Assembly (NCBI RefSeq): GCF_018390605.1
Contig: NZ_JAHBGD010000012.1
Coordinates: 216,226 to 280,225 of the forward strand
From: Ancylobacter defluvii
Lineage (GTDB): Bacteria; Pseudomonadota; Alphaproteobacteria; Rhizobiales; Xanthobacteraceae
Length of the DNA: 64,000 nt
Direction of reading: 5' to 3'
Below are positions 1 through 64,000 of the stretch, one piece after another (the stretch's first letter is position 1; every line of letters begins with the position of its first letter). A program made the translations under genes and the position numbers. The notes beneath the pieces were generated by a model. The model did not search any database and was not told the DNA's origin. It worked only from the letters and a program-made list of their open reading frames with translations.

Positions 1-453
1 GTCGTCGGCGCCGGCACCGTCACCCGGCCGGACCTGATCGAGAAGTCGATCGCCGCCGGCGCCCGCTTCCTGGTGTCGCCCGGCGTCACCCCGGCGCTGC
101 TGGAAGCCTTCGCCGAGGCGCCGGTGCCGGTGCTGCCCGGCTGCGCCACCGCCTCGGAGGCGATGACGCTGGCCGCCATGGGCTTCTCGGTGCTGAAGCT
201 GTTCCCGGCCGAGGCGGTCGGCGGCGCCAATCTGATCAAGTCGCTCTCGGCGCCGCTGCCGGATCTGCGCTTCTGCCCCACCGGCGGCATCGGCCCGGAC
301 AATGTCGGCAAATACCTGTCGCAGCCCAACATCCTCGCCGTGGGCGGCTCCTGGGTGTGCCCGAACGATGCGATCGCCGCCGGCGATTGGGGCCGCATCG
401 TCGAGCTCTCCAAGGCAGCCGCCAAGCTGCACCGCGCCGCCTTCCCGGCGTGA
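1..453 (+). CDS. eda: KDPG/KHG aldolase, C-terminal part (5' end outside window)
   Basis: The frame is open from base 1 and ends in TGA at 451-453, so the start lies upstream of the window. The 150 visible residues match the class I 2-keto-3-deoxy-6-phosphogluconate aldolase family: VVGAGTV near the beginning, PGCATASEAM, KLFPAEAVGG (the lysine of KLFPAE is the usual Schiff-base residue of the family) and the phosphate-binding CPTGGIG. By family the enzyme splits KDPG into pyruvate and glyceraldehyde-3-phosphate at the end of the Entner-Doudoroff pathway, in the cytoplasm. A GNAT gene follows 19 bp downstream on the same strand and may be cotranscribed. Confidence 0.93.
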   Translation, partial: VVGAGTVTRPDLIEKSIAAGARFLVSPGVTPALLEAFAEAPVPVLPGCATASEAMTLAAMGFSVLKLFPAEAVGGANLIKSLSAPLPDLRFCPTGGIGPDNVGKYLSQPNILAVGGSWVCPNDAIAAGDWGRIVELSKAAAKLHRAAFPA

Positions 454-472
454 GGCGAGGCCCGGCGCCACC

Positions 473-895
473 ATGATCCCCGCACCGGAGGTGCAGATCG
501 ATTATGCCCGCGAGGCGCGGATCGGCGTCGAGGAGTATCGCCAGGTGCTCCTCGAATCCGGCCTGTCGCGCATCCGCCCGGTAAACGACGACGCGCGCCT
601 CGCGGCGATCATCGAGGGCTCCAACCTCATCGTCACCGCCCGGCGGGCCGGCATCCTCGTCGGCTTCGCCCGCGGCGTTACCGATTCGAGCTGGGTCTGC
701 TATCTGGCCGATCTCGCCGTCAGCCCCTCGGTTCAGGGCCTCGGCGTCGGGCGCGGTCTGATGGATGAGAGCTACCGCCAGCTCGGCGACGGCGTCGGCG
801 TCATCCTGGCCTCAGTGCCGGAAGCGGTCGGCTTCTACGAGAAGTCCGGCATGGAGCGCATCCCCAACGTCTTCTGGCACCACCGCCGGTTCTGA
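473..895 (+). CDS. GNAT family N-acetyltransferase
   Basis: A 140-residue protein starting at ATG 473; upstream codons in this frame overlap eda and look like shadow sequence. The core shows the GNAT fold: YLADLAVSPSVQGLGVGRGLM contains the acetyl-CoA pyrophosphate-binding (Q/R)xxGxG/A signature as QGLGVG, followed by a C-terminal FYEKSGMERI motif typical of small GNAT enzymes. The substrate cannot be told from sequence. It lies 19 bp after eda on the same strand, so co-transcription is likely. Confidence 0.85.
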   Translation: MIPAPEVQIDYAREARIGVEEYRQVLLESGLSRIRPVNDDARLAAIIEGSNLIVTARRAGILVGFARGVTDSSWVCYLADLAVSPSVQGLGVGRGLMDESYRQLGDGVGVILASVPEAVGFYEKSGMERIPNVFWHHRRF

Positions 896-898
896 CGC

Positions 899-1069
899 AT
901 GCGCCGGGCAAGCCTCGTTGCCGCGCCCCTCCTCGCCGCGACCCTCGCCAGCCTGGCCGCGCCCGCCGGTGCCGCACCGCTGGAAGCGCCCGGCCCGCAG
1001 GGTCCTGGTGCGGCTGCCATCCGTCAACCATGTGCTGAAGAGCGTGGCGAGCGACGACCGCGCCGCTGA
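899..1069 (+). pseudogene. Severed signal-peptide exon of the downstream alpha/beta hydrolase
   Basis: ATG 899 opens a 56-codon frame whose first 26 residues form a convincing Sec signal peptide (MRR, hydrophobic core, then APAGAAP). The frame goes out of phase at about codon 36, exactly where a 62-bp copy of the hydrolase 3' region (1005-1066) begins, and stops at TGA 1067-1069. That stop overlaps the next ATG as TGATG. Deleting the 62 bases joins codon 35 in frame to LMPAAAHPPV of the hydrolase. I therefore read this as the original N-terminus of an exported hydrolase, cut off by the insertion. A short translated leader that couples to the next ORF is possible. Confidence 0.7.
1005..1066 (+). 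repeat. 62-bp direct repeat, copy A (inserted copy)
   Basis: Bases 1005-1066 are identical to 1759-1820 except for one base (C at 1055, T at 1809). The downstream copy is in its natural coding context inside the hydrolase gene (residues VRLPSVNHVLKSVASDDRA). The upstream copy interrupts the signal-peptide region and shifts the frame because 62 is not a multiple of three. Confidence 0.95.
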
Positions 1070-1908
1070 TGCCGGCGGCGGCGCACCCACCGGTGGCGCT
1101 GATCATCCCCGGCTCCGGCCCCACCGACCGCGACGGCGACAACCCGCTCGGCGTCAACGCCGCGCCCTATCGTCGGCTCGCCGAGGCACTGGCGGCGCAT
1201 GGCATCGCCAGCCTGCGCATCGACAAACGCGGCCTGTTCGGCAGCGCCGACGCCATACCCGACCCGAACGCCGTCACCCTCGACGACTACGCCGCCGACA
1301 TCCATGCCTGGGTGACGGCGCTGAAGGCCCGCACCGGTGCCGCCTGCATCTGGCTGATCGGTCACAGCGAAGGCGGCCTGGTGGCGCTGAAGGCCGCCGC
1401 CGATCCCGCCGGCATCTGCGGCGTCGTCCTCCTCGCCACGCCCGGCCGCCCGATGGGCGAGATGTTGCGCGAACAGTTCCAGGCCACCCCCGCAAATGCG
1501 CCCTATCGCGCCGCCGCCTTCGGGGCCATCGCGGCGCTGGAGGCCGGTCGCCACGTCGATCCGGCAACGCTCGCCCCGCCGCTGCGGCCGCTGTTCGCGC
1601 CGCAGATCCAGGGCTTCCTGATCTCCGCTTTCGCCTTCGATCCGGCGCCCGCGCTCGCCGGCCTCCGCCTGCCGGTGCTGATCGTGCAGGGAGGGCGCGA
1701 CCTGCAGGTGAGCGACGCGGACGCCCGCCGCCTCGCCGCCGCCCAGCCAAAGGCACGGCTGGTGCGGCTGCCATCCGTCAACCATGTGCTGAAGAGCGTG
1801 GCGAGCGATGACCGCGCCGCCAATCTCGCCACCTATGCCGATGCCGCCCTGCCGCTGGCACCCGGCGTGACGGAGGCGATCGCCGGCTTCATCGCCGCGC
1901 CGCGCTGA
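1069..1908 (+). CDS. Alpha/beta hydrolase, now lacking its in-frame signal peptide
   Basis: A 279-residue alpha/beta hydrolase. It opens with the oxyanion-region sequence PGSGPTDRDGDNPLG, which is characteristic of a family of exported serine hydrolases, then has the nucleophile elbow GHSEGG and a late histidine in LPSVNHVLK. The family is annotated as esterase or peptidase-like; the substrate is unknown. The present start, ATG 1069, follows the TGA of the 56-codon leader as TGATG, so restart by coupling is possible, but the product would be cytoplasmic. Frame and length suggest the native protein was about 314 residues with a signal peptide starting at 899. Residues VRLPSV through DDRA (1759-1820) are the source of the upstream 62-bp copy. 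Confidence 0.8.
   Translation: MPAAAHPPVALIIPGSGPTDRDGDNPLGVNAAPYRRLAEALAAHGIASLRIDKRGLFGSADAIPDPNAVTLDDYAADIHAWVTALKARTGAACIWLIGHSEGGLVALKAAADPAGICGVVLLATPGRPMGEMLREQFQATPANAPYRAAAFGAIAALEAGRHVDPATLAPPLRPLFAPQIQGFLISAFAFDPAPALAGLRLPVLIVQGGRDLQVSDADARRLAAAQPKARLVRLPSVNHVLKSVASDDRAANLATYADAALPLAPGVTEAIAGFIAAPR
1759..1820 (+). repeat. 62-bp direct repeat, copy B (native copy)
   Basis: This is the in-frame source segment of the repeat described at 1005-1066, inside the hydrolase gene around the putative catalytic histidine. The copies are offset by 754 bp with 61 of 62 bases identical. Confidence 0.95.
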
Positions 1909-1966
1909 AACGCAAAGCGCGCGGACCTCGCGATCCGCGCGCCTGCCGTCGGATAGCCGAGCGCCG

Positions 1967-3553
1967 TCAGAACGTCAGCGGCTTGGCCTGCTTCACATGC
2001 GGCAGCGCCTGCACCTTGGCCAGCACCTCGGCCGGCACCTTGCCGTCCACCTCGACCAGCGCGATGGCGTCGCCGCCCTGGTGGTCGCGGCCGAGCGCGA
2101 AGGTGGCGATGTTGATGCCGGCATCGCCCAGCAGGCTGGCGAAGCGGCCGACGAAGCCCGGCTTGTCCTCATTGGTCACGTAGATCATCGAGGGGGCGAA
2201 CTCGGCATCGACCTTGATGCCCTTGATGTCGACAATGCGCGGGCGCCCGTCGGCGAAGACGGTGCCGGAGAGCGAGCGCTCCATCTTGTCGGTGACCACG
2301 GTCAGCGTCACCAGGCTCTCATAGTCGCCGGTAGCGGCGCGGGTGGTCTCCTCCACCACGATGCCGCGCTCCTTGGCGACGCTCGGCGCCGAGACCACGT
2401 TGACGTCGGCCAGCGCCGGGCGCAGCAGCCCGGCCACCGCTGCCGAGGTCAGCGCCTTGATCTTTAGATCGGCCACCGCGCCCTCATAGGTCAGGCGCAC
2501 CGTCTTGATGTCGGTATCGGTCAGCTGGCCGGCGAAGGAGCCGAGCTTCTCGGCCAGCTCGATGAACGGCTTCAGCTTCGGCGCCTCTTCCGCGGTGATC
2601 GAGGGGAAGTTCACCGCATTGGAGATGGCGCCGCGCAGCAGGTAGTCGCTCATCTGCTCGGCAACCTGCAACGCCACATTCTCCTGCGCTTCCGAGGTGG
2701 AAGCACCCAGATGCGGGGTGCAGATCACGTTGGGCAGGCCGAACAGCGGGTTCTCGGTCGCCGGCTCAGTGACGAACACGTCGAAGGCTGCCCCCGCCAC
2801 GTGGCCGGATTTCAGCGCCTGCGCCAGCGCCGCCTCGTCGACCAGCCCGCCACGGGCGCAATTGACGATCCGCACGCCCTTCCTGGTCTTGGCCAGCGCC
2901 TCGGCCGAAAGCACGTTCTTGGTCTTCTCGGTCAGCGGCGTGTGCAGGGTGATGACATCGGCCCGTGCCAGCAGGTCATCGAGTTCCACCTTCTCCACGC
3001 CGATATCGAGTGCCCGCTCCGGCGACAGGAACGGGTCGAACGCCACCACCTTCATCTTCAGCCCGAGCGCGCGGTCGGCGACGATGGAGCCGATATTGCC
3101 GCAGCCGATGATGCCCAGTGTCTTGGCGGTCAGCTCGACGCCCATGAAGCGGTTCTTCTCCCACTTGCCGGCCTGGGTGGAGGCATCGGCGGCGGGAATC
3201 TCGCGGGCCAGCGCGAACATCATGGCGATGGCGTGCTCGGCGGTGGTGATGGAATTGCCGAACGGCGTGTTCATCACGATCACACCCTTGGCGGTCGCCG
3301 CCGGGATGTCGACATTGTCGACGCCGATGCCGGCACGGCCGACCACTTTCAGCCGCGCCGCCTTCTCCAGGATCTTCGGCGTCACCTTGGACGCCGAGCG
3401 GATGGCGAGGCCGTCATAGTCGCCGATGATCTCGGCGAGCTTGTCCTTGTCCTTGCCAAGGTTCGGCTGGAAATCGACCTCGATGCCGCGATCCTTGAAG
3501 ATCTGCACGGCGGCGGGGGAAAGGGCGTCGGAAATCAGAACGCGGGGAGCCAT
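1967..3553 (-). CDS. serA: D-3-phosphoglycerate dehydrogenase
   Basis: A 528-residue cytoplasmic enzyme for the first step of serine synthesis (3-phosphoglycerate to 3-phosphohydroxypyruvate, NAD+). MAPRVLISD is a typical N-terminus. The Rossmann motif GxGxxG is at residues 150-155 (GCGNIG), the catalytic Arg and Glu regions are NCARGGLVDE, and the histidine is in TPHLGAST. A C-terminal ACT domain (about 455-528) suggests serine feedback control, as in long-form SerA. ATG 3553 was chosen because AGGATG lies about 6 bases upstream; ATG 3562 is possible and adds three residues. It lies 219 bp downstream of serC on the same strand, probably in one operon. Confidence 0.96.
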   Translation of the reverse strand: MAPRVLISDALSPAAVQIFKDRGIEVDFQPNLGKDKDKLAEIIGDYDGLAIRSASKVTPKILEKAARLKVVGRAGIGVDNVDIPAATAKGVIVMNTPFGNSITTAEHAIAMMFALAREIPAADASTQAGKWEKNRFMGVELTAKTLGIIGCGNIGSIVADRALGLKMKVVAFDPFLSPERALDIGVEKVELDDLLARADVITLHTPLTEKTKNVLSAEALAKTRKGVRIVNCARGGLVDEAALAQALKSGHVAGAAFDVFVTEPATENPLFGLPNVICTPHLGASTSEAQENVALQVAEQMSDYLLRGAISNAVNFPSITAEEAPKLKPFIELAEKLGSFAGQLTDTDIKTVRLTYEGAVADLKIKALTSAAVAGLLRPALADVNVVSAPSVAKERGIVVEETTRAATGDYESLVTLTVVTDKMERSLSGTVFADGRPRIVDIKGIKVDAEFAPSMIYVTNEDKPGFVGRFASLLGDAGINIATFALGRDHQGGDAIALVEVDGKVPAEVLAKVQALPHVKQAKPLTF

Positions 3554-3614
3554 CGGCTTCATCCTGTTCGAAAAGGGAACATCGATCCCGCCGGCGGCGG
3601 GAGAGCGAAACGCG

Positions 3615-3768
3615 TCCCGCCGCTGGCGGGAGGGGACGACGAGCGTTCGTCGGGCACGCGGCCTTTGGCGCCTGCGCGGCGGGTTGTGCCGGGAGAACAC
3701 ACCCGCCGTCGATCTGCCGGGCCGCCTGTCCCTCGCCGTCCCCTCGCGTCAGCGACGGGAGGCGAGGA
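3615..3768. repeat. Two related hairpin repeats between serC and serA
   Basis: Two GC-rich inverted repeats share the words GTCCC/GGGA and a CGTC-rich context. One is 3615-3631 (TCCCGCC and GGCGGGA around GCT). The other is 3731-3768 (outer arms CCTCGCC and GGCGAGG). They fill the serC-serA gap and resemble intergenic mosaic elements. On the transcribed strand they would fold in the serC-serA mRNA and could affect its processing or stability. Confidence 0.55.
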
Positions 3769-3772
3769 GGCG

Positions 3773-4948
3773 TCAGGCCGCCTGCTTCAGGCCGGCCTTG
3801 GCCTCGGCATAGGCCCAGTCGAGCCAGGGGGTGAGCGCGTCGAGATCGGACGCCTCCACCGTGGCGCCGGCCCAGATGCGCAGTCCCGCGGGGGCGTCGC
3901 GATAGGCGCCGATGTCGTAGGCGACCTTGGCCTTTTCCAGCGCGCCGGCGATCGCCTTGGCGAAGGCCGCCTGCGCGTCCGGCGCCAACGCCGTCACGTC
4001 CGGGTCGGCGACCACCAGGCACACCGAGGTGTTGGAGCGCGTCGCCGCGTCCTTGGCGAGGAAGTCGACCCACGGCGTCTTCGCCACCCAGTCGGCCAGC
4101 ACCTTGAAATTGGCGTCGGAGCGGGCGCGCAGGCCCTTGCCGCCGCCCAGCGCCTTCGCCCAGCCGAGCGCGTCGAGATAGTCTTCGACACACAGCATGG
4201 ACGGCGTGTTGATGGTTTCGCCTTCGAAGATGCCGTCGATCAACTTGCCGCCCTTGGTCATGCGGAAGATCTTCGGCAGCGGCCAGGCCGGCACATAGGT
4301 CTCCAGCCGCTCGACCGCGCGCGGCGAGAGGATCAGCATGCCGTGGCCACCCTCGCCGCCCAGCACCTTCTGCCAGGAGAAGGTGACGACATCGAGCTTC
4401 GACCAGTCGAGATCCTGCGCGAAGGCCGCCGAGGTGGCATCGCAGATCGTCAGGCCGGTGCGGTCTTCCTTGATCCAGTCGGCGTTCGGCACCCGCACCC
4501 CGGAGGTGGTGCCGTTCCAGGTGAACACCACGTCGTGGTCGAAATTCACCGCGCCGAGGTCCGGCAGTTCGCCGTAGCCGGCCTTGAGGGTGCGGGCGTC
4601 CTTCAGCTTCAGCTGCTTGACGACATCCGTCACCCAGCCCTCGCCGAAGCTCTCCCAGGCCAGCAGGTCGACCGGCCGGGCGCCGAGCAGCGACCACAGC
4701 GCCATCTCCACCGCGCCGGTGTCGGACGCCGGGACGATGCCGATGCGGTAGTCGGCGGGAATGTCGAGAACCTCGCGGGTGAGGTCGATGGCGAGCTTCA
4801 GCTTCGCCTTGCCGACCTTGGCGCGGTGCGAGCGGCCGAGCGGCGCGTCGCCGAGCGCCTCAAGCGTCCAGCCGGGACGCTTGGCACAGGGACCGGAAGA
4901 AAAATTGGGGTTTACCGGCTTGGCCACCGGAAGAGCGTTGGTCGTCAT
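3773..4948 (-). CDS. serC: Phosphoserine aminotransferase
   Basis: A 391-residue PLP enzyme that converts 3-phosphohydroxypyruvate and glutamate to phosphoserine. It shows the N-terminal [15 protein letters not shown], the GTTSG region ([12 protein letters not shown]), CDATSAAFA and the PLP lysine context [13 protein letters not shown] of the alphaproteobacterial long SerC type. ATG 4948 has AAAGGA 8 bases upstream; ATG 4957 abuts that sequence and is less likely. It precedes serA, so the two first serine-pathway steps are co-expressed. A structured leader lies upstream (5035-5063). Confidence 0.95.
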
Positions 4949-5316
4949 GATAGCCATCCTTTCAGATGGAAGCCCCTCGTTGGGGAGGGGTGGCCCGAGC
5001 GGGGAAATACGCCGGTCGGGGCAGGAGCGCAAGCGGGTTCCGCCGCCTGGAATTTCGGAACCCATCGCGCCGATCGCCCGTTGACCCTCGGCAGGCCGGC
5101 CACTGCTTATCCGATAGGCATGCTGATTTCATGCGCGCCCGGCGCGCCGGGCGGAAATCATTTCCGCGCTGCAAACTGAAAAGAAGGCGAGCTTGACGCA
5201 GCGCAATACGTATTCACGCCGTATTTGGAACAAAAAACTGGATATGACGTTCATTTCATAGTTAGATTCTCTCCCCCACACTTGTTGGGGACATCGGAAT
5301 GACGTGAGGGCAGCAC
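4949..5316. other. serC / XRE divergent intergenic region
   Basis: This 368-bp gap between serC (minus) and the XRE gene (plus) holds the serC leader, a degenerate copy of the CTCTCCCC repeat (about 4972-5030), and from about 5170 a distinctly AT-richer stretch. The AT-rich part contains the palindrome AATACGTATT (5203-5212) and presumably both promoters. No further gene was found. Confidence 0.5.
4965..5063 (-). promoter_or_regulatory. Structured serC leader (candidate serC-motif RNA)
   Basis: On the serC strand the 5' region contains a perfect 8-bp stem, GGGUUCCG with CGGAACCC (5035-5042 with 5056-5063), and a second hairpin CCCCUC...GAGGGG just before the Shine-Dalgarno (around 4972-4990). 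A conserved RNA called the serC motif is known upstream of serC in Alphaproteobacteria (established knowledge). Position and two-hairpin layout fit, but I could not compare the consensus. The distal hairpin overlaps a degenerate CTCTCCCC-type repeat, so part of the structure could be repeat-derived. Confidence 0.5.
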
Positions 5317-5835
5317 ATGACGCAGCTTTCCTGGTTTTCGACATCGGGTTTGCGCCTCTTCTTCGACAGGATCGTTGCGATTCCTGCCGGAGTTATTTCT
5401 TCGGGTAGGAAGACCGACAGTCTTCAGCCGAAGAACGAAGAGGTATGCCTGCCTGTATTCGACTCCAGGAGCCTGCCGACCGATCATTTTCGACGCACGG
5501 GAATAAAGCAGATGAAAGCAAACGATCTCGTTGCCATGCGCCTGAATTGGGGGCTTTCGCAGGATTCGTTGGCCGATCGCCTGGGCCTGCCGCGGCAGTC
5601 CTACGTCGAGATGGAATTGGGCCAGCGGTCGCTGAAGAAATCGCACCTTCTGGCACTTGAGGAGGTCGGGATCGACCTTTGCCTCGCCAACAAAGACGTC
5701 TCGATGCTGATCCCGCAGGTGCGCTGCGCCATCAATTATCTTGCCGAGATCTCGGCCGATCAGGCCACGCCGGTGCTGCATGTCGAGGCGGCCGAAGGGC
5801 GGTCCTGGGCGACTGCGCAAAATAAACTTCAATAA
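5317..5835 (+). CDS. XRE-family helix-turn-helix protein
   Basis: A 172-residue frame if the ATG at 5317 is used (GAGGG sits 8 bases before it). A second ATG at 5512 gives 107 residues and starts exactly at the domain. The helix-turn-helix is clear from MKANDLVAMRLNWGLSQ through LADRLGLPRQSYVEMELGQR, the Cro/C1 pattern with LSQ and the ExG turn. The first 65 residues resemble nothing I recognise and the region has lower GC than its neighbours, so the shorter form may be the real one. Target and ligand are unknown. Confidence 0.7.
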   Translation: MTQLSWFSTSGLRLFFDRIVAIPAGVISSGRKTDSLQPKNEEVCLPVFDSRSLPTDHFRRTGIKQMKANDLVAMRLNWGLSQDSLADRLGLPRQSYVEMELGQRSLKKSHLLALEEVGIDLCLANKDVSMLIPQVRCAINYLAEISADQATPVLHVEAAEGRSWATAQNKLQ

Positions 5836-5867
5836 TCGAACCAGTTTCGATGCGTCTGCACGAATCA

Positions 5868-5890
5868 CCCGGCGCCGCTCCGGCGCCGGG
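5868..5890 (+). terminator. GC-rich hairpin after the XRE gene
   Basis: CCCGGCGCC and GGCGCCGGG form a 9-bp stem around GCTCC, 33 bp after the XRE stop. It is not followed by a T run, so it is either a weak or Rho-assisted terminator or a processing hairpin. Confidence 0.4.
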
Positions 5891-6005
5891 GAAATTCAGG
5901 CCAGGCAAGGCGTCGAGGCACTCCACAGCATCATAATACCTTAGATTGCTGCACCCCACCGCCGACCCCGCAGGATCGTGATGTTGCGGCGCACCACGCC
6001 GCGCG

Positions 6006-6257
6006 CTAGCTACGCACCGCCCTCACGCCCCAGATGAGGATGCAGGCGCCGACGATTCCGGCCACCAGATAGCCGAGCCAGCCGCCGAAGCTCACGCCCA
6101 GGAAGCTGAACAGAAAGCTGGCTATCGCGGCGCCGATGATGCCGAGCACGATGTTCAAGAAGATTCCGGTGTCGCTTTTCATCACGCTGGAGGCGATCCA
6201 GCCCGCTACTCCGCCGATGATGATGGCGGCGATCCATCCGATCTGTGTGTCTTCCAT
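6006..6257 (-). CDS. GlsB/YeaQ/YmgE-family stress-response membrane protein
   Basis: An 83-residue inner-membrane protein with three hydrophobic segments (about 7-25, 31-52 and 58-80) and the family's glycine-zipper pattern: IIIGGVAGWIAS, NIVLGIIGAAIA and GGWLGYLVAGIVGA. The family is known as small transglycosylase-associated or GlsB/YeaQ/YmgE proteins linked to envelope stress; the biochemical role is unclear. ATG 6257 starts the conserved domain. The long upstream continuation of the frame has no homology features. Confidence 0.88.
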   Translation of the reverse strand: MEDTQIGWIAAIIIGGVAGWIASSVMKSDTGIFLNIVLGIIGAAIASFLFSFLGVSFGGWLGYLVAGIVGACILIWGVRAVRS

Positions 6258-6500
6258 GGCAAGGCTCAGCTCCCTTTTCGGCGGCGCTGGCGCGGGTCGT
6301 CCCCGGGCGGTCGCCGCAGGTCCCCATTGAGGTCGGCATCGTGGTGCCGGAACGAGAACCGGCAAGGTGAGTCCCCGGTTCCCCACCGGCAGATTACACC
6401 CGCGGCGGCAAAAACATACCCGGCACCCAGCCGATTTCCTCCCGGCACGAACCGCTCTAAGAACGCATGATCTCTCATGCATTCTGTCGCCGGAGACGCC

Positions 6501-7082
6501 ATGCCCGCCCTGTCCGATACCGCCATTCGCTACGGCGCCGTCAGCCGCGCCCTGCACTGGGGAATGGCACTGCTCTTCGCCTGGCAGTTCCTCGGCATGA
6601 TCCTGCGGGCGACGCTCGGCCGCACGCCGGTGGTCGGCTTCTTCGTCGGCACCCATGTCACGGTCGGAGTGCTGCTGCTCGCGCTCGGGCTGCTGCGCCT
6701 CGTCTGGGCGCTCGCCAACCATGCGCATCGCCCGCCCTACGAGGCCGGCCCGCTCGGCCGCGCCGCCCGCCTCGGCCATGCCGGGCTCTATGCGCTGATG
6801 CTGGTGGTGCCGACGCTGGCGGTGGTCCGGCTCTATGGTTCGGGCCGCGGCTATGCGCCGTTCGGCATCGAGATCTTCGCACCGTCGGAAACCAAGATCG
6901 AGTGGCTGATGGCGCCGGCCAATGCGCTGCACGGCCCGCTGGCCTGGACGCTGCTGGCCTTCATCGCCGGCCATGTCGTCATGGTGGTGGTGCACCAGGT
7001 GTTCCTGGGCGACCGCATCCTCTACCGCATGACCCGCACTGCCGGCCCCGCCGATCCGGCGCCGGCCCACCGGGAACCCTGA
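6501..7082 (+). CDS. Cytochrome b561-family protein
   Basis: A 193-residue inner-membrane protein with four hydrophobic helices. Histidines suited to di-heme b coordination lie in RALHWGMALLF, GTHVTVGVLL, GHAGLYALM and ALHGPLAWTLL/GHVVMVVVHQ. This is the prokaryotic cytochrome b561 (CybB-like) pattern, implying superoxide or quinone-linked electron transfer at the cytoplasmic membrane. ATG 6501 is preceded by GGAGA. An in-frame ATG at 6477 lacks support. The gene converges with the outer-membrane protein gene at 7195. Confidence 0.88.
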   Translation: MPALSDTAIRYGAVSRALHWGMALLFAWQFLGMILRATLGRTPVVGFFVGTHVTVGVLLLALGLLRLVWALANHAHRPPYEAGPLGRAARLGHAGLYALMLVVPTLAVVRLYGSGRGYAPFGIEIFAPSETKIEWLMAPANALHGPLAWTLLAFIAGHVVMVVVHQVFLGDRILYRMTRTAGPADPAPAHREP

Positions 7083-7093
7083 TCGGCTTCCCT

Positions 7094-7198
7094 GGAGCAA
7101 TTCCCGCAGAAATGCGCAGCGGTTTTGCGAAAAGAATTGCGTAGAAACAACGAGCTAGAGCAATTGCGGTGAACCGGGTTTCACCGGAATTGCTCTAG
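7094..7198. repeat. Dispersed GAGCAATT-type intergenic repeat ending in a long hairpin
   Basis: The stretch GGAGCAATTCCCGC...GAATTGCGTAGAAAC...CTAGAGCAATT resembles a short repeat commonly seen between Rhizobiales genes (from memory). Its end (7155-7198) is a near-perfect inverted repeat: CTAGAGCAATT with AATTGCTCTAG, extended by GCGGTGAA with TTCACCGG with one mismatch. The hairpin lies between convergent genes and contains the stop codon of the minus-strand gene (7195-7197), so it likely acts as a bidirectional terminator. Confidence 0.65.
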
Positions 7199-7860
7199 TC
7201 GAGGAGGATGCGCAGGCCGATGCGGATCTCGTGCGCCGCCTGGTCCAGCTCGGGGAGCCCGCCGCCGAGATCGACATTCTCCAGGCTGAGATAGCGATAG
7301 CCGAGATCGAGCTGCCAGTTCGGCGCAAGCTCCACCGCGACGCCGCCCATCGCTCCCCAGGCCAGCCCCCAGCCGGAGCCGAAGCCCGGCGCGTCGAGAT
7401 CGGCATAGCCGAGGCCGATGCCGGCGCCGACATAGGGGGTGATCTGGTGCCAGGTGCCAAGATCGACATAGGCATTGGCCAGCAAGGTGGCGACGCTGGT
7501 TTCGCCGGCGACGCCGTCGATCGCGTAATCCGCCTGGGTGCGGTAATCGGCGGTGAGGTCGAGCCGGAGCCAGTCGGAGAACCGCCCGCCAATGCCGATG
7601 CCGATCAGCCCGGCATCGTCGAGCGAGCCTCCGATATCCGGCGTCTCGTTGAAGACATAGCCGGCATCGAGGCGCAGATACCAGAAGCGGCTCTCCTCGA
7701 CCTGCGGCGCCTTGGCCAGCAGGTCGTCGGCAGAGAAGTCATCGGCGGGAAGGGTAGCCGCCGGATCGGCCGCCATCGCCGCCCCGCCCGGCGCCAGGCC
7801 AAGCCCGGCGACCAGCCCGAGAGCCGCGACACCCCGCATCCAACGCCGACACACATCCAT
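7195..7860 (-). CDS. Outer-membrane beta-barrel protein (Omp25/porin-like family)
   Basis: A 221-residue protein with a signal peptide (residues 1-30, cut near AMAADP) and alternating-hydrophobic strands typical of an 8-stranded barrel: WYLRLDAGYVF, RLDLTADYRT, ITPYVGAGIGLGYADL, NWQLDLGYRYLSL and the final strand HEIRIGLRILLD. Rhizobiales carry many such Omp25/Omp31-like proteins. A perfect CtrA box (7934-7948) lies 74 bp before the start, suggesting cell-cycle control. The stop codon is inside a terminator-like hairpin. Confidence 0.85.
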   Translation of the reverse strand: MDVCRRWMRGVAALGLVAGLGLAPGGAAMAADPAATLPADDFSADDLLAKAPQVEESRFWYLRLDAGYVFNETPDIGGSLDDAGLIGIGIGGRFSDWLRLDLTADYRTQADYAIDGVAGETSVATLLANAYVDLGTWHQITPYVGAGIGLGYADLDAPGFGSGWGLAWGAMGGVAVELAPNWQLDLGYRYLSLENVDLGGGLPELDQAAHEIRIGLRILLD

Positions 7861-7933
7861 GCGAACCGCTCCTGCACTGCTCCGGCGGCGGCCGCCGGAA
7901 TCGATACGCGGAGCGCAGTCTCGCTGCGATAGC

Positions 7934-7948
7934 TTAAGCGTCGATTAA
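7934..7948 (-). promoter_or_regulatory. CtrA box (TTAA-N7-TTAA) upstream of the outer-membrane protein gene
   Basis: TTAA-GCGTCGA-TTAA matches the full CtrA consensus and is followed by another TTAA (TTAACCTTAAC). It lies 74 bp upstream of the barrel gene start and in no coding region. CtrA is the essential cell-cycle response regulator of Alphaproteobacteria. Confidence 0.65.
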
Positions 7949-8005
7949 CCTTAACGAAGCGTTGTCGCGGAATGGACGGGCGGGCCGAAGCCCGCCCAGT
8001 CAATT

Positions 8006-8953
8006 TCAACCCTGCCGGGCAGCGCGGGCGGCGGATTCCAGATGCGGCGTCAGCGCCGGGTCCAGCCGCAGCGCCATGGCGAGCCGGGCGAGGAAGGCGC
8101 GCTCGGAGGTGGAATCCGGGTCGATGGCGAGCAGCGCCGCCACATAGACCTCCGCCGCCTCCTCCTCGCTCGCCACCGCGCGGGCAATGGTCTCGACGGT
8201 GGCGGGATTGGCGAGTTCGTCGGAAAGGAAGCGCTCGGCCTCGCCGAGATCGGCGATGCCGCTCTCGTTCAGCTTGCCGGCAATGGCGATGCGCTCGGCA
8301 TCGTCAATATGCCCGTCGGCCAGCGAGGCGGCGATCATCGTGCGCAACAGCGTCAGCGGCAGCTGCGAATCCGAGGTCTGCGACGGGTTGAACGGCGAGT
8401 TGGGCGGCGGCAGCTGCGCCGGGGTCGGCACCGGATTGCGCGCCACGTCGGCGGTGGTCTGCTGCGGCGCCTCGCCGTTGCGGTAATTGGTATAGGCCTT
8501 GTAGGCCAGCGTGCCGACCAGCGCGAGACCGCCCAGCGCCACGGCGTTGCCGGCCATCTTGCGCCCGCCCTTGGAGCCGAGCACCAGCGAGACCAGCGCC
8601 CCGGCCGCCGCGCCGGAGGCGAGCGAGCCGCCATTATTGCCGAGATAGTCCTTGGCCCGGCCCATCAGGTCGCCGGAACCAGAGGGTTGGGCACCGGCGG
8701 GTTGGGCGCCGGAAGGCTGAGCCCTGGAGGGCCGGGCGCCGGGAGGCTGGGTGCCGCCGAAGCCGTTGGGGCTGCGGGTGGCCTGCCCGCCGCCAAAGCT
8801 GCCGGCGAGCGAGCCGAGTTGGCCGAGTATACCGTCGAGCGGGCTGCCGCCCGTCGGCGCCGGACGCGCGGGCACCTGTCCGCCCGCCGGTTGCTGCGGG
8901 CTGAGGAACTGGTCGAGGAGGCGTTTGGCGTCGAAGGTGCGGGGGTCGAACAT
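8006..8953 (-). CDS. DUF533 / TerB-like domain protein
   Basis: A 315-residue protein. A Pro/Gly/Gln-rich low-complexity stretch (about 20-95) includes the short repeats PSGAQPAGAQPSG. A small glycine-rich hydrophobic segment follows (about 105-150, GGSLASGAAAGALVSLVLG and AGNAVALGGLALVGTLAY). The C-terminal TerB-like helical domain (about 205-315) carries the acidic motif SLADGHIDDAERIAI. This is the DUF533 architecture of inner-membrane-associated proteins of unknown function, distantly related to tellurite-resistance TerB. ATG 8953 has AAGGAA 9 bases upstream. It is divergent from soxB. Confidence 0.85.
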   Translation of the reverse strand: MFDPRTFDAKRLLDQFLSPQQPAGGQVPARPAPTGGSPLDGILGQLGSLAGSFGGGQATRSPNGFGGTQPPGARPSRAQPSGAQPAGAQPSGSGDLMGRAKDYLGNNGGSLASGAAAGALVSLVLGSKGGRKMAGNAVALGGLALVGTLAYKAYTNYRNGEAPQQTTADVARNPVPTPAQLPPPNSPFNPSQTSDSQLPLTLLRTMIAASLADGHIDDAERIAIAGKLNESGIADLGEAERFLSDELANPATVETIARAVASEEEAAEVYVAALLAIDPDSTSERAFLARLAMALRLDPALTPHLESAARAARQG

Positions 8954-9227
8954 ACTCGGTTTCCTTAAGCTAAGGTCAGCAGCGAGGTAGGGCCCGAACA
9001 TGGCTTCCGCAAGGTGAGTGCCGGGCGCCTTCACCAGCGCACGACAAGTGCAGATCACATTGACGGCATGAAGGCAGGCGCCCGCGCGCCCGGCAGCCGG
9101 CGTCGCATTCCTCATGTCGCATCCGTTCAACGGCAGCGCCCAAAAGATGCTCGCTTGCCCGCCGCCGCCGGTCCAGCATGGCGATTATCGCGCTCAATCG
9201 GGCGGGCATTCGGGGCAGGACCACGAC

Positions 9228-10493
9228 ATGCAGACCTTCTCCGGCCAACGCTTCTCCGGCTTCCAGCTGCTTCGCCGCGCGTTCGGCGGGCACAAGGGCT
9301 GGCAGCCGCAATGGCGCACGCCCGAGCCGAAGGCGGAATATGACGTGATCATCGTCGGCGCCGGCGGCCACGGCCTCGCCTGCGCCTATTATCTGGCGAA
9401 AGAGCACGGCATATCGAATGTCGCGGTGATCGAGCGCGGCTGGCTGGGCGGCGGCAATACCGGGCGCAACACCACCATCGTGCGCTCGAACTACCTGTTC
9501 GACGAGAGCGCCGGGCTCTACGAGCACGCGGTGAAGCTGTGGGAAGGCCTGTCGCAGGATCTCAACTACAACGTCATGTATTCGGCGCGCGGCGTGCTGA
9601 TGCTGGCGCATAACCATCACGACGTGCAGAGCTTCAAGCGCCACGTCCATTCCAACCGCCTCAACGGCGTCGACAATGAATGGCTGAGCGCGGAGGAGGT
9701 GAAGGCGTTCTGCCCGCCGCTCAACATCACCTCGATGCGCTACCCGATCCTCGGCGGCGCCTTGCAGCGGCGCGGCGGCACCGCCCGGCACGACGCGGTG
9801 GCGTGGGGCTTCGCCCGCGCGGCCGATGCGCGCGGCGTCGACATCATCCAGAACTGCGAGGTGACCGGCATCCGCCGCGGCCCCGCCGGCGCGGTGGAAG
9901 GGGTAGAGACCTCGCGCGGCTTCATCCGGGCCAAGAAGATCGGCGTCTCCGCCGCCGGCCATAGCTCGGTGGTGATGGCGATGGCCGGGGTGCGCATGCC
10001 ACTAGAGAGCTTCCCGCTTCAGGCGCTGGTGTCGGAGCCGGTCAAGCCGGCCTTCCCCACCGTGGTGATGAGCAACACCATCCACGCCTATATCTCGCAG
10101 TCGGACAAGGGCGAGATGGTGATCGGCGCCGGCACCGATGCCTACACCTCCTATTCCCAGCGCGGCGCCCTGCATGTCACCACCCACACGCTGGACGCCA
10201 TCTGCGAACTGGTGCCGCAGTTCCGCCGGCTGCGCATGCTGCGCAACTGGGGCGGCATCGTCGACGTGACGCCCGACCGCTCGCCGATCATCGCCAAGAC
10301 CCCGGTGCCCGGCCTCTATGTGAATTGCGGCTGGGGCACCGGCGGCTTCAAGGCGACGCCGGGCTCCGGCCATGTCTTCGCCCACACCATCGCGCGCGAC
10401 GAGCCGCACGCCATCAACGCCCCCTTCACCATCGAGCGCTTCCGCGACGGCCTCCTCATCGACGAGGCGGCGGCGGCGGCGGTGGCGCATTGA
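9228..10493 (+). CDS. soxB: Sarcosine oxidase, beta subunit
   Basis: A 421-residue FAD-dependent amine oxidase subunit, slightly longer than the usual 400-410. An N-terminal lead [18 protein letters not shown] is typical of SoxB. The dinucleotide-binding GAGGHG is at 44-49, then [21 protein letters not shown] and a C-terminal [19 protein letters not shown] contact. By family it forms the heterotetramer with SoxDAG and holds the catalytic flavins that oxidise sarcosine to glycine. ATG 9228 has CAGGA 8 bases upstream. First gene of soxB-cupin-soxD-soxA-soxG. Confidence 0.96.
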
Positions 10494-10504
10494 GGAAAAA
10501 GTCG

Positions 10505-10873
10505 ATGGCCGCTCCCGTCGATCTCGCGGAAAAGCTCGGCAAGTTCTCCGAACACTGGACGCCCAAGGTGGTCGCCGATTTCAACGGCCACGACATCATG
10601 GTCGTCAAGGTGAACGGCGCGTTCGTCTGGCACGCGCACCCGGACACCGACGACTTCTTCCTGGTGCTCAAGGGCCGGCTCACCATCAAGCTGCGCGACG
10701 CGAGCGGCACCGAGAGCGCGGTCACCCTCGGTCCCGGCCAGCTCTACATCGTCCCCAAGGGCGTCGAGCACTGTCCGGTGGCGGAGGAGGAGACGCATCT
10801 CCTCATCATCGAGCCCGCCGGCACCCCCAACACCGGCGATCCGGCCACCGCCGCCGTGAAGACGAGGCTCTGA
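10505..10873 (+). CDS. Small cupin-domain protein inside the sox operon
   Basis: A 122-residue single-domain cupin. The two metal-binding motifs are visible: VWHAHPDTDDFFLVLKG (the G-x5-HxH-x3,4-E-like first motif, with DD replacing E) and GPGQLYIVPKGVEHCP (second motif with its histidine). The gene starts 11 bp after soxB with AGGAAA before ATG 10505 and ends 3 bp before soxD. It is clearly co-translated with sarcosine oxidase. No function is assigned to the family; a role with formaldehyde, folate or metal is only a guess. Confidence 0.88.
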   Translation: MAAPVDLAEKLGKFSEHWTPKVVADFNGHDIMVVKVNGAFVWHAHPDTDDFFLVLKGRLTIKLRDASGTESAVTLGPGQLYIVPKGVEHCPVAEEETHLLIIEPAGTPNTGDPATAAVKTRL

Positions 10874-10876
10874 GCC

Positions 10877-11167
10877 ATGCTGATCATCACCTGCCCCTGG
10901 TGCGGCGAGCGCCCCGAAATCGAGTTCGTCTATGGCGGCGAGGCGCACATCGCCCGCCCCGCCGATCCCTCGGCGCTCACCGACCAGCAATGGGCGGACT
11001 TCCTCTACAACCGCACCAACCCGAAAGGCCGCCACGCCGAACGCTGGCGCCACACCCATGGCTGCGGCCGCTTCTTCAACGCCGTGCGCGACACGGTGAG
11101 CGACTTCTTCGTCGCCACCTACAAGCCCGGCGACGCAAGGCCGGATGTCGAGGGGGACGTACAATGA
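10877..11167 (+). CDS. soxD: Sarcosine oxidase, delta subunit
   Basis: A 96-residue zinc-binding subunit. Cys6, Cys9, His59 and Cys63 are all present (CPWC and RHTHGCG), the positions known to bind zinc in characterised SoxD. It is small and cytoplasmic, part of the SoxBDAG heterotetramer. The stop TGA (11165-11167) overlaps an ATG at 11164 as ATGA; that ATG is not soxA but the start of a 90-codon frame running through the repeat that separates soxD from soxA. Confidence 0.96.
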   Translation: MLIITCPWCGERPEIEFVYGGEAHIARPADPSALTDQQWADFLYNRTNPKGRHAERWRHTHGCGRFFNAVRDTVSDFFVATYKPGDARPDVEGDVQ

Positions 11168-11436
11168 ACGCCGCCATTCGTCTTGCTGCTTCTCCTGCGC
11201 CGACGAACCCCGTCATAGGCGGGCTCGGCCCGACCATCCACGCCCTCCAGTCCGGCGTGGCCCGATGCCGAGCGGGAAACGAAATGAGCAGACTCTTTCT
11301 CCCTCTCCCCGTGGGGGAGAGGGTTGGGGTGAGGGGTCTTCCTGGCTCCCCGATGTCGTTCCCCCTCACCCGCCGCTGCGCGTCGACCTCTCCCCACCGG
11401 GGAGAGGTAAACCTACCCTCGGAGTTGTGGCCATGA
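11164..11436 (+). other. Bridging ORF through the repeat between soxD and soxA
   Basis: ATG 11164 overlaps the soxD stop (ATGA) and the frame runs 90 codons to TGA 11434-11436, which in turn overlaps the soxA start as ATGA (11433). The translated sequence is mainly repeat-derived (LPLPVGERVGVRGLPGSPMS) and has no domain. It could carry ribosomes across the inserted element and keep soxD-soxA translational coupling. I do not claim a functional peptide. Confidence 0.4.
11290..11410. repeat. CTCTCCCC-type palindromic intergenic repeat, copy in sox operon
   Basis: Two hairpins are present, CCTCTCCCCGTGGGGGAGAGG (first) and CCTCTCCCC...GGGGAGAGG (second). They are separated by GGGGTGAGGGG and CCCCTCACCC, which also pair with each other. 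The same words recur at about 21880-22080, 56420-56520 and 59350-59475, and degenerately at 4972-5030. Such elements are widespread between genes in Rhizobiales. Confidence 0.85.
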
Positions 11437-14400
11437 CCGGCTCCTTCCGCACCCCTTCCGGCGGGCGCATCGATCGCACCGCCGCCCTCGCCTTCCGCTT
11501 CGACGGGGCGACCTATCACGGCTTTGCCGGCGACACCCTCGCCTCGGCGCTGCTGGCCAATGGCGTGCACCTCGTCGGCCGTTCGTTCAAATACCACCGC
11601 CCGCGCGGCATTCTCTCGGCAGGTTCCGACGAGCCGAACGCGCTGGTGGAGGTCCGCCGCGACGATGCCCGCATCACCCCGAACCTGCGCGCCACCCAGG
11701 TCGAGCTTTATGAGGGGCTGGAGGCGGCGAGCCAGAACCGCTGGCCCTCGCTCGCCCGCGATGCCGGCGCGGTGAACGACCTGTTCGCGCCCTTCCTGCC
11801 GGCCGGCTTCTACTACAAGACCTTCATGTGGCCGGCGGGGGCCTGGAAGCGCTTCTACGAGCCGAAGATCCGCGCCATGGCCGGCCTCGGCAAGGCCCCG
11901 ACCCTGCCGGATCCCGACCGCTACACCCAGCATTACGCCCATTGCGACGTGCTGGTGATCGGCGCCGGCCCGGCCGGCATCGCCAGCGCGCTCGCCGCCT
12001 CCGCCGGCGGTGCCCGCGTCATCCTCGTCGACGAGCAGGCCGAGCCCGGCGGCTCCCTGCTCGCCGCCACCGATGCCGCGATAGATACCAAGCCGGCTAC
12101 GCAATGGCTTGCCGACGCCCTCGCCGAACTCACGGCGGCGGGCGTCGTCATCATGCCGCGCACCACCGCCTTCGGCTATTTCCCGCACAACATGATCGCG
12201 CTCTGCGAGCGCGTCACCGAGCATCTCGCCGCGCCGGACCGCGCCCTGCCGCGCGAGCGGCTCTGGCAAATTCGGGCGAAGCAGGTGGTGATCGCCGCCG
12301 GCGCGCTGGAGCGTCCGCTGGTGTTTCCGGAGAATGACCGCCCCGGCGTCATGCTGGCGGAGTCCGCCCGCACTTACCTCACCCGCTACGGCGTGCGCCC
12401 CGGCGAGCGGGCGGTGATCTTCACCGCCGCCGACAGCGGCTACCGCGCCGCGCTCGATCTCGCCGCCGGCGGCGTCGCCATCGCCGCCATCGCCGATCTG
12501 CGTGCCGCGCCGGAGGGCGAGTGGCCGGCCCGCGCGCTCGCCGCCGGCATCGATGTGCGCCCCTCCACCGTGGTCGCCGGCACCGCCGGCCGGCTGCGGG
12601 TGAAGGCCGCCCGCCTCGCCAAGGTGAAGCACGGCGCCGTCGGCCCGGCCGAGGTCGTCGCCTGCGACGCCGTGCTGATGTCCGGCGGCTTCACCCCCTC
12701 GGTGCATCTGTTCTCGCAGTCGCGCGGCAAGCTGGCCTGGGACGAGACCCTCGGCGCCTATCTGCCGGCCCGGTCGGTGGAGCGCGAGCGTTCCGCCGGC
12801 GCCTGCCGCGGCCGCTACGGCCTCACCGCGGCGCTGGCCGATGGCTACCACGCCGGCGAAGAGGCCGCCGCCGAGGCCTTGAAAGATTCCGCCAGGCCCG
12901 CCGGCCGCCGCGCCACCGCGAGCCGCGCCTTCGGCGTCGTCGCCCGCGACACCGGCACCGACGGCTTCATCGGCGCCGTCCCGCACGGCCGCAACCCGGC
13001 CTTCGCCAAGGCCTTCGTCGACTGGCAGAACGACGTCACCGCCAAGGACATCGCGCTGGCGACGCGCGAGGGCTTCCGCTCCATCGAGCACGTCAAGCGC
13101 TACACCACCACCGGCATGGCCACCGACCAGGGCAAGACCTCGAACATGAACGCGCTCGGCATCGTCGCCGAGCAGCTCGGCGAGAGCGTGCCGAAGATCG
13201 GCCTCACCACCTTCCGTCCACCCTATACCCCCACCACCTTCGGCATCTTCGCCGGTGCCGCCCGCGGCGACCTGTTCGATCCCGTCCGCGTCACCCCGAT
13301 CCATGGCTGGGCGGAGGCGCGCGGCGCGGCGTTCGAGCCGGTCTCGCTGTGGAAGCGCGCGCACTACTTCCCCGAGAAGGGGGACGGTGGGCGTCTCGAA
13401 GACATGCACGCGGCGGTGGCCCGCGAGTGCCGGGCAGTGCGCTCGGGCGTCGGCATCTTCGATGCCTCGACGCTGGGCAAGATCGAGGTGGTCGGTGCCG
13501 ACGCCGCCGAGTTCATGAACCGCATGTACACCAACCCGTGGAGCAAGCTCGAGCCCGGCCGGCTGCGCTACGGCGTGATGCTGCGCGAGAACGGCTTCGT
13601 GATGGATGACGGCGTGGTCGGCCGCCTCGCCCCCGACCGCTTCCACGTCACCACCACCACCGGCGGCGCCGCCCGTGTGCTGGCGCATATGGAGGACTAT
13701 CTCCAGACCGAATGGCCCGATCTCGATGTCTGGCTCACTTCCACCACCGAGCAATGGGCGGTCATCGCCGTGCAGGGACCGAAGTCCCGCGAGGTGCTGG
13801 CGCCGCTGGTCGAGGGCATCGACCTGTCGAAGGGCGCCCTGCCCAATATGAGCGTGCGCGAGGGCCGCATCGCCGGGGTGCCGACGCGGCTGTTCCGGCT
13901 CTCCTTCGCCGGCGAGCTCGGCTTCGAGGTCAATGTGCCGGCGGCGCAGGGCCGCGCGGTATGGGAGGCGATCTTCAAGGCCGGAGAGCCGTTCGGCATC
14001 GCCCCCTACGGCACCGAGACCATGCACGTCCTGCGCGCCGAGAAGGGCTACATCATCGTCGGCCAGGAGACCGATGGCACCGCCGCGCCCGATGATGTCG
14101 GCCTCGGCTGGGCCATCGGCAAGGCGAAGAAGGATTTCGTCGGCAAGCGTTCGCTCAGCCGCGCCGCCTTCTTCATGCCGGACCGCAAGCAGCTGGTCGG
14201 CCTGCTCACCAGGGATCCGGCCGTGGTGCTGGAGGAAGGCGCCCAGCTGGTCGCCGCGCCCAATGCCGCCCTGCCGGTGCCGATGCTCGGGCACGTCACC
14301 TCCTCCTATGCCAGCGCCACCCTCGGCCGCTCCATCGCGCTCGCCATGGTGAAGGGCGGGCGCGCGCGCATCGGCCAGACCTTGTATGTGCCGATGCCGA

Positions 14401-14471
14401 GCGGCCCGATTGCCGTCGAGCTGGTCGATCCGGTCTTCTACGACGCCGAAGGAGCCCGCCTCGATGTCTGA
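11433..14471 (+). CDS. soxA: Sarcosine oxidase, alpha subunit
   Basis: A 1012-residue subunit of tetrameric sarcosine oxidase. The N-terminal ferredoxin-like part (GRSFKYHRPRGILSAGSDEPNALVEV) is followed by an FAD/NAD-binding domain (LVIGAGPAGIAS at about 171-182, VDEQAEPGG) and a C-terminal aminomethyltransferase (GcvT-like) domain from about residue 600 (EKGDGGRLEDMHAAVAREC, GELGFEVNVP, RAEKGYIIVGQETDGT). By family it binds NAD+ and tetrahydrofolate and passes the methyl carbon to THF as 5,10-methylene-THF. ATG 11433 begins MTGSFRTPSGGRIDR, the expected N-terminus. It overlaps soxG by 8 bp. Confidence 0.97.
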   Translation: MTGSFRTPSGGRIDRTAALAFRFDGATYHGFAGDTLASALLANGVHLVGRSFKYHRPRGILSAGSDEPNALVEVRRDDARITPNLRATQVELYEGLEAASQNRWPSLARDAGAVNDLFAPFLPAGFYYKTFMWPAGAWKRFYEPKIRAMAGLGKAPTLPDPDRYTQHYAHCDVLVIGAGPAGIASALAASAGGARVILVDEQAEPGGSLLAATDAAIDTKPATQWLADALAELTAAGVVIMPRTTAFGYFPHNMIALCERVTEHLAAPDRALPRERLWQIRAKQVVIAAGALERPLVFPENDRPGVMLAESARTYLTRYGVRPGERAVIFTAADSGYRAALDLAAGGVAIAAIADLRAAPEGEWPARALAAGIDVRPSTVVAGTAGRLRVKAARLAKVKHGAVGPAEVVACDAVLMSGGFTPSVHLFSQSRGKLAWDETLGAYLPARSVERERSAGACRGRYGLTAALADGYHAGEEAAAEALKDSARPAGRRATASRAFGVVARDTGTDGFIGAVPHGRNPAFAKAFVDWQNDVTAKDIALATREGFRSIEHVKRYTTTGMATDQGKTSNMNALGIVAEQLGESVPKIGLTTFRPPYTPTTFGIFAGAARGDLFDPVRVTPIHGWAEARGAAFEPVSLWKRAHYFPEKGDGGRLEDMHAAVARECRAVRSGVGIFDASTLGKIEVVGADAAEFMNRMYTNPWSKLEPGRLRYGVMLRENGFVMDDGVVGRLAPDRFHVTTTTGGAARVLAHMEDYLQTEWPDLDVWLTSTTEQWAVIAVQGPKSREVLAPLVEGIDLSKGALPNMSVREGRIAGVPTRLFRLSFAGELGFEVNVPAAQGRAVWEAIFKAGEPFGIAPYGTETMHVLRAEKGYIIVGQETDGTAAPDDVGLGWAIGKAKKDFVGKRSLSRAAFFMPDRKQLVGLLTRDPAVVLEEGAQLVAAPNAALPVPMLGHVTSSYASATLGRSIALAMVKGGRARIGQTLYVPMPSGPIAVELVDPVFYDAEGARLDV

Positions 14472-15021
14472 TCTCATCTCGCCCCTCGGTACCCTCGCCG
14501 CCACCGCCGCGGACATTGCCGCAGCACGCCTGTCGGTGATCGCCCCGGCGACGCAGCTCTCCTTCCGCGGCCGCGAGGCGGCGATCGGCCCGGCCGGCGC
14601 CGGCTTCGGCGTCGACCTGCCGCGCCAGGCCTGCCGGTTCGCCCGCTCCGGCGCTCGCCTCGCCGCCTGGCTCGGCCCGGACGAATGGCTGCTGATCGCC
14701 GAAGACGCCGATCCCGCCGCACTCCAGGCCGATCTCCAAGCCGCGCTCGCCGGCCTGCCGCATGCGCTGGTCGACGTCTCCGCCCGCGCGCTCGGCATCG
14801 CGGTGGAAGGCCCGCGCGCCGCCTATGTGCTCAACCAGGGCTGCCCGCTCGATCTCGACGAAGCCGCCTTCCCGGTCGGCATGGCGACCCGCACCGTGTT
14901 CGCCAAGGCCGAGATCGTGCTGATGCGCGAGACGCCGGAACGCTTCCGCGTCGAGGTCTGGCGCTCCTTCGCCCCCTATGCCTGGGGCCTGCTGGAGGAG
15001 GCGCGGCGGGAATTCGCGTGA
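14464..15021 (+). CDS. soxG: Sarcosine oxidase, gamma subunit
   Basis: A 185-residue subunit overlapping the soxA 3' end by 8 bp (ATG 14464). The sequence shows GcvT-fold gamma-subunit features: GPDEWLLIAE, ALVDVSARALGIAVEGPRA, NQGCPLDLD and ETPERFRVEVWRSFAPYAWGLLEEARREF. In the complex it shapes the folate and flavin channel with SoxA. Last gene of the sox operon; a GATR regulator follows 119 bp later on the same strand. Confidence 0.95.
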   Translation: MSDLISPLGTLAATAADIAAARLSVIAPATQLSFRGREAAIGPAGAGFGVDLPRQACRFARSGARLAAWLGPDEWLLIAEDADPAALQADLQAALAGLPHALVDVSARALGIAVEGPRAAYVLNQGCPLDLDEAAFPVGMATRTVFAKAEIVLMRETPERFRVEVWRSFAPYAWGLLEEARREFA

Positions 15022-15140
15022 GGCCGCCCGCATTTGCCGGCAGCGGCCGGTTCGCCATCCTCGCCGATCCCGACGCACCCACCTCCGCGCGCGATCGAAA
15101 CTCTGCTATCGTCCGGCGCGAAACCTGCATAGCGCCGGGC

Positions 15141-16202
15141 ATGATGGACACTCTCGCCTCCGCCGCCCCAAAGCCAGCCGCCGGCCTGCCGGTGTTGAAT
15201 GTCGGCTTCATCCTGACCGACAACTTCACCTTGTCGGCCTTCTCGCTGCTGGTCGATCATCTGCGCCTCGCCGCCGATGACGGCGACCGCTCGCGCCCGA
15301 TCCTGGCGCGCTGGCGCATCATGGCGGCGAAGTCGGAGCCGATCCGGGCCAGCTGCGGCGTCACCATCGCCCCGGCCGGGCCGTTCGTCGATCCGGCGCA
15401 GTTCAGCTACATCGTGGTGGTCGGCGGCCTGCTGCACACCGGCACCCAGCTCGATGACGAGGCGGTCGCCTATCTCAAGCGCGCCGCCCGGCTCGGCGTG
15501 CCGCTGGTCGGCGTCTGCACCGGCTCCTTCGTGCTCGCCCGCGCCGGCTTGATGACCGGGCGGCGCTGCTGCGTGTCCTGGTACCATTACCAGGACTTCC
15601 TCGACGAGTTCCCGCACCACCACCCGGTCGCCGACCGGCTCTATGTGATCGATGGCGATCGCATCACCTGCGCCGGCGGCGGCGGCACCGCCGATCTCGC
15701 CACCGCGCTGGTGGAGAAGCATCTCGGCCGCTCGGTGGCGCAGAAGAGCCGCCATGTGCTGCTGCTGGACCGCGTCCGCCCCGGCAGCCAGGCGCAGCCG
15801 CACCCGCCGATCGCCGATCTCGTCGCCGATGATCGCGTGCGCCGCGCCCTGCTGCTGATGGAGCAGAACATGGCCGATCCGCTGCCCATCGCCAGCATCG
15901 CGCGGCGGTTGCAGCTGTCCACCCGCCAGCTGGAGCGGCTGTTCCAGACGGTGATGGGCCGCCGCCCGGCGGAGTTCTACCGGCTGATGCGGCTGCGCTA
16001 TGCCCGCTTCCTGCTCGACACCACCGGCCGCTCGATCACCGATATCGCCCTCGAATCCGGCTTTTCCGACTGCGCCCATTTCTCGCGCCAGTTCAAGGCG
16101 CTGCACGGCTTCACCCCCACCGATGCCCGCGCCGGCGGCCCGCTGCCGGGCGTCCCGGCCGCCGCCGCCTCCAGCCTCGCCGGCCAACGCCTGTTCGATT
16201 GA
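15141..16202 (+). CDS. GlxA-family (GATR) AraC-type transcriptional regulator
   Basis: A 353-residue regulator. The N-terminal DJ-1/PfpI-like class I glutamine-amidotransferase domain (about 20-190) has VGVCTGSFVLARAGLMTGRR around its would-be nucleophile Cys. The C-terminal AraC double HTH (about 240-335) has SIARRLQLSTRQLERLFQ and DIALESGFSDCAHFSRQFKALHGFTP. This is the architecture of GbdR, SouR and CdhR, which sense glycine betaine/dimethylglycine, sarcosine and carnitine metabolites in Pseudomonas. Its place just after soxG suggests SouR- or GbdR-like control of the catabolic island. ATG 15144 is an equivalent start. Confidence 0.9.
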   Translation: MMDTLASAAPKPAAGLPVLNVGFILTDNFTLSAFSLLVDHLRLAADDGDRSRPILARWRIMAAKSEPIRASCGVTIAPAGPFVDPAQFSYIVVVGGLLHTGTQLDDEAVAYLKRAARLGVPLVGVCTGSFVLARAGLMTGRRCCVSWYHYQDFLDEFPHHHPVADRLYVIDGDRITCAGGGGTADLATALVEKHLGRSVAQKSRHVLLLDRVRPGSQAQPHPPIADLVADDRVRRALLLMEQNMADPLPIASIARRLQLSTRQLERLFQTVMGRRPAEFYRLMRLRYARFLLDTTGRSITDIALESGFSDCAHFSRQFKALHGFTPTDARAGGPLPGVPAAAASSLAGQRLFD

Positions 16203-16242
16203 ACCGCCGCCAAACCGCATGGCAAACCACGAGGAACCCACA

Positions 16243-16959
16243 ATGACGGACGGGACCGGCCTCAAGCCGCGTGCGGAGACGGCCGGCGGAACCGCCGACG
16301 CGGCCGTCCCAGCCCCGGCTGCCCTCGCCCAGCTGGCGGGCGACCTGCTCGCCCGGCCGCGCCAGCGCCGCACGGTGATGGCGGTCGCCGGCGCGCCCGG
16401 CTCGGGCAAGAGCACCCTGGCCGAGACGCTGAAGGCGTGCCTCGACGCCGCCGCCCCCGGCCTGTCGCAGGTGCTGCCGATGGACGGCTTCCATTATGAC
16501 GACCTGCTGCTCGATCAGCGCGGCCACCGGGCGCGCAAGGGCGCGCCGCACACCTTCGATGTCGACGGGCTGGCGACGGTGCTTGACCGCCTGCGGCGCG
16601 ACGACGGCCGCGAGGTGGCGGTACCGGTGTTCGACCGCGCGCTGGAGATCGCCCGCGCCGGGGCGCGGCTGATCGGCCCCGAGGCCCGCATCGTCATCGT
16701 CGAGGGCAATTACCTGCTGCTCGACGATCCGGCCTGGGCGGTGCTGCGCCAGCGCTTCGACGTCACCGTCATGCTCGACGCGCCCTTGCCGGTGCTGGAG
16801 GCGCGCCTCGTCGCCCGCTGGGCCGGCTTCGGCTACGACGCCGGGCAGATCCGCGCCAAGCTGGAGGATAACGACCTGCCCAATGCGCGGCTCGTCGCCA
16901 CGCGCAGCGTCGCCGCCGATGTCGTCATCGCCAACGCAGACCTGCGGGAAGCCGGCTGA
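16243..16959 (+). CDS. P-loop nucleoside/sugar kinase-like protein
   Basis: A 238-residue kinase of the uridine kinase/pantothenate kinase-like P-loop family, often annotated as nucleoside/nucleotide kinase family or fructose-transport-system kinase in rhizobia. Walker A is AGAPGSGKST, a DGFHYDD motif follows, and VEGNYLLLDDPAW is the usual strand after the lid region. The C-terminal ARWAGFGYDAGQIRAKLEDNDLPNA resembles FrcK-like proteins. Substrate uncertain. GAGGA lies 8 bases before ATG 16243. It follows the GATR gene by 40 bp and could be co-transcribed. Confidence 0.82.
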   Translation: MTDGTGLKPRAETAGGTADAAVPAPAALAQLAGDLLARPRQRRTVMAVAGAPGSGKSTLAETLKACLDAAAPGLSQVLPMDGFHYDDLLLDQRGHRARKGAPHTFDVDGLATVLDRLRRDDGREVAVPVFDRALEIARAGARLIGPEARIVIVEGNYLLLDDPAWAVLRQRFDVTVMLDAPLPVLEARLVARWAGFGYDAGQIRAKLEDNDLPNARLVATRSVAADVVIANADLREAG

Positions 16960-17047
16960 CCGGGCGATGGCCCGCTCGCCGCCATTTCGGATGTTCACGG
17001 CCGGCAAACCGCCCTAGGATCGCGCCCCGTGACGCGAGGAGCCCCCG

Positions 17048-17851
17048 ATGAGCACATCCGCCCCCATTCGCATCGGCATTGGCGGCTGGACCTTCGAACC
17101 GTGGCGCGGCAGCTTCTATCCCGACGGCCTCGCCCAGAAGCGCGAGCTGGAATACGCCGCCGGCAAGCTCACCGCCATCGAGGTCAACGGCACCTATTAC
17201 GGCTCGCAGAAGCCGGAGAGCTTCGCCCGATGGCATGACGAGACGCCGGAGGATTTCGTCTTCGCGCTGAAGGGCCCGCGCTTCGCCACCAATCGCCGGG
17301 TGCTGGCCGAGGCCGGCGGCTCCATCGAGAAGTTCGTCACCAGCGGCATCGCCGAGCTGAAGCACAAGCTCGGCCCGATCAACTGGCAGTTCATGGCGAC
17401 CAAGAAGTTCGACCCGGACGATTTCGCCGCCTTCCTCAGGCTGCTGCCGGCCTCGGTGGAGGGCCGCGCGCTGCGCCATGTCGTCGAGGTGCGGCACCCG
17501 AGCTTCGCCGACAAGGATTTCGTCGCGCTGGCCCGCGAGCACGGCGTCGGCATCGTCATTGCCGGCGACAGCGAGCACCCGCTGATCGCCGATCTCACCG
17601 CCCCCTTCGTCTATGCCCGCATCATGGGCACCGACGAGGCGCATCCCAAGGGCTATTCCGACGCCGAACTCGACAATTGGGCCGCCCGCGCCCGCCATTG
17701 GGCGGAAGGGCGCACCCCGCCGGATCTCGGCAACACGCTGCTCGCCGAGCCGGCGAAGCCGACGCCGCGCGAAACCTTCCTGTTCGTCATCAGCGGCTTC
17801 AAGCAGCGCAACCCGCACACCGCCATGGCCCTCATCGAGCGCCTGCGCTGA
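17048..17851 (+). CDS. DUF72 domain-containing protein
   Basis: A 267-residue protein of the YecE/DUF72 TIM-barrel-like family. The start IRIGIGGWTFEPWRGSFYPDGL is diagnostic, followed by IEVNGTYYGSQKPESFARW, FALKGPRFATNRRVL, VEVRHPSF and a late RIMGTDE segment. The family is widespread and of unknown activity, structurally close to sugar isomerases. GAGGA lies 8 bases before the ATG. It converges with the gene at 17871. Confidence 0.92.
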   Translation: MSTSAPIRIGIGGWTFEPWRGSFYPDGLAQKRELEYAAGKLTAIEVNGTYYGSQKPESFARWHDETPEDFVFALKGPRFATNRRVLAEAGGSIEKFVTSGIAELKHKLGPINWQFMATKKFDPDDFAAFLRLLPASVEGRALRHVVEVRHPSFADKDFVALAREHGVGIVIAGDSEHPLIADLTAPFVYARIMGTDEAHPKGYSDAELDNWAARARHWAEGRTPPDLGNTLLAEPAKPTPRETFLFVISGFKQRNPHTAMALIERLR

Positions 17852-17870
17852 CCGCCTGCGCCGGCGCGGC

Positions 17871-18590
17871 TCAGCGCAGCCGCAGCCGCACATAGTCGCC
17901 GCTGACCGCGAGCTGCGTCGGCGCCGCCGGGTCGTTCGCCAGCCCGGTGTCGACCAGCGCCGCCTTGGCATCCACCCGCCAGCCGGCCCCGTCCCCGGCG
18001 CCGAGTTCCACCGCCGCATCGAGCGAGCCGGCGGAGAAGCGCAGCGCGCGCGGCGCCGGCCACCCCACCGGCCTGCCGGCGAGATCGAGCCGCGCCCGCA
18101 GCGCCATCCCGCTCAGCTCCGCTGCCTCCACCGTGCCGGTCAGCGTCACGTCCCCCGCCCGCGTGCCGAGATCGAGCGCGCCGAAGCGCCCGTCGAGCCG
18201 CGCCTCCACCGCGTCGAGCCCGATCCGTACCGAGGCGCCCTCGGGCAGGCGGGCGGTCAGCTCCACCGTGCAGTCCGAGGCCTCGAAGGTCGAGGGCGTC
18301 ACCACCGTCACATGCAGCACGGTGCCCTCGACCCACATGCGGCTGTCGCTGCGGCAGTCATTATAGAACCAGCTCGAATACCAGCGGGAGAACCAGCCGG
18401 AGCGACGGGCGACCAGCCGCACCTCGGCCGGTCCGTCCGCGGCGGTCAGTTTCACCAGCGCGGCATCGCCGGCAATGTCGATCTCGGTTACCCCGGAAAG
18501 ATCGGGCCGCAATTCGCCGGCCGCGGCACCGGCCGGCCGGGCGAAGAGCAGCAGGAACAGCGCGAGGCAGGCGGCGGAGGAGAAGGTCAT
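17871..18590 (-). CDS. Exported protein of unknown function (adhesin/DUF4097-like beta fold)
   Basis: A 239-residue protein with a signal peptide (MTFSSAACLALFLLLFARPAGAAAG). The remainder is rich in alternating strands such as ELTARLPEGASVRIGLDAVEARLDGRFGALDLGTRAGDVTLTGTVE (written here as its description: repeated G-x-V/L-D-L-x-T-x-A-G-D-V turns). This resembles GIN/DUF4097-type beta-solenoid domains. Two cysteines (C in YNDCRSD and ASDCTVE) may form a periplasmic disulfide. ATG 18590 has AAGGA upstream. It is divergent from an AraC-type regulator, with a 32-bp palindrome between them. Confidence 0.7.
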   Translation of the reverse strand: MTFSSAACLALFLLLFARPAGAAAGELRPDLSGVTEIDIAGDAALVKLTAADGPAEVRLVARRSGWFSRWYSSWFYNDCRSDSRMWVEGTVLHVTVVTPSTFEASDCTVELTARLPEGASVRIGLDAVEARLDGRFGALDLGTRAGDVTLTGTVEAAELSGMALRARLDLAGRPVGWPAPRALRFSAGSLDAAVELGAGDGAGWRVDAKAALVDTGLANDPAAPTQLAVSGDYVRLRLR

Positions 18591-18655
18591 GGCGGAGCAT
18601 CCTTGCGGTTTTGCGATGCCGCACCCTGGCGTCCGCCCCTCGCGGCCGCGACCTC

Positions 18656-18687
18656 GATCGCGTTTCAGGTCGACCTGAGACGCGATC
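18656..18687. promoter_or_regulatory. 32-bp near-perfect palindrome between divergent genes
   Basis: The half-site GATCGCGTTTCAGGTC is matched by its reverse complement on the other side with one mismatch in 16. It sits in the 146-bp gap between the exported-protein gene (start 18590) and the AraC-type regulator gene (start 18737). Symmetry and position fit an operator read by a dimeric regulator controlling one or both genes. Confidence 0.55.
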
Positions 18688-18736
18688 CGGGCCACAACCG
18701 CGTCACCGCGCCCCGCCCGCCTGTGCCAAATCTCCG

Positions 18737-19867
18737 ATGATCTTCGTTCCCCTGCCCTTCGTCGTCGCCCTTCTGCTGGTTCTGCTGGCGATGCGCCTGC
18801 TGCGGCGCGGCGAGGAGGACGGCCGGCATCACCGCCTGTTCCTGGCGCTCATCGCCGCCTATGCGCTGCAATCGGTGCTGATCGGCCTGCGCTGGGGCTA
18901 TGACATCCGCGCCGTGCTGCCGCTCCAGGTGGTGGTGGCCAGCCTCATCGCCCCGCTGGCCTTCCTCGCCTTCCGCAGCCTCACCACCGCCGCGCCGGAG
19001 GCCGGCGCGCGGCCCGCCTTGCTGTGGCCGCATCTCCTCGTTCCGCCGCTCGCCGTGGCCGGGCTGGTGCTGTTCCGGCCCTCGCCGGTCGGGCCGGTGG
19101 TGGTGGCGCTGTTCCTTACCTATGGCGCCGCGCTGTTCTGGCTCGCCCGGCGCGGGCCGGACGGGCTCGTCTCCTCGCGGCTCGATGGCGCGCTGCGCTC
19201 CTATCGCGCGCTGGTCTTCACCGCCGCGGCGCTGGTCGGGTCGGCGATGGTGGACGTGGTGATCTCCTTCGATCTCGACTGGAGCGGCGGGCGCCACACG
19301 CCGCTGATCATCGCGCTGTTCAACATGGTGACGCTGCTGGCGCTCGGCGCCGCCGCCGCCGCCGCCGATGCCGGCGCCAGTCCCGCCGCGCCGCCGGCTC
19401 CCGTCCCGCGCGCTCCCGTCGAGGGGGACGCCATCCACGAGGCGCCGGTCACGCCGCCCCCGCTCGCCGCTCCCCCGGCGCCGGACGCACCCGGCGAGCC
19501 CGCCCTGCGCGACGAGGACCTGGCCGTCCTCGCCCGCCTCGACGCATTGATGGCCGAGCGCCGGCTCTACACCGATGTCGACCTCGATCTCGGCCGCCTC
19601 GCCCGCCGGCTGTCGCTGCCGGCGCGGCGGCTGTCGGAGGCGATCAACCGCATCCACGCCATGAGCGTGTCGCATTATGTGAACGGTCTGCGGGTCGCCG
19701 AGGCGCAGCGCCTACTGGCCGGGACCGAGTTGCCGGTGACGCGGGTGATGCTGGAGGCCGGCTTCCTCACCAAGTCGAACTTCAACCGCGAATTCCGCCG
19801 CCTCGCCGGCATGAGCCCGTCGGAATGGCGCGCCGCCCGTCGCACCGGCGCGGCTGAGCCCTCATAG
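18737..19867 (+). CDS. Membrane-anchored AraC-family transcriptional regulator
   Basis: A 376-residue protein. The N-terminal half (1-215) has about six or seven hydrophobic helices, starting MIFVPLPFVVALLLVLLAM. An Ala/Pro-rich linker (about 220-265) leads to an AraC-type HTH domain (about 275-370) containing DLGRLARRLSLPARRLSEAINR and TRVMLEAGFLTKSNFNREFRRLAGMSPSEWR. Such integral-membrane AraC proteins are known but the signal they sense is usually unidentified. The adjacent divergent exported protein may be its target or partner. Confidence 0.85.
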   Translation: MIFVPLPFVVALLLVLLAMRLLRRGEEDGRHHRLFLALIAAYALQSVLIGLRWGYDIRAVLPLQVVVASLIAPLAFLAFRSLTTAAPEAGARPALLWPHLLVPPLAVAGLVLFRPSPVGPVVVALFLTYGAALFWLARRGPDGLVSSRLDGALRSYRALVFTAAALVGSAMVDVVISFDLDWSGGRHTPLIIALFNMVTLLALGAAAAAADAGASPAAPPAPVPRAPVEGDAIHEAPVTPPPLAAPPAPDAPGEPALRDEDLAVLARLDALMAERRLYTDVDLDLGRLARRLSLPARRLSEAINRIHAMSVSHYVNGLRVAEAQRLLAGTELPVTRVMLEAGFLTKSNFNREFRRLAGMSPSEWRAARRTGAAEPS

Positions 19868-19893
19868 GGGGCCCAACCGAAGGCCGGTCGCGC

Positions 19894-20331
19894 TCAGCCC
19901 TTATAGGCGACCAGCACCGCCCCGCCGGCGATCAGCGCCACGCCGAGCCAGTTCGGCCCGGAGAGCTTCTCGCCGAGGAAGATCACCCCGAACACCGCCA
20001 CCAGCACCACCGAGAGCTTGTCCACCGGCGCCACCCGCGCGGCGTCGCCGATCCTGAGCGCGCGGAAATAGCATACCCAGCTCAGCCCGGTCGCCAGCCC
20101 GGACAGCACCAGGAACAGCCCCGAGCGCGGCGAGATCGACGTGATCGCCTGCCAGCCACCCGAGGCGGTGAGGATCAGGCTGATGGCGGCGAGGATCACC
20201 AGCGTGCGGATGAAGGTGGCGAAGTCGGCGCCGACATTCTCCACCCCGATCTTGCCGAAGATGGCGGTGAGCGCGGCGAAGCCCGCCGAAAGCACCGCCC
20301 AGAACAGCCAGGATTCCAGCGGCGTGTTCAT
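19894..20331 (-). CDS. Single-repeat EamA/DMT transporter
   Basis: A 145-residue inner-membrane protein with five hydrophobic segments, corresponding to one EamA repeat (half the usual ten-helix DMT transporter). The motif RIGDAARVAPVDKLSVVLVAVFGVIFLGEKL is the conserved EamA end (given here only to identify it: PVDKLSVVL and FLGEKLS are the key words). Such half-size proteins normally dimerise. Substrate unknown. It is divergent from gbcA across a 267-bp gap. Confidence 0.88.
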   Translation of the reverse strand: MNTPLESWLFWAVLSAGFAALTAIFGKIGVENVGADFATFIRTLVILAAISLILTASGGWQAITSISPRSGLFLVLSGLATGLSWVCYFRALRIGDAARVAPVDKLSVVLVAVFGVIFLGEKLSGPNWLGVALIAGGAVLVAYKG

Positions 20332-20598
20332 GCGCCGGCCCGCCCTGCGGCGCGCCATCCCAGGGCGATCCGTCCTGCGGCATCCTCTGCGCCTGCCCAA
20401 AATACCGCCTTGCTCATCATCATCCCCGCGAATGTCGCTTAAAGGAAAATAGCCGTCGCAAATGTGAAAGTCAGCAGCCGCGCTCCGTCGAACAATTCCA
20501 ATCCGACGGCAGCTGCCGCGCCAGGCTGCGCGGTCGGGTGCCGGCGCCGGGCAAACGGGAAGCCATGCGCGTTCTGCCGAGGACGAGGGAGAGTTGCG

Positions 20599-21858
20599 AT
20601 GCTCGATTCCACCGATACGCCGCTGAAAGCCCTGCTGCGCCGGCGCAAGCCCGGCCACAGCCTCGAGGCTCCCTTCTACACCAGCCCGGAGATCTTCAAG
20701 GCCGATCTCAATGTGATTTTCGGCCATCACTGGATCTTCGTCGGCGTCGAGCCGGACATTCCCGAGCCCGGCGATGCCATGACCATCGAGATCGGCACCG
20801 CCTCGGTGATCATCGCCCGCGACGACGACATGAATGTCTGCGCCTTCCACAATGTGTGCCGCCATCGTGGCGCCCGGCTGGTGCTGGATTACAAGACCAC
20901 GGTCGGCAACCTCGTCTGCCGCTACCATTCCTGGACCTACGGCCTCGACGGCAAGCTGCTGTTCGCCGAGCATATGGGCGGCGATTTCGATCCGTCCTGC
21001 CACGGCCTGAAGCCCGTGCATGTGCGCTCGCTGGAAGGGCTGATCTTCATCTGCCTCAGCGACGACCCGCCGGCGGATTTCGACGTGATGGCGGCGAAGA
21101 TGGCGCCCTATCTCGCCCCGCATGACCTGAAGAACGCCAAGGTGGCCTTCGAGAAGGACATCATCGAGCCCGGCAACTGGAAGCTCACCATGGAGAACAA
21201 CCGCGAGTGCTATCATTGCGCGGGCAACCATCCCGAGCTCACCGTGCCCTTGTTCGCCTATGGCTTCGGCTTCGCGCCGGAAGAGCTCGACGAGCACGGT
21301 CTCAAGGAGGCCGAGGATTACGCCCAGCTCATCACCTCCTCGCATCGCGAATGGGAGAGCTGCGGCTTCCCCTCGACGATGATGGAGCATCTCGACGACA
21401 TGATCACCGGCTTCCGCACCGAGCGCCTGCCGCTGGCCGGCGACGGCGAGAGCCACACCGGCGACACCAAGGCCGCCTGCAGGAAGCTGCTCGGCAAGAT
21501 CAACGATCCCCGGCACGGCGCGCTGCATTTCTGGACCCAGCCGAATTCGTGGCACCATTTCATGTCCGACCATGCGGTGGTGTTCTCGGTGCTGCCGCTC
21601 GACGCCGAGCGCTCGCTCCTGCGCACCAAATGGCTGGTGCACAAGGACGCGGTGGAAGGCGTCGATTACGACGTCGAGAACCTCGTCGCGGTGTGGGACG
21701 CCACCAACGACCAGGATTCGACGCTGGTCGGCTATTGCCAGGAGGGCGCGCGCTCGCCGGCCTATGAGCCCGGCCCCTATTCGCCGCACACCGAGATGCT
21801 CGTGGACAAGTTCTGCAACTGGTACATCGGCCGCATGGCCGACCATATCGGGCGGTGA
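20599..21858 (+). CDS. gbcA: Glycine betaine monooxygenase, Rieske oxygenase subunit
   Basis: A 419-residue aromatic-ring-hydroxylating-type oxygenase. The Rieske 2Fe-2S ligands are Cys87, His89, Cys107 and His110 (CRH and CRYH). The mononuclear iron region NNRECYHCAGNHPEL gives His206 and His211 with Glu203 nearby. With the reductase GbcB it demethylates glycine betaine to dimethylglycine, releasing formaldehyde (GbcAB family knowledge). Assignment rests on family features plus the neighbouring gbcB, dgcAB and soxBDAG. AGGGAGAG precedes ATG 20599. A repeat element of about 200 bp separates it from gbcB. Confidence 0.9.
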   Translation: MLDSTDTPLKALLRRRKPGHSLEAPFYTSPEIFKADLNVIFGHHWIFVGVEPDIPEPGDAMTIEIGTASVIIARDDDMNVCAFHNVCRHRGARLVLDYKTTVGNLVCRYHSWTYGLDGKLLFAEHMGGDFDPSCHGLKPVHVRSLEGLIFICLSDDPPADFDVMAAKMAPYLAPHDLKNAKVAFEKDIIEPGNWKLTMENNRECYHCAGNHPELTVPLFAYGFGFAPEELDEHGLKEAEDYAQLITSSHREWESCGFPSTMMEHLDDMITGFRTERLPLAGDGESHTGDTKAACRKLLGKINDPRHGALHFWTQPNSWHHFMSDHAVVFSVLPLDAERSLLRTKWLVHKDAVEGVDYDVENLVAVWDATNDQDSTLVGYCQEGARSPAYEPGPYSPHTEMLVDKFCNWYIGRMADHIGR

Positions 21859-21879
21859 GACGGCTGAGCCCTACGGTTC

Positions 21880-22080
21880 TCACTCCCGCTCTCCCACCGG
21901 GGAGAGGTCGTCCGCTGCGGCGAGGACCCGCCGTCCTCATGTCAGAGCCGGCACCTTGCTTTCCCTCTCCCCGTTGGGGAGAGGTGGCCCGCGAAGCGGG
22001 TCGGTGAGGGGCGGCACCATCGGGAAGCGTCGAAGCCCCCTCACCCCATCCCTCCCCCGGTGGGGAGAGGGGCTACATCT
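21880..22080. repeat. CTCTCCCC-type intergenic repeat between gbcA and gbcB
   Basis: A composite of at least three GGGGAGAG/CTCTCCCC units, including GGGGAGAGGTGGCCCGCGAA and GTCGGTGAGGGG and a closing CCCCCTCACCCCATCCCTCC. It is the same family as at 11290 and 59350 and splits the gbcA-gbcB transcription unit. Confidence 0.85.
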
Positions 22081-22110
22081 GAAATCCGCCGAGCGAGGAT
22101 CCCGCAGCCG

Positions 22111-23268
22111 ATGAACGCCCCGACATCCATCCCCTCGCCCGACCCCGCCGCTGCGCGGTTCGCCCCCTCGCTCCCCGAATGGAACCCGGAGGCTGACGAC
22201 GCCCTCATCGTGCGCGCCATCCGCGACGAGACCCCGGATGTGAAGACCTTCGTGCTCGCCCCGCGCAGCCCTTGCGTCTTCCGCTACGCCCCCGGCCAGT
22301 TCCTGACGCTGGAGCTGGAGATCGGCGGCGAGACCATAAACCGCTGCTACACCATCGCCTCCGCCCCCACCCGGCCGCACACCCTGTCCATCACCGTGAA
22401 GCGGGTGCCGGGCGGGCCGGTGTCGAACTTCCTGCACGACCATATCAAGGTCGGCTCGGTGATCCGCGCCGTCGGGCCGATGGGGGATTTCTCCTGCCTG
22501 ATGCAGGGCACGCCGGGCGCGACGCCCAAATATCTGTTCCTGTCCGGCGGCTCCGGCATCACCCCGCTGATGTCGATGGCGCGGACCTTCCACGATCTCG
22601 CCGAGCCGCGCTACCTCGTCTTCGTCCATGCCGCCCGCTCGCCGGTGGACATCGTCTTCCGCGCCGAGCTGGAGCTGATGGCCCGCAACCAGCCCGGCCA
22701 TTTCCGCTTCGCCCCCATCTGCGAGGCCGATAGCCCGTTCGAGCCGTGGCATGGCCTGCGCGGCCGGCTCAATCTCGGCCTGCTCAACCACATCGCCCCG
22801 GACTACAAGCAGCGCGAGATCTTCGTTTGCGGCCCCTCGCCCTTCATGGCGGCCGTGCGGGAGATGCTGAAGACCGCCGGCTTCGACATGGCCCGCCATC
22901 ACGAGGAGAGCTTCGATTTCGCCGAGCTGGCGGCGGCCGAGCCGGACGTGGCCGCCGAGGTGATCGAGGCGGAGGCGGCCGCCAAGGCGGCGGAGCCGGA
23001 GGTCGCGACCTACACCGTCACCTTCGCCAAGCAGAATCGCAGCATCGAGTGCCGCTCCGACATGTTCGTGCTCGATGCCGCTCGCCGGAACGGGGTGCGC
23101 CTGCCCTCCTCCTGCTCGAAGGGGCTGTGCGGCACCTGCAAGTCGAAGCTGGTGTCGGGCACCGTCGACATGAAGCATGGCGGCGGCATCCGCCAGCGCG
23201 AAATCGATGCCGGCATGGCGCTGCTGTGCTGCTCCAGGCCGACCTCCGACCTGGTGGTGGATCGCTGA
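22111..23268 (+). CDS. gbcB: Glycine betaine monooxygenase, reductase subunit
   Basis: A 385-residue flavoprotein reductase. The FAD/NAD(P)H ferredoxin-reductase module is at about 30-270 (RYAPGQFLTLEL, NRCYTIASAPT, LFLSGGSGITPLMSMA, VCGPSPFM). A charged Glu/Ala-rich linker (about 270-290) leads to a plant-type 2Fe-2S domain at about 295-385 with CSKGLCGTCKSKL and the fourth cysteine in LLCCSRP. It passes electrons from NAD(P)H to GbcA. Its 3' end converges with the hypothetical gene at 23339 across a perfect hairpin. Confidence 0.9.
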   Translation: MNAPTSIPSPDPAAARFAPSLPEWNPEADDALIVRAIRDETPDVKTFVLAPRSPCVFRYAPGQFLTLELEIGGETINRCYTIASAPTRPHTLSITVKRVPGGPVSNFLHDHIKVGSVIRAVGPMGDFSCLMQGTPGATPKYLFLSGGSGITPLMSMARTFHDLAEPRYLVFVHAARSPVDIVFRAELELMARNQPGHFRFAPICEADSPFEPWHGLRGRLNLGLLNHIAPDYKQREIFVCGPSPFMAAVREMLKTAGFDMARHHEESFDFAELAAAEPDVAAEVIEAEAAAKAAEPEVATYTVTFAKQNRSIECRSDMFVLDAARRNGVRLPSSCSKGLCGTCKSKLVSGTVDMKHGGGIRQREIDAGMALLCCSRPTSDLVVDR

Positions 23269-23304
23269 CCGGCGCGCCGATCGGCGTCACTGCACGAAAA
23301 GGCC

Positions 23305-23331
23305 GATCGGACCGCTAAAATCGGTCCGATC
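23305..23331. terminator. Bidirectional hairpin between gbcB and a convergent gene
   Basis: A perfect 10-bp stem, GATCGGACCG with CGGTCCGATC, around CTAAAAT. It lies between two convergent stops (23268 and 23339). Confidence 0.6.
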
Positions 23332-23338
23332 ATACACC

Positions 23339-23977
23339 TCACTGCACCGACGCCGATCCCGGCCGCACCAGGCCGGTGGCGAAATCGGAGGCACCTTCGA
23401 CGGCCTTCTTCATGGTCCCGACAGCCTCGGAACCCGCCGACACCGCCGCGGCGCGCGCCCGGTCGATCATCTCCATGCCGTCTTCCCATTTCGGAAGCGA
23501 AAACAATGAGTTGCTCTCCTGGGAGGCCGGCGTCTCCACCACCTGGTAAGCCGGTGCCGGAGCCGTGGCATCGGTGTAGTTGGTGCGCTCGATCAGCGGA
23601 TCCCGGCTGTCGCAGGCCTCGGCACAGCGGTCGAAGCGCTCCACGCCCTGCGGCAGGGCAGCGGCTGCCGTTTGCCGCGAATTATCGTCAACCTTATGAT
23701 TTGACGCTGTTTTTTCCGCAGATGGCGGCGCGTAGACCGTACCGGGTTCGATGGCGCGGACATAAATCGGTGCCGGATGGCCGCCACGCGCGGCGGGCGC
23801 CGGCTCGGCCGGCGGTGGCAGGATGACCCGCGCCACCGGCTGGGCAGCCGGGGTATCGACGGTCGAAATCGCCGTTCGCATCAGTACCGTGCTGCCGGCC
23901 GTCACCGCCAGGGCGAAGCCGAACGGCAGCGCCGCACGACGCACCCAGCCCTTAAAACCAAAGAAAGACAATGACAT
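23339..23977 (-). CDS. Hypothetical membrane-anchored periplasmic protein
   Basis: 212 residues from ATG 23977. One N-terminal transmembrane segment (about 14-33, AALPFGFALAVTAGSTVLM) is followed by a Pro/Ala-rich stretch, a region with two cysteines (DRCAEACDSRDP) and an amphipathic C-terminus (EMIDRARAAAVSAGSEAVGTMKKAVEG). I recognise no domain. It lies alone on the minus strand inside the betaine island, between gbcB and a GATR gene, and the region around its start is less GC-rich than its neighbours. A weak GGGA lies before the start. Confidence 0.6.
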   Translation of the reverse strand: MSLSFFGFKGWVRRAALPFGFALAVTAGSTVLMRTAISTVDTPAAQPVARVILPPPAEPAPAARGGHPAPIYVRAIEPGTVYAPPSAEKTASNHKVDDNSRQTAAAALPQGVERFDRCAEACDSRDPLIERTNYTDATAPAPAYQVVETPASQESNSLFSLPKWEDGMEMIDRARAAAVSAGSEAVGTMKKAVEGASDFATGLVRPGSASVQ

Positions 23978-24138
23978 GGCAATATCCCACGCGACGATAA
24001 AACCCCGCCCCCCTATTGATCGCACCTGTCGGGACTTTTTTGCGGCGGCTTTCTTGCCTCCTCATGTCGAGGAATGGGAATTTTGACAGCAGCCCACCCA
24101 AGGGCATCGTTCAAGGGCATCGTTCAGGAGGCGGCCGC

Positions 24139-25137
24139 ATGCGCCCGGTCTTCGATCTCGCCAGCATCGCCTCGGTAGGGTTTCTCACCCTGCCGAACCA
24201 TTCCATGGTGGCGACCGTCAATGCGCTCGAAGCGCTGCGCATGACGAATTATGTATCTGAATCAAATGTTTATTCCTGGTCGGTCCTGACGCCCGAGGCC
24301 GTGGCGGTGGAGGCCAGCAACGGCCTGACCCTCGCTCCGGCGCGCCCGCTGGCAGAAGCGAGGGCGCTCGATCTGCTGCTGGTGTGCGGCGGCATCGACA
24401 TCCGTCACGCCGCCTCGCCGGCCGTCATCGATGCGTTGCGGCGTCACGCCCGGCGCGGCACCGCGCTCGGCGCCCTGTGCACCGGCAGCTTCGTGCTCGC
24501 CGAAGCCGGCCTGCTCGACCATCGGCGCTGCGCCATCCACTGGGAGAATCTCGCGGCAATTCGTGAGGAATTCCAGCACGTTGACTTCATAGAGGCGCCT
24601 TTTTCCATTGATGGCGATCGTCTCACATGCACCGGCGGCGTCGCCCCGATGCGCATGATGCTGGCACTGATCGCCGCCCGCTGCGGCCGCGACCTCGCCG
24701 ATCGGGTGGCGGAACAGTTCATCCTCGAGCCCGGCACACCGGCCCGCCGCCCTTCTGCCCGCCCGCGCCCCGCTTTGCCCGACCCCACCCTCGCCCGCGC
24801 CGTGCGCCTCATGCAGGCGACACTGGAGAATCCCCCGGGTATCGCCGCCATTTCCCGCCGCATCGAGGTTTCTCCGCGCCAGCTCGAACGGCTGTTCCGC
24901 CAGCATCTCGATGTGACGCCTACCGCCTATCATCTCGGCTTGCGCCTTGATCGCGCTCGCGAATTGCTGCGTTTATCGACACGGCCGGTCACCGATATCG
25001 GCCTCGCCTGCGGCTTTCGCTCGGCGGCGCATTTCTCCACCGCCTATGCACGGCGCTTCGGCCGGCCGCCGCGCGCGGAGCGGGCCGCCGCCGATCTCGG
25101 CGCACTCCCTATGGCGTGGGGCGGGCAAAGGGATTAA
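24139..25137 (+). CDS. Second GlxA-family (GATR) AraC-type regulator
   Basis: A 332-residue regulator with the same plan as the protein at 15141: a DJ-1/PfpI-like domain (about 10-190; LGALCTGSFVLAEAGLLDHRR) then an AraC HTH pair (about 225-325; AAISRRIEVSPRQLERLFR and DIGLACGFRSAAHFSTAYARRFGRPP). ATG 24139 has AGGAGG 7 bases upstream, an excellent start. It is a candidate GbdR- or SouR-like activator; which of the two GATRs senses which metabolite cannot be decided. A 13-bp tandem duplication (AAGGGCATCGTTC twice, about 24100-24125) lies just upstream of the Shine-Dalgarno. Confidence 0.88.
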   Translation: MRPVFDLASIASVGFLTLPNHSMVATVNALEALRMTNYVSESNVYSWSVLTPEAVAVEASNGLTLAPARPLAEARALDLLLVCGGIDIRHAASPAVIDALRRHARRGTALGALCTGSFVLAEAGLLDHRRCAIHWENLAAIREEFQHVDFIEAPFSIDGDRLTCTGGVAPMRMMLALIAARCGRDLADRVAEQFILEPGTPARRPSARPRPALPDPTLARAVRLMQATLENPPGIAAISRRIEVSPRQLERLFRQHLDVTPTAYHLGLRLDRARELLRLSTRPVTDIGLACGFRSAAHFSTAYARRFGRPPRAERAAADLGALPMAWGGQRD

Positions 25138-25209
25138 GTGCAGATGAGGTGGGTTTTCCGCCGGCGTTCCCGTTTCTGTTGGACGCGGCCATCGCCGCGC
25201 TGATCGCTG

Positions 25210-25995
25210 ATGACCGCGCCTGATACCTCCACCGACCAGCCCCGGCTGGCGCGACGCTATTCGCATTTCGCCATCGGCATGCTGGCCGCCGAGCGCACGC
25301 CGCTCGCCGATGCCCGGCTCGGTCTCGCCATGACCTTCGTCGCCGGCGCCACCAATGCCGGCGGCCTGCTCGCGGTCGGGCAATACACCTCGCACATGTC
25401 CGGCATCATCTCCGCCATGGCCGACAACGCGGTGATCGGCGCCTCCGGTCTCGTCGTCGCCGGCATCGGCGCCCTGTTGCCCTTCATCCTCGGCGCCGCC
25501 ACCTCGGCGGTGCTGGTGAACTGGGCACGGTTGCACCATGCCGGGCGCGAATACGCCATCCCTTTGATATTGGAAGCTTTTCTTCTTCTTGCCTTCGGCA
25601 TTCTCGGCAGCTTCGCCCAGGTCTCGCCGGTGGCGCTGATCGCGGATGTGGCGGTGCTCTGCTTCATCATGGGCCTGCAAAACGCCACCGTGACCAAGCT
25701 GTCCGGCGCCAAGATCCGTACCACTCACATGACAGGCGTCGTCACCGATCTCGGCATCGAGCTCGGCAAACTATTCTATATGAACCATCATCGCCGCCGC
25801 CGCGCCGGCGCATCGCTGATCTATGCCGACCGCGAGAAGCTGAGGCTGCTGGCGATGTTCGTGCTGCTGTTCTTCGCCGGCGGCGTCATCGGGGCGCTGG
25901 GCTTCAAATATATCGGCTTCGTCTTCTGCGTGCCGCTGGCGCTGCTGATCCTCGCCCTTGTCGGCCCTTCGGCCTTCCGCCGGCTGATCCGCTGA
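25210..25995 (+). CDS. YoaK/DUF1275 family membrane protein
   Basis: A 261-residue inner-membrane protein with about six hydrophobic helices. Diagnostic family motifs are FVAGATNAGGLLAVGQYTSHMSG and FIMGLQNATVTKLSGAKIRTTHMTGV (key words GATNAGG, TSHMSG, GLQNA and TTHMTG). The function of the family is unknown. It lies between the second GATR gene and dgcA on the same strand. A link to betaine metabolism is only positional. Confidence 0.9.
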   Translation: MTAPDTSTDQPRLARRYSHFAIGMLAAERTPLADARLGLAMTFVAGATNAGGLLAVGQYTSHMSGIISAMADNAVIGASGLVVAGIGALLPFILGAATSAVLVNWARLHHAGREYAIPLILEAFLLLAFGILGSFAQVSPVALIADVAVLCFIMGLQNATVTKLSGAKIRTTHMTGVVTDLGIELGKLFYMNHHRRRRAGASLIYADREKLRLLAMFVLLFFAGGVIGALGFKYIGFVFCVPLALLILALVGPSAFRRLIR

Positions 25996-26149
25996 GACAC
26001 GCCGCACGCCTCGGCGAGAGGCTCCGTAATACCGCCGTCGCAACGCTTCCGGCGGCATGGCGAAAATCTTCTGTCCGGCATAGGCGAACGCGACCTATCG
26101 TGGCACGATCCACGCCGATGGACCGGTGCTGAGGAGCGCGCGCCGTCAC

Positions 26150-28189
26150 ATGATCCCGCATGCCGAAGCTCTGCTGAAACCCTTGACGATCAAGGGGTTG
26201 ACCATCCGCAACCGGGTGATGTCGACCTCGCACGCCCCCGGCTACGGCAAGGATGGCAAGCCGCAGGAGCGCTATCAGCTCTATCACGCGGAGAAGGCCA
26301 AAGGCGGCATCGGGCTCACCATGTTCGGCGGCTCCTCTTCGGTGGCGCTCGACAGCCCGGCCACTCCCTGGGCGCAGATCTCCGTCGCCGACGACAGTGT
26401 CATTCCCTATTTCCAGCAATTCGCCGAGCGGGTGCATGCCCATGGCGCCAAGCTGATGATCCAGCTCACCCATATGGGCCGACGCACCAAGTGGGACACC
26501 GAGCACTGGCTGCCGACCATCTCCGCCTCGGCGCGGCGCGAGCCGGCCTCGCGCACCATTCCGCGCGCCATGGACAAGAACGACATTCGCCGCGTGGTGC
26601 GAGCCTTTGCCGAGGCGGCGCGGCGCTGCAAGGAAGGCGGCCTCGACGGCTGCGAAATCTCCGCCGCTCACGGCCATCTCGTCGACCAGTTCTGGTCGCC
26701 CTCGGTGAACCAGCGCACCGATGAATATGGCGGCAGCCTGGAGAACCGCATGCGCTTCGGCCGCGAGGTGCTGGAGGCGATGCGCGAGGCCACCGGCGGC
26801 GACTATGTCATCGGCATCCGCATGTCCGGCGACGAGATGCTCGAGGACGGGCTGTCGCAGCAGGACTGCCTGGAGATCGCCGCCACCTATGCGAAGGATG
26901 GCCTCGTCGATTTCATCAATGTGATGGGCGGTCAGGCCCGCGACGAGATGAGCCACGCCATCTCGCTGCCCAACATGTCCTTCCCGGTGGCGCCGTTCCT
27001 GTTCCTGCCCAGCGCCATCAAGCGCGAGGTCGAAGTGCCGGTGTTCCATGCCCAGCGCGTCACCGATCTCGCCACCGGCGCCCGCGCGGTGGCGGAAGGC
27101 CATGTCGACATGGTGGCGATGACCCGCGCCCACATCGCCGACCCGCATCTGATGCGCAAGCTGATCGAGGGCCGCGACGACGATATCCGTCAGTGTGTGG
27201 GTGCCGGCTATTGCATCGACCGCATCTATGTCGGCGGCGACGCCCTGTGCATCCAGAACGCCGCCACCGGCCGCGAAGCCACGATGCCGCATGTCATCGC
27301 CAAGGCGGACAGAAGCCGCAAGGTGGTGGTGGTCGGCGCCGGCCCGGCCGGGCTGGAGGCGGCGCGGGTAAGCGCCGAGCGCGGCCACCGCGTGGTGCTG
27401 TTCGAAAAGGACGACAGGCCAGGCGGCCAGATCAACCTCGCCGCCCGTGCCACCTGGCGCGAGGCGCTGTCCGGCATCCCGCGCTGGCTCGCCGCGCAGG
27501 TCTCGAAGAAGGGCGTCGACATCCGGCTCGGCACCGAGGCGACCGAGGCGATGATCCTCGCCGAGCAGCCGGAAGTGGTCATCCTCGCCACTGGCGGCCT
27601 CGCCCATACCGGCTTCGCCAAGGGCGCCGAGCGGGCGGTCACCACCTGGGACGTGCTGGCCGGCCGCATCGAGCCCTCCGGCAGCGTGCTGCTCTATGAC
27701 GAGATCGGCGGCCACAACGCCGCCTCCACCGCCGAGGTGCTGGCCCGCAAGGGCTGCCTGGTCGAGATGGCGACGCATGATCTGCAGATCGGGCAGGAGG
27801 TCGGCACCACCAACAAGCCGATCCATCTGCGCGAGCTCTACAAGGCCGGGGTGATCCTCACCCCGAACATGGAGCTGATCGAGATCTATCCGGAGGGAAA
27901 CCGGCTCGTCGCCGCTTTGCGCAACACCATGACGGCTGCCGAAGAGGAGCGTGTCGTCGACCATGTGGTGGTCGATTACGGCACGCTGCCGGTCGAGGGG
28001 CTGTTTGCTAGCCTGCGGGCCGGCTCGGTGAATGACGGAGAAACCGACCTCGACGCATTGGTGGCGGGTCGGCCGCAGCGCTGGACCGGCGAGGACGGCT
28101 ACGCGCTCTATCGCATCGGCGATGCCTGGACCGGCCGCAACATCCACGCCGCGATCTATGATGCGCTGCGCCTGTGCAAGGATCTGTAA
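26150..28189 (+). CDS. dgcA: Dimethylglycine demethylation protein A (old yellow enzyme-like/FAD-NAD fusion)
   Basis: A 679-residue protein. The N-terminal FMN TIM barrel (about 1-370; HAPGYGKDGKPQERYQLYHAEK, DGCEISAAHGHLVDQFWSP, RTDEYGGSLENR) is followed by an iron-sulfur/nucleotide region (CVGAGYC...DALC) and an FAD/NAD domain (KVVVVGAGPAGLEAA at about 392). This is the trimethylamine-dehydrogenase-like DgcA plan. In the usual C-x2-C-x3-C-x11-C cluster motif one cysteine position is not Cys here; I believe this is common in DgcA but cannot verify it. With DgcB and EtfAB it converts dimethylglycine to sarcosine. ATG 26150 matches family starts; a GTG at 26126 is possible. Confidence 0.9.
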   Translation: MIPHAEALLKPLTIKGLTIRNRVMSTSHAPGYGKDGKPQERYQLYHAEKAKGGIGLTMFGGSSSVALDSPATPWAQISVADDSVIPYFQQFAERVHAHGAKLMIQLTHMGRRTKWDTEHWLPTISASARREPASRTIPRAMDKNDIRRVVRAFAEAARRCKEGGLDGCEISAAHGHLVDQFWSPSVNQRTDEYGGSLENRMRFGREVLEAMREATGGDYVIGIRMSGDEMLEDGLSQQDCLEIAATYAKDGLVDFINVMGGQARDEMSHAISLPNMSFPVAPFLFLPSAIKREVEVPVFHAQRVTDLATGARAVAEGHVDMVAMTRAHIADPHLMRKLIEGRDDDIRQCVGAGYCIDRIYVGGDALCIQNAATGREATMPHVIAKADRSRKVVVVGAGPAGLEAARVSAERGHRVVLFEKDDRPGGQINLAARATWREALSGIPRWLAAQVSKKGVDIRLGTEATEAMILAEQPEVVILATGGLAHTGFAKGAERAVTTWDVLAGRIEPSGSVLLYDEIGGHNAASTAEVLARKGCLVEMATHDLQIGQEVGTTNKPIHLRELYKAGVILTPNMELIEIYPEGNRLVAALRNTMTAAEEERVVDHVVVDYGTLPVEGLFASLRAGSVNDGETDLDALVAGRPQRWTGEDGYALYRIGDAWTGRNIHAAIYDALRLCKDL

Positions 28190-28245
28190 GACCGACCCGT
28201 GACGCCGCCGCCGGCCGCGTCATCCATGGCATGTGACGGAAGCCC

Positions 28246-30186
28246 ATGACCGCTGCCTCCGACCCCGCCTTCGGCCTCGGCCTGCTGGTCGCCCTGCTCG
28301 CCGCCTGTGCGGCGGTCGTGGCGGCACGGGCGGCGTTGCGCTGGCGAATCGGCCGGGCGGCGAGGGTCGACCGGGGAACAGGGGTCGACTGGATGGCAGG
28401 CCTCCTCGCCGTTCCCCGGCGCTATCTGGTCGATGTCCACCATGTCGTCGCACGCGATCCTCATGCGGCACGCATGCATGCGCTCGCCGCCGGCGGGTTG
28501 CTGGCCGGCTCGACGCTGGCATTGCTGGGGCTGGTTCCTCCGCTCGGTGCCTCCCGCCTGTTCTGGATCACGACGGCGCTCGCCTTCCTCCTCGCCCTCG
28601 TGGGCGGCGCAATGGTGGCCCGGCGACGCTACCCGCGCCGCCCCGCCCGGCTCTCCGGCGGCACCTTCCAGCGACTGCCGCTTCTGCTGGTGGCCTATGG
28701 CGGCGGCGCGCTGCTGGTGGCCCTCGCTGCAACGCTCGGCGACCCGCTGGCTCCTCTCGGCTGGCTGGGACTGGCCATGGCGGCGATCGGCGGCTTCGGC
28801 CTAGTTCGCCAGCTGGCCGGCGGACCGATGCGCCACGCCTTTGCCGGCGCGCTGCATCTTGCCGCCCATCCCCGGCCTGGTCGTTTCGAAGGCGAGAGGG
28901 CGACGGCGCTCATGCCCGCCGATCTCGAGGCGCCGCGCCTCGGCGTGGCAACGCCCGCCGATTTCGCATGGAACCAGTTGCTGGGCTTCGATGCCTGCAT
29001 CCAGTGCGGGCGTTGCGAGGTCGCCTGCCCGGCCTTCGCCGCCGGCCAGCCGCTGAACCCGAAGAGGCTGATCCAGGACCTTGCCGGCGCCTTCAAGTCC
29101 GGCCCGCCCGCCTATGCCGGCAGCCCGTATCCCAATGCCCGGCCGGTTGCCGGCATAGGCGGGCCGGACCTGCCCATCGTCGGTGCCGGCGCGCTGATTC
29201 ACCCGGACACGATCTGGTCCTGCACCACCTGCCGCGCCTGCGTCGAGGAATGCCCGATGATGATCGAGCATGTCGATGCCATCGTCGATCTCCGGCGCTT
29301 CCAGACCATGGAGCTTGCCGCCGTGCCGGCCGGCGCGATTCCCACGCTCAGCGAGTCGCGCTATGCCGAGGAGCCCGGTGGGCGCCCGCTTTCCGCCCGC
29401 ACCGACTTCGCCGCCGGCCTGCCGCTGCCGCTGATCGCCGACAAGGGAAGCTGCGACGTGCTGCTCTGGCTCGGCGCCGGCGCCTATGAGCTGCGCCACG
29501 GCCGCACGCTGCGCGCGCTGGTGGAGCTGCTGCGTCGGGCCAGCATCGACTATGCGGTGCTGGGAGCGGAGGAGCGCGATTGCGGCGATCTCGCCCGCCG
29601 GCTCGGCGACGAGGCGACCTTCGCCGACCTCGCCCGCGCCAATATCGCAACACTGTCCCGCTATGCGTTCCGCCGCATCCTCACCGCCGACCCGCATGCG
29701 CTGCATGTGCTGCGCAACGAGTACCCGGCCTTTGGCGGGCACTATGAGTTGATCCATCACAGCGCCTTCCTCGACGAACTGACGGCCGAGGGGCGGCTCA
29801 ATCTCGTCGCCATGCCGGATGGACGGCTCACCTATCACGACCCCTGTTATCTCGGCCGCTACAATGGCGAGACCGAGGCCCCGCGCCGCCTGCTCGACCG
29901 GCTGGGGCTGGAGCGGGTGGAGATGGAACGCCATGGCAAGCGCGCCATGTGCTGCGGCGGCGGCGGTGGCGCGCCGGTGAGCGACATTGCCGGCGACCGC
30001 CGCATTCCCGACATCCGCATGGCGCAGGCGCGGGCGACGGGCGCCGCCACGGTGGCGGTCGCCTGCCCGCAATGCGCCGCCATGCTGGAAGGCGTCACCG
30101 GCGATGTCGCACAGGTGCGCGATCTCGCCGAACTGGTGCTCGCCGCCGTCGAAGCGGCCCCTGCCTCGCAAGGGGCCGGACGATGA
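28246..30186 (+). CDS. dgcB: Dimethylglycine demethylation protein B (membrane Fe-S oxidoreductase)
   Basis: A 646-residue membrane protein. N-terminal hydrophobic helices (about 8-30, 78-125 and 145-185) are followed by two 4Fe-4S motifs at Cys251/254/257/261 and Cys326/329/332/336, then two CCG-type cysteine-rich repeats (DPCYLGRYNG and MCCGGGGG/CPQCAAML). This is the heterodisulfide-reductase-related subunit that takes electrons from the ETF or dehydrogenase into the quinone pool. It overlaps etfA by ATGA at 30183-30186, indicating translational coupling. Confidence 0.92.
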   Translation: MTAASDPAFGLGLLVALLAACAAVVAARAALRWRIGRAARVDRGTGVDWMAGLLAVPRRYLVDVHHVVARDPHAARMHALAAGGLLAGSTLALLGLVPPLGASRLFWITTALAFLLALVGGAMVARRRYPRRPARLSGGTFQRLPLLLVAYGGGALLVALAATLGDPLAPLGWLGLAMAAIGGFGLVRQLAGGPMRHAFAGALHLAAHPRPGRFEGERATALMPADLEAPRLGVATPADFAWNQLLGFDACIQCGRCEVACPAFAAGQPLNPKRLIQDLAGAFKSGPPAYAGSPYPNARPVAGIGGPDLPIVGAGALIHPDTIWSCTTCRACVEECPMMIEHVDAIVDLRRFQTMELAAVPAGAIPTLSESRYAEEPGGRPLSARTDFAAGLPLPLIADKGSCDVLLWLGAGAYELRHGRTLRALVELLRRASIDYAVLGAEERDCGDLARRLGDEATFADLARANIATLSRYAFRRILTADPHALHVLRNEYPAFGGHYELIHHSAFLDELTAEGRLNLVAMPDGRLTYHDPCYLGRYNGETEAPRRLLDRLGLERVEMERHGKRAMCCGGGGGAPVSDIAGDRRIPDIRMAQARATGAATVAVACPQCAAMLEGVTGDVAQVRDLAELVLAAVEAAPASQGAGR

Positions 30187-31379
30187 GCCGGCTCCGCCGC
30201 GATCCGCGCGAGGAGCGCGCGACCCACCGCCTGACCGACGGCGGGCGTCCGCGCTGGGGTCTTGAGGCCCCGCCAGCCTCGGGGCGTCTCCGGCGCGACC
30301 CACGCCGGGAGATCGAGGCGGCTCGCGTACCGGGACTGCAACGCCTGCGCCTCGACCGCACGAGCCGGTCCATCATCCCCGTCATCCCCTCGCCGGTGGA
30401 ACCGCTCCCCAAGGCCGCTCCGACGATCCGCATTGTCGAGGAGCCCGCTTTCTTGGTCGCCGTGGTGCCCGATGCACCGGGCGGCCGTCTCACGCCGCTC
30501 GACCGTCAGCTTCTCGGCGCCGCCCGTGATTTGGCCGATGTGGCCGGCGGCGCCACGCTGGTACTCGCTTTCGGCACCGTCGACGGGCTCGGCCTCGCCG
30601 GTGCCGATCGGGTGATCACCATGGCCGGAGGCGGGAGCGAGGATCCCTCGGCTCGCGCCATCGCCCTCGCCACTGCGCTCTCGGCCCTCCACCCCCGCCA
30701 TGTGCTGTTTCCCGAAAGCGCGAAGGGGGGCGATCTCGCGCGGCGCCTGGTGGCAAGGACCGGCGAGGAACTGTTCACCGGCGCCGAAAACCTCACCGGC
30801 AAACTCGTCACCCGCGCGGCCGCCAATCGCCGGATCGAGCAGCGGATGGCACCGCCGGGCCTGATGACGCTCGCTCCGGACGCGCATTCGCCTCATGCCG
30901 GACCGGCACACGAAGCGCGCGAAATACCGGCACCGGACGTTTTCCCGTCAGGCGGCCATGGTGCCATCCTCTCGGTCGAGGACCTGCCGGTCGCCGCCGA
31001 CGCCCTGTCCCTGGCGGAAGCGGACTTCGTGATATCCGCCGGCAGCGGCATCGCCGATTTCGATCTGTTCCGCGCACTCGCGCGTGCGCTTGGCGCCACG
31101 CCGGGCGCCAGCCGCATGGTCTGCGATGCCGGGCTGATGCCGCGCGCCGCGCAGGTCGGGGCGTCGGGCACGGTGCTGGAGGCGGCCTGCTATTTCGCCC
31201 TCGGCATATCCGGCGCACCGCAGCACCTGCAGGGCGTCGCCCGTTGCGAGCATGTGGTGGCTGTCAACACCGACCTGCATGCCGCCATGGTCGAGCGCGC
31301 CGGTCTGGCCATCATCGCCGACGCCCACCCGGTGATGTCGGCGCTGCTCGTAGCCCTACGAGCGGAGGCGCAGGAATGA
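30183..31379 (+). CDS. etfA: Electron transfer flavoprotein, alpha subunit (DgcAB-linked)
   Basis: 398 residues. The N-terminal extension rich in Arg (RLRRDPREERATHRL) is typical of ETFs encoded with dgcAB. Then come the ETF alpha N-domain and the FAD-binding C-domain with ISAGSGIADFDLF, VGASGTVLEAACYFALGISGAPQHLQG and VNTDLHAAM. It carries electrons from dimethylglycine oxidation to DgcB or the quinone pool. ATGA overlaps both with dgcB (start) and with etfB (end) show a tightly coupled operon. Confidence 0.9.
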   Translation: MSRLRRDPREERATHRLTDGGRPRWGLEAPPASGRLRRDPRREIEAARVPGLQRLRLDRTSRSIIPVIPSPVEPLPKAAPTIRIVEEPAFLVAVVPDAPGGRLTPLDRQLLGAARDLADVAGGATLVLAFGTVDGLGLAGADRVITMAGGGSEDPSARAIALATALSALHPRHVLFPESAKGGDLARRLVARTGEELFTGAENLTGKLVTRAAANRRIEQRMAPPGLMTLAPDAHSPHAGPAHEAREIPAPDVFPSGGHGAILSVEDLPVAADALSLAEADFVISAGSGIADFDLFRALARALGATPGASRMVCDAGLMPRAAQVGASGTVLEAACYFALGISGAPQHLQGVARCEHVVAVNTDLHAAMVERAGLAIIADAHPVMSALLVALRAEAQE

Positions 31380-32143
31380 AGGCGCTGGTGCTGCTCTCCG
31401 ACGCCCGCCATCCGGTCTCCGGTCGCCCGGCGCCGGCGGCGACCGAGCTTCAGGCCGTGGCACTCGCACACACCCTCGCCGACGAGGTGAACGGCCTGCA
31501 TGCCGGGCCGGATGCCGAGGCCGCGCGCGGAGCCCTCGGCCACGGCCTCACCCGGCTGGAACATCGGCAGCTCACGGCCGGGGACGATCCGCTGCCGAGC
31601 CTCGTCGCCGCCATCGGCACCGCCCCTCCCGACCTTGTCCTCGCCGGACCTCGGGCCGGTGCGGGCGCGCAGACGGGCCTGTTGCCCTACTGCCTTGCCG
31701 AGGCGCTCGGCTGGCCCATCGTCGCCGACGCCGTGTCTCTCGCCGTCGCGGACGGCGTGCTGGAGGTGATCCAGGCCTTGCCCAAGGGCGCCCGCCGCCG
31801 CTGGCGGATGCGGCTGCCTGCGGTGATCACCGTGCATCCAGCCGCACCGGCGGCGGCAAGCTTCGCCCTTGGCGTAGCGCGGAAAGGCCAGGTGGTCGAG
31901 ACGCCCGGCCTCCCGGCCCGGATCGAGGGTCCACCGGTCGCGGAGCGCCCCTACCGCCCCCGTCCTCGCCTCATCGCCTCCGCTGCCGCAGGTGCCGGTG
32001 CCGCCGAGCGGCTGAAGGCGGCGACCCAGGCGACCGGACCCGGCGGGCAGGTGATGGTCGCTCCCCCCCCCGAGGCGGCCGCCCGCGCGATCCTCGATCA
32101 TCTGCGTGCTATTGGGGTGCTCAAACCGGCAGAGCGCGGCTAA
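31376..32143 (+). CDS. etfB: Electron transfer flavoprotein, beta subunit (DgcAB-linked)
   Basis: 255 residues, starting at an ATGA overlap with etfA. It shows ETF beta features in divergent form (ALVLLSDARHPVSGRPAPAATELQAVALA, LVLAGPRAGAGAQTGLLPYCLAEALGWPIV, RLPAVITVHPAAP; key words AGAQTG and LPAVITV). Its 3' end is 3 bp from the convergent betA stop, so the two opposed units meet without a visible terminator. Confidence 0.88.
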   Translation: MKALVLLSDARHPVSGRPAPAATELQAVALAHTLADEVNGLHAGPDAEAARGALGHGLTRLEHRQLTAGDDPLPSLVAAIGTAPPDLVLAGPRAGAGAQTGLLPYCLAEALGWPIVADAVSLAVADGVLEVIQALPKGARRRWRMRLPAVITVHPAAPAAASFALGVARKGQVVETPGLPARIEGPPVAERPYRPRPRLIASAAAGAGAAERLKAATQATGPGGQVMVAPPPEAAARAILDHLRAIGVLKPAERG

Positions 32144-32146
32144 GCC

Positions 32147-33826
32147 TCAGCGCTGAGCATGCTGCCAGTTCGCGGCACGGTAATAGGGCGCGTTGGACGG
32201 CGCCAGCGCCGGCCGGCCGAGAATATGGTCGGCCGCCTTCTCCGCCAGCATGATGGTCGGCGCGTTGAGGTTGCCGGTGGTCACGGAGGGCATGATGGAC
32301 GAATCCACCACCCTCAGCCCCTCGACACCGATCACCCGCGCCTGCGGATCGACCACCGCCAGCGGATCGGCGAGCGCGCCCATCTTGCAGGTGCAGGAGG
32401 GGTGATAGGCGCTCTCCACCTTGTCGCGGATGAAGCCGTCGATGGCCTCATCGTCCACCACATCGGCCCCCGGCTGGATCTCGCGACCGCGATAGCGATC
32501 GAACGCCTTCTGGGCAAAGATCTCGCGCGTGAGCCGCACGCAGGCCCGCATTTCCGTCCAGTCGTCGGGATGGCTCATATAGTTGAAGAAGAGCCGCGGC
32601 TTGTCGGCGGGATCGGCCGAGCGCAGCCGCACCCAGCCACGGCTCTTTGAGCGCATCGGCCCGACATGGGCCTGAAAACCATGCTCGGAAGCGAGGCCCT
32701 GACCGTCATAGGTCACGGCCAGCGGCAGGAAGTGATACTGGATGTCGGGAGAGGCCACGCCCGGCCGCGACCGGATGAAGCCACAGCTCTCGAAATGGTT
32801 GGTGGCGCCGAGTCCATCCCTCCGCAGCAGCCAGCGCAAGCCTATGCCCGCGCGGGCCACCAAGCCCATGGACGAATAAAGGGTGATCGGCTGTTTGCAG
32901 GCGACCTGGAAATAGAATTCGAGATGGTCCTGCAGATTTTCGCCCACCCCCGGCCGGTCTGCGACCATATCGATGCCGAAGCCGCGCAGTTCCGCCGCCG
33001 GCCCCACGCCGGACAGCTTGAGCAGCTGCGGCGAGTTGATCGGTCCACCAGCGAGGATCACCTCGCGCGTCGCCCGCACCTGCCGGCGCACGCCGCCGCG
33101 CTCATAGGCGACGCCGACCGCCCGGCGCCCCTCGAATACCACCTGCGTCACCCGCGCATGCGTCTCGACCTTGAGATTGTCCCGCTTCATCGCCGGACGC
33201 AGATAGGCGTTGGCGGCAGACCAGCGCACGCCGTCCTTCACCGTCATGTCCATGCGCCCGAAGCCTTCCTGGGCGTATCCGTTGACGTCGTCGCTGGCCG
33301 GGTAACCCGCCTGCCGCGCCGCTTCGAGGAAGGCATGATGCAGCGGGTTGGCAAGCGAGCCATAGCGGGTGGAAAGCGGCCCATCGCCGCCGCGATATGC
33401 GTCACCGCCCTCCTGCCGGCTCTCGGCCCGGCGAAAATAGGGCAGCACGTCGGCATAGGACCAGCCCTGCGCGCCCTGCTCCTGCCAACCGTCGAAATCG
33501 GCGGGATTGCCGCGGACGTAGACGAGGCCGTTGATCGAGGAAGAGCCGCCCAGCACCTTGCCGCGCGGGCAATGCAGGCGCCGCCCGCCGAGACCCGGCT
33601 CGGGTTCGCTCTCATACATCCAGCTATAGCGCGGCATATTCATCGGAATGGACAGCGCGCTGGGCATCTGGATGAAGATCGAGCGGTCGGAGCCACCGAA
33701 CTCCAGCACCAGCACCCGGTTCTCGCCGCTGGCGGTCAGTCGCTCGGCCAGCACGCAACCCGCCGAGCCGGCGCCGACGATGACGTAATCGAACTCCTGG
33801 TCGAACTTCGCGCCGGCGCCGGTCAT
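32147..33826 (-). CDS. betA: Choline dehydrogenase (GMC oxidoreductase)
   Basis: A 559-residue membrane-associated flavoenzyme that oxidises choline to betaine aldehyde. The FAD motif [17 protein letters not shown] is at about 14-30, GMC signature 1 is in [22 protein letters not shown] signature 2 is [14 protein letters not shown], and the C-terminal active-site region has HPSCTCKMG and [21 protein letters not shown]. Its ATG shares one base with the stop of the upstream BetI-BetB gene (TGATG, 33824-33828), so the two are translationally coupled. Confidence 0.95.
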
Positions 33827-35895
33827 CAGTAAGGCGCCTCGACCGAACCGAGATTGACGTAGACACTTTTCAGCTGCGTGTAGTGCTCGATCGCCGCCTT
33901 GCCGTTCTCGCGCCCCAGCCCGGACTGTTTGACGCCGCCGAAGGGCAGTTCGATCGGGGTGACGTTGTAATGGTTGATCCAGCAGGTGCCGGCCTCCAGC
34001 CGCGCGATCACCCGGTGGGCGCGGGCGAGATCGCGGGTAAACACCCCTGCGGCGAGGCCGAACCTTGTGTCGTTGGCGCGCGAGACCACCTCCGCCTCGT
34101 CTTCGAAGGAGAGCACCGCCATCACCGGGCCGAAGATCTCCTCGCGGACAATGGCCATGTCGTCGTGACAGCCGTCGAACACTGTCGGCGCGACGAAGCA
34201 GCCGCGGTCGAGACCACCTTCCGTTACTCGGTAGCCTCCCGTGAGCAGCTTCGCTCCACCCGCCCGCCCCCGGGCGATATAGGAGAGCACCTTCTCCATA
34301 TGCGGCTGCGAGATCAGCGCCCCGACCTGCGTCGCCGGGTCGAGCGGGTCGCCGACCACCATCTTCTCGACACGCGCGACCAGCTTCTCAAGAAACGCCG
34401 ACCGCACGCTCTCATGCACGAAGACGCGGGTACCGTTGGAACAGACCTCACCGGCGGAATAGAAATTGGCGAGCAGCGCGCCGGAGACCGCATCGTCGAG
34501 ATCGGTATCCTCGAACACGATCAGCGGTGACTTGCCGCCGAGTTCCAGCGTCACCTGCTTCAGCGTGGCGCTGGCATCCGCCATCACCTTCTTGCCCGTG
34601 CCGACCTCGCCAGTGAGCGATACCTTGGCGATATTCGGATGACGTGTGAGCAGTCGCCCGGTATCGGCGAAGCCCTGCACCACCTGGAACACGCCGTCCG
34701 GCACGCCGGCCTCGCGCATGATCTCGGCGAGCTTCACCGCGGTGAGCGGGGTCAGTTCCGCCGGCTTGAAGATCATCGCATTGCCGCAGGCGAGCGCCGG
34801 CGCCGACTTCCAGCAGGCGATCTGCAACGGGTAGTTCCAGGCGCCGATGCCGGCAACGACGCCCAGCGGCTCCCGGCGGGTATAGCCGAAGGCGCCGGGA
34901 CCGAGATCGACATGTTCCCCGGCGAGGGTCGCGGCGAGGCCGGCATAATAGTCGATGCAGTCAGCGCCGGAGAGCACGTCGACAACGCTGGTCTCCTGGA
35001 TCGGCTTGCCGGTATCGAGCGTTTCCAGCCGGGCTAGTTCGTCGTTGCGGCTGCGCAGAATGTCGGCGACCCGCTTGAGAACGCGCCCGCGCTCGGCGCC
35101 GGTCATCACCGCCCAGAGCTTCTGACCCTTGCGGGCGGCCGCGACAGCCGCCTCGATCTCCGCTTCACCGTCGATCGCGATCTCCGCGAGCACCTCGCCT
35201 GTCGCCGGATTGACGGTCTCGAAATGCCTCGAGCGCAAAATGGCGGGCGCACCGACGACGGAGTTCCGCGGTGCGGCGGCGATCTGCGCATCGACGAAGG
35301 CGGTGGCGATCGCGCGCGCCGAGGTGGAATCGGTCTCGCCCGTGGCCGACAGCGTCGAGCGCAGCCAAAGGCCATCGATGATCGCCGCCACCGCGATGGC
35401 GGCACGGTCAGCCTCCTCCTCGCGTACAAGCGGGCGCAGCGCGTGGCGCAGATTGGAACGCATGCGCGACTGGTAGACCTTCTGCACCCGTCGCAGGCGT
35501 TCGGAATGCAAGGCCTGTCCCCAGAAGGCGAGCCAGACGCTGCTGCTCGGCTTGCCGAATTCCTCCGGCGCCAGGTTGGCCTCGATCACCGCCTCGACCC
35601 GCTCGCGCGGCGATGCGGCGGCGGCGAGGCGCCAGGCGGTTCCACGCGCCACCCGCGCGGCGAGAAAGCGCAGCGTCGCCTCCAGCAACCCGTCCTTGTC
35701 GCCGAAATAATGCGCAACCAGTCCGGGGGAGACGCCGGCGCGACCGGCGATCTGCGCCAGCGTCGATGCGTTGAAGCCAATCTCGGCAAGCGAATCGATC
35801 GTCGCCTCGATAAGCTGCTGGCGGCGGACCTCCTCGCTTTCGCGCCGCCGCCCACCGGTGACGGCGGCTTCATCCTGGCGGGCAGAATTGTCCAT
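33826..35895 (-). CDS. betI/betB: BetI-BetB fusion: TetR-type choline repressor joined to betaine aldehyde dehydrogenase
   Basis: One uninterrupted frame of 689 residues. Residues 20-208 are a full BetI: an HTH with [21 protein letters not shown] (key AGVSPG and [13 protein letters not shown]), then [14 protein letters not shown] and IIDGLWLR of the choline-binding domain. Residues 224-689 are Bet[31 protein letters not shown], general base Glu451 (LELGGKSP), catalytic Cys485 (GEVCSNGTR), EEIFGPV and a C-terminal KQSGLGREN. Catalytic residues are offset by 199 from E. coli BetB C286/E252. Only about 20 N-terminal BetB residues are missing; the linker is about 15 residues. GGAGG lies 7 bases before ATG 35895. 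It is coupled to betA, and a choXWV operon diverges upstream. By family the BetB half makes glycine betaine and the BetI half represses bet genes until choline is present. Confidence 0.93.
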
Positions 35896-35919
35896 GAGGC
35901 GGCCTCCATCCGACATGCT

Positions 35920-35929
35920 ATTGATCAAT
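35920..35929. promoter_or_regulatory. ATTGATCAAT palindrome at the betIB promoter
   Basis: A perfect 10-bp palindrome in an AT-rich patch 25 bp before the BetI-BetB start codon. Its ATTGA/TCAAT arms are those of BetI-type operators as I recall them. The position would block transcription of the fusion gene, which suggests autoregulation. Confidence 0.45.
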
Positions 35930-36090
35930 GATACAATAACTGAGCCGACAGACGATGTCGAACCTCTTGAGCTCCGCCGAAGGGCCGCTCGACGACGGAA
36001 GGGAAGGCTGGAACACCCCTTGCCGAAATAGCAATCATCGACAGGTTTTCAGCGTCGAAAAATTACGCATGACAAAAGCGCGAAATCGTT

Positions 36091-36108
36091 ATTGAATTGT
36101 CATTCAAA
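36091..36108. promoter_or_regulatory. Candidate BetI operator in the betIB-choX divergent region
   Basis: ATTGAATTGTCATTCAAA has perfect TTGAAT/ATTCAA arms around TGTC. It agrees at 13 of 18 positions with the E. coli BetI site as I remember it (ATTGA...TTCAA). It is the most AT-rich part of the 378-bp region 35896-36273. The region also holds a hairpin CTTCCGG/CCGGAAG (36143-36164) and no further gene. Confidence 0.5.
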
Positions 36109-36273
36109 AGAGCCGCAAGCGGCCGGGATGCATAGACCTCTCCTTCCGGCTAGACTGCCGGAAGCAAGACGCTGGACCGTCGAGCATGCCGCCCGCGCGT
36201 CGTCTTCCACGCGCGGATCCCGTTAAGCGGCGGGCTACCGGCCAGTTCCTTGACATAACGGGAACAGCGAACG

Positions 36274-37233
36274 ATGCGCAGCCTCTCCACCATTGCCACC
36301 ATGCTTCTCGGCCTGACTGTCCTTGCCACTCCCACCGCCTGGCAGGGCGCGCAGGCTGCCGAACCGGCCGCCTGCAAGACGGTCAAATTCGCCGATGTCG
36401 GCTGGACCGACATCACCGCGACCACCGCCATCACCTCCGCCCTGCTGGAAGCGCTCGGCTATACGCCGAAGACGCAGGTGCTGTCGGTGCCGGTCACCTA
36501 CAAATCGATGCAGACCAAGGACATCGATGTCTTCCTCGGCAACTGGATGCCGACCATGGAAGCCGACCTCAAGCCCTATCGCGACGACAAGACCGTCGAG
36601 GTCATCGGCGTCAATCTCGAAGGCGCCAAATATACGCTCGCCGTCCCGTCCTATCTCTATGACGAAGGCCTGAAATCCTTCGCCGATATCGCCAAGTTCA
36701 AGGACAAGCTCGGCGGCAAGATCTACGGCATCGAGCCGGGCAATGACGGCAACCGGCTGATCCTCGACATGATCAAGGACGACAAGTTCGGCCTGAAGGG
36801 CTTCGATCTCGTCGAATCCAGCGAACAGGGCATGCTGGCGCAGGTGGAGCGTGCCAGCAAGCGCAAGGAAGCGGTGGTCTTCCTCGGCTGGGAGCCGCAC
36901 CCGATGAACTCGAAGTTCCCACTGAAATATCTTGAGGGCGGCGACGAGGTTTTCGGCCCGAACTATGGCGGCGCCACCGTCTACACCAACACCCGCGCCG
37001 GCTATGTCACCGACTGCCCGAATGTCGGCGCGCTGATCAAGAACCTGAAGTTCTCGCTCGGCGACGAGAATGTGGTGATGGGTTACATCCTGTTCGACGC
37101 CGTCGAGCCCGGCGCCGCAGCCAAGAAGTGGCTGAAGGACAATCCCACCATCTGGGAGCCGTGGCTCGCCGGCGTGACCACCATCGACGGCCAGCCGGCC
37201 GTGCCAGCGGTGAAGAAGAGCCTCGGACTCTGA
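36274..37233 (+). CDS. choX: Choline-binding periplasmic protein of the choline ABC transporter
   Basis: A 319-residue substrate-binding protein with a signal peptide (cleavage near AQAAEP, about residue 29). The aromatic choline box is intact: Trp44 (DVGWTD), Asp46, Trp91 (GNWMP), Tyr120 (AKYTLAVP), Trp206 (LGWEPHP) and Asn157 (GNDGN). Each is one higher than the residues known in Sinorhizobium ChoX (W43, D45, W90, Y119, W205, N156). That strongly indicates choline rather than glycine betaine or proline betaine. It heads choXWV, divergent from betIB. Confidence 0.95.
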   Translation: MRSLSTIATMLLGLTVLATPTAWQGAQAAEPAACKTVKFADVGWTDITATTAITSALLEALGYTPKTQVLSVPVTYKSMQTKDIDVFLGNWMPTMEADLKPYRDDKTVEVIGVNLEGAKYTLAVPSYLYDEGLKSFADIAKFKDKLGGKIYGIEPGNDGNRLILDMIKDDKFGLKGFDLVESSEQGMLAQVERASKRKEAVVFLGWEPHPMNSKFPLKYLEGGDEVFGPNYGGATVYTNTRAGYVTDCPNVGALIKNLKFSLGDENVVMGYILFDAVEPGAAAKKWLKDNPTIWEPWLAGVTTIDGQPAVPAVKKSLGL

Positions 37234-37354
37234 GATCGTCTGACGCAGCACGACAGGCCTTCTCGGCATCCACCGGAGGAGGCCTGTTGCCCGCGGACCG
37301 GCCACGACGCTCAAGCGTCGGAGCGCGCTCGAGGTGCGTCCATGGAGAACGTCC

Positions 37355-38218
37355 ATGTTTGACTGGCCCATCTATGACTGGCTGACCGCGCACAAGATCC
37401 CGCTCGGCTTGTGGCTGAAGAACGCCGTCGACCTGCTCACCGAGCATGGACAGAGCGTGTTCGACTTCATCTCCCTGGTGCTGGGAGCGCTGATCGCTGC
37501 CCTTACCAGCGCACTGCTTTTCGTGCCGCCGCTGCTGCTGATCGCCCTGTTCGCGCTGGCCGCCTGGCTGGTGCACCGCTCGGTCGGGCTTGTGGTGTTC
37601 ATCGTCGGCGCGCTGCTGCTGGTCGCCAATCTCGGCTACTGGCAGGCGACGATGGAGACGCTGTCGCTGGTGCTGTGCGCCACGCTGGTCTGCGTGGTAG
37701 CGGGAGTGCCGATCGGTATCGCCGCCGCCCACCGGCCTTGGCTCTATGCGGCGCTCCATCCGGTGCTCGACCTGATGCAGACCATCCCCACCTTCGTCTA
37801 CCTGATTCCGACGCTGGTGCTGTTCGGCCTCGGCGTGGTGCCGGGACTGATCTCGACGGTGATCTTCGCCATTCCCGCACCGATCCGCCTCACCCATCTC
37901 GGCATTTCCTCGGTACCCGCCAATCTCACCGAGGCCGGCAAGGCCTTCGGCGCCACCCGCATGCAGATGCTGTTCAAGATCGAGTTGCCCTATGCGCTGC
38001 CAACCATCATGGCCGGCATAACCCAATGCATCATGCTGAGCCTGTCCATGGTGGTGATCGCCGCCCTGGTCGGTGCCGACGGCCTCGGCAAGCCGGTGGT
38101 GCGGGCATTGAACTCGGTCAACATCGCCATGGGCTTCGAGGCTGGGCTCGCCATCGTCGTGCTTGCCATCGTGCTGGACCGCGTCTGCAAGCGGCCGGCA
38201 CCCCGGCGCAAAGGCTAG
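37355..38218 (+). CDS. choW: Choline ABC transporter permease
   Basis: A 287-residue inner-membrane permease of the ProW/ChoW type, with about six to seven hydrophobic helices and the EAA loop LTEAGKAFGATRMQMLFKIELPYALPTIMAG (key words AGKAFGA and LPYALP) that docks on the ATPase. ATG 37355 has GGAG upstream; a longer frame from 37334 is less likely. It lies 11 bp before choV. Confidence 0.94.
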   Translation: MFDWPIYDWLTAHKIPLGLWLKNAVDLLTEHGQSVFDFISLVLGALIAALTSALLFVPPLLLIALFALAAWLVHRSVGLVVFIVGALLLVANLGYWQATMETLSLVLCATLVCVVAGVPIGIAAAHRPWLYAALHPVLDLMQTIPTFVYLIPTLVLFGLGVVPGLISTVIFAIPAPIRLTHLGISSVPANLTEAGKAFGATRMQMLFKIELPYALPTIMAGITQCIMLSLSMVVIAALVGADGLGKPVVRALNSVNIAMGFEAGLAIVVLAIVLDRVCKRPAPRRKG

Positions 38219-38229
38219 GAGATCGCGCC

Positions 38230-39423
38230 ATGCCCGCCGTGGAATTCCGTCATGTCGACATCGTGTTCGGCGCCGACCAGAAGGGTGCGCTCAAGCTCAT
38301 CGACGAGGGCCGCAACCGCGAGGAGATCCTTGGCAGGACCGGCGCCGTGCTCGGCGCTGCCGACGTCAATCTCGCCATCGAGCGCGGTGAGATCTGCGTG
38401 TTGATGGGCCTGTCCGGTTCAGGCAAGTCCACCATCCTGCGCGCCGTCAACCGGCTGAACGAGGTCGCCCGCGGCGAGGTATTCGTCGAGCACAGCGGGC
38501 AGCTGGTAGACGTCGCCCGCTGTGACGAGGCGACGCTACGCGACCTGCGCATGCACACCGTCTCCATGGTGTTCCAGCAGTTCGGCCTGCTGCCCTGGCG
38601 CACGGTACGCGACAATGTCGGCTTCGGGCTGGAATTACGCGGCATGGGCGTCGCGGAGCGCACGCGCATCGTCGATGAGAAACTTGCCATGGTCGGGCTG
38701 ACCAACTGGGCCGGCAAGTTCACCCACGAACTCTCCGGTGGCATGCAGCAGCGTGTCGGCCTCGCCCGCGCCTTCGCCACCGACGCCGACATCCTGTTGA
38801 TGGACGAACCGTTCTCGGCACTCGATCCGCTGATCCGCGACAAGTTGCAGGACGAATTGCTCGACCTGCAACGGCGCATCCACAAGACTATCGTCTTCGT
38901 CAGCCACGATCTCGACGAGGCACTCAAGCTCGGCAACAAGATCGCCATCATGGAAGGCGGGCGCATCGTGCAGGCCGGCACCGCGGAGGACATCCTGCTG
39001 CGCCCGGCCAATGCCTATGTCGCCGAATTCGTGAAGCACATGAACCCGCTCAACGTGTTGCGCGGCACGGCGGTGATGCGCCCGGCGGCCTCCCTGCCGC
39101 GCGAGGGGGCGAACGTGATGCTGGACGGCGCCGGGCGCATCCGCCTGCGGGTCGACGAGGAGAACCGCCCGGTCAGCCTCGATCTCGATGGGCGCGAGGG
39201 ACGGCTCGCCGTCGCCGATGGTGAGGCCGGCCGCATTGACGACGAAGCGGCGCGCCTGTGCGACGGCATCGTCGCCCCGGTCGACCTGAAGTTGAGAGCC
39301 GCCATCGAACTGAAGCAGCACACGACCTTGCCGATCCTGCTGGTCGACAATCTCGGCCGGCTGGCCGGCCTGTGCGACGACGACGAAATCTATCGCGGGC
39401 TGCTGCACCGGACCAACAACTGA
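38230..39423 (+). CDS. choV: Choline ABC transporter ATP-binding protein
   Basis: A 397-residue ATPase of the ProV/ChoV type. An N-terminal lead before the ABC domain is typical. Walker A is GLSGSGKST (about 60-68), the Q-loop VFQQFGLLPWRTV, the signature LSGGMQQRVGLARA, Walker B ILLMDEPFSALD and the switch His in VSHDLDEAL. The last 110 residues form a CBS-like regulatory tail (IVAPVDLKLRAAIELKQ and ILLVDNLGRLAG). It powers choline uptake with ChoX and ChoW. Confidence 0.95.
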   Translation: MPAVEFRHVDIVFGADQKGALKLIDEGRNREEILGRTGAVLGAADVNLAIERGEICVLMGLSGSGKSTILRAVNRLNEVARGEVFVEHSGQLVDVARCDEATLRDLRMHTVSMVFQQFGLLPWRTVRDNVGFGLELRGMGVAERTRIVDEKLAMVGLTNWAGKFTHELSGGMQQRVGLARAFATDADILLMDEPFSALDPLIRDKLQDELLDLQRRIHKTIVFVSHDLDEALKLGNKIAIMEGGRIVQAGTAEDILLRPANAYVAEFVKHMNPLNVLRGTAVMRPAASLPREGANVMLDGAGRIRLRVDEENRPVSLDLDGREGRLAVADGEAGRIDDEAARLCDGIVAPVDLKLRAAIELKQHTTLPILLVDNLGRLAGLCDDDEIYRGLLHRTNN

Positions 39424-39446
39424 GCCGAGCGTAGCGAAAGCAGTCC

Positions 39447-40787
39447 TCAGGCCGCCGCCGCCACCGCGTCGACGACATCGTTCACCACGGACTCGACGAG
39501 GTCGCGATCGTCGCCCTCGGCCATGACACGGATGACCGGCTCGGTGCCCGAGGGACGAATCAACAGGCGTCCATGGCTGTTGAGCTTGAGTTCGGCGGCG
39601 GCGATCGCCTTCTGCACGCTGTCGATCTCCAGCGGCTTGCCGGCCTTGTAACGGACATTCTTGAGAATCTGCGGCAAGGGATCGAAACGGTGGCACGCCT
39701 CGGACACGGGCCGGCCGAGACGCTGCACCACCGCCAGCACCTGCAGCGCCGCCACCAGGCCGTCGCCGGTGGTGGAATAGTCGGACAGGATGATATGACC
39801 GGACTGTTCACCACCCACATTGAAGCCATGCGCGCGCATGTGCTCGAGCACATAGCGGTCGCCAACCGCGGTGCGCTCCAGCGACAGGCCGAGGGAGTGG
39901 AAATACCGCTCTAGGCCGAGATTGGACATCACCGTGGCAACGACACCGTTGCGCGAAAGACGGCCGTCTTCCTTGAAGCTCGCCGCGACCACCGCCATCA
40001 ACTGGTCGCCATCGACCAGATGGCCCTTCTCGTCGACGATCAGCACCCGATCGGCATCGCCGTCGAGCGCAATGCCGATATCGGCGCGCACTTCGCGCAC
40101 CTTGGCCATCAGCGCCTCAGGCGAGGTGGAGCCGACCTCGCGGTTGATATTGAATCCGTCCGGCTTGTCGCCGATGGTCACGACGTCGCAGCCCAGTTCC
40201 CACAGCGCCTCCGGTGCCACGCGATAGGCGGCGCCATTGGCACAGTCGACCACCACGCGAATGCCGTCGAAAGACTGATTGCGCGGCAGTGTGCGCTTGG
40301 CGAACTCGATATAGCGGGCATGCACGCTCTCGACCCGCTTGGCGCGGCCGATCTTGATCGGTGCTGCGAGCTTGGCCGACATGTCGGCGCCGAGCAGTTC
40401 CTCGATCTCCGCCTCGATGGCATCGGACAGCTTGTAGCCGTCGGGGCCGAAAAGCTTGATGCCGTTATCGTCGAACGGATTGTGCGACGCGGAGATCATG
40501 ACGCCGAGATCGGCGCGCATGGAATGGGTCAGCATGGCGACGGCCGGTGTCGGCATCGGGCCGAGCAGAAGCACGTCCATGCCTACCGAGGTGAAGCCGG
40601 CCACCAGAGCGTTTTCGATCATATAGCCGGACAGGCGGGTGTCCTTGCCGATGACGACGCGATGGCGGTGCTCGCCTCGTTGGAACACCAGGCCCGCCGC
40701 CATACCCACATGCAGGGCAAGTTCCGGAGTAATGACGCCGTTCGCCCGGCCGCGAATGCCGTCCGTCCCAAAATATTTGCGCGTCAT
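39447..40787 (-). CDS. glmM: Phosphoglucosamine mutase
   Basis: A 446-residue enzyme that interconverts glucosamine-6-phosphate and glucosamine-1-phosphate for peptidoglycan and LPS precursors. It starts [16 protein letters not shown], has the active phosphoserine loop [18 protein letters not shown], metal-binding [12 protein letters not shown], the sugar-binding GGEQSGHI and the C-terminal phosphate-binding [15 protein letters not shown] 40787 is preceded by GGAGA. It is separated from ftsH by a terminator (40995-41019) and has its own promoter region. Confidence 0.97.
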
Positions 40788-40994
40788 CAAAGGTCTCCGG
40801 CCTGTCAGGCTGCACGCTGGCCCAGCGCGTATCCGTTAAATAACGTAGAAGGATTCGCTCACGCGCTTCCTCCATTGTGCCCATGTAGCATTCAACATGG
40901 CCGAAGAGGCTTCACAAAGTGTAAGCGTTTCTTTCGCCAACGAATACCCGCGTTGCGGCGCCTTCCAGGATGCCCCTCGCCGCGGCGCAAACAA

Positions 40995-41019
40995 AAACCC
41001 CGGCACGAGGCCGGGGTTT
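40995..41019 (-). terminator. Rho-independent terminator of ftsH
   Basis: A 10-bp perfect stem, AAACCCCGGC with GCCGGGGTTT, around ACGAG. On the minus strand it is followed by TTGTTTG, 23 bp after the ftsH stop. Confidence 0.8.
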
Positions 41020-41041
41020 CGTGGCATGCAAACGATACCTG

Positions 41042-42961
<1,920 letters not shown>

Positions 42962-43040
42962 CATGGTCCTTTCGGCGCCGGATTACGCCCGGCGCTGGGT
43001 GCCGCCGGCGCTGGCGGCCCTCCCTTTATCGTATCGTAAT

Positions 43041-44150
43041 TTAGGTCCGGCCTCGATCCTTGCCAAGATGCACCACCGAAACCATCTTTGCCCCTCCATG
43101 CAAATTAACGTCAGAAGCCTTGCCGGCAGGCCGGCGGGCCGGCGCCAGGGTGACAACTATCGCCTTGGAGGTGACGCGCAGCAGCACGCCGGCCAGCGTA
43201 CGCGCTCCGGTGCCACCGGCGCGAATCCATCCGTGCAGCGCTTCTAGCTTGCCGAGCTCCGGCGCCCCTTCGGTGCCGGTGGCGCGGATTGCCCGTCCCA
43301 GCAGGCGCAGGCCGATCTCGTCGGGAAGATCCAGATAGGCGGGACGCGACAGGCGGAACGTGGCGGGCGACGTTGTTGCCAGCAACCGTCCCGCGGCCTC
43401 GTCCACCGCAACCTCCAGTGCCGCATCGGCGCGGGCGACCCGGGCGGCGAAACGCGCCAGCCGGTCGGCGCCAAGTCCTTCCTTTTCCAGCAACGGCAGC
43501 AGTAGCCGCAGCCGGGCGCGGGCGAAGCGCGGGTCCCGGTTGGAAGGATCCTCGACGAAGTCGACCCCGGCGCGACGGCAAGCGGCGATCAGGTCGTCCT
43601 TGCGCAGCCCGAGCAGCGGGCGCAGCAGGGCAACGTCGTGCATCGGACGCTCGGCCGGCATGCCGGCAAGGCCGGAAAGACCGGAACCGCGCATCAAGCG
43701 GAACAGCACTGTTTCCGCCTGATCGTCGAGCGTGTGGGCGGTGGCGATCGCCGTCGCACCGATGGCGCGCGCGTGGGCGGCCAGCACGGCATAACGGCCG
43801 GTGCGTGCCGCTTCCTGCAAGCCGCCGCCGGCAAGCGGCGCATCCAGATGTAAAACATCATGCGGCAGTCCGACGCAGGCCGCCAGGCGGCCTACAGCCA
43901 CTGCTTCATCCGCGGCTTCGGGGCGCAAGCCGTGATCCACGCTGGCCACGTGCAAAATTGGACCACGGGCAATGGCGCTACGCCATTGCCCCGCCAGCAG
44001 CATCAGCGCAGTGGAATCCGGGCCACCCGAAACGGCCAGCAGCACCGTACTATGCGGGAGAAAGCAGGCGAATAAAGACGCCAATCGTTCGACGCTCCAC
44101 TCCGCGCCGGGCGAGAAATCGCCGGCCGATCTGCTATCAGCAGCCGGCAC
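43041..44150 (-). CDS. tilS: tRNA(Ile)-lysidine synthase
   Basis: About 369 residues from GTG 44150, which overlaps the cpoB 3' end by 14 bp. The N-type ATP pyrophosphatase P-loop is AVSGGPDSTALMLL. It also has DHGLRPEA, ATAHTLDDQAETVLFRLMRGSG and RPLLGLRKDDLIAACRRAG, all standard for TilS. It converts cytidine 34 of the AUA-reading tRNA-Ile to lysidine and is essential. The start is uncertain; the frame stays open to 44240 but that part overlaps cpoB. Confidence 0.92.
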   Translation of the reverse strand: MPAADSRSAGDFSPGAEWSVERLASLFACFLPHSTVLLAVSGGPDSTALMLLAGQWRSAIARGPILHVASVDHGLRPEAADEAVAVGRLAACVGLPHDVLHLDAPLAGGGLQEAARTGRYAVLAAHARAIGATAIATAHTLDDQAETVLFRLMRGSGLSGLAGMPAERPMHDVALLRPLLGLRKDDLIAACRRAGVDFVEDPSNRDPRFARARLRLLLPLLEKEGLGADRLARFAARVARADAALEVAVDEAAGRLLATTSPATFRLSRPAYLDLPDEIGLRLLGRAIRATGTEGAPELGKLEALHGWIRAGGTGARTLAGVLLRVTSKAIVVTLAPARRPAGKASDVNLHGGAKMVSVVHLGKDRGRT

Positions 44151-45072
44151 GCTTCTGCTCCCGCTCCACTCCCTGCTTGATGGAGGCGGAGGCGCGCGGG
44201 TACTTGTTGTTGACGGCATTGAGCGTCGCGCAGGCGGCATCCTTCTCGCCGATCGCCGCCAGCGACTGACCGAGGCGCAGAAGCGCGTCGGGTGCCTTCA
44301 CCGCATTGGGATAGTCGGCCGACACTTTCAGGAAGCTCTGCGCCGCTTCCTTGTAGGACTGTCGCGAATAATCCGCCTCGCCGAGCCCGTAATAAACGTC
44401 CGGCAGCAGCCGGTCATTCGGATATTTCTGCACGAAGCCCTTGAAGGTCTGCGATGCCAGAGCGTAATCCTGCCGCTGCAGATAGCCGACGCCGAGATCA
44501 TACAGATCCTTGGAACTGCCGGATGGCGGCAGCGTCGCCACTTGGCCGCCGCCCGCCACTGCACCCGACAGGCTGCCGAGATCCATCGGCGCGTTACCGC
44601 CGCCCGGCGCCGAGGACGGCGTGGTGCCGAGCGGACGCGGCGCACCCGGCGCCGCCGGCTGCTGCGAGGGATCGAAGGCATCGGAACGGCGGCCCGGCTG
44701 GGTCGGCGCCGCGCCCGGTTCGGTCAACGGCGCCCGCGGAGCTGCACCGCCGCTCATGCGCATGTCGAGCTGCTCCTGCAGATGCTTGACCTGCGTCTCG
44801 AGCTGCTGGTTCCGATACTGCAGCTGCTCGATCATGCCGGTCATCTGCCGCAGCTGGTTCTCGATGCGGTCGATGCGCACCGAGATTCCCTCGTCGGGTA
44901 TCTCCACCGGCTGGGCCGGCTGGTTGTTGGGACGCACCTGGCCCGGCGGCCGGAAGATATTGCCGAAGAAATTATTATCCGCCTGGGCGAAGGCGGTATC
45001 GACGGCCGGTGCCGCCATGATCAGGGCGACACAGGCGAAAACGGTGGACAGACGCGCGGTGAACGGAATCAT
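44137..45072 (-). CDS. cpoB: Cell division coordinator CpoB (YbgF)
   Basis: A 311-residue periplasmic protein. It has a signal peptide to about residue 29 (VDTAFAQ) and an N-terminal trimerising coiled coil (about 50-100, RIDRIENQLRQMTGMIEQLQYR...; key heptads in IEQLQYRNQQLETQVKHLQEQ shortened here to IEQLQYR). A Pro/Gly-rich linker leads to TolA-binding TPRs (about 190-305; DLYDLGVGYLQRQDYALA, LLPDVYYGLGEADYSR). It couples peptidoglycan synthesis to Tol-Pal constriction. ATG 45072 starts the signal peptide; a longer upstream frame has no support. Confidence 0.92.
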   Translation of the reverse strand: MIPFTARLSTVFACVALIMAAPAVDTAFAQADNNFFGNIFRPPGQVRPNNQPAQPVEIPDEGISVRIDRIENQLRQMTGMIEQLQYRNQQLETQVKHLQEQLDMRMSGGAAPRAPLTEPGAAPTQPGRRSDAFDPSQQPAAPGAPRPLGTTPSSAPGGGNAPMDLGSLSGAVAGGGQVATLPPSGSSKDLYDLGVGYLQRQDYALASQTFKGFVQKYPNDRLLPDVYYGLGEADYSRQSYKEAAQSFLKVSADYPNAVKAPDALLRLGQSLAAIGEKDAACATLNAVNNKYPRASASIKQGVEREQKRAGC

Positions 45073-45197
45073 GGCGAAGGGTACTGGCCTCGATGACAAG
45101 CGGCGCCGGCCGGAAGCACAGCGCCGAACCATTTGAACATACCGGCTCGATCGCGTCCAAAATTTGACCTGCCGTCAGCCTGGCGCACAAAAGAAAA

Positions 45198-45224
45198 CCC
45201 GGCCGGAGCAGAGCGCCGACCGGG
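45198..45224 (-). terminator. Rho-independent terminator after pal
   Basis: The stem CCCGGCCGG/CCGACCGGG (one G-U pair) lies 28 bp after the pal stop and is followed on the minus strand by TTTTCTTTT, upstream of cpoB. Confidence 0.75.
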
Positions 45225-45251
45225 CTTGGGAATGGCGGCGAGCCGCCCGGA

Positions 45252-45755
45252 TCAAGAACCCGTGGCGTTCAGCACCGTGACCGCGCGACGGTTCTGCGAC
45301 CAGCAGGAAATGTCGTTGCACACCGCCACCGGGCGCTCCTTGCCGTAGGAGATGGTACGCATGCGGTTGCCATCGATGCCGCGGCTGGCGAGGTAATCAC
45401 GCACGCTCTGGGCGCGGCGGGCGCCGAGCGCGATGTTGTACTCGCGCGTGCCGCGCTCGTCGGCATGACCTTCGATGGTGAAGGTATAGCGATTATACTG
45501 TGCGAGCCACTGCGCCTGCTTGTCCAGCGTCGCCCGCCCCTGAGGCGACACATCGGACTGGTCGCTCTCGAAGAACACGCGGTCGCCGACCGACACGATG
45601 AACTCCTGCGGACTACCCGCAGGCGCGGAGCCAAGCTGGCCCATGCCGGCACCCTGCCCGTCCATCGGATTTTTGGCGCAGGCGGCCGCAAGCATAGCAA
45701 GACCGACAACAAGGGCGACACGTGCCCCGCCGATATGGCGCAACATACGGATCAT
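45252..45755 (-). CDS. pal: Peptidoglycan-associated lipoprotein Pal
   Basis: A 167-residue outer-membrane lipoprotein. The signal peptide ends in LAAAC with Cys26 as the lipidation site. The OmpA-like peptidoglycan-binding domain has FFESDQSDVSPQ, TIEGHADERGTREYNIALG and ARRAQSVRDYLASRGI. It anchors the outer membrane to peptidoglycan and works with TolB. AGGAG lies about 9 bases before ATG 45755. The gene is followed by its own terminator, then cpoB. Confidence 0.97.
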   Translation of the reverse strand: MIRMLRHIGGARVALVVGLAMLAAACAKNPMDGQGAGMGQLGSAPAGSPQEFIVSVGDRVFFESDQSDVSPQGRATLDKQAQWLAQYNRYTFTIEGHADERGTREYNIALGARRAQSVRDYLASRGIDGNRMRTISYGKERPVAVCNDISCWSQNRRAVTVLNATGS

Positions 45756-45865
45756 TCCGCTCAACTCCTCAATCCCCACGACCGGGGCGAACCCGATCTA
45801 GCACTCATCTGGTTAATCGAAGGTTCCGTCAACCTTTACGAAACCTTGCTGGAAACGCCAAAATC

Positions 45866-45887
45866 GGGCGGATCGTCGAAACCGCCC
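45866..45887 (-). terminator. Terminator-like hairpin after tolB
   Basis: GGGCGG and CCGCCC pair across ten bases; on the minus strand the stem is followed by GATTTTGG. It lies 49 bp after the tolB stop and before pal. Confidence 0.5.
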
Positions 45888-45894
45888 ATTATGG

Positions 45895-45909
45895 TTAATC
45901 AAGTCCTAA
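45895..45909. promoter_or_regulatory. Near-consensus CtrA box upstream of pal
   Basis: TTAA-TCAAGTC-CTAA differs from TTAA-N7-TTAA at one base. It lies 140 bp upstream of pal. Confidence 0.3.
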
Positions 45910-45935
45910 CGCTGCGGCCCGGCGTAGCGCGCCGG

Positions 45936-47288
45936 TCACGAGCGCAGCGGCGACCACGCCGGATCGGACGCATAGCTCGGGGTCGGGATGCGCTGCTCGT
46001 TATAGCCGGTGATGTCGACCGAATAGAGTTGCGGCCCCGCCGCCCCGGAGGGGTCGCGGAAGAACATGATTACCCGGCCATTGGGCGCGAAGGTGGGCCC
46101 CTCATTGTGATACCCCTCGGTCAGAATGCGCTCGCCCGACCCATCGGGACGCATGACACCGATGGCGAAATGACCGCCTCCCTGCTTGGTGAAGGCGATC
46201 ACGTCGCCGCGCGGCGACCACACTGGCGTCGAATAGCGCCCCTCCCCGAAGGAGATGCGATGCTGGTTCGAGCCGTCCGGGTTCATGATGTAGATCTGCG
46301 ACGTGCCGCCACGATCGCTCTCGAAGCAGATCTGCGAGGCGTCCGGCGAATAGCAGGGTGCGGTGTCGATCGCCGAGGTGTCGGTGAGCCGCGTCGTCGC
46401 CTTGGAACGCAGGTCCATGACGAAGATGTTGGAGTTGCCGCCCTGCTGCAACGACAGGATCACCCGCTGCCCGTCCGGCGCGAAGCGCGGCGAGAAACTC
46501 ATATTCGGGAAGTTTCCGACCACCTCGCGCTGGCCGTTCTCGATATTGAGCAGATAGACGCGCGGCTCGGCGCGGCCATAGCTCATATAGGTGATTTCCT
46601 GGCTGGTCGGCGAGAAGCGCGGCGTCAGCACGAGGTCGTCACCGCGGGTCAGGTAAGTCACGTTGGCGCCATCCTGGTCCATGATGGCGAGCCGCTTGAT
46701 CCGCTTTTCCTTCGCGCCGCTCTCGTCGACAAAGACGATGCGAGTGTCGAAATAACCCTTCTCGCCGGTCAGGCGTTCATAGATCGCGTCGGCGATGATA
46801 TGGGCGACGCGGCGCCAGTTCTCTGGCTGGGTGAAGTATTGCTGGCCGATCAGCTGCTGGCCGGCGAACACGTCCCACAGGCGGAACTCCGCCTTGACGC
46901 GCCCATCGGGCTGGCGGGTCATGCGACCGGTCACCAGCGCCTGCGAGTTGATCACCCGCCAGTCCTGGAACCGCGGCGAAGCGTCCGGATTGGTGATCTT
47001 CTCGACGAAGGCCGCAGGGTCGATCGGCGCGAACAGACCGGAACGGCGCAGATCGGCGGTGATGATCTGGGTCACGCCCTTGCCGGCCTCGGCATCCTGC
47101 GCACTGCCACCGCCGACGAATTCCGTGATGGCAATGGGGAGCGGCTGGACCGAGCCGGAGGTGACGTCGAGACGCAGAGCCGCCTGGCTGCGACTGGGGA
47201 TGAGCAGGCCCCCTCCGAGAGCGGCCATCCCGGCCACCACCGACCTCCGACCGATGAGGTCGCAACCTTCCGGATTCTTGTACGTCAT
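45936..47288 (-). CDS. tolB: Tol-Pal translocation protein TolB
   Basis: A 450-residue periplasmic protein with an unusually long N-terminal signal region ([20 protein letters not shown] with twin Arg at RRSV, then a hydrophobic stretch to SQAAL). It has the N-terminal TolB domain (about 35-165) and a C-terminal six-bladed beta-propeller with WD40-like repeats ([69 protein letters not shown]). The [14 protein letters not shown] motif looks like a Tat signal. ATG 47291 is an alternative start. It interacts with Pal and TolA. Confidence 0.94.
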
Positions 47289-47320
47289 CATTAGATCTCG
47301 ACCTCGGACGAGCGGTCCTA

Positions 47321-48349
47321 TCAGTAATTCAGCATGGAAGGATTGAAATCGACCGTCAGATCCCGCCAAGTTTCATATTTTTCCGGCCGCAGCATCGGAA
47401 ACGGGTTGTCCTGATGGGCGGCCAGATTGACGGCGCGCATCGCCGTCTCCTGGACGACCTTGGCATAGGGGTTCCCCGCGCTCTGGACTTCCACCAGTTG
47501 CGGAGCGCCCTGGAGCCGACGGTCGGGGCCCAGAATGAAGCGGATCGACACCGTGATCCGCTCGACATCCACGCCGCCTGCCGGCAGCGACCAGAACTGG
47601 CGGATATAGGCGCGGAGCGCGTCGATCTCGGTTTGCGAGAGCGAGTTCGCATCACCACGGGTCGCCCCCAAGGACGCCATCGAGTTCATCGTGTCGCCAA
47701 GCGCGGCCTGGCGCCGGGGATCCTGCTTGTTCAGCAGCGCCGCGATCTGGTTGGGATTGAAGTCGCGCTGCTCCTTCGGCGGCGCCTGCACCACCTTGGG
47801 AGGAATGTCCTTCGGCTTTTTCGGTGGAGCCGGCGGCGGAGGCGGCGCGGCCTGGGCCGTCTGCGCCGGCTTCGGCTCGTCCTTCTTCGGCTCCGGCGGT
47901 TTGGCTGCCATCGATTCGGCGTCCTTAGGCGGCGCCGGTTCGGGCTTCGCCTGCGGCTGCTGCGGCGCCGGCTTCGGCTCCGGTGGCTTGGCCTCCGCTT
48001 GCTGCTGAGGCGGCGTCGGCTCGGGTTTCGCGTCAGGCGGTGGCGGCGGGGGAGGAGGAGGTGCCGCGGCTTCCTTCGCCGCCTTGATCTCGGGCTTTTC
48101 CGAGACCTTGGCGTCGAGATTTTCCGCCTGCTTGGGGGCGTCGATCTTCTCCACCACCGGTTTGGGCGCCTCGGCCTTCGGAGCATCCTTCTTGCCGGCC
48201 ATCATCTTCGACAGCTCCGAATCGGAGACGATGTCGATCGGCATGGATTCCTGCACGATCTCATAGGGGCTAGGAGACGCGAAGGAGATGGCCATGAAGC
48301 CGATGATGCCGATGTGAAGGGCGGCCGAAGAGACGAGACCCGCGCGCAT
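47321..48349 (-). CDS. tolA: TolA-like energy-transducing protein
   Basis: 342 residues. One N-terminal transmembrane helix (about 1-24) carries the SHLS-type region [13 protein letters not shown] long Pro/Lys/Glu/Ala-rich central rod (about 50-210) has runs such as [15 protein letters not shown]. The C-terminal TolA/TonB domain (about 225-340) has [32 protein letters not shown] and [14 protein letters not shown]. It transmits proton-motive force from TolQR to Pal and TolB. It overlaps neither neighbour and sits 5 bp after tolR. Confidence 0.93.
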
Positions 48350-48354
48350 GCCGC

Positions 48355-48810
48355 TCAGCTCCCCTGCTCGACTTCGGAAACCAGCGCGACGCGCTTGAAG
48401 CCGGCACCCGACAGACGGCCCATGACCTTCATCACCGCGCCATAGTCGACCGTCTTGTCGCCGCGCACGAAGATACGTTCGTCATAGCCGGCCTTGGCGA
48501 TCGCCTGCAGCTTCGGCACGAGTTCCTCGACCGAGATTTGGCTGTCCTGCAGGAAGACCTTGCCCTGATTATCTATGGAGACGACCAGCGGCTCGCGATC
48601 CTGCGAGACCGCCTGCGCTTGCGTCTGCGGCAAATCTAGCGGCACGCCGACGGTGAGCATCGGCGCCGCTACCATGAATATGATGAGCAGCACCAGCATC
48701 ACGTCGACCATCGGCGTAACGTTGATCTCGGACATGACGGCACCGCCGCCGCCGCGACGACGCGAACGTCGCGACTGCCAGCCCCCGCCTCCGCCTCCCG
48801 ACATACCCAT
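48355..48810 (-). CDS. tolR: Biopolymer transport protein TolR
   Basis: A 151-residue inner-membrane protein of the ExbD/TolR family. A Gly-rich basic N-terminus (MGMSGGGGGGWQSRRSRRRG) precedes one transmembrane helix (about 35-55) with the key proton-path Asp in INVTPMVDVMLVLLIIFMV. A periplasmic domain has IFVRGDKTVDYG. With TolQ it forms the proton channel that powers TolA. ATG 48804 is an alternative start. Confidence 0.95.
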   Translation of the reverse strand: MGMSGGGGGGWQSRRSRRRGGGGAVMSEINVTPMVDVMLVLLIIFMVAAPMLTVGVPLDLPQTQAQAVSQDREPLVVSIDNQGKVFLQDSQISVEELVPKLQAIAKAGYDERIFVRGDKTVDYGAVMKVMGRLSGAGFKRVALVSEVEQGS

Positions 48811-48815
48811 GCGCG

Positions 48816-49529
48816 TCAGCCCCGTTCGTCGATTTGGCGCGACAGGATGGCGGAGAACTCGTCAGCGAAGCCCTCCAGCCGCAGCGCCAGCCGGTTCACC
48901 TGTGACACGAACTTGTTGTAGAAAATCGTCGCCGGGATGGCGGCGATAAGGCCGATTGCCGTTGCGAAAAGGGCTTCGGCAATACCGGGCGCCACCACAG
49001 CGAGGCTGGTGTTCTTCGACGCGGCGATCGACTGGAAGGCGGTCATGATGCCCCAGACCGTACCGAACAGGCCGATGAAGGGGCCAGCCGAGCCGACCGT
49101 CGCCAGCACTAGAAGCCGCGCCTCCAGCCGCTCGACCTCACGGGCGACGGTAACGTCCATCACCTTGTCGAGCCGCTGGGTCAGGCCGGCGAAGGAACGA
49201 GCGCCCCCCTCATAGGAGCGCTTCCACTCCCGCATAGCCGCCACGAAGATCGCCGCCATCGCGTGGTTCGGCCGCGACGACAGCGAGCGATACAATTCCT
49301 CGAGGCTCTGGCCGGACCAGAAGGTCTGCTCGAAACGATCCATCTGCCGCTTCATGCGGGCGAACAGGATGGTCTTGTCGATAATGATCGCCCAAACCCA
49401 GATCGAGGCGAGCACGAGGCCGGCCATCACCAGCTTGACGATAAAATGCGCCTGAAGGAACAGCCCGATCAGCGAAAGATCAGCGCTCGGGGCGGCCATG
49501 GCCGTTTGCGCTACATCGGCAGGGTTCAT
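48816..49529 (-). CDS. tolQ: Tol-Pal system proton channel TolQ
   Basis: A 237-residue inner-membrane protein of the ExbB/TolQ/MotA family with three helices (about 20-50, 140-165 and 175-205). The motifs ATVGSAGPFIGLFGTVWGIM and EALFATAIGLIAAIPATIFYNKF are diagnostic (key GLFGTVWGIM and TAIGLIAAIPA). First gene of tolQRAB-pal. It is preceded by a 256-bp region with a near-consensus CtrA box at 49745-49759. Confidence 0.97.
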   Translation of the reverse strand: MNPADVAQTAMAAPSADLSLIGLFLQAHFIVKLVMAGLVLASIWVWAIIIDKTILFARMKRQMDRFEQTFWSGQSLEELYRSLSSRPNHAMAAIFVAAMREWKRSYEGGARSFAGLTQRLDKVMDVTVAREVERLEARLLVLATVGSAGPFIGLFGTVWGIMTAFQSIAASKNTSLAVVAPGIAEALFATAIGLIAAIPATIFYNKFVSQVNRLALRLEGFADEFSAILSRQIDERG

Positions 49530-49744
49530 ATGATCTCAACCTCAAGCACCAGAGCCCGCCCGCCCACTCGGACGGACGGCACGCATCACGCGCAGACGCC
49601 ACGGCGGCTTATTCGACAAGAACGGACACGCCCCGACGGGAGCCGAGGGCTTTCGTCCACTTGCCTTACCCCTGTTCGACGGTGAATCCGACGAAACTTG
49701 GGCGCCCAACGTCCCACGCCACGCTGATTAAGCACTTGCTAGGG

Positions 49745-49759
49745 TTAATGCCGCGTTAG
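49745..49759. promoter_or_regulatory. Near-consensus CtrA box in the ybgC-tolQ gap
   Basis: TTAA-TGCCGCG-TTAG differs from the CtrA consensus at one base. It lies about 215 bp upstream of tolQ. The gap 49530-49785 shows nothing else clear. Confidence 0.3.
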
Positions 49760-49785
49760 CGTTGCGGCACCGCAACACCGGCGGG

Positions 49786-50319
49786 TCAGATCGACGGCGC
49801 CTCGCCCTGTGCCGCGCGCATGGCGGCGCGCAAGGAATCCGGGATGCGCCGGGCACGCCCCTGCGAGACGAAGGCCACCTTCACCCGTCCCTCGATCAAC
49901 AATTCGCCGCGGCGCATCACTTTTTGCAGCAGGGTGATGGACGCACCGGCGACCTCGACCGGGCTGGTATGGATCTCCAGCACGTCGTCGATGCGGGCCG
50001 GGCGCAGGAAATCGAGTTGCATCGCCCGCACCACGAAGGCGAAGCCGGGCGCTTCCGCCAGCGCCTCGCCGAAAAGATCGCCCTGCACCACGCCGATGAG
50101 GCGCAGATGGTCGGAACGCGCCCGTTCCATGAATTTCAGGTAGTTGGCGTGATAGACGATGCCGGAGAAGTCCGTGTCTTCGTAATAGACGCGCACCGGC
50201 AGCACATGGCCACCCGGCACCAGACGCCCGGCAAGATGGAGAAACGGATCCGCCGCGAGCTCGCGGGGATCCAGATTGGGCGCACGAGGATCTTGCCCGC
50301 GAGGTTCATGTCCATTCAT
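49786..50319 (-). CDS. ybgC: Tol-Pal-associated acyl-CoA thioesterase
   Basis: A 177-residue hot-dog-fold thioesterase. Catalytic Asp and His are in YYEDTDFSGIVYHANYLKFMERAR (key EDTDFSGIVYHANYL). The first 35 residues are a non-conserved lead with a possible later start. It hydrolyses short acyl-CoA or acyl-ACP esters and is conserved next to tolQ. Confidence 0.95.
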   Translation of the reverse strand: MNGHEPRGQDPRAPNLDPRELAADPFLHLAGRLVPGGHVLPVRVYYEDTDFSGIVYHANYLKFMERARSDHLRLIGVVQGDLFGEALAEAPGFAFVVRAMQLDFLRPARIDDVLEIHTSPVEVAGASITLLQKVMRRGELLIEGRVKVAFVSQGRARRIPDSLRAAMRAAQGEAPSI

Positions 50320-50399
50320 GCCGCCCTCATAAACGAGACCGCGCCCCTTGTGAACAAAGGGCGCGGCCAGATTTTACGCAGATGCGAAGACGACCGGGG

Positions 50400-50822
50400 T
50401 CAGTTCCCCGTAGCGCCGTCCACCGGCGGCTCGGGGTTCTGCGGCGCCGGGCGACGGCGGTCGGCCATGAACTGGTCGAATTCCGCCTTGTCCTTGGCCT
50501 GACGCAGGCGATCGAGGAAGCCGCGGAAGTCCTTCTGCTCGTCTTCGAGGCGCCGCAGCGTCTCTTCACGGTACTCGTCGAAGGCACGGTTGCCGCTCGA
50601 TGGCATACCGCGTCCCCAGCGCCCGAAAGCGTTGCGGAACGCCTCGCCGCCCTCTTCCTGCCAACGCGCGAAACCGCGCCGTCCACCACAACCCATACGT
50701 CCACTCCCGATGGTAAAGGCCAGGATCGCCAGCCCGAGCGGCCACCAGGCCATAAAGCCCAGCACCGTCAGCGCGATCCAGGCCGGTTTGCCGTAACTGT
50801 CGAGCTTGTAAGCGAGCTCCAT
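50400..50822 (-). CDS. DUF2852 protein, membrane-anchored
   Basis: 140 residues. One hydrophobic helix (about 14-38, PAWIALTVLGFMAWWPLGLA) is followed by a Gly/Arg turn (RMGCGGRRGFARW) and an amphipathic charged C-terminus with FDEYREETLRRLEDEQKDFRGFLDRLR (key EYREETLRRLEDE), typical of DUF2852. Function unknown. Its 5' region carries a 21-bp element (50838-50858) that matches the operator-like site in front of the adjacent TetR gene. Confidence 0.88.
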   Translation of the reverse strand: MELAYKLDSYGKPAWIALTVLGFMAWWPLGLAILAFTIGSGRMGCGGRRGFARWQEEGGEAFRNAFGRWGRGMPSSGNRAFDEYREETLRRLEDEQKDFRGFLDRLRQAKDKAEFDQFMADRRRPAPQNPEPPVDGATGN

Positions 50823-50837
50823 GGCTGCCGTCCCGGT

Positions 50838-50858
50838 TAATGTTAAATACATTTACAT
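50838..50858. promoter_or_regulatory. TetR operator-like site upstream of DUF2852
   Basis: On the minus strand the site reads ATGTnAATGT...ACATTA and agrees at 16 of 21 positions with 51530-51550. It lies 16 bp from the DUF2852 start codon in an AT-rich patch. Confidence 0.6.
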
Positions 50859-50904
50859 ATATGGAGGCGGCCGTAGGTTTTGTCAATGCCGTAGCGTTGC
50901 CCGA

Positions 50905-51531
50905 TCAGTCGGAAGGCCCGCCCAGCCCTTTCAGATAGACGAGAAAGCCGGCCTCCAGCAGTTCGTCCGGGGTCATCGGCAGCTTGCGGCGGGCGCCGTC
51001 GGCGCGGGCGAACAGCGAGGCGACGCCATGCGCCAGCGACCAGGTATGCAGCGCCACCATCAACGCCGGCGGCCGGCCCGGCATGTGAGAGACCAATACT
51101 TCGGCCGCCTCGCGCAGCACCGCAAAGGCGGCGGCGCCGGCCGCCTGCAATCCCTCATGCGCTTCCAGCGGCACGCCGGATTCGAACATGGCGATGTAAT
51201 AGGACGGCTGGTGGCGGGCGAAATCGAGATAGGCGCGCCCCATGCGCTCATAGGCGGCGGCCGGTGATGGGCGACCCTCCTGCCACGCCGCTTTCAGCGC
51301 TTCGGCGAAGCGGTCGAAGCCGGTGGTGGCGACGGCGGCTATCAGCTCGTCGCGGTCGCGGAAATGCCGGTAGGGCGCGGCCGCACTCACCCCTGCCCGC
51401 CGCGCCGCTTCGGCGAAGGTGACGCCGGCGATGCCCTTCTCGGCGATGAGGTCGAGCGTCCCCTGCATCAGGGCTTCCCGCAGGTTGCCATGATGGTAGG
51501 AGCGCGTTTCGCCGTTTCGGGACCAGTTCAT
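50905..51531 (-). CDS. TetR/AcrR-family transcriptional regulator
   Basis: 208 residues. N-terminal HTH: YHHGNLREALMQGTLDLIAEKG, then GVTFAEAARRAGVSAAAPYRHFRDRDEL (key AGVSAAAPYRHF). The C-terminal WHG-type ligand domain has PSYYIAMFESGVP and HTWSLAHGVASLF. It is wedged between ruvB and DUF2852/ybgC, a position not usual for the ruv-tol block, so it is an insertion relative to the common order. Matching operator-like sites before its own gene and before DUF2852 suggest autoregulation and DUF2852 as target. Confidence 0.9.
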   Translation of the reverse strand: MNWSRNGETRSYHHGNLREALMQGTLDLIAEKGIAGVTFAEAARRAGVSAAAPYRHFRDRDELIAAVATTGFDRFAEALKAAWQEGRPSPAAAYERMGRAYLDFARHQPSYYIAMFESGVPLEAHEGLQAAGAAAFAVLREAAEVLVSHMPGRPPALMVALHTWSLAHGVASLFARADGARRKLPMTPDELLEAGFLVYLKGLGGPSD

Positions 51532-51550
51532 GTGAATGTGAATTACATTA
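51530..51550. promoter_or_regulatory. TetR operator-like site at the TetR gene's own start
   Basis: ATGTGAATGTGAATTACATT plus A, overlapping the TetR start codon, is the second copy of the element at 50838-50858. ATGT/ACAT arms give partial dyad symmetry. The only gap between ruvB and TetR (47 bp) is largely this site. Confidence 0.6.
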
Positions 51551-51578
51551 GCGGGGCAGCGGCGTCGATCTTATTCGC

Positions 51579-52613
51579 CTACTCGCCCTCATCGAACAGC
51601 GGCATCTGGTTCACCGTCGTCGGCACCGCAAGGCCCATATGCTTGAAGGCATGGGCGGTCAGCACCCGGCCGCGCGGGGTGCGCTGCACGAAGCCCTGCT
51701 GCACCAGATAGGGCTCGATGATCTCCTCGATGGCGTCGCGCGGCTCCGACAGCGCCGCGGCAATGGTCTCGACGCCAACCGGACCACCGCCATAATTCAT
51801 TGCGATTACAGTAAGATAACGCCGGTCCATCTGGTCGAGGCCGAGCGCGTCGACCTCCAGATGACCGAGCGCGTGGTCGGCTCCAGCACGGTCGATGATT
51901 TCCTTGCCGGCCACCAGCGCGAAATCCCGCACCCGGCGCAGCAGCCGCCCGGCAATGCGCGGCGTGCCGCGGGCGCGGCGGGCGATCTCGCGCGCTCCAT
52001 CCTTTGAAATCGGAATGCCCAGCACGCGGGCGCCGCGCGACACCACCAATTCGAGTTCATCTATCGTGTAAAAATTGAGACGGATAGGTATTCCAAAGCG
52101 ATCCCGCAAAGGCGTAGTCAGCAAACCCGAGCGCGTCGTAGCACCGACCAGAGTAAATTTCGACAGCGATATCTTCACTGAACGCGCGGCGGGGCCTTCA
52201 CCGATGATCAGATCGAGCTCATAATCTTCCATCGCCGGGTAGAGGATCTCCTCAACCGCCGGGTTGAGGCGATGAATTTCGTCGATGAACAGGACATCCC
52301 GCTCCTCGAGATTGGTCAGCAGAGCGGCGAGATCGCCGGCCTTCGCGATCACCGGACCCGACGTCGAGCGGAAGCCGACACCCAGTTCGCGCGCAACTAT
52401 TTGAGCAAGCGTGGTTTTTCCCAAACCGGGCGGGCCGACGAACAAGACGTGGTCGAGCGCCTCACCACGGGTCTTGGCCGCTTTGATGAAGATGTCGAGA
52501 TTGGCGCGGGCCTGCTCCTGACCGACGAACTCCGCCAGCATTTGCGGGCGCAGGGTGGCCTCCGCAAGGTCTTCCTCGCGCTTGTCGGGGGCGATCAGCC
52601 GCTTCGTGCTCAT
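51579..52613 (-). CDS. ruvB: Holliday junction branch-migration helicase RuvB
   Basis: A 344-residue AAA+ motor. N-terminal [12 protein letters not shown], Walker [10 protein letters not shown], Walker [10 protein letters not shown], sensor 1 [18 protein letters not shown], arginine-finger region and the C-terminal winged helix ([18 protein letters not shown]). It works with RuvA and RuvC in recombinational repair. ruvC-ruvA-ruvB run in this order on the minus strand. Confidence 0.97.
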
Positions 52614-52701
52614 CGGCCGGCCCGCCTCGCCTCAGTGCAGTGAGGTGTACGATGCGGCCGATCCGCCGGCCCGGCTGTGCAGTGAGTGCAGGATTGCCGC
52701 C

Positions 52702-53319
52702 TCATCGGGCCAGCTCCTTCAATCCGAGCCGGATGAGCTTTGCGGTATCCGCCGCCTCCCCCGCCTCGCGGACGGCCGCCGCCACCGCGGCGCTGGCCTG
52801 CACCTGCGCATAGCCGAGATTGACCAGTGCCGAGACGGCGTCCGCCATCGGGGCGGGGGCGGAGCGGGCCTCGAGCTGGCCGGCGAGGCTGACGGCCGCC
52901 GGATCGACATCGGCGAAACCCGGCGCCTTGTCCTTCAGCTCGGCGACGATGCGGGCGGCGACCTTCGGCCCCACCCCGTTCGCCCGCGCCACCATCGCCT
53001 TGTCGCCGAGCGCCACCGCATTGGCGAGCTCGGAGGGCGACAGCACGGAAAGCACGTTGAGCGCCACCTTGGCACCCACACCCTGCACGTTCTGCAGCAG
53101 CAGGAACCACGCCTTCTCCGCCGGCGAGGTGAAGCCGTAGAGCCGGATCATGTCCTCGCGCACGAAGGTCTCAATGAACAGCGTCGCCGCCTCGCCCGGC
53201 GAGGGCAGCGCCTGCAGCGTGCGCCCGGAGCAGTGGACCAGATAGCCGACGCCCTGCACGTCGAGGATGGCATGGTCCTCGCCGGTGCTGTCGACCAGAC
53301 CCTTGAGCTTGCCGATCAT
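52702..53319 (-). CDS. ruvA: Holliday junction branch-migration protein RuvA
   Basis: A 205-residue DNA-binding subunit. It starts [26 protein letters not shown] (key GKLKG and VQGVGY), then two helix-hairpin-helix motifs ([19 protein letters not shown] and [20 protein letters not shown]) and a C-terminal RuvB-binding domain ([10 protein letters not shown]). A direct repeat GTGCAGTGAG lies in the 88-bp gap before ruvB. Confidence 0.95.
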
Positions 53320-53329
53320 GGCGTCCCCG

Positions 53330-53857
53330 TCATCGTGCCGCCACCTTGGCCTCGAACCGCGCGCGCAATGCCGCCGCGCCCCTATGCTGGGCGTGGGTGA
53401 CGGCGACCGCAAGCGCATCCGCCGCGTCGTCGGTCTCGAAATCCGCCTGCGGCAGCAGCACCTTCATCATCATGCGGATCTGCGCCTTCTCTGCCCGCCC
53501 GGCGCCGACCACCGTCTTCTTGACCAGCAGCGCCGCATATTCGGCGACCGGCACTCCGGCCAGGGCCGGCGTCAGCAGCACCACCCCGCGCGCCTGCCCG
53601 AGCTTCAGCGTCGAGGCCGGGTTCACGTTCACGAAGGTTTCCTCCACCGCCGCCTCGTCGGGCGAGAAGGCGGCGAGGACGCTGCAGAGCTCGCGATGCA
53701 GAACCGCGAGGCGCTCGGCCAGCGTGCCCTCCTCCGGCGGCAGCACCGTGCCGCAGGCGATGAAGGAAAGCCGCGTGCCGGCAGCCTCGATCACCCCCCA
53801 ACCGGTGCGACGGAGGCCGGGATCGAGGCCGAGAATGCGAATCGGAGTGGGAGCCAT
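53330..53857 (-). CDS. ruvC: Crossover junction endodeoxyribonuclease RuvC
   Basis: A 175-residue RNase H-fold resolvase. Catalytic acidic residues lie in [15 protein letters not shown], the Glu in [13 protein letters not shown] and the C-terminal [13 protein letters not shown]. It cuts Holliday junctions held by RuvAB. 10 bp before ruvA. Confidence 0.95.
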
Positions 53858-53944
53858 ATCTTAGGGAGTAGCCGAACAAACGACGAACGGCCAGAGTCCG
53901 GCCCGCCGGAAAGCTCGCGATTTCGCCACAGCCCAGGCGCATGG

Positions 53945-53959
53945 TTAACGCGGGATTAA
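53945..53959. promoter_or_regulatory. CtrA box (TTAA-N7-TTAA) upstream of the COG4315 protein
   Basis: TTAA-CGCGGGA-TTAA is a perfect CtrA consensus, 36 bp before the start at 53996 and 87 bp from the divergent ruvC start. Confidence 0.6.
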
Positions 53960-53995
53960 GGGGAGTGCCACAAGCCCCACACCCGGAGAAACGCC

Positions 53996-54349
53996 ATGAT
54001 CACCGCATTCACCCGCATCGCCGGCCTTGCGCTCGGTGCCACGCTGCTTGCCAGCGCCGCACCTGCCGCCGGCATGCTCACCGGCACCGGCGGCAAGACG
54101 CTGTATGTGTTCGACAAGGACACGGGCGGCATGCCGAGCTGCTACGACGCCTGCGCCGCCAACTGGCCGCCCTTTGTCGGCAAGTCCGGCGACGCGATGA
54201 AGACCGGCTGGACGCTGGTGCCGCGCAAGGACGGCGCCATGCAATGGGCCTATGACGGCAAGCCGCTCTATTATTTCGCCGGCGACAGGAAAGCCGGCGA
54301 CGCGACCGGCGACGGGCGCAACGGCGTCTGGCACGTGATCAAGCAGTAG
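53996..54349 (+). CDS. Secreted COG4315-type protein (YxFxxD repeats)
   Basis: 117 residues with a signal peptide (about 1-24, SAAPAAG). Two Yx(F/W/Y)xxD motifs are visible: YVFDKD (about 37-42) and YYFAGD. Further family words are CYDACAANWPPF and GVWHVIK. The family is exported, of unknown function. There is no lipobox Cys in the signal, so the protein is probably soluble in the periplasm. Its promoter region contains a perfect CtrA box. Confidence 0.88.
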   Translation: MITAFTRIAGLALGATLLASAAPAAGMLTGTGGKTLYVFDKDTGGMPSCYDACAANWPPFVGKSGDAMKTGWTLVPRKDGAMQWAYDGKPLYYFAGDRKAGDATGDGRNGVWHVIKQ

Positions 54350-54443
54350 CCGGCTGGACTGTCCCCGGAGCGGCCGGCCCCTTGTTGTGAACAACGCCAT
54401 GGCCGCGGCACGTCCGGCCATGGCGCGGAAGGGTATGTCCCTC

Positions 54444-55391
54444 TCAGCCGCGGCGCGCCGGCACCAGCGCCCCGCTGGCCAGCACCACACCGAAGCCGGT
54501 GGCGACGATGCCGATCACCGCCGCCATATCCGGATGCTCGTCGAGCAGCGGCACGGCGAGCCCCGCCGCCAGTGCCGGGACCAGACCGGTGAAAGCTGCC
54601 GCCCGCGAGGAACCGAGCTTCTCGATCGCCATGCCGAAGGCCACCAGCGCCACCACGCCGGAACCGATGCCCTGCACCAGCAGGAGTTGCAGCACCTCGG
54701 CGCCATAGCCCTCGCGCAGCGCCGTGAACACCCCCGGCAGGCCGACCGGAGTGAGAATGATCGCCGACCACAGGCCGATCAGCCCCACCAGTTCCTTGGC
54801 GTCCAAGCCGGTACGGCGGAAGGCCAGCGTGTAGCCGGCCCACAGGCTGGCACCGGTGAGCAACAGCAGATGGCCGCGCCAGGCGCCATCCGCCGAATTG
54901 AGCAGCCCGCGCCCGCCCAGCGTGACGACGCCGAGCGCGATGCAGACGAAGCCCGCGGCGCGCACCCAGCCCAGCCGCTCCTTCAGCGCCAGCACCGAGA
55001 TCACCGCCACGATCAGCGGCATGGTGCCGGGCAGCAGCGGCCCGACATCGGCGGCCGGCACGAAGCGCATCGCATTGGCGACCACCAGGAAGAAGATCGC
55101 GCCCGAGCCCATGAAGCAGAACAGGAACGGCACCACCCGGCCGCGCGGCCAGAGGCCGATCTTCAGCCACCATGGCGCCAGCACCAGCGCCGGCACCACG
55201 AAACGCAGCCAGCCGACCGCCGAGGGCGTGAGATGGCCGGCCACCGCATGGCGGGTGGAAACGATCCAGCCGCCCCAGATGGCGACCGCGAACAAGGCGA
55301 GAGCGGTGCCGACCAGCCGGTCGCTACGCTCGGAAGCGGCACGGGCGGCAGCTACGGCCTCCGCCGGCACGCAGGGTTCGGAAACGCTCAT
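54444..55391 (-). CDS. EamA-family drug/metabolite transporter
   Basis: A 315-residue inner-membrane protein with about ten hydrophobic helices in two EamA repeats (WGGWIVSTRHAVAGHLTP and LLPGTMPLIVAVISVLALKERLG; TGLVPALAAGLAVPLLDEHPD in the second half). Probable exporter of a small metabolite; substrate unknown. Confidence 0.9.
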   Translation of the reverse strand: MSVSEPCVPAEAVAAARAASERSDRLVGTALALFAVAIWGGWIVSTRHAVAGHLTPSAVGWLRFVVPALVLAPWWLKIGLWPRGRVVPFLFCFMGSGAIFFLVVANAMRFVPAADVGPLLPGTMPLIVAVISVLALKERLGWVRAAGFVCIALGVVTLGGRGLLNSADGAWRGHLLLLTGASLWAGYTLAFRRTGLDAKELVGLIGLWSAIILTPVGLPGVFTALREGYGAEVLQLLLVQGIGSGVVALVAFGMAIEKLGSSRAAAFTGLVPALAAGLAVPLLDEHPDMAAVIGIVATGFGVVLASGALVPARRG

Positions 55392-55651
55392 GAGAAGTCC
55401 TGGTTGGGCGCGCGGTCCATCTCACCCGGCGCGCCATGTTTCGTTGCCAATCTGGGGGCAGCACGGCCGGGCGGCAAATGAGTTTTGCCGATATGCTCAT
55501 TCACCAAAAGTGATAGAACGTGCGAAACTATAAAAAACGGCGATTGACCCACCCGCAGCGCGGCGCTAGCAAGCCGATGATGGCGCCGTGGGCGCCGTTT
55601 CGCTTTCGGCCGGCGGCGCCCGCCGCGGTGCCACTCGGCGCAGGTGCGTTC

Positions 55652-56398
55652 ATGTCCTTCGACGCGGCCCTCGTCTGGGCCATCGCCACCGCCCTCCTCG
55701 CCGGCGCCACCCGCGGCTTTTCCGGCTTCGGCGGCGCGCTGATCTTCATGCCGCTGGTCGGCGCGGTGTTCGGGCCCAAGCTGGCGGCGCCGACCCTGCT
55801 GATCATCGACACCCTGCTCACGCTGCCGATGGTGCTGCGGGCGATGCGCGCCTGCATCTGGCGGCAGGTGGCGCCGCTCGCCATCGGCGCGGTGCTGGCG
55901 GTGCCGTTCGGCGTGCTGGTGCTGGAACAGGTCGACCCGGTGGCGCTGCGCTGGGCGATCGCCGCGCTGGCGGTGGTACTGCTGATGCTGCTGATCTTCG
56001 GACAGGGCCTCAAGGCGCCGCAGTCGCTGGCGGCGAAACTGGGCATCGGCGCCGTGTCCGGCCTGCTGGGCGGAGCGGCGCAGCTCTCGGGGCCGCCGGT
56101 GGTGGTCTACTGGCTCGGCACCGGCCAGAACGCCGCGCTGGTGCGGGCGAACCTGTTCGCCTTCTTCGCGCTGGTGACGCTCGCCTCCGGCACCGCCTAT
56201 CTCGGCCGCGGGCTGGTCGACGCCGAGGTGATGAAACTGTCGCTGGTGCTCGGGCCGACCTATGCGCTGGGTCTGGTCGCCGGCGCCCGCGGCTTCAGGC
56301 TGGCGAGCGACCGCCAGTTCCGGCTGATCGCCTATGCCATCATCGCGCTGGCGGCGATCGCCAGCGTGCCGCTGCTCGACCCGCTGCTGCGGCCATAG
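55652..56398 (+). CDS. Sulfite exporter TauE/SafE-family permease
   Basis: A 248-residue inner-membrane protein with about seven to eight hydrophobic helices. The family start GATRGFSGFGGALIFMPLVGAVFG and the second-half repeat GAVSGLLGGAAQLSGPPVVVYWL identify TauE/SafE (key FSGFGGAL and GPPVVVYWL). The upstream frame from 55520 is ordinary intergenic sequence. Substrate could be sulfite or an organosulfonate or organic acid. Confidence 0.88.
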   Translation: MSFDAALVWAIATALLAGATRGFSGFGGALIFMPLVGAVFGPKLAAPTLLIIDTLLTLPMVLRAMRACIWRQVAPLAIGAVLAVPFGVLVLEQVDPVALRWAIAALAVVLLMLLIFGQGLKAPQSLAAKLGIGAVSGLLGGAAQLSGPPVVVYWLGTGQNAALVRANLFAFFALVTLASGTAYLGRGLVDAEVMKLSLVLGPTYALGLVAGARGFRLASDRQFRLIAYAIIALAAIASVPLLDPLLRP

Positions 56399-56419
56399 GG
56401 AAGGCAGAGCCGGCGGCTC

Positions 56420-56520
56420 CTTCGCCCCGTGGGGGAGAGGGGTCTTCAACGCTTCCCAATCGCTAGAGCCCCTCACCGACCCGCTTCGCGGGCCACCTCT
56501 CCCCAATGGGGAGAGGAAAA
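56420..56520. repeat. CTCTCCCC-type intergenic repeat
   Basis: CCCCGTGGGGGAGAGGGG ... CCCCTCACCGACCCGCTTCG ... CCTCTCCCCAATGGGGAGAGG (broken here) is another copy of the family at 11290, lying between the TauE gene and the yebC tandem array. Confidence 0.85.
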
Positions 56521-56545
56521 GCAAGGCCCGGCCATCTCGCGGCAA

Positions 56546-56708
56546 GATGAGCGCCTGCGCGCTCAGGAAGGCTCCAGTGAGGATGAGCGCTCAGGCGCTC
56601 ATGCGCCCTTCCTGAAGATGAGCGCTCAGGCGCTCATATGCCCTTCCTGAAGAAGAGCGCTCAGGCGCTCATGCACCCTTCATAATGATGAGCGCTCAGG
56701 CGCTCATC
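56546..56708. repeat. Five-copy tandem hairpin array at the 3' end of yebC
   Basis: Starts at 56546, 56582, 56617, 56652 and 56687 (period 35-36 bp). Each unit holds arms GATGAGCGC and GCGCTCATC around TCAG (the first unit degenerate, the fourth with one base changed), then a spacer like ATGCGCCCTTCCTGAA. The last unit contains the yebC stop codon and its final three codons, so the array appears to have grown from the gene end. On the yebC transcript it would form a row of hairpins. Confidence 0.85.
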
Positions 56709-57442
56709 TTGGCGATCATCGCCTCGGAGACCTCGAAATTGGCGTAGACGTTCTGCACGTCGTCATTGTCGTTGAGGCTATCGACCAGACGGATCAGCTT
56801 CTCCGCCACCTCGTCGTCCACCGCCACCGTGTTCTGCGGCCGCCAGACCAGGCCCGACTTGCGCGGCTCGCCGAACTTGGCTTCCAGGACGCGGGCGACC
56901 TCGTGCAGATTCTCGATCGAGCACACCACCTCGTGGCCATCCTCGGACGAGGACACGTCGTCGGCGCCGGCCTCGATGGCGGCTTCCATCATCGCGTCCT
57001 CGGAGGCCTTGGCGGCGTCGAACTCGACCACGCCGACGCGGTCGAACATGAACGACACCGCGCCGGTCTCGGCCAGCGAGCCGCCGGACTTGGTGAAGTA
57101 GGAGCGCACTTCCGAGGCGGTGCGGTTGCGGTTGTCGGTCAGCGCCTCGACGATGACGGCGACGCCGCCGGGGCCGTAGCCCTCATAGCGGATCTCGTCA
57201 TAATTCTCGGCATCGCCGCCCGCCGCCTTCTTGATGGCGCGGTCGATATTGTCCTTGGGCATGTTCTCGGCGCGGGCCGCGAGGATGGCGGCGCGCAGGC
57301 GCGGGTTCATGTTCGGATCGGGCAGGCCGAGCTTGGCGGAGACGGTGATTTCGCGCGCCAGCTTGGAGAACAGCTTGGAGCGCACCGCGTCCTGCTTGCC
57401 CTTGCGGTGCATGATGTTCTTGAACTGCGAATGCCCGGCCAT
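56696..57442 (-). CDS. yebC: YebC/PmpR family protein
   Basis: A 248-residue cytoplasmic protein. It begins [18 protein letters not shown], then [24 protein letters not shown] and [29 protein letters not shown] (key [10 protein letters not shown] and TDNRNRT). The family was described as DNA-binding regulators and more recently as a translation factor that relieves proline-induced stalling. GGAGG lies 5 bases before ATG 57442. The C-terminal end ...KMSA overlaps the tandem hairpin array. Confidence 0.96.
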
Positions 57443-57566
57443 GGCCGCCTCCACTTCGCGGGCCAGTTGGAGCGGCCCTGCGTCAGAAATTCCAAGAGAA
57501 ATCGTGTGGCCGGCTTATAGGCGAGAGCATGGCCACCCGTAAAGCGGGTCCATATCGACGTCGGCG

Positions 57567-58382
57567 CTACCAGAACGACGGCGCCACCGGCTCCAGCAGG
57601 CCGCCGAGGCGCACCGGCGCCACCTTCAGCGCCCGGCCATTGGCATCGGTCTCCACCGCGAGGCCGGAGAGCGTGCCCGGCCCGGTCGCCGGCTCGAAGC
57701 GCGAGGAGCCGATCTTGCGGGTGAAGCGGCGCAGCGGCTCTTCCTTGTCCATGCCGATCACCCCGTCATAGGCGCCGCACATGCCGACATCGGTCATATA
57801 GGCGGTGCCGCCGGGCAGGACGCGGTGATCGGCGGTCGGCACATGGGTGTGGGTGCCGATGACCAGGCTGGCGCGGCCGTCGCACCAGTGGCCGAAGGCC
57901 TGCTTTTCGCTGGTGGTCTCGGCGTGGAAGTCGACGATGGCGGCGTCGCAGACCAGGCCGAGCGGCGCGGCGTCGAGCTCGCGGTCGATGGCGGCGAAGG
58001 GATCGTCCATCGGGTCCATGAAGGTGCGGCCCATGACATTGACCACCAGCACGCGGGCCCCCGACTGGGTCTCCACCAGCGCCGCGCCGCGCCCCGGCGT
58101 GCCAGCGGGATAGTTGGTCGGCCGCACCAGGCGCGGGGCGCGCTCGATGAACACCAATGCCTCGCGCTGGTCGAAGGCATGGTTGCCGAGGGTGACGGCA
58201 TCCGCCCCGGCGGCGAGGAACTCCTCATAGATTGCCTCGGTGATGCCGAAGCCGCCGGCGGCGTTCTCGCCGTTCACCACCACGCAGTCGAGCGCCCATT
58301 GCGCGCGCAGGCGGGGCAGTTCGTCGAGCACGACCTGTCGCCCGACCCGGCCGACCACGTCGCCGAGAAAGAGAATGCGCAC
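57567..58382 (-). CDS. TIGR00282/YmdB-family metallophosphoesterase
   Basis: 271 residues. Metal-binding motifs MRILFLGDVVGRVGR (Asp), VVNGENAAGGFGI (Asn/Glu), GNHAFDQREA, VDFHAETTSEKQAF (His) and GTHTHVPTAD are all present. YmdB-type enzymes are 2',3'-cyclic phosphodiesterases. Start codon ATG 58382, 3 bp after the end of the cyclo-ligase gene, so the two form an operon. Confidence 0.93.
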   Translation of the reverse strand: MRILFLGDVVGRVGRQVVLDELPRLRAQWALDCVVVNGENAAGGFGITEAIYEEFLAAGADAVTLGNHAFDQREALVFIERAPRLVRPTNYPAGTPGRGAALVETQSGARVLVVNVMGRTFMDPMDDPFAAIDRELDAAPLGLVCDAAIVDFHAETTSEKQAFGHWCDGRASLVIGTHTHVPTADHRVLPGGTAYMTDVGMCGAYDGVIGMDKEEPLRRFTRKIGSSRFEPATGPGTLSGLAVETDANGRALKVAPVRLGGLLEPVAPSFW

Positions 58383-58385
58383 GCC

Positions 58386-58991
58386 TTAGTCCTCCGCCGT
58401 CACCGTGATGATGCCGGCGTCGGTGACGACGGCGTCGAGTCGCTCATCATGCGGCTCGGCGGGAAGGCAGGGAAGCTCCTGCACTGCGAAGGCATAGCCC
58501 AGCGCCTCGACCCGCCTCGCCCGCCGCAGCGCCGCGAGCGTGCGGTCGTAATAGCCGCCGCCATAGCCGAGCCGATGACCGCTCGGGTCATAGGCGGCGA
58601 GCGGCACCACCAGCACGTCCGGCACCACCACCGGCGCCTCTTCCGGCGGCACCGGGATGACCAGCCGGCCGGGACCGGGCACCTCGACGAGCGGCACCTC
58701 GGCGCTCCACAGCCGGAACACCAGCGGCGCCTTCGGATCGGCCACCACCGGCAGGGCCAGCCGCGCCCCGCCGGCGCGCAGGCCGGCAGCGAGCGGGGCG
58801 GTATCGATTTCGGTGCCGATGGACGCGAACAGCGCCACCACCTCGCCCTCGACCGGGCCGAGCCAGGCAAGCGCATGCGACGCCGCACGGGCCGACGCCG
58901 CGGCACGGCCGAGCGGATCCAGCCCCGCACGGCGGGCGAGCGCCGCTGCGCGCAGGGACGGCTTGTCGAGATATGGCGAGGGTACGGTCAT
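58386..58991 (-). CDS. 5-formyltetrahydrofolate cyclo-ligase
   Basis: A 201-residue cytoplasmic enzyme that converts 5-formyl-THF to 5,10-methenyl-THF with ATP. Family motifs: PSLRAAALARRAG (N-terminal), VVPLAAYDPSGHRLGYGGGYYDRTL (key GYGGGYYDR) and YAFAQ-like FAVQELPCLPAEPHDERLDAVVT. It is often encoded directly downstream of 6S RNA in proteobacteria, consistent with the RNA candidate upstream. Confidence 0.94.
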   Translation of the reverse strand: MTVPSPYLDKPSLRAAALARRAGLDPLGRAAASARAASHALAWLGPVEGEVVALFASIGTEIDTAPLAAGLRAGGARLALPVVADPKAPLVFRLWSAEVPLVEVPGPGRLVIPVPPEEAPVVVPDVLVVPLAAYDPSGHRLGYGGGYYDRTLAALRRARRVEALGYAFAVQELPCLPAEPHDERLDAVVTDAGIITVTAED

Positions 58992-58999
58992 GATGATCA

Positions 59000-59145
59000 G
59001 CGCGGAGCCGCGATGGCCGTTGGAAATCGATCCCGGGAACCTACAGCGTAGGTGGGCGCCGTGTGTCCGGACCCAGGGGTCCGATCAGGGACAGCTCCCT
59101 TTGAGATCGATAAGGCCCCGGGGATTATGTTCTCCTGACGCACCT
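59000..59145 (-). ncRNA. ssrS: Probable 6S RNA
   Basis: Upstream of the cyclo-ligase gene on the same strand is a segment with the look of an alphaproteobacterial 6S RNA. It has CCCCGGGGCCTTATCGATCT near the 5' side, AAAGGGAGCTGTCCCT, the hairpin CGGACCC/GGGTCCG, the hairpin ACCTAC/GTAGGT, and GGTTCCCGGGATCGAT near the 3' side. The outer CCCCGGG/CCCGGGA parts can pair as the closing stem. The genomic neighbour (5-formyl-THF cyclo-ligase) is the classic one. The assignment is from position and remembered motifs; ends are approximate. Confidence 0.6.
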
Positions 59146-59498
59146 CGCAGCCCCGCATGACAAATCTAGGACGGCGGGAGCCGGATTTAAAGAGGGATGA
59201 CGAGGTTATCCGGGGATGGGTGGGGATGCGGGTGCGAGACACAGGGGATTCTGCCCAAGAGTCTCCCCCTGAATCCCGGACCGGCGCCCGGCTTCACCTC
59301 CCCTGCTCCGGGAAACGAGGCGGAGAAAGCGGCAGGTGCGGCGGCGCGCTTTCTCTCTCGCGTCTCTCCCCGGTGGAGAGATGGCCCGCGCGGCGGGTCG
59401 GTGAGGGGAGACAACATTGCGGAGTCGTGGAGCCCCCTCACCCCACCCCTCTCCCCCTCGGGGAGAGGGAGCCGGGCGCTCTGACGGGAACGAGGCCC
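59146..59498. other. Intergenic region between 6S RNA candidate and quinone oxidoreductase
   Basis: About 350 bp without a gene. The first part (59146-59300) shows nothing I can identify beyond a likely 6S promoter; the remainder is repeat sequence (59320-59475). Confidence 0.5.
59350..59475. repeat. CTCTCCCC-type intergenic repeat
   Basis: GTCTCTCCCCGGTGGAGAG ... GGGTCGGTGAGGGGAGAC ... CCCCCTCACCCCACCCCTC ... CCCCTCGGGGAGAGGG: the same two-hairpin composite as in the sox operon and between gbcA and gbcB. Confidence 0.85.
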
Positions 59499-60497
59499 TC
59501 ACACTTCCAGCATGATCTTGCCGATGTGCAGGCTGGTCTCCATGCGGGCATGGGCGGCGCTGGCCTGCGCCAGCGGGAAGACCTGGTCGAGCACCGGCTT
59601 CACCTTGCCGGCCTCGATCAGCGGCCACACCTTCTCGCGCAGCGAGGCGGCGATGGCGGCCTTCTCGGCATTGGGGCGCGAGCGCAGCGTCGAGCCCATA
59701 TGCGACAACCGCTTCAGCATCAGCCGCATGAAGTCGATCTGCACCTTGGAGCCTTCCATGAAGGCGATCTGCACGATGCGCGCGCGCGGCGCCGCCGCCT
59801 CGTAATTGCGGGCGATGTAGGAGCCGCCGACCATGTCGAGGATGACGTCGACGCCCTTGCCGCCGGTCTTTTCCTTGATCACCGCGACGAAGTCCTCGGT
59901 CTTGTAGTCGATGGCGACATCGGCGCCGAGCTGGCGGCAGACCTCGCACTTCTCGGCGCTGCCGGCGGTGGCGAACACGGTGGCGCCATAGGCCTTGGCC
60001 AGCTGGATCGCCGTGGTGCCGATGCCCGAGGTGCCGCCATGCACCAGGAAGTTCTCGCCCGCCTTCAGCCCGGCGAGATCGAACACGTTGGTCCAGACGG
60101 TGAAGAAGGTCTCGGGCAGCGCCGCCGCCTCGATCATCGACAGGCCGGCGGGAACCGGCAGCGCCGAGCCGGCATCGGCGAGGCAATATTGCGCATAGCC
60201 GCCGCCGGAGACCAGGGCGCACACCTTGTCGCCCAGCTTCCAGCCGGTGACGCCCTCACCGAGCGCCACCACCTCGCCGGCGATCTCCAGGCCCGGAATG
60301 TCCGGGGCGCCGGGCGGCGGCGGATACAGGCCCTTGCGCTGCATGACATCGGGACGGTTCACCCCGGCGGCGGCCACCTTGACCAGGATCTCGCCGGCGC
60401 GCGGCGTCGGCAGCGGCCGCGTCTCCGGCACCAGGGCTTCAGGGCCGCCGGGCGTCGGCAGGCCGATGGCGGTCATGGTGGCGGGCAGATCGGTCAC
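59499..60497 (-). CDS. NAD(P)H:quinone oxidoreductase (zinc-type MDR, PIG3-like)
   Basis: A 332-residue medium-chain dehydrogenase/reductase. Cofactor motif FLVHGGTSGIGTTAIQLAKA, substrate-domain words VKVAAAGVNRPDVMQRKG, GLEIAGEVVALGEGV and ALPETFFTVWTNVF. Catalytic zinc Cys is absent, as in the quinone oxidoreductase/PIG3 branch. GTG 60497 (VTDLPATMTAIG) has GAGGA 7 bases upstream and fits family starts; ATG 60476 is the alternative. Confidence 0.9.
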   Translation of the reverse strand: MTDLPATMTAIGLPTPGGPEALVPETRPLPTPRAGEILVKVAAAGVNRPDVMQRKGLYPPPPGAPDIPGLEIAGEVVALGEGVTGWKLGDKVCALVSGGGYAQYCLADAGSALPVPAGLSMIEAAALPETFFTVWTNVFDLAGLKAGENFLVHGGTSGIGTTAIQLAKAYGATVFATAGSAEKCEVCRQLGADVAIDYKTEDFVAVIKEKTGGKGVDVILDMVGGSYIARNYEAAAPRARIVQIAFMEGSKVQIDFMRLMLKRLSHMGSTLRSRPNAEKAAIAASLREKVWPLIEAGKVKPVLDQVFPLAQASAAHARMETSLHIGKIMLEV

Positions 60498-60665
60498 GGA
60501 GATGTCCTCGCGGTTGCAAGCGCCGGAAGGGCGGCGTTCTTGTTGGGCAGGCAACTTGTTGAACCGTCTGGTTAAGTCATGCCGCCCGCACTGGCAACCG
60601 ACCCCGGCGCGCAATAGATAGCCTGATGAGAGATGGCCCGGCCATCGCCAGCGAGGAGACCCGAC

Positions 60666-60866
60666 ATGATCGAGGACGATCCCTTCAGCAGCCGCCCGGC
60701 GATAAAGCCGACCGCGCACGAGATCGGCGGCGACCTTTCCACCCTGTCGGAGGTCGAGATCGAGGAGCGCATCGCGCTGCTGGAGGCGGAAATTGCCCGG
60801 TTGCGCGAGGCGCTCGAGCGCAAGCGCTCGTCGCGGGCGGCAGCGGATGCGTTCTTCAAGCGCTGA
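60666..60866 (+). CDS. DUF1192 small protein
   Basis: 66 residues. Starts MIEDDPFSSRPAIKPTAHEIG and has a single coiled-coil helix (about 25-58; LSEVEIEERIALLEAEIARL) before FFKR. Conserved small protein of Alphaproteobacteria, function unknown, usually beside DUF1465. Confidence 0.9.
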   Translation: MIEDDPFSSRPAIKPTAHEIGGDLSTLSEVEIEERIALLEAEIARLREALERKRSSRAAADAFFKR

Positions 60867-60911
60867 GCGCTGAGCGCCCGGGGCGGCAGCGGCCTGCCCG
60901 GGGTGCATCGG

Positions 60912-60926
60912 TTAACGAGGCGTTAA
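60912..60926 (+). promoter_or_regulatory. CtrA box (TTAA-N7-TTAA) after DUF1192
   Basis: TTAA-CGAGGCG-TTAA is a perfect CtrA consensus. A CATTAT patch about 13 bp further (60938-60943) could serve as the -10, placing transcription start near 60950, just at a hairpin-rich segment that ends in an intrinsic terminator. Confidence 0.6.
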
Positions 60927-60949
60927 GCTTTCCAAAGCATTATCGGGGA

Positions 60950-61041
60950 TAGTCCAGCTTCTGGACGCGAGTGGCACCTGTCACTCTGTTTGACGCCTCC
61001 CTGTCTTCACCTATCGAGCCGCCCATGGGCGGCTCTTTTTT
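60950..61041 (+). ncRNA. Putative CtrA-controlled small RNA
   Basis: About 90 nt with three stems: GTCCAG/CTGGAC around CTT (60952-60966), GAGTG/CACTC around GGCACCTGT (60969-60986) and the terminator GAGCCGCCC/GGGCGGCTC followed by T6 (61016-61041). There is no ORF in it. A perfect CtrA box and a -10-like patch lie directly upstream. It could instead be the DUF1192 mRNA tail or an attenuated leader of DUF1465. Confidence 0.45.
61016..61041 (+). terminator. Intrinsic terminator upstream of DUF1465
   Basis: A 9-bp perfect GC-rich stem with a 2-base loop and six T. It is 150 bp after the DUF1192 stop and 159 bp before the DUF1465 start. The gap 60867-61199 contains no gene otherwise. Confidence 0.85.
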
Positions 61042-61199
61042 GTCCCTTCCCGCCGGCGGTGGGTTGCGGGGACATCGGCGCCGTCCATCGCACGCGACTG
61101 GACAGCCGGCCCGGCGCGCGCGACATCATGCTCGGGGATGCCGGGCGGGGCGGGCGAATCGGGTGCGGCGGAGCCGTCGCACCGCGCGGAGTGGTGCAC

Positions 61200-61856
61200 A
61201 TGGCGAAGCGGACGCCAAACGGACGGGGTTTCGGCGGGTCGGATACCGACATGCCCCTCGACGGCCCGGCATGTCTCGACGGCCCGGCACGTCTCGGTGG
61301 CCCGGCGCGTCTGGACGGCCCGGCGCCCGCGCTGCCGGCGAGCGCCTCCCCTCCCCCTGCCCTGGCCGATGACCGGCTGGTGAGCCTTGCCGAGCGGCGG
61401 GTCGCCTCCCCCGCCTTCGCGGCGCTGTTCGCCGAGGGCATCGCGCTGATCGACGAGAGCGCCGACTATCTCGACGGTCCCGGCCGCGCCGATGCCGCCG
61501 CGCTGGAGCGCCGCGCGCGCGCCGCCTATGCCGAGGCGAGCCGCAGGCTGACGACGCGGCTGATGAACCTCACCTCCTGGCTGCTGCTGCAAAAGGCGGT
61601 GGCCGAGGGCGACATGAGCGCCGAAACGGCGCGCCGCGAGGCCGACAAGGTCGAGCTCGGCGCCGACGCGCCGGCGCCCGAGACGGAGGACCGGCTACCG
61701 GCGCCGCTGGCGGCGCTGATCCTCCGCAGCCTCGACCTCGAGCGGCGGGTGCGGCAGCTCGACGCGGCGCTGCGGGCGCGCCGGCCGGCCGAACGCCCGA
61801 TCAATGCGGTGGCCGGCCAGATCGGCCGGCTGCGTTCCGCCTTCGAACGCCCGTGA
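61200..61856 (+). CDS. DUF1465 protein with an N-terminal hexapeptide repeat
   Basis: 218 residues. The N-terminus (about 20-45) is a repetitive low-complexity stretch of LDGPAx units encoded by four 18-bp tandem repeats (61257-61328). The rest is the helical DUF1465 domain: LVSLAERRVASPAFAALFAEGIALIDESADYLDG, LTTRLMNLTSWLLLQKAVAEG (key SLAERR, EGMALI-like and WLLLQ). This conserved alphaproteobacterial family has no established function. GGAG lies 8 bases before ATG 61200. Confidence 0.85.
   Translation: MAKRTPNGRGFGGSDTDMPLDGPACLDGPARLGGPARLDGPAPALPASASPPPALADDRLVSLAERRVASPAFAALFAEGIALIDESADYLDGPGRADAAALERRARAAYAEASRRLTTRLMNLTSWLLLQKAVAEGDMSAETARREADKVELGADAPAPETEDRLPAPLAALILRSLDLERRVRQLDAALRARRPAERPINAVAGQIGRLRSAFERP
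61257..61328 (+). repeat. Four 18-bp tandem repeats coding LDGPAx
   Basis: Units at 61257, 61275, 61293 and 61311; the first two differ at one base (CTCGACGGCCCGGCATGT versus ...CACGT). They encode LDGPAC-LDGPAR-LGGPAR-LDGPAP in frame. Confidence 0.9.
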
Positions 61857-61949
61857 CGCGCCTCGCCACTGCCCCGGCAAAGCCTTGCCGCGCGGGACAT
61901 GCCGCCCGCCCGGCGGACGCCCGATTGCCTAAAGCCATGACGGCAAAAG

Positions 61950-61978
61950 AAAACCCCCGTGCGCGGCACGGGGGTTTT
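61950..61978. terminator. Bidirectional terminator between DUF1465 and rpmE
   Basis: A perfect 13-bp stem (AAAACCCCCGTGC with GCACGGGGGTTTT) with a 3-base loop; T tracts on both strands. It lies between convergent DUF1465 and rpmE. Confidence 0.85.
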
Positions 61979-62020
61979 GCTTATCAACAGTCGCGAAGCG
62001 CGACGGCTGCCGGGGCCAAA

Positions 62021-62245
62021 TCAGGCCTTGAGGAAGCCGGCGAACTTCTTCTGGAACTTCGACACGCGGCCGCCGCGATCGAGCAGCTGCTGCGAACCGC
62101 CGGTCCAGGCCGGGTGAACCTTGGGGTCGATGTCGAGCTGGAGGGTGTCACCCTCCTTGCCCCAGGTCGTCCGGGTCGTGTACTCGGTGCCGTCCGTCAT
62201 CACCACTTTGACGAAGTGGTAGTCGGGATGGATGTTGCTCTTCAT
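62021..62245 (-). CDS. rpmE: Ribosomal protein L31
   Basis: 74 residues: [44 protein letters not shown] and [16 protein letters not shown]. The zinc-type CxxC pair is absent, as is common in Alphaproteobacteria. Part of the large ribosomal subunit. It is divergent from the ABC exporter gene at 62353. Confidence 0.97.
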
Positions 62246-62352
62246 GGGTTGCATCCTCGCCACCGCGGGGCGGCCCCTTTTCGGGAGCCACGCGGCGATC
62301 TTCAAAACGATCCTGCCGGAAATCCGTGCGGGTCTATAACCGAGACCTGAGC

Positions 62353-64000
62353 GTGACACAAGTCGATCACACGAGCGTCCCCCCCGCTTCCCGCCGCGGA
62401 CGCGCCGACCTCTCCCCGCTCAGGGCGCTGTGGCCGCATGTGAGGCGCTACAAGGGGCGGGCGGGCGCCGCCCTCGTCGCCCTCGTCGTCGCCGCGCTGG
62501 CGACGCTGGTGGTGCCGATCGCGGTGCGGCGGATGATCGACTTCGGCTTCGACGCCGACCATGCCGGCTATATCCGCCAGTATTTCCTCGTCATGATCGG
62601 CGTCGTCGGCGTGCTCGCGGCAGCCTCGGCGTTTCGCTACTACCTGGTCATGACGCTCGGCGAGCGCATCGTCGCCGACCTGCGCGCCGAGGTGTTCGCG
62701 CATCTGCTGAAGCTCGACGGCGCCTTCTACGACCACGCCCGCGCCGGCGAGATCGTCTCGCGGCTGACCGCCGACACCACCCAGATCAAATCCGCCGTCG
62801 GCGCCTCGGCCTCCGTCGCGCTGCGCAACATCGTGCTGTTCATCGGCGCGGCGATCATGATGGTGATCACCAGCCCGTGGCTGTCGGTGATCCTGCTGGT
62901 CTTGATCCCGGCGATCGTGGTGGTGCTGATCGGCTCCGGGCGCGGGGTGCGCAAGCGTTCGCGCGAGGCACAGGACACGCTCGCCGGCGCCTCCGCCTAT
63001 GCCACCGAGGCGGTCGGCGCCATGCGCACTTTGCAGGCCAACACCGCCGAGGACGCCGCCAAGGGCCGCTTCGACGGCGCCGTCGAGCACGCCTTCGGCG
63101 CCGCGCGCGACGCCATCCGCGCCCGCGCTCTGCTCACCGGCGTCGCCATCTTCCTGATCTTCGCCTCCATCGTCGGCATTCTCTGGGCCGGCGCCAATGC
63201 GGTGCTCTCCGGCTCGATGAGCGCCGGCACGCTCGGCCAGTTCGTGCTCTATGCGGTGCTGGCGGCGAGCGGGCTCGGCCAGCTCGGCGAGGTGTGGGGC
63301 GAGGTCTCGCAGGCCGCCGGCGCCACCGAGCGCATCGCCGAGCTCATCGCCGAGGAACCGAAGGTCGCCACGCCGGCCGCGCCGCTCGCCCTGCCGTCGC
63401 CGCCGGCCGGCGCGGTGCGCTTCGACGGCGTCGGCTTCGCCTATCCGACGCGACCGGACATCCCGGCGCTGTGCGGCGTCTCCTTCACGGTGAAGCCGGG
63501 CGAGCGGATAGCGTTCGTCGGCCCCTCCGGCGGCGGCAAGAGCACGCTGTTCCAGCTGCTGCTGCGCTTCTACGATCCCTCGATCGGCCGCATCGAGGTG
63601 GACGGCATCGACATCGCCGCCGCCGACCCGCGCGCGGTGCGCGCCCGCCTCGCGCTGGTGCCGCAGGACGTCGCCATCTTCGCCGCCTCGATCCGCGACA
63701 ATATCCGCCTCGGCCGGCCGGAGGCCAGCGACGCCGAGGTGGAGGAAGCCGGGCGGCTTGCCGCCGCCGACGAATTCGTCGAGCGGCTGCCGGAGCGCTG
63801 GGAGGCCATGGTCGGCGAGCGCGGGGTGACGCTGTCCGGCGGCCAACGCCAGCGCATCGCCATCGCCCGCGCCATCCTGCGCAAGGCGCCGATCCTGCTG
63901 CTCGACGAGGCCACCTCGGCGCTGGACGCCGAAAGCGAGACCCTGGTGCAGCAGGCGCTCGACCGCTCGATGCAGGGGCGGACCACGCTGGTGATCGCGC
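62353..64000 (+). CDS. MsbA-like ABC exporter, truncated by the window end
   Basis: The frame is open from GTG 62353 to the end (549 codons, no stop seen). The transmembrane domain (about 35-330) has six helices beginning [21 protein letters not shown]. The ATPase domain (about 355 on) has Walker [11 protein letters not shown]-loop [17 protein letters not shown], signature [14 protein letters not shown] and Walker [13 protein letters not shown]. Half-transporter family (MsbA/lipid or drug export); the start may be a later ATG. The stop lies outside the window. Confidence 0.93.

Follow-up and report, generated by a model that had tools for sequence, protein, structure and literature searches.

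A BetI-Type Repressor and Betaine Aldehyde Dehydrogenase Encoded in a Single Reading Frame in Ancylobacter and Its Relatives

Introduction

In Ancylobacter defluvii, a repressor of the BetI family and the betaine aldehyde dehydrogenase BetB are encoded in one reading frame, and the resulting protein probably functions as a bifunctional, choline-released autogenous repressor-enzyme in which the stoichiometry of repressor to enzyme is fixed. The gene lies in a stretch of 64,000 nucleotides (contig NZ_JAHBGD010000012.1, positions 216,226 to 280,225), referred to below as the window. The frame is single, both protein families are intact, both halves bear the marks of selection, operator-like sites lie upstream, the operon context consists of other bet and cho genes, and, in trees of the joined halves, the fusions form one clade.

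According to a published account (PMC12442346), BetI and BetB are separate proteins in S. meliloti (betICBA) and in R. pomeroyi (BetI1). The families and the pathway are the same as those of the fusion, the operator palindrome is related, and the operon neighbors are similar, whereas the fusion is one chain instead of two and has no betC between repressor and enzyme. The families, the operator type, and the operon are known; what is new is the permanent attachment of the repressor to the enzyme.

The Fusion Gene and Its Two Halves

On the minus strand, the frame 33826..35928 is open throughout, and the ORF list of the window counts 700 aa from a TTG. The likelier start is the ATG at 35895, which is preceded, at a distance of 7 nt, by a Shine-Dalgarno-like GGAGG read from the sequence (35903..35907, minus strand). 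The gene would then occupy 33826..35895 (minus strand, stop TGA 33828-33826) and encode 689 aa, the numbering used here (the 700-aa numbering minus 11). In the 700-aa numbering, the Pfam domains are TetR_N at 39-84, TetR_C_6 at 107-216, and Aldedh at 234-689.

The BetI half (residues 18-206; 35278..35844, minus strand) comprises a TetR_N helix-turn-helix (HTH) and a BetI-type C-terminal domain. Taken alone, it scores 212.9 bits against TIGR03384 (cut-off 201.3), covering profile positions 2-189 of 189, and 207.4 bits against PRK00767 (cut-off 118). The BetB half extends over residues 224-689 (33829..35226, minus strand), and the whole fusion scores 798.1 bits against PRK13252 (cut-off 593) and 693.7 bits against TIGR01804 (cut-off 668.6), all four thresholds being NCBI curated equivalog cut-offs. 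Of the 488 positions of the PRK13252 profile, the match begins only at the 21st, which means that the fusion lacks about 20 residues from the N-terminus of free BetB; it thus has no complete BetB N-terminus, though the cut-offs of the BetB models do not demand one. The closest solved structures to the whole fusion are betaine aldehyde dehydrogenases: the best 50 of 1687 rows of the structure search are all aldehyde dehydrogenases (ALDHs), betaine aldehyde dehydrogenases first, with no TetR chain among them. By sequence search, the BetI half matches TetR-family chains, the best being 3e7q. An AlphaFold2 model of the monomer, based on an alignment of 56 of the best 120 proteins matched by the fusion, gives TetR-domain helices followed by an ALDH domain (mean pLDDT 77.2, pTM 0.61), with pLDDT below 50 at residues 211-222 and in places within the ALDH half, especially 326-341 and 636-680.

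The 123 fused loci that were classified yielded distinct proteins and distinct upstream regions, 106 of each, those of the window included. Asn354, Lys377, Glu451, and Cys485, which we take to be the catalytic residues of the BetB half, are invariant in all 106 proteins, as are W121, F124, W125, and W177, aromatic residues of the BetI half that would hold choline. The first-pass annotation had described a complete BetI repressor and a BetB in one frame, the latter with Glu451 and Cys485 but without about 20 N-terminal residues; this description is borne out, down to its coordinates and residues, by the cut-offs exceeded in both halves, the start of the PRK13252 match, and the invariance of both residues.

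Within the four-genome subclade to which the window belongs, the HTH (44 codons) has a dN of 0 for a dS of 0.445, with no amino-acid change; for the remainder of BetI, for BetB, and for the 17-column linker, the dN/dS values are 0.080, 0.088, and 0.335. The corresponding pN/pS values in the 30 genus genomes are 0.066 for the HTH, 0.355 for the remainder of BetI, 0.216 for BetB, and 0.746 for the linker. These values indicate purifying selection on both halves. A degenerate BetI half was considered and rejected, given that the equivalog cut-off is passed, the dN of the HTH is 0, and the aromatic residues are invariant.

Distribution of the Fusion

A full-length match in a single stop-free frame is present in all 30 genomes of the genus, A. 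defluvii included. Relatives far beyond the genus share it: the best 80 of 582 loci in a search for relatives are all fused, and each of the best 120 of at least 8000 scored proteins has TetR_N, TetR_C_6, and Aldedh. Judged by their record titles, the 80 loci span the Hyphomicrobiales (including Ancylobacter, Azorhizobium, Kaistia, Aureimonas, Methylobrevis, and Rhodomicrobium), the Caulobacterales, Acidocella, Acidisoma, and metagenome-assembled genomes (MAGs) labelled Gammaproteobacteria, 15 of the 80 being without class placement. The idea of a fusion private to the A. defluvii genome was rejected on these grounds. That the fusion is an artefact of sequencing or assembly is vanishingly improbable, and this explanation too was rejected, as the same frame and the identical architecture recur in 30/30 genus genomes and 80/80 best relatives. 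The first-pass annotation had suggested a search of protein databases and related genomes for the same architecture, and had named close relatives with two separate genes as what would speak against it; the fusion occurs in related genomes and in UniRef, and the genus genomes are fused without exception.

In wider sampling, the fusion is a minority arrangement. In evenly drawn samples, it occurs in no fewer than 5 of 398 genomes from the phylum (a match at 1e-120 in 124), 12 of 297 from the order (a match at 1e-150 in 99), and 3 of 385 from the class (a match at 1e-150 in 49). These counts are lower bounds because two or three candidates were scored per genome and an in-frame BetI was looked for only at the loci retrieved (up to 30 at a time). 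Adjacent betI and betB genes, with a full-length match interrupted by one or two stops, are present in 5 genomes of the phylum sample and 2 of the class sample. A plasmid of Komagataeibacter saccharivorans (L204, NZ_CP023037.1) carries a fusion annotated as betB only, with betA downstream and a gene for a TonB-dependent receptor at the upstream place of choX; in an Indioceanicola plasmid record, betI and betB are split. Besides its fusion, genus member G028 encodes a second BetB-like dehydrogenase, 55% identical, at C10:86143-87630, and G028 is the only one of the 30 with a further match above 50% identity among the best matches listed.

The Junction

The linker (residues 207-223; 35227..35277, minus strand) has no invariant column among its 17 in the genus and falls in the region of pLDDT below 50 (211-222); across the fusions, linker length ranges from 9 to 41. 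A question at the junction is whether BetB might also be made alone. In the window (L001), the sole start-like codon there is a TTG without a Shine-Dalgarno sequence, and, in the nearest relatives, ATG, GTG, TTG, and CTG are all absent (L009 and L010) or only a CTG is present (L011), so that separate synthesis of BetB appears unlikely in this four-genome subclade. Elsewhere, 50 of the 106 distinct fusions have an in-frame junction ATG and 9 have such an ATG with a Shine-Dalgarno-like motif, which makes free BetB possible in some of them.

The first strand of BetB, recognizable by its xGG motif, is retained in 69 of the 106 fusions by eye and in 71 by pattern, the gap being due to L083 and L087, which look like chance matches. 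It is kept in 26 of the 30 genus genomes and missing in the window's subclade (with L009, L010, and L011), which has neither this strand nor a junction ATG. No genus member outside this subclade has lost the roughly 20 BetB residues. Among the other fusions, the strand is absent in all 19 loci labelled Gammaproteobacteria by eye (18 by pattern), in L085, L065, L119, and L120, and in some unplaced MAGs.

Operon and Operator-like Sites

The ATG of betA (choline dehydrogenase; 32147..33826, minus strand) overlaps the stop of the fusion gene by one base (TGATG). Divergently upstream lie choX, for a choline-binding protein (TIGR03414; 36274..37233, plus strand), choW, for a permease (TIGR03416; 37334..38218, plus strand), and choV, for an ATPase (TIGR03415; 38230..39423, plus strand), and each of these four genes exceeds the threshold of its curated model. 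Of the best 80 of 582 loci, 78 have betA downstream in the same orientation and 55 have a divergent choX upstream, at least 1500 upstream bases being present at 73 of the 80.

A promoter-like TCGACA-17-TATTGT, recognized by consensus match only, precedes the fusion gene (35933..35961, minus strand). A matrix places two BetI-box-like sites in the window: a weak proximal one of 11.6 bits (35921..35940), over the -10-like hexamer, and a distal one of 20.5 bits (36088..36107), 167 bp from it, whose core matches TTGAAYNNNNRTTCAA perfectly, as does only one other place in the genome. Both sites, known from their sequence only, are imperfect. When 19 loci were scanned under a strict palindrome criterion, few gave a BetI-box-like palindrome, and the region upstream of the window's gene gave none. 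The consensus TTGATTGAACGTTCAATCAA, suggested by two loci of that scan, is matched at no fewer than 14 of its 20 positions in the upstream regions of 77 of the 106 distinct fusions, compared to 0.9% of 2120 dinucleotide shuffles. Since the split loci L165, L170, and L172 contain ATTGACGCGTCAAT, the palindrome footprinted for R. pomeroyi BetI1 (PMC12442346), TTGATTGAACGTTCAATCAA can be assigned to the betI-box kind, though its center differs from that of the R. pomeroyi palindrome. At a threshold of 10 bits, the matrix finds a site in 105 of the 106 fused upstream regions and two or more in 81 (as against 0 of 1060 shuffles), a result that is partly circular because the matrix was refined on the same regions.

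In the fused loci, the median spacing of two sites is 168 bp, with no clear signal of helical phasing (R 0.19 near 10.5 bp). Two or more sites are also found in 6 of 29 split loci, four of which are sister loci (f110) with choX divergent, their best sites scoring 15.2-22.8 bits; another split sister group (f128) has one site of 19.7 bits. Since split sister loci with choX divergent have two sites too, the two-box layout probably predates the fusion, and the proposal that avidity of the fusion was the cause of two weak boxes is weakened. Among fused loci with at least 500 upstream bases, two or more sites occur at 70 of the 84 that have divergent cho genes and at 10 of the 18 that do not. The median best site is weaker in fused than in split loci, both where the cho genes are divergent (21.5 bits, n = 84, vs 29.75, n = 12) and where they are not (18.9 bits, n = 18, vs 25.4, n = 17).

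The genome-wide scan located the other perfect TTGAAYNNNNRTTCAA place at L203 1501-1516 (G000 C6:1708-1723), 158 bp from the start of a frame (75-1343, minus strand) that resembles an ABC substrate-binding protein by eye. The same genome has a second TetR_C_6 regulator above the Pfam cut-off (L175, G000 C25:294717-295061), adjoining frames that resemble, by eye, an agmatine deiminase and an aminotransferase, and a third, at C2:15368, also passes.

Origin of the Fusion

In a joined BetI and BetB tree, 39 fused rows, a hand-picked spread of the 106 distinct fusions, are parted from 29 split rows by one branch with a support of 92. Without three long rows, the division is 37 fused to 28 split (support 97/93); with eight further loci, it is 41 to 35, and all 41 sampled fusions form one clade (support 100/93). 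A quick BetB-only tree of 149 rows agrees in part: it needs three changes rather than one, nine split loci falling among the fusions, L120 outside, and L122 inside. L122 (G296), in whose fetched stretch no BetI was found, might have lost its repressor half.

In the joined trees, the sister group of the fusions consists of these nine split loci (L156-L164). Five of the nine (L157, L159, L160, L161, and L164) have a betI stop that overlaps a betB start, as ATGA in four and TTGA in one; in the other four, a candidate betB ATG lies at a distance of 20 to 154 bases, counted from where the betI stop begins. Such an overlap is a plausible pre-fusion state, in which a change of frame would yield the fusion.

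A Possible Mechanism and Its Alternatives

In the proposed mechanism, which is the simplest reading, the BetI half would bind operators in the betIB/choX intergenic region and thereby keep down both its own gene, along with betA, and the genes of the choline importer, choXWV. Once imported, choline would bind the BetI half and lift repression, whereupon the BetB half, the second enzyme of the pathway, would oxidize betaine aldehyde to glycine betaine. Because one polypeptide would serve both functions, each copy of the enzyme would be a copy of the repressor, and, when choline falls, repression would return in proportion to the enzyme already made, a feedback from which a benefit of fixed stoichiometry might arise. 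Counting against this reading are the 9 of 106 fusions with an ATG and a Shine-Dalgarno-like motif, the three changes of the BetB-only tree, the negative strict scan, and the imperfect boxes.

One alternative is that the fusion is nearly neutral, its halves behaving as separate proteins would, with a tether but no regulatory change. This reading, which deserves a hearing but is unlikely, has in its favor the unconserved linker (pN/pS 0.746 across the genus, 0/17 invariant columns) and the stop and start that already overlap in 5/9 sister loci. It fits less well with the persistence of the fusion across many genera, with joined trees that call for no reversion to split genes (although L122, in the BetB-only tree, may be one), and with the existence of at least two separate groups of fusions without BetB's own first strand, a loss that makes the enzyme more dependent on being fused. 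Another mechanism could be based on internal initiation, which would provide free BetB and leave the fused protein mainly as a repressor by-product; the junction ATG of 50/106 fusions speaks for it, but the Shine-Dalgarno-like motif accompanies that ATG in only 9/106, and the window's subclade has no junction ATG, which leaves it very improbable.

A more ambitious reading, and a rather doubtful one, is that of a true trigger enzyme, in which the BetB half would sense betaine aldehyde or NAD(H), its catalytic state would alter DNA binding, and the two BetI dimers of a tetramer would bridge both operators. The paired sites in 81/106 fused upstream regions, absent from the shuffles and a median of 168 bp apart, are consistent with it, as are the weaker best sites of the fused loci, which avidity would permit. 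However, the site matrix was trained on the same regions, the four split sister loci have two sites as well, and helical phasing is not clear; moreover, the linker varies in length (9-41) and has low model confidence, which argues against tight allosteric coupling. Operator bridging by an ALDH tetramer is attractive, yet the controls do not favor it. In its fullest form, BetIB would be a PutA-like machine that evolved a second time and independently: two TetR dimers, carried by an ALDH tetramer, would clamp both operators of the betIB/choXWV divergon and release them on choline, the release being adjusted to the betaine aldehyde or NAD(H) that the attached active site encounters; this is a speculation that we hold to be more doubtful still.

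The comparison with PutA had been made in the first-pass annotation. Trifunctional PutA (PMC5293562) represses its own gene and its transporter gene, as the fusion is proposed to do; it also resembles the fusion in having an N-terminal DNA-binding domain on a catabolic enzyme with an aldehyde dehydrogenase reaction as the second step. Features of PutA alone are its ribbon-helix-helix (RHH) domain, its binding to the membrane, and its flavin redox switch. The fusion has instead a TetR-type BetI domain, and Pfam finds in it only TetR_N, TetR_C_6, and Aldedh, with no proline dehydrogenase or RHH domain. The parallel is therefore one of logic rather than of parts.

Meaning of the Fusion

Some UniRef entries for the fusion are titled 'Multifunctional fusion protein', while many NCBI names are 'betaine-aldehyde dehydrogenase'; most database names cite the enzyme half only, a few the TetR regulator only, and none describes the combined function. 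Among the open-access papers listed in capped literature searches, no title or opening abstract describes a BetI-BetB fusion, which is weak evidence of absence. The first-pass annotation, which knew of no described BetI-BetB trigger enzyme, agrees with those listings but has to be qualified by the UniRef titles. One study has reportedly dealt with ALDH-ADH gene fusions (PMC12454647).

The fusion is a TetR-type repressor permanently joined to an enzyme of its own pathway, an arrangement maintained across many genera. As many database entries name only the enzyme, the regulator within it is hidden. The relatives constitute a natural series, with genes that are split, overlapping, fused with a leftover start, or fused and truncated, and this series allows one to ask why fixing the stoichiometry of repressor to enzyme might pay.
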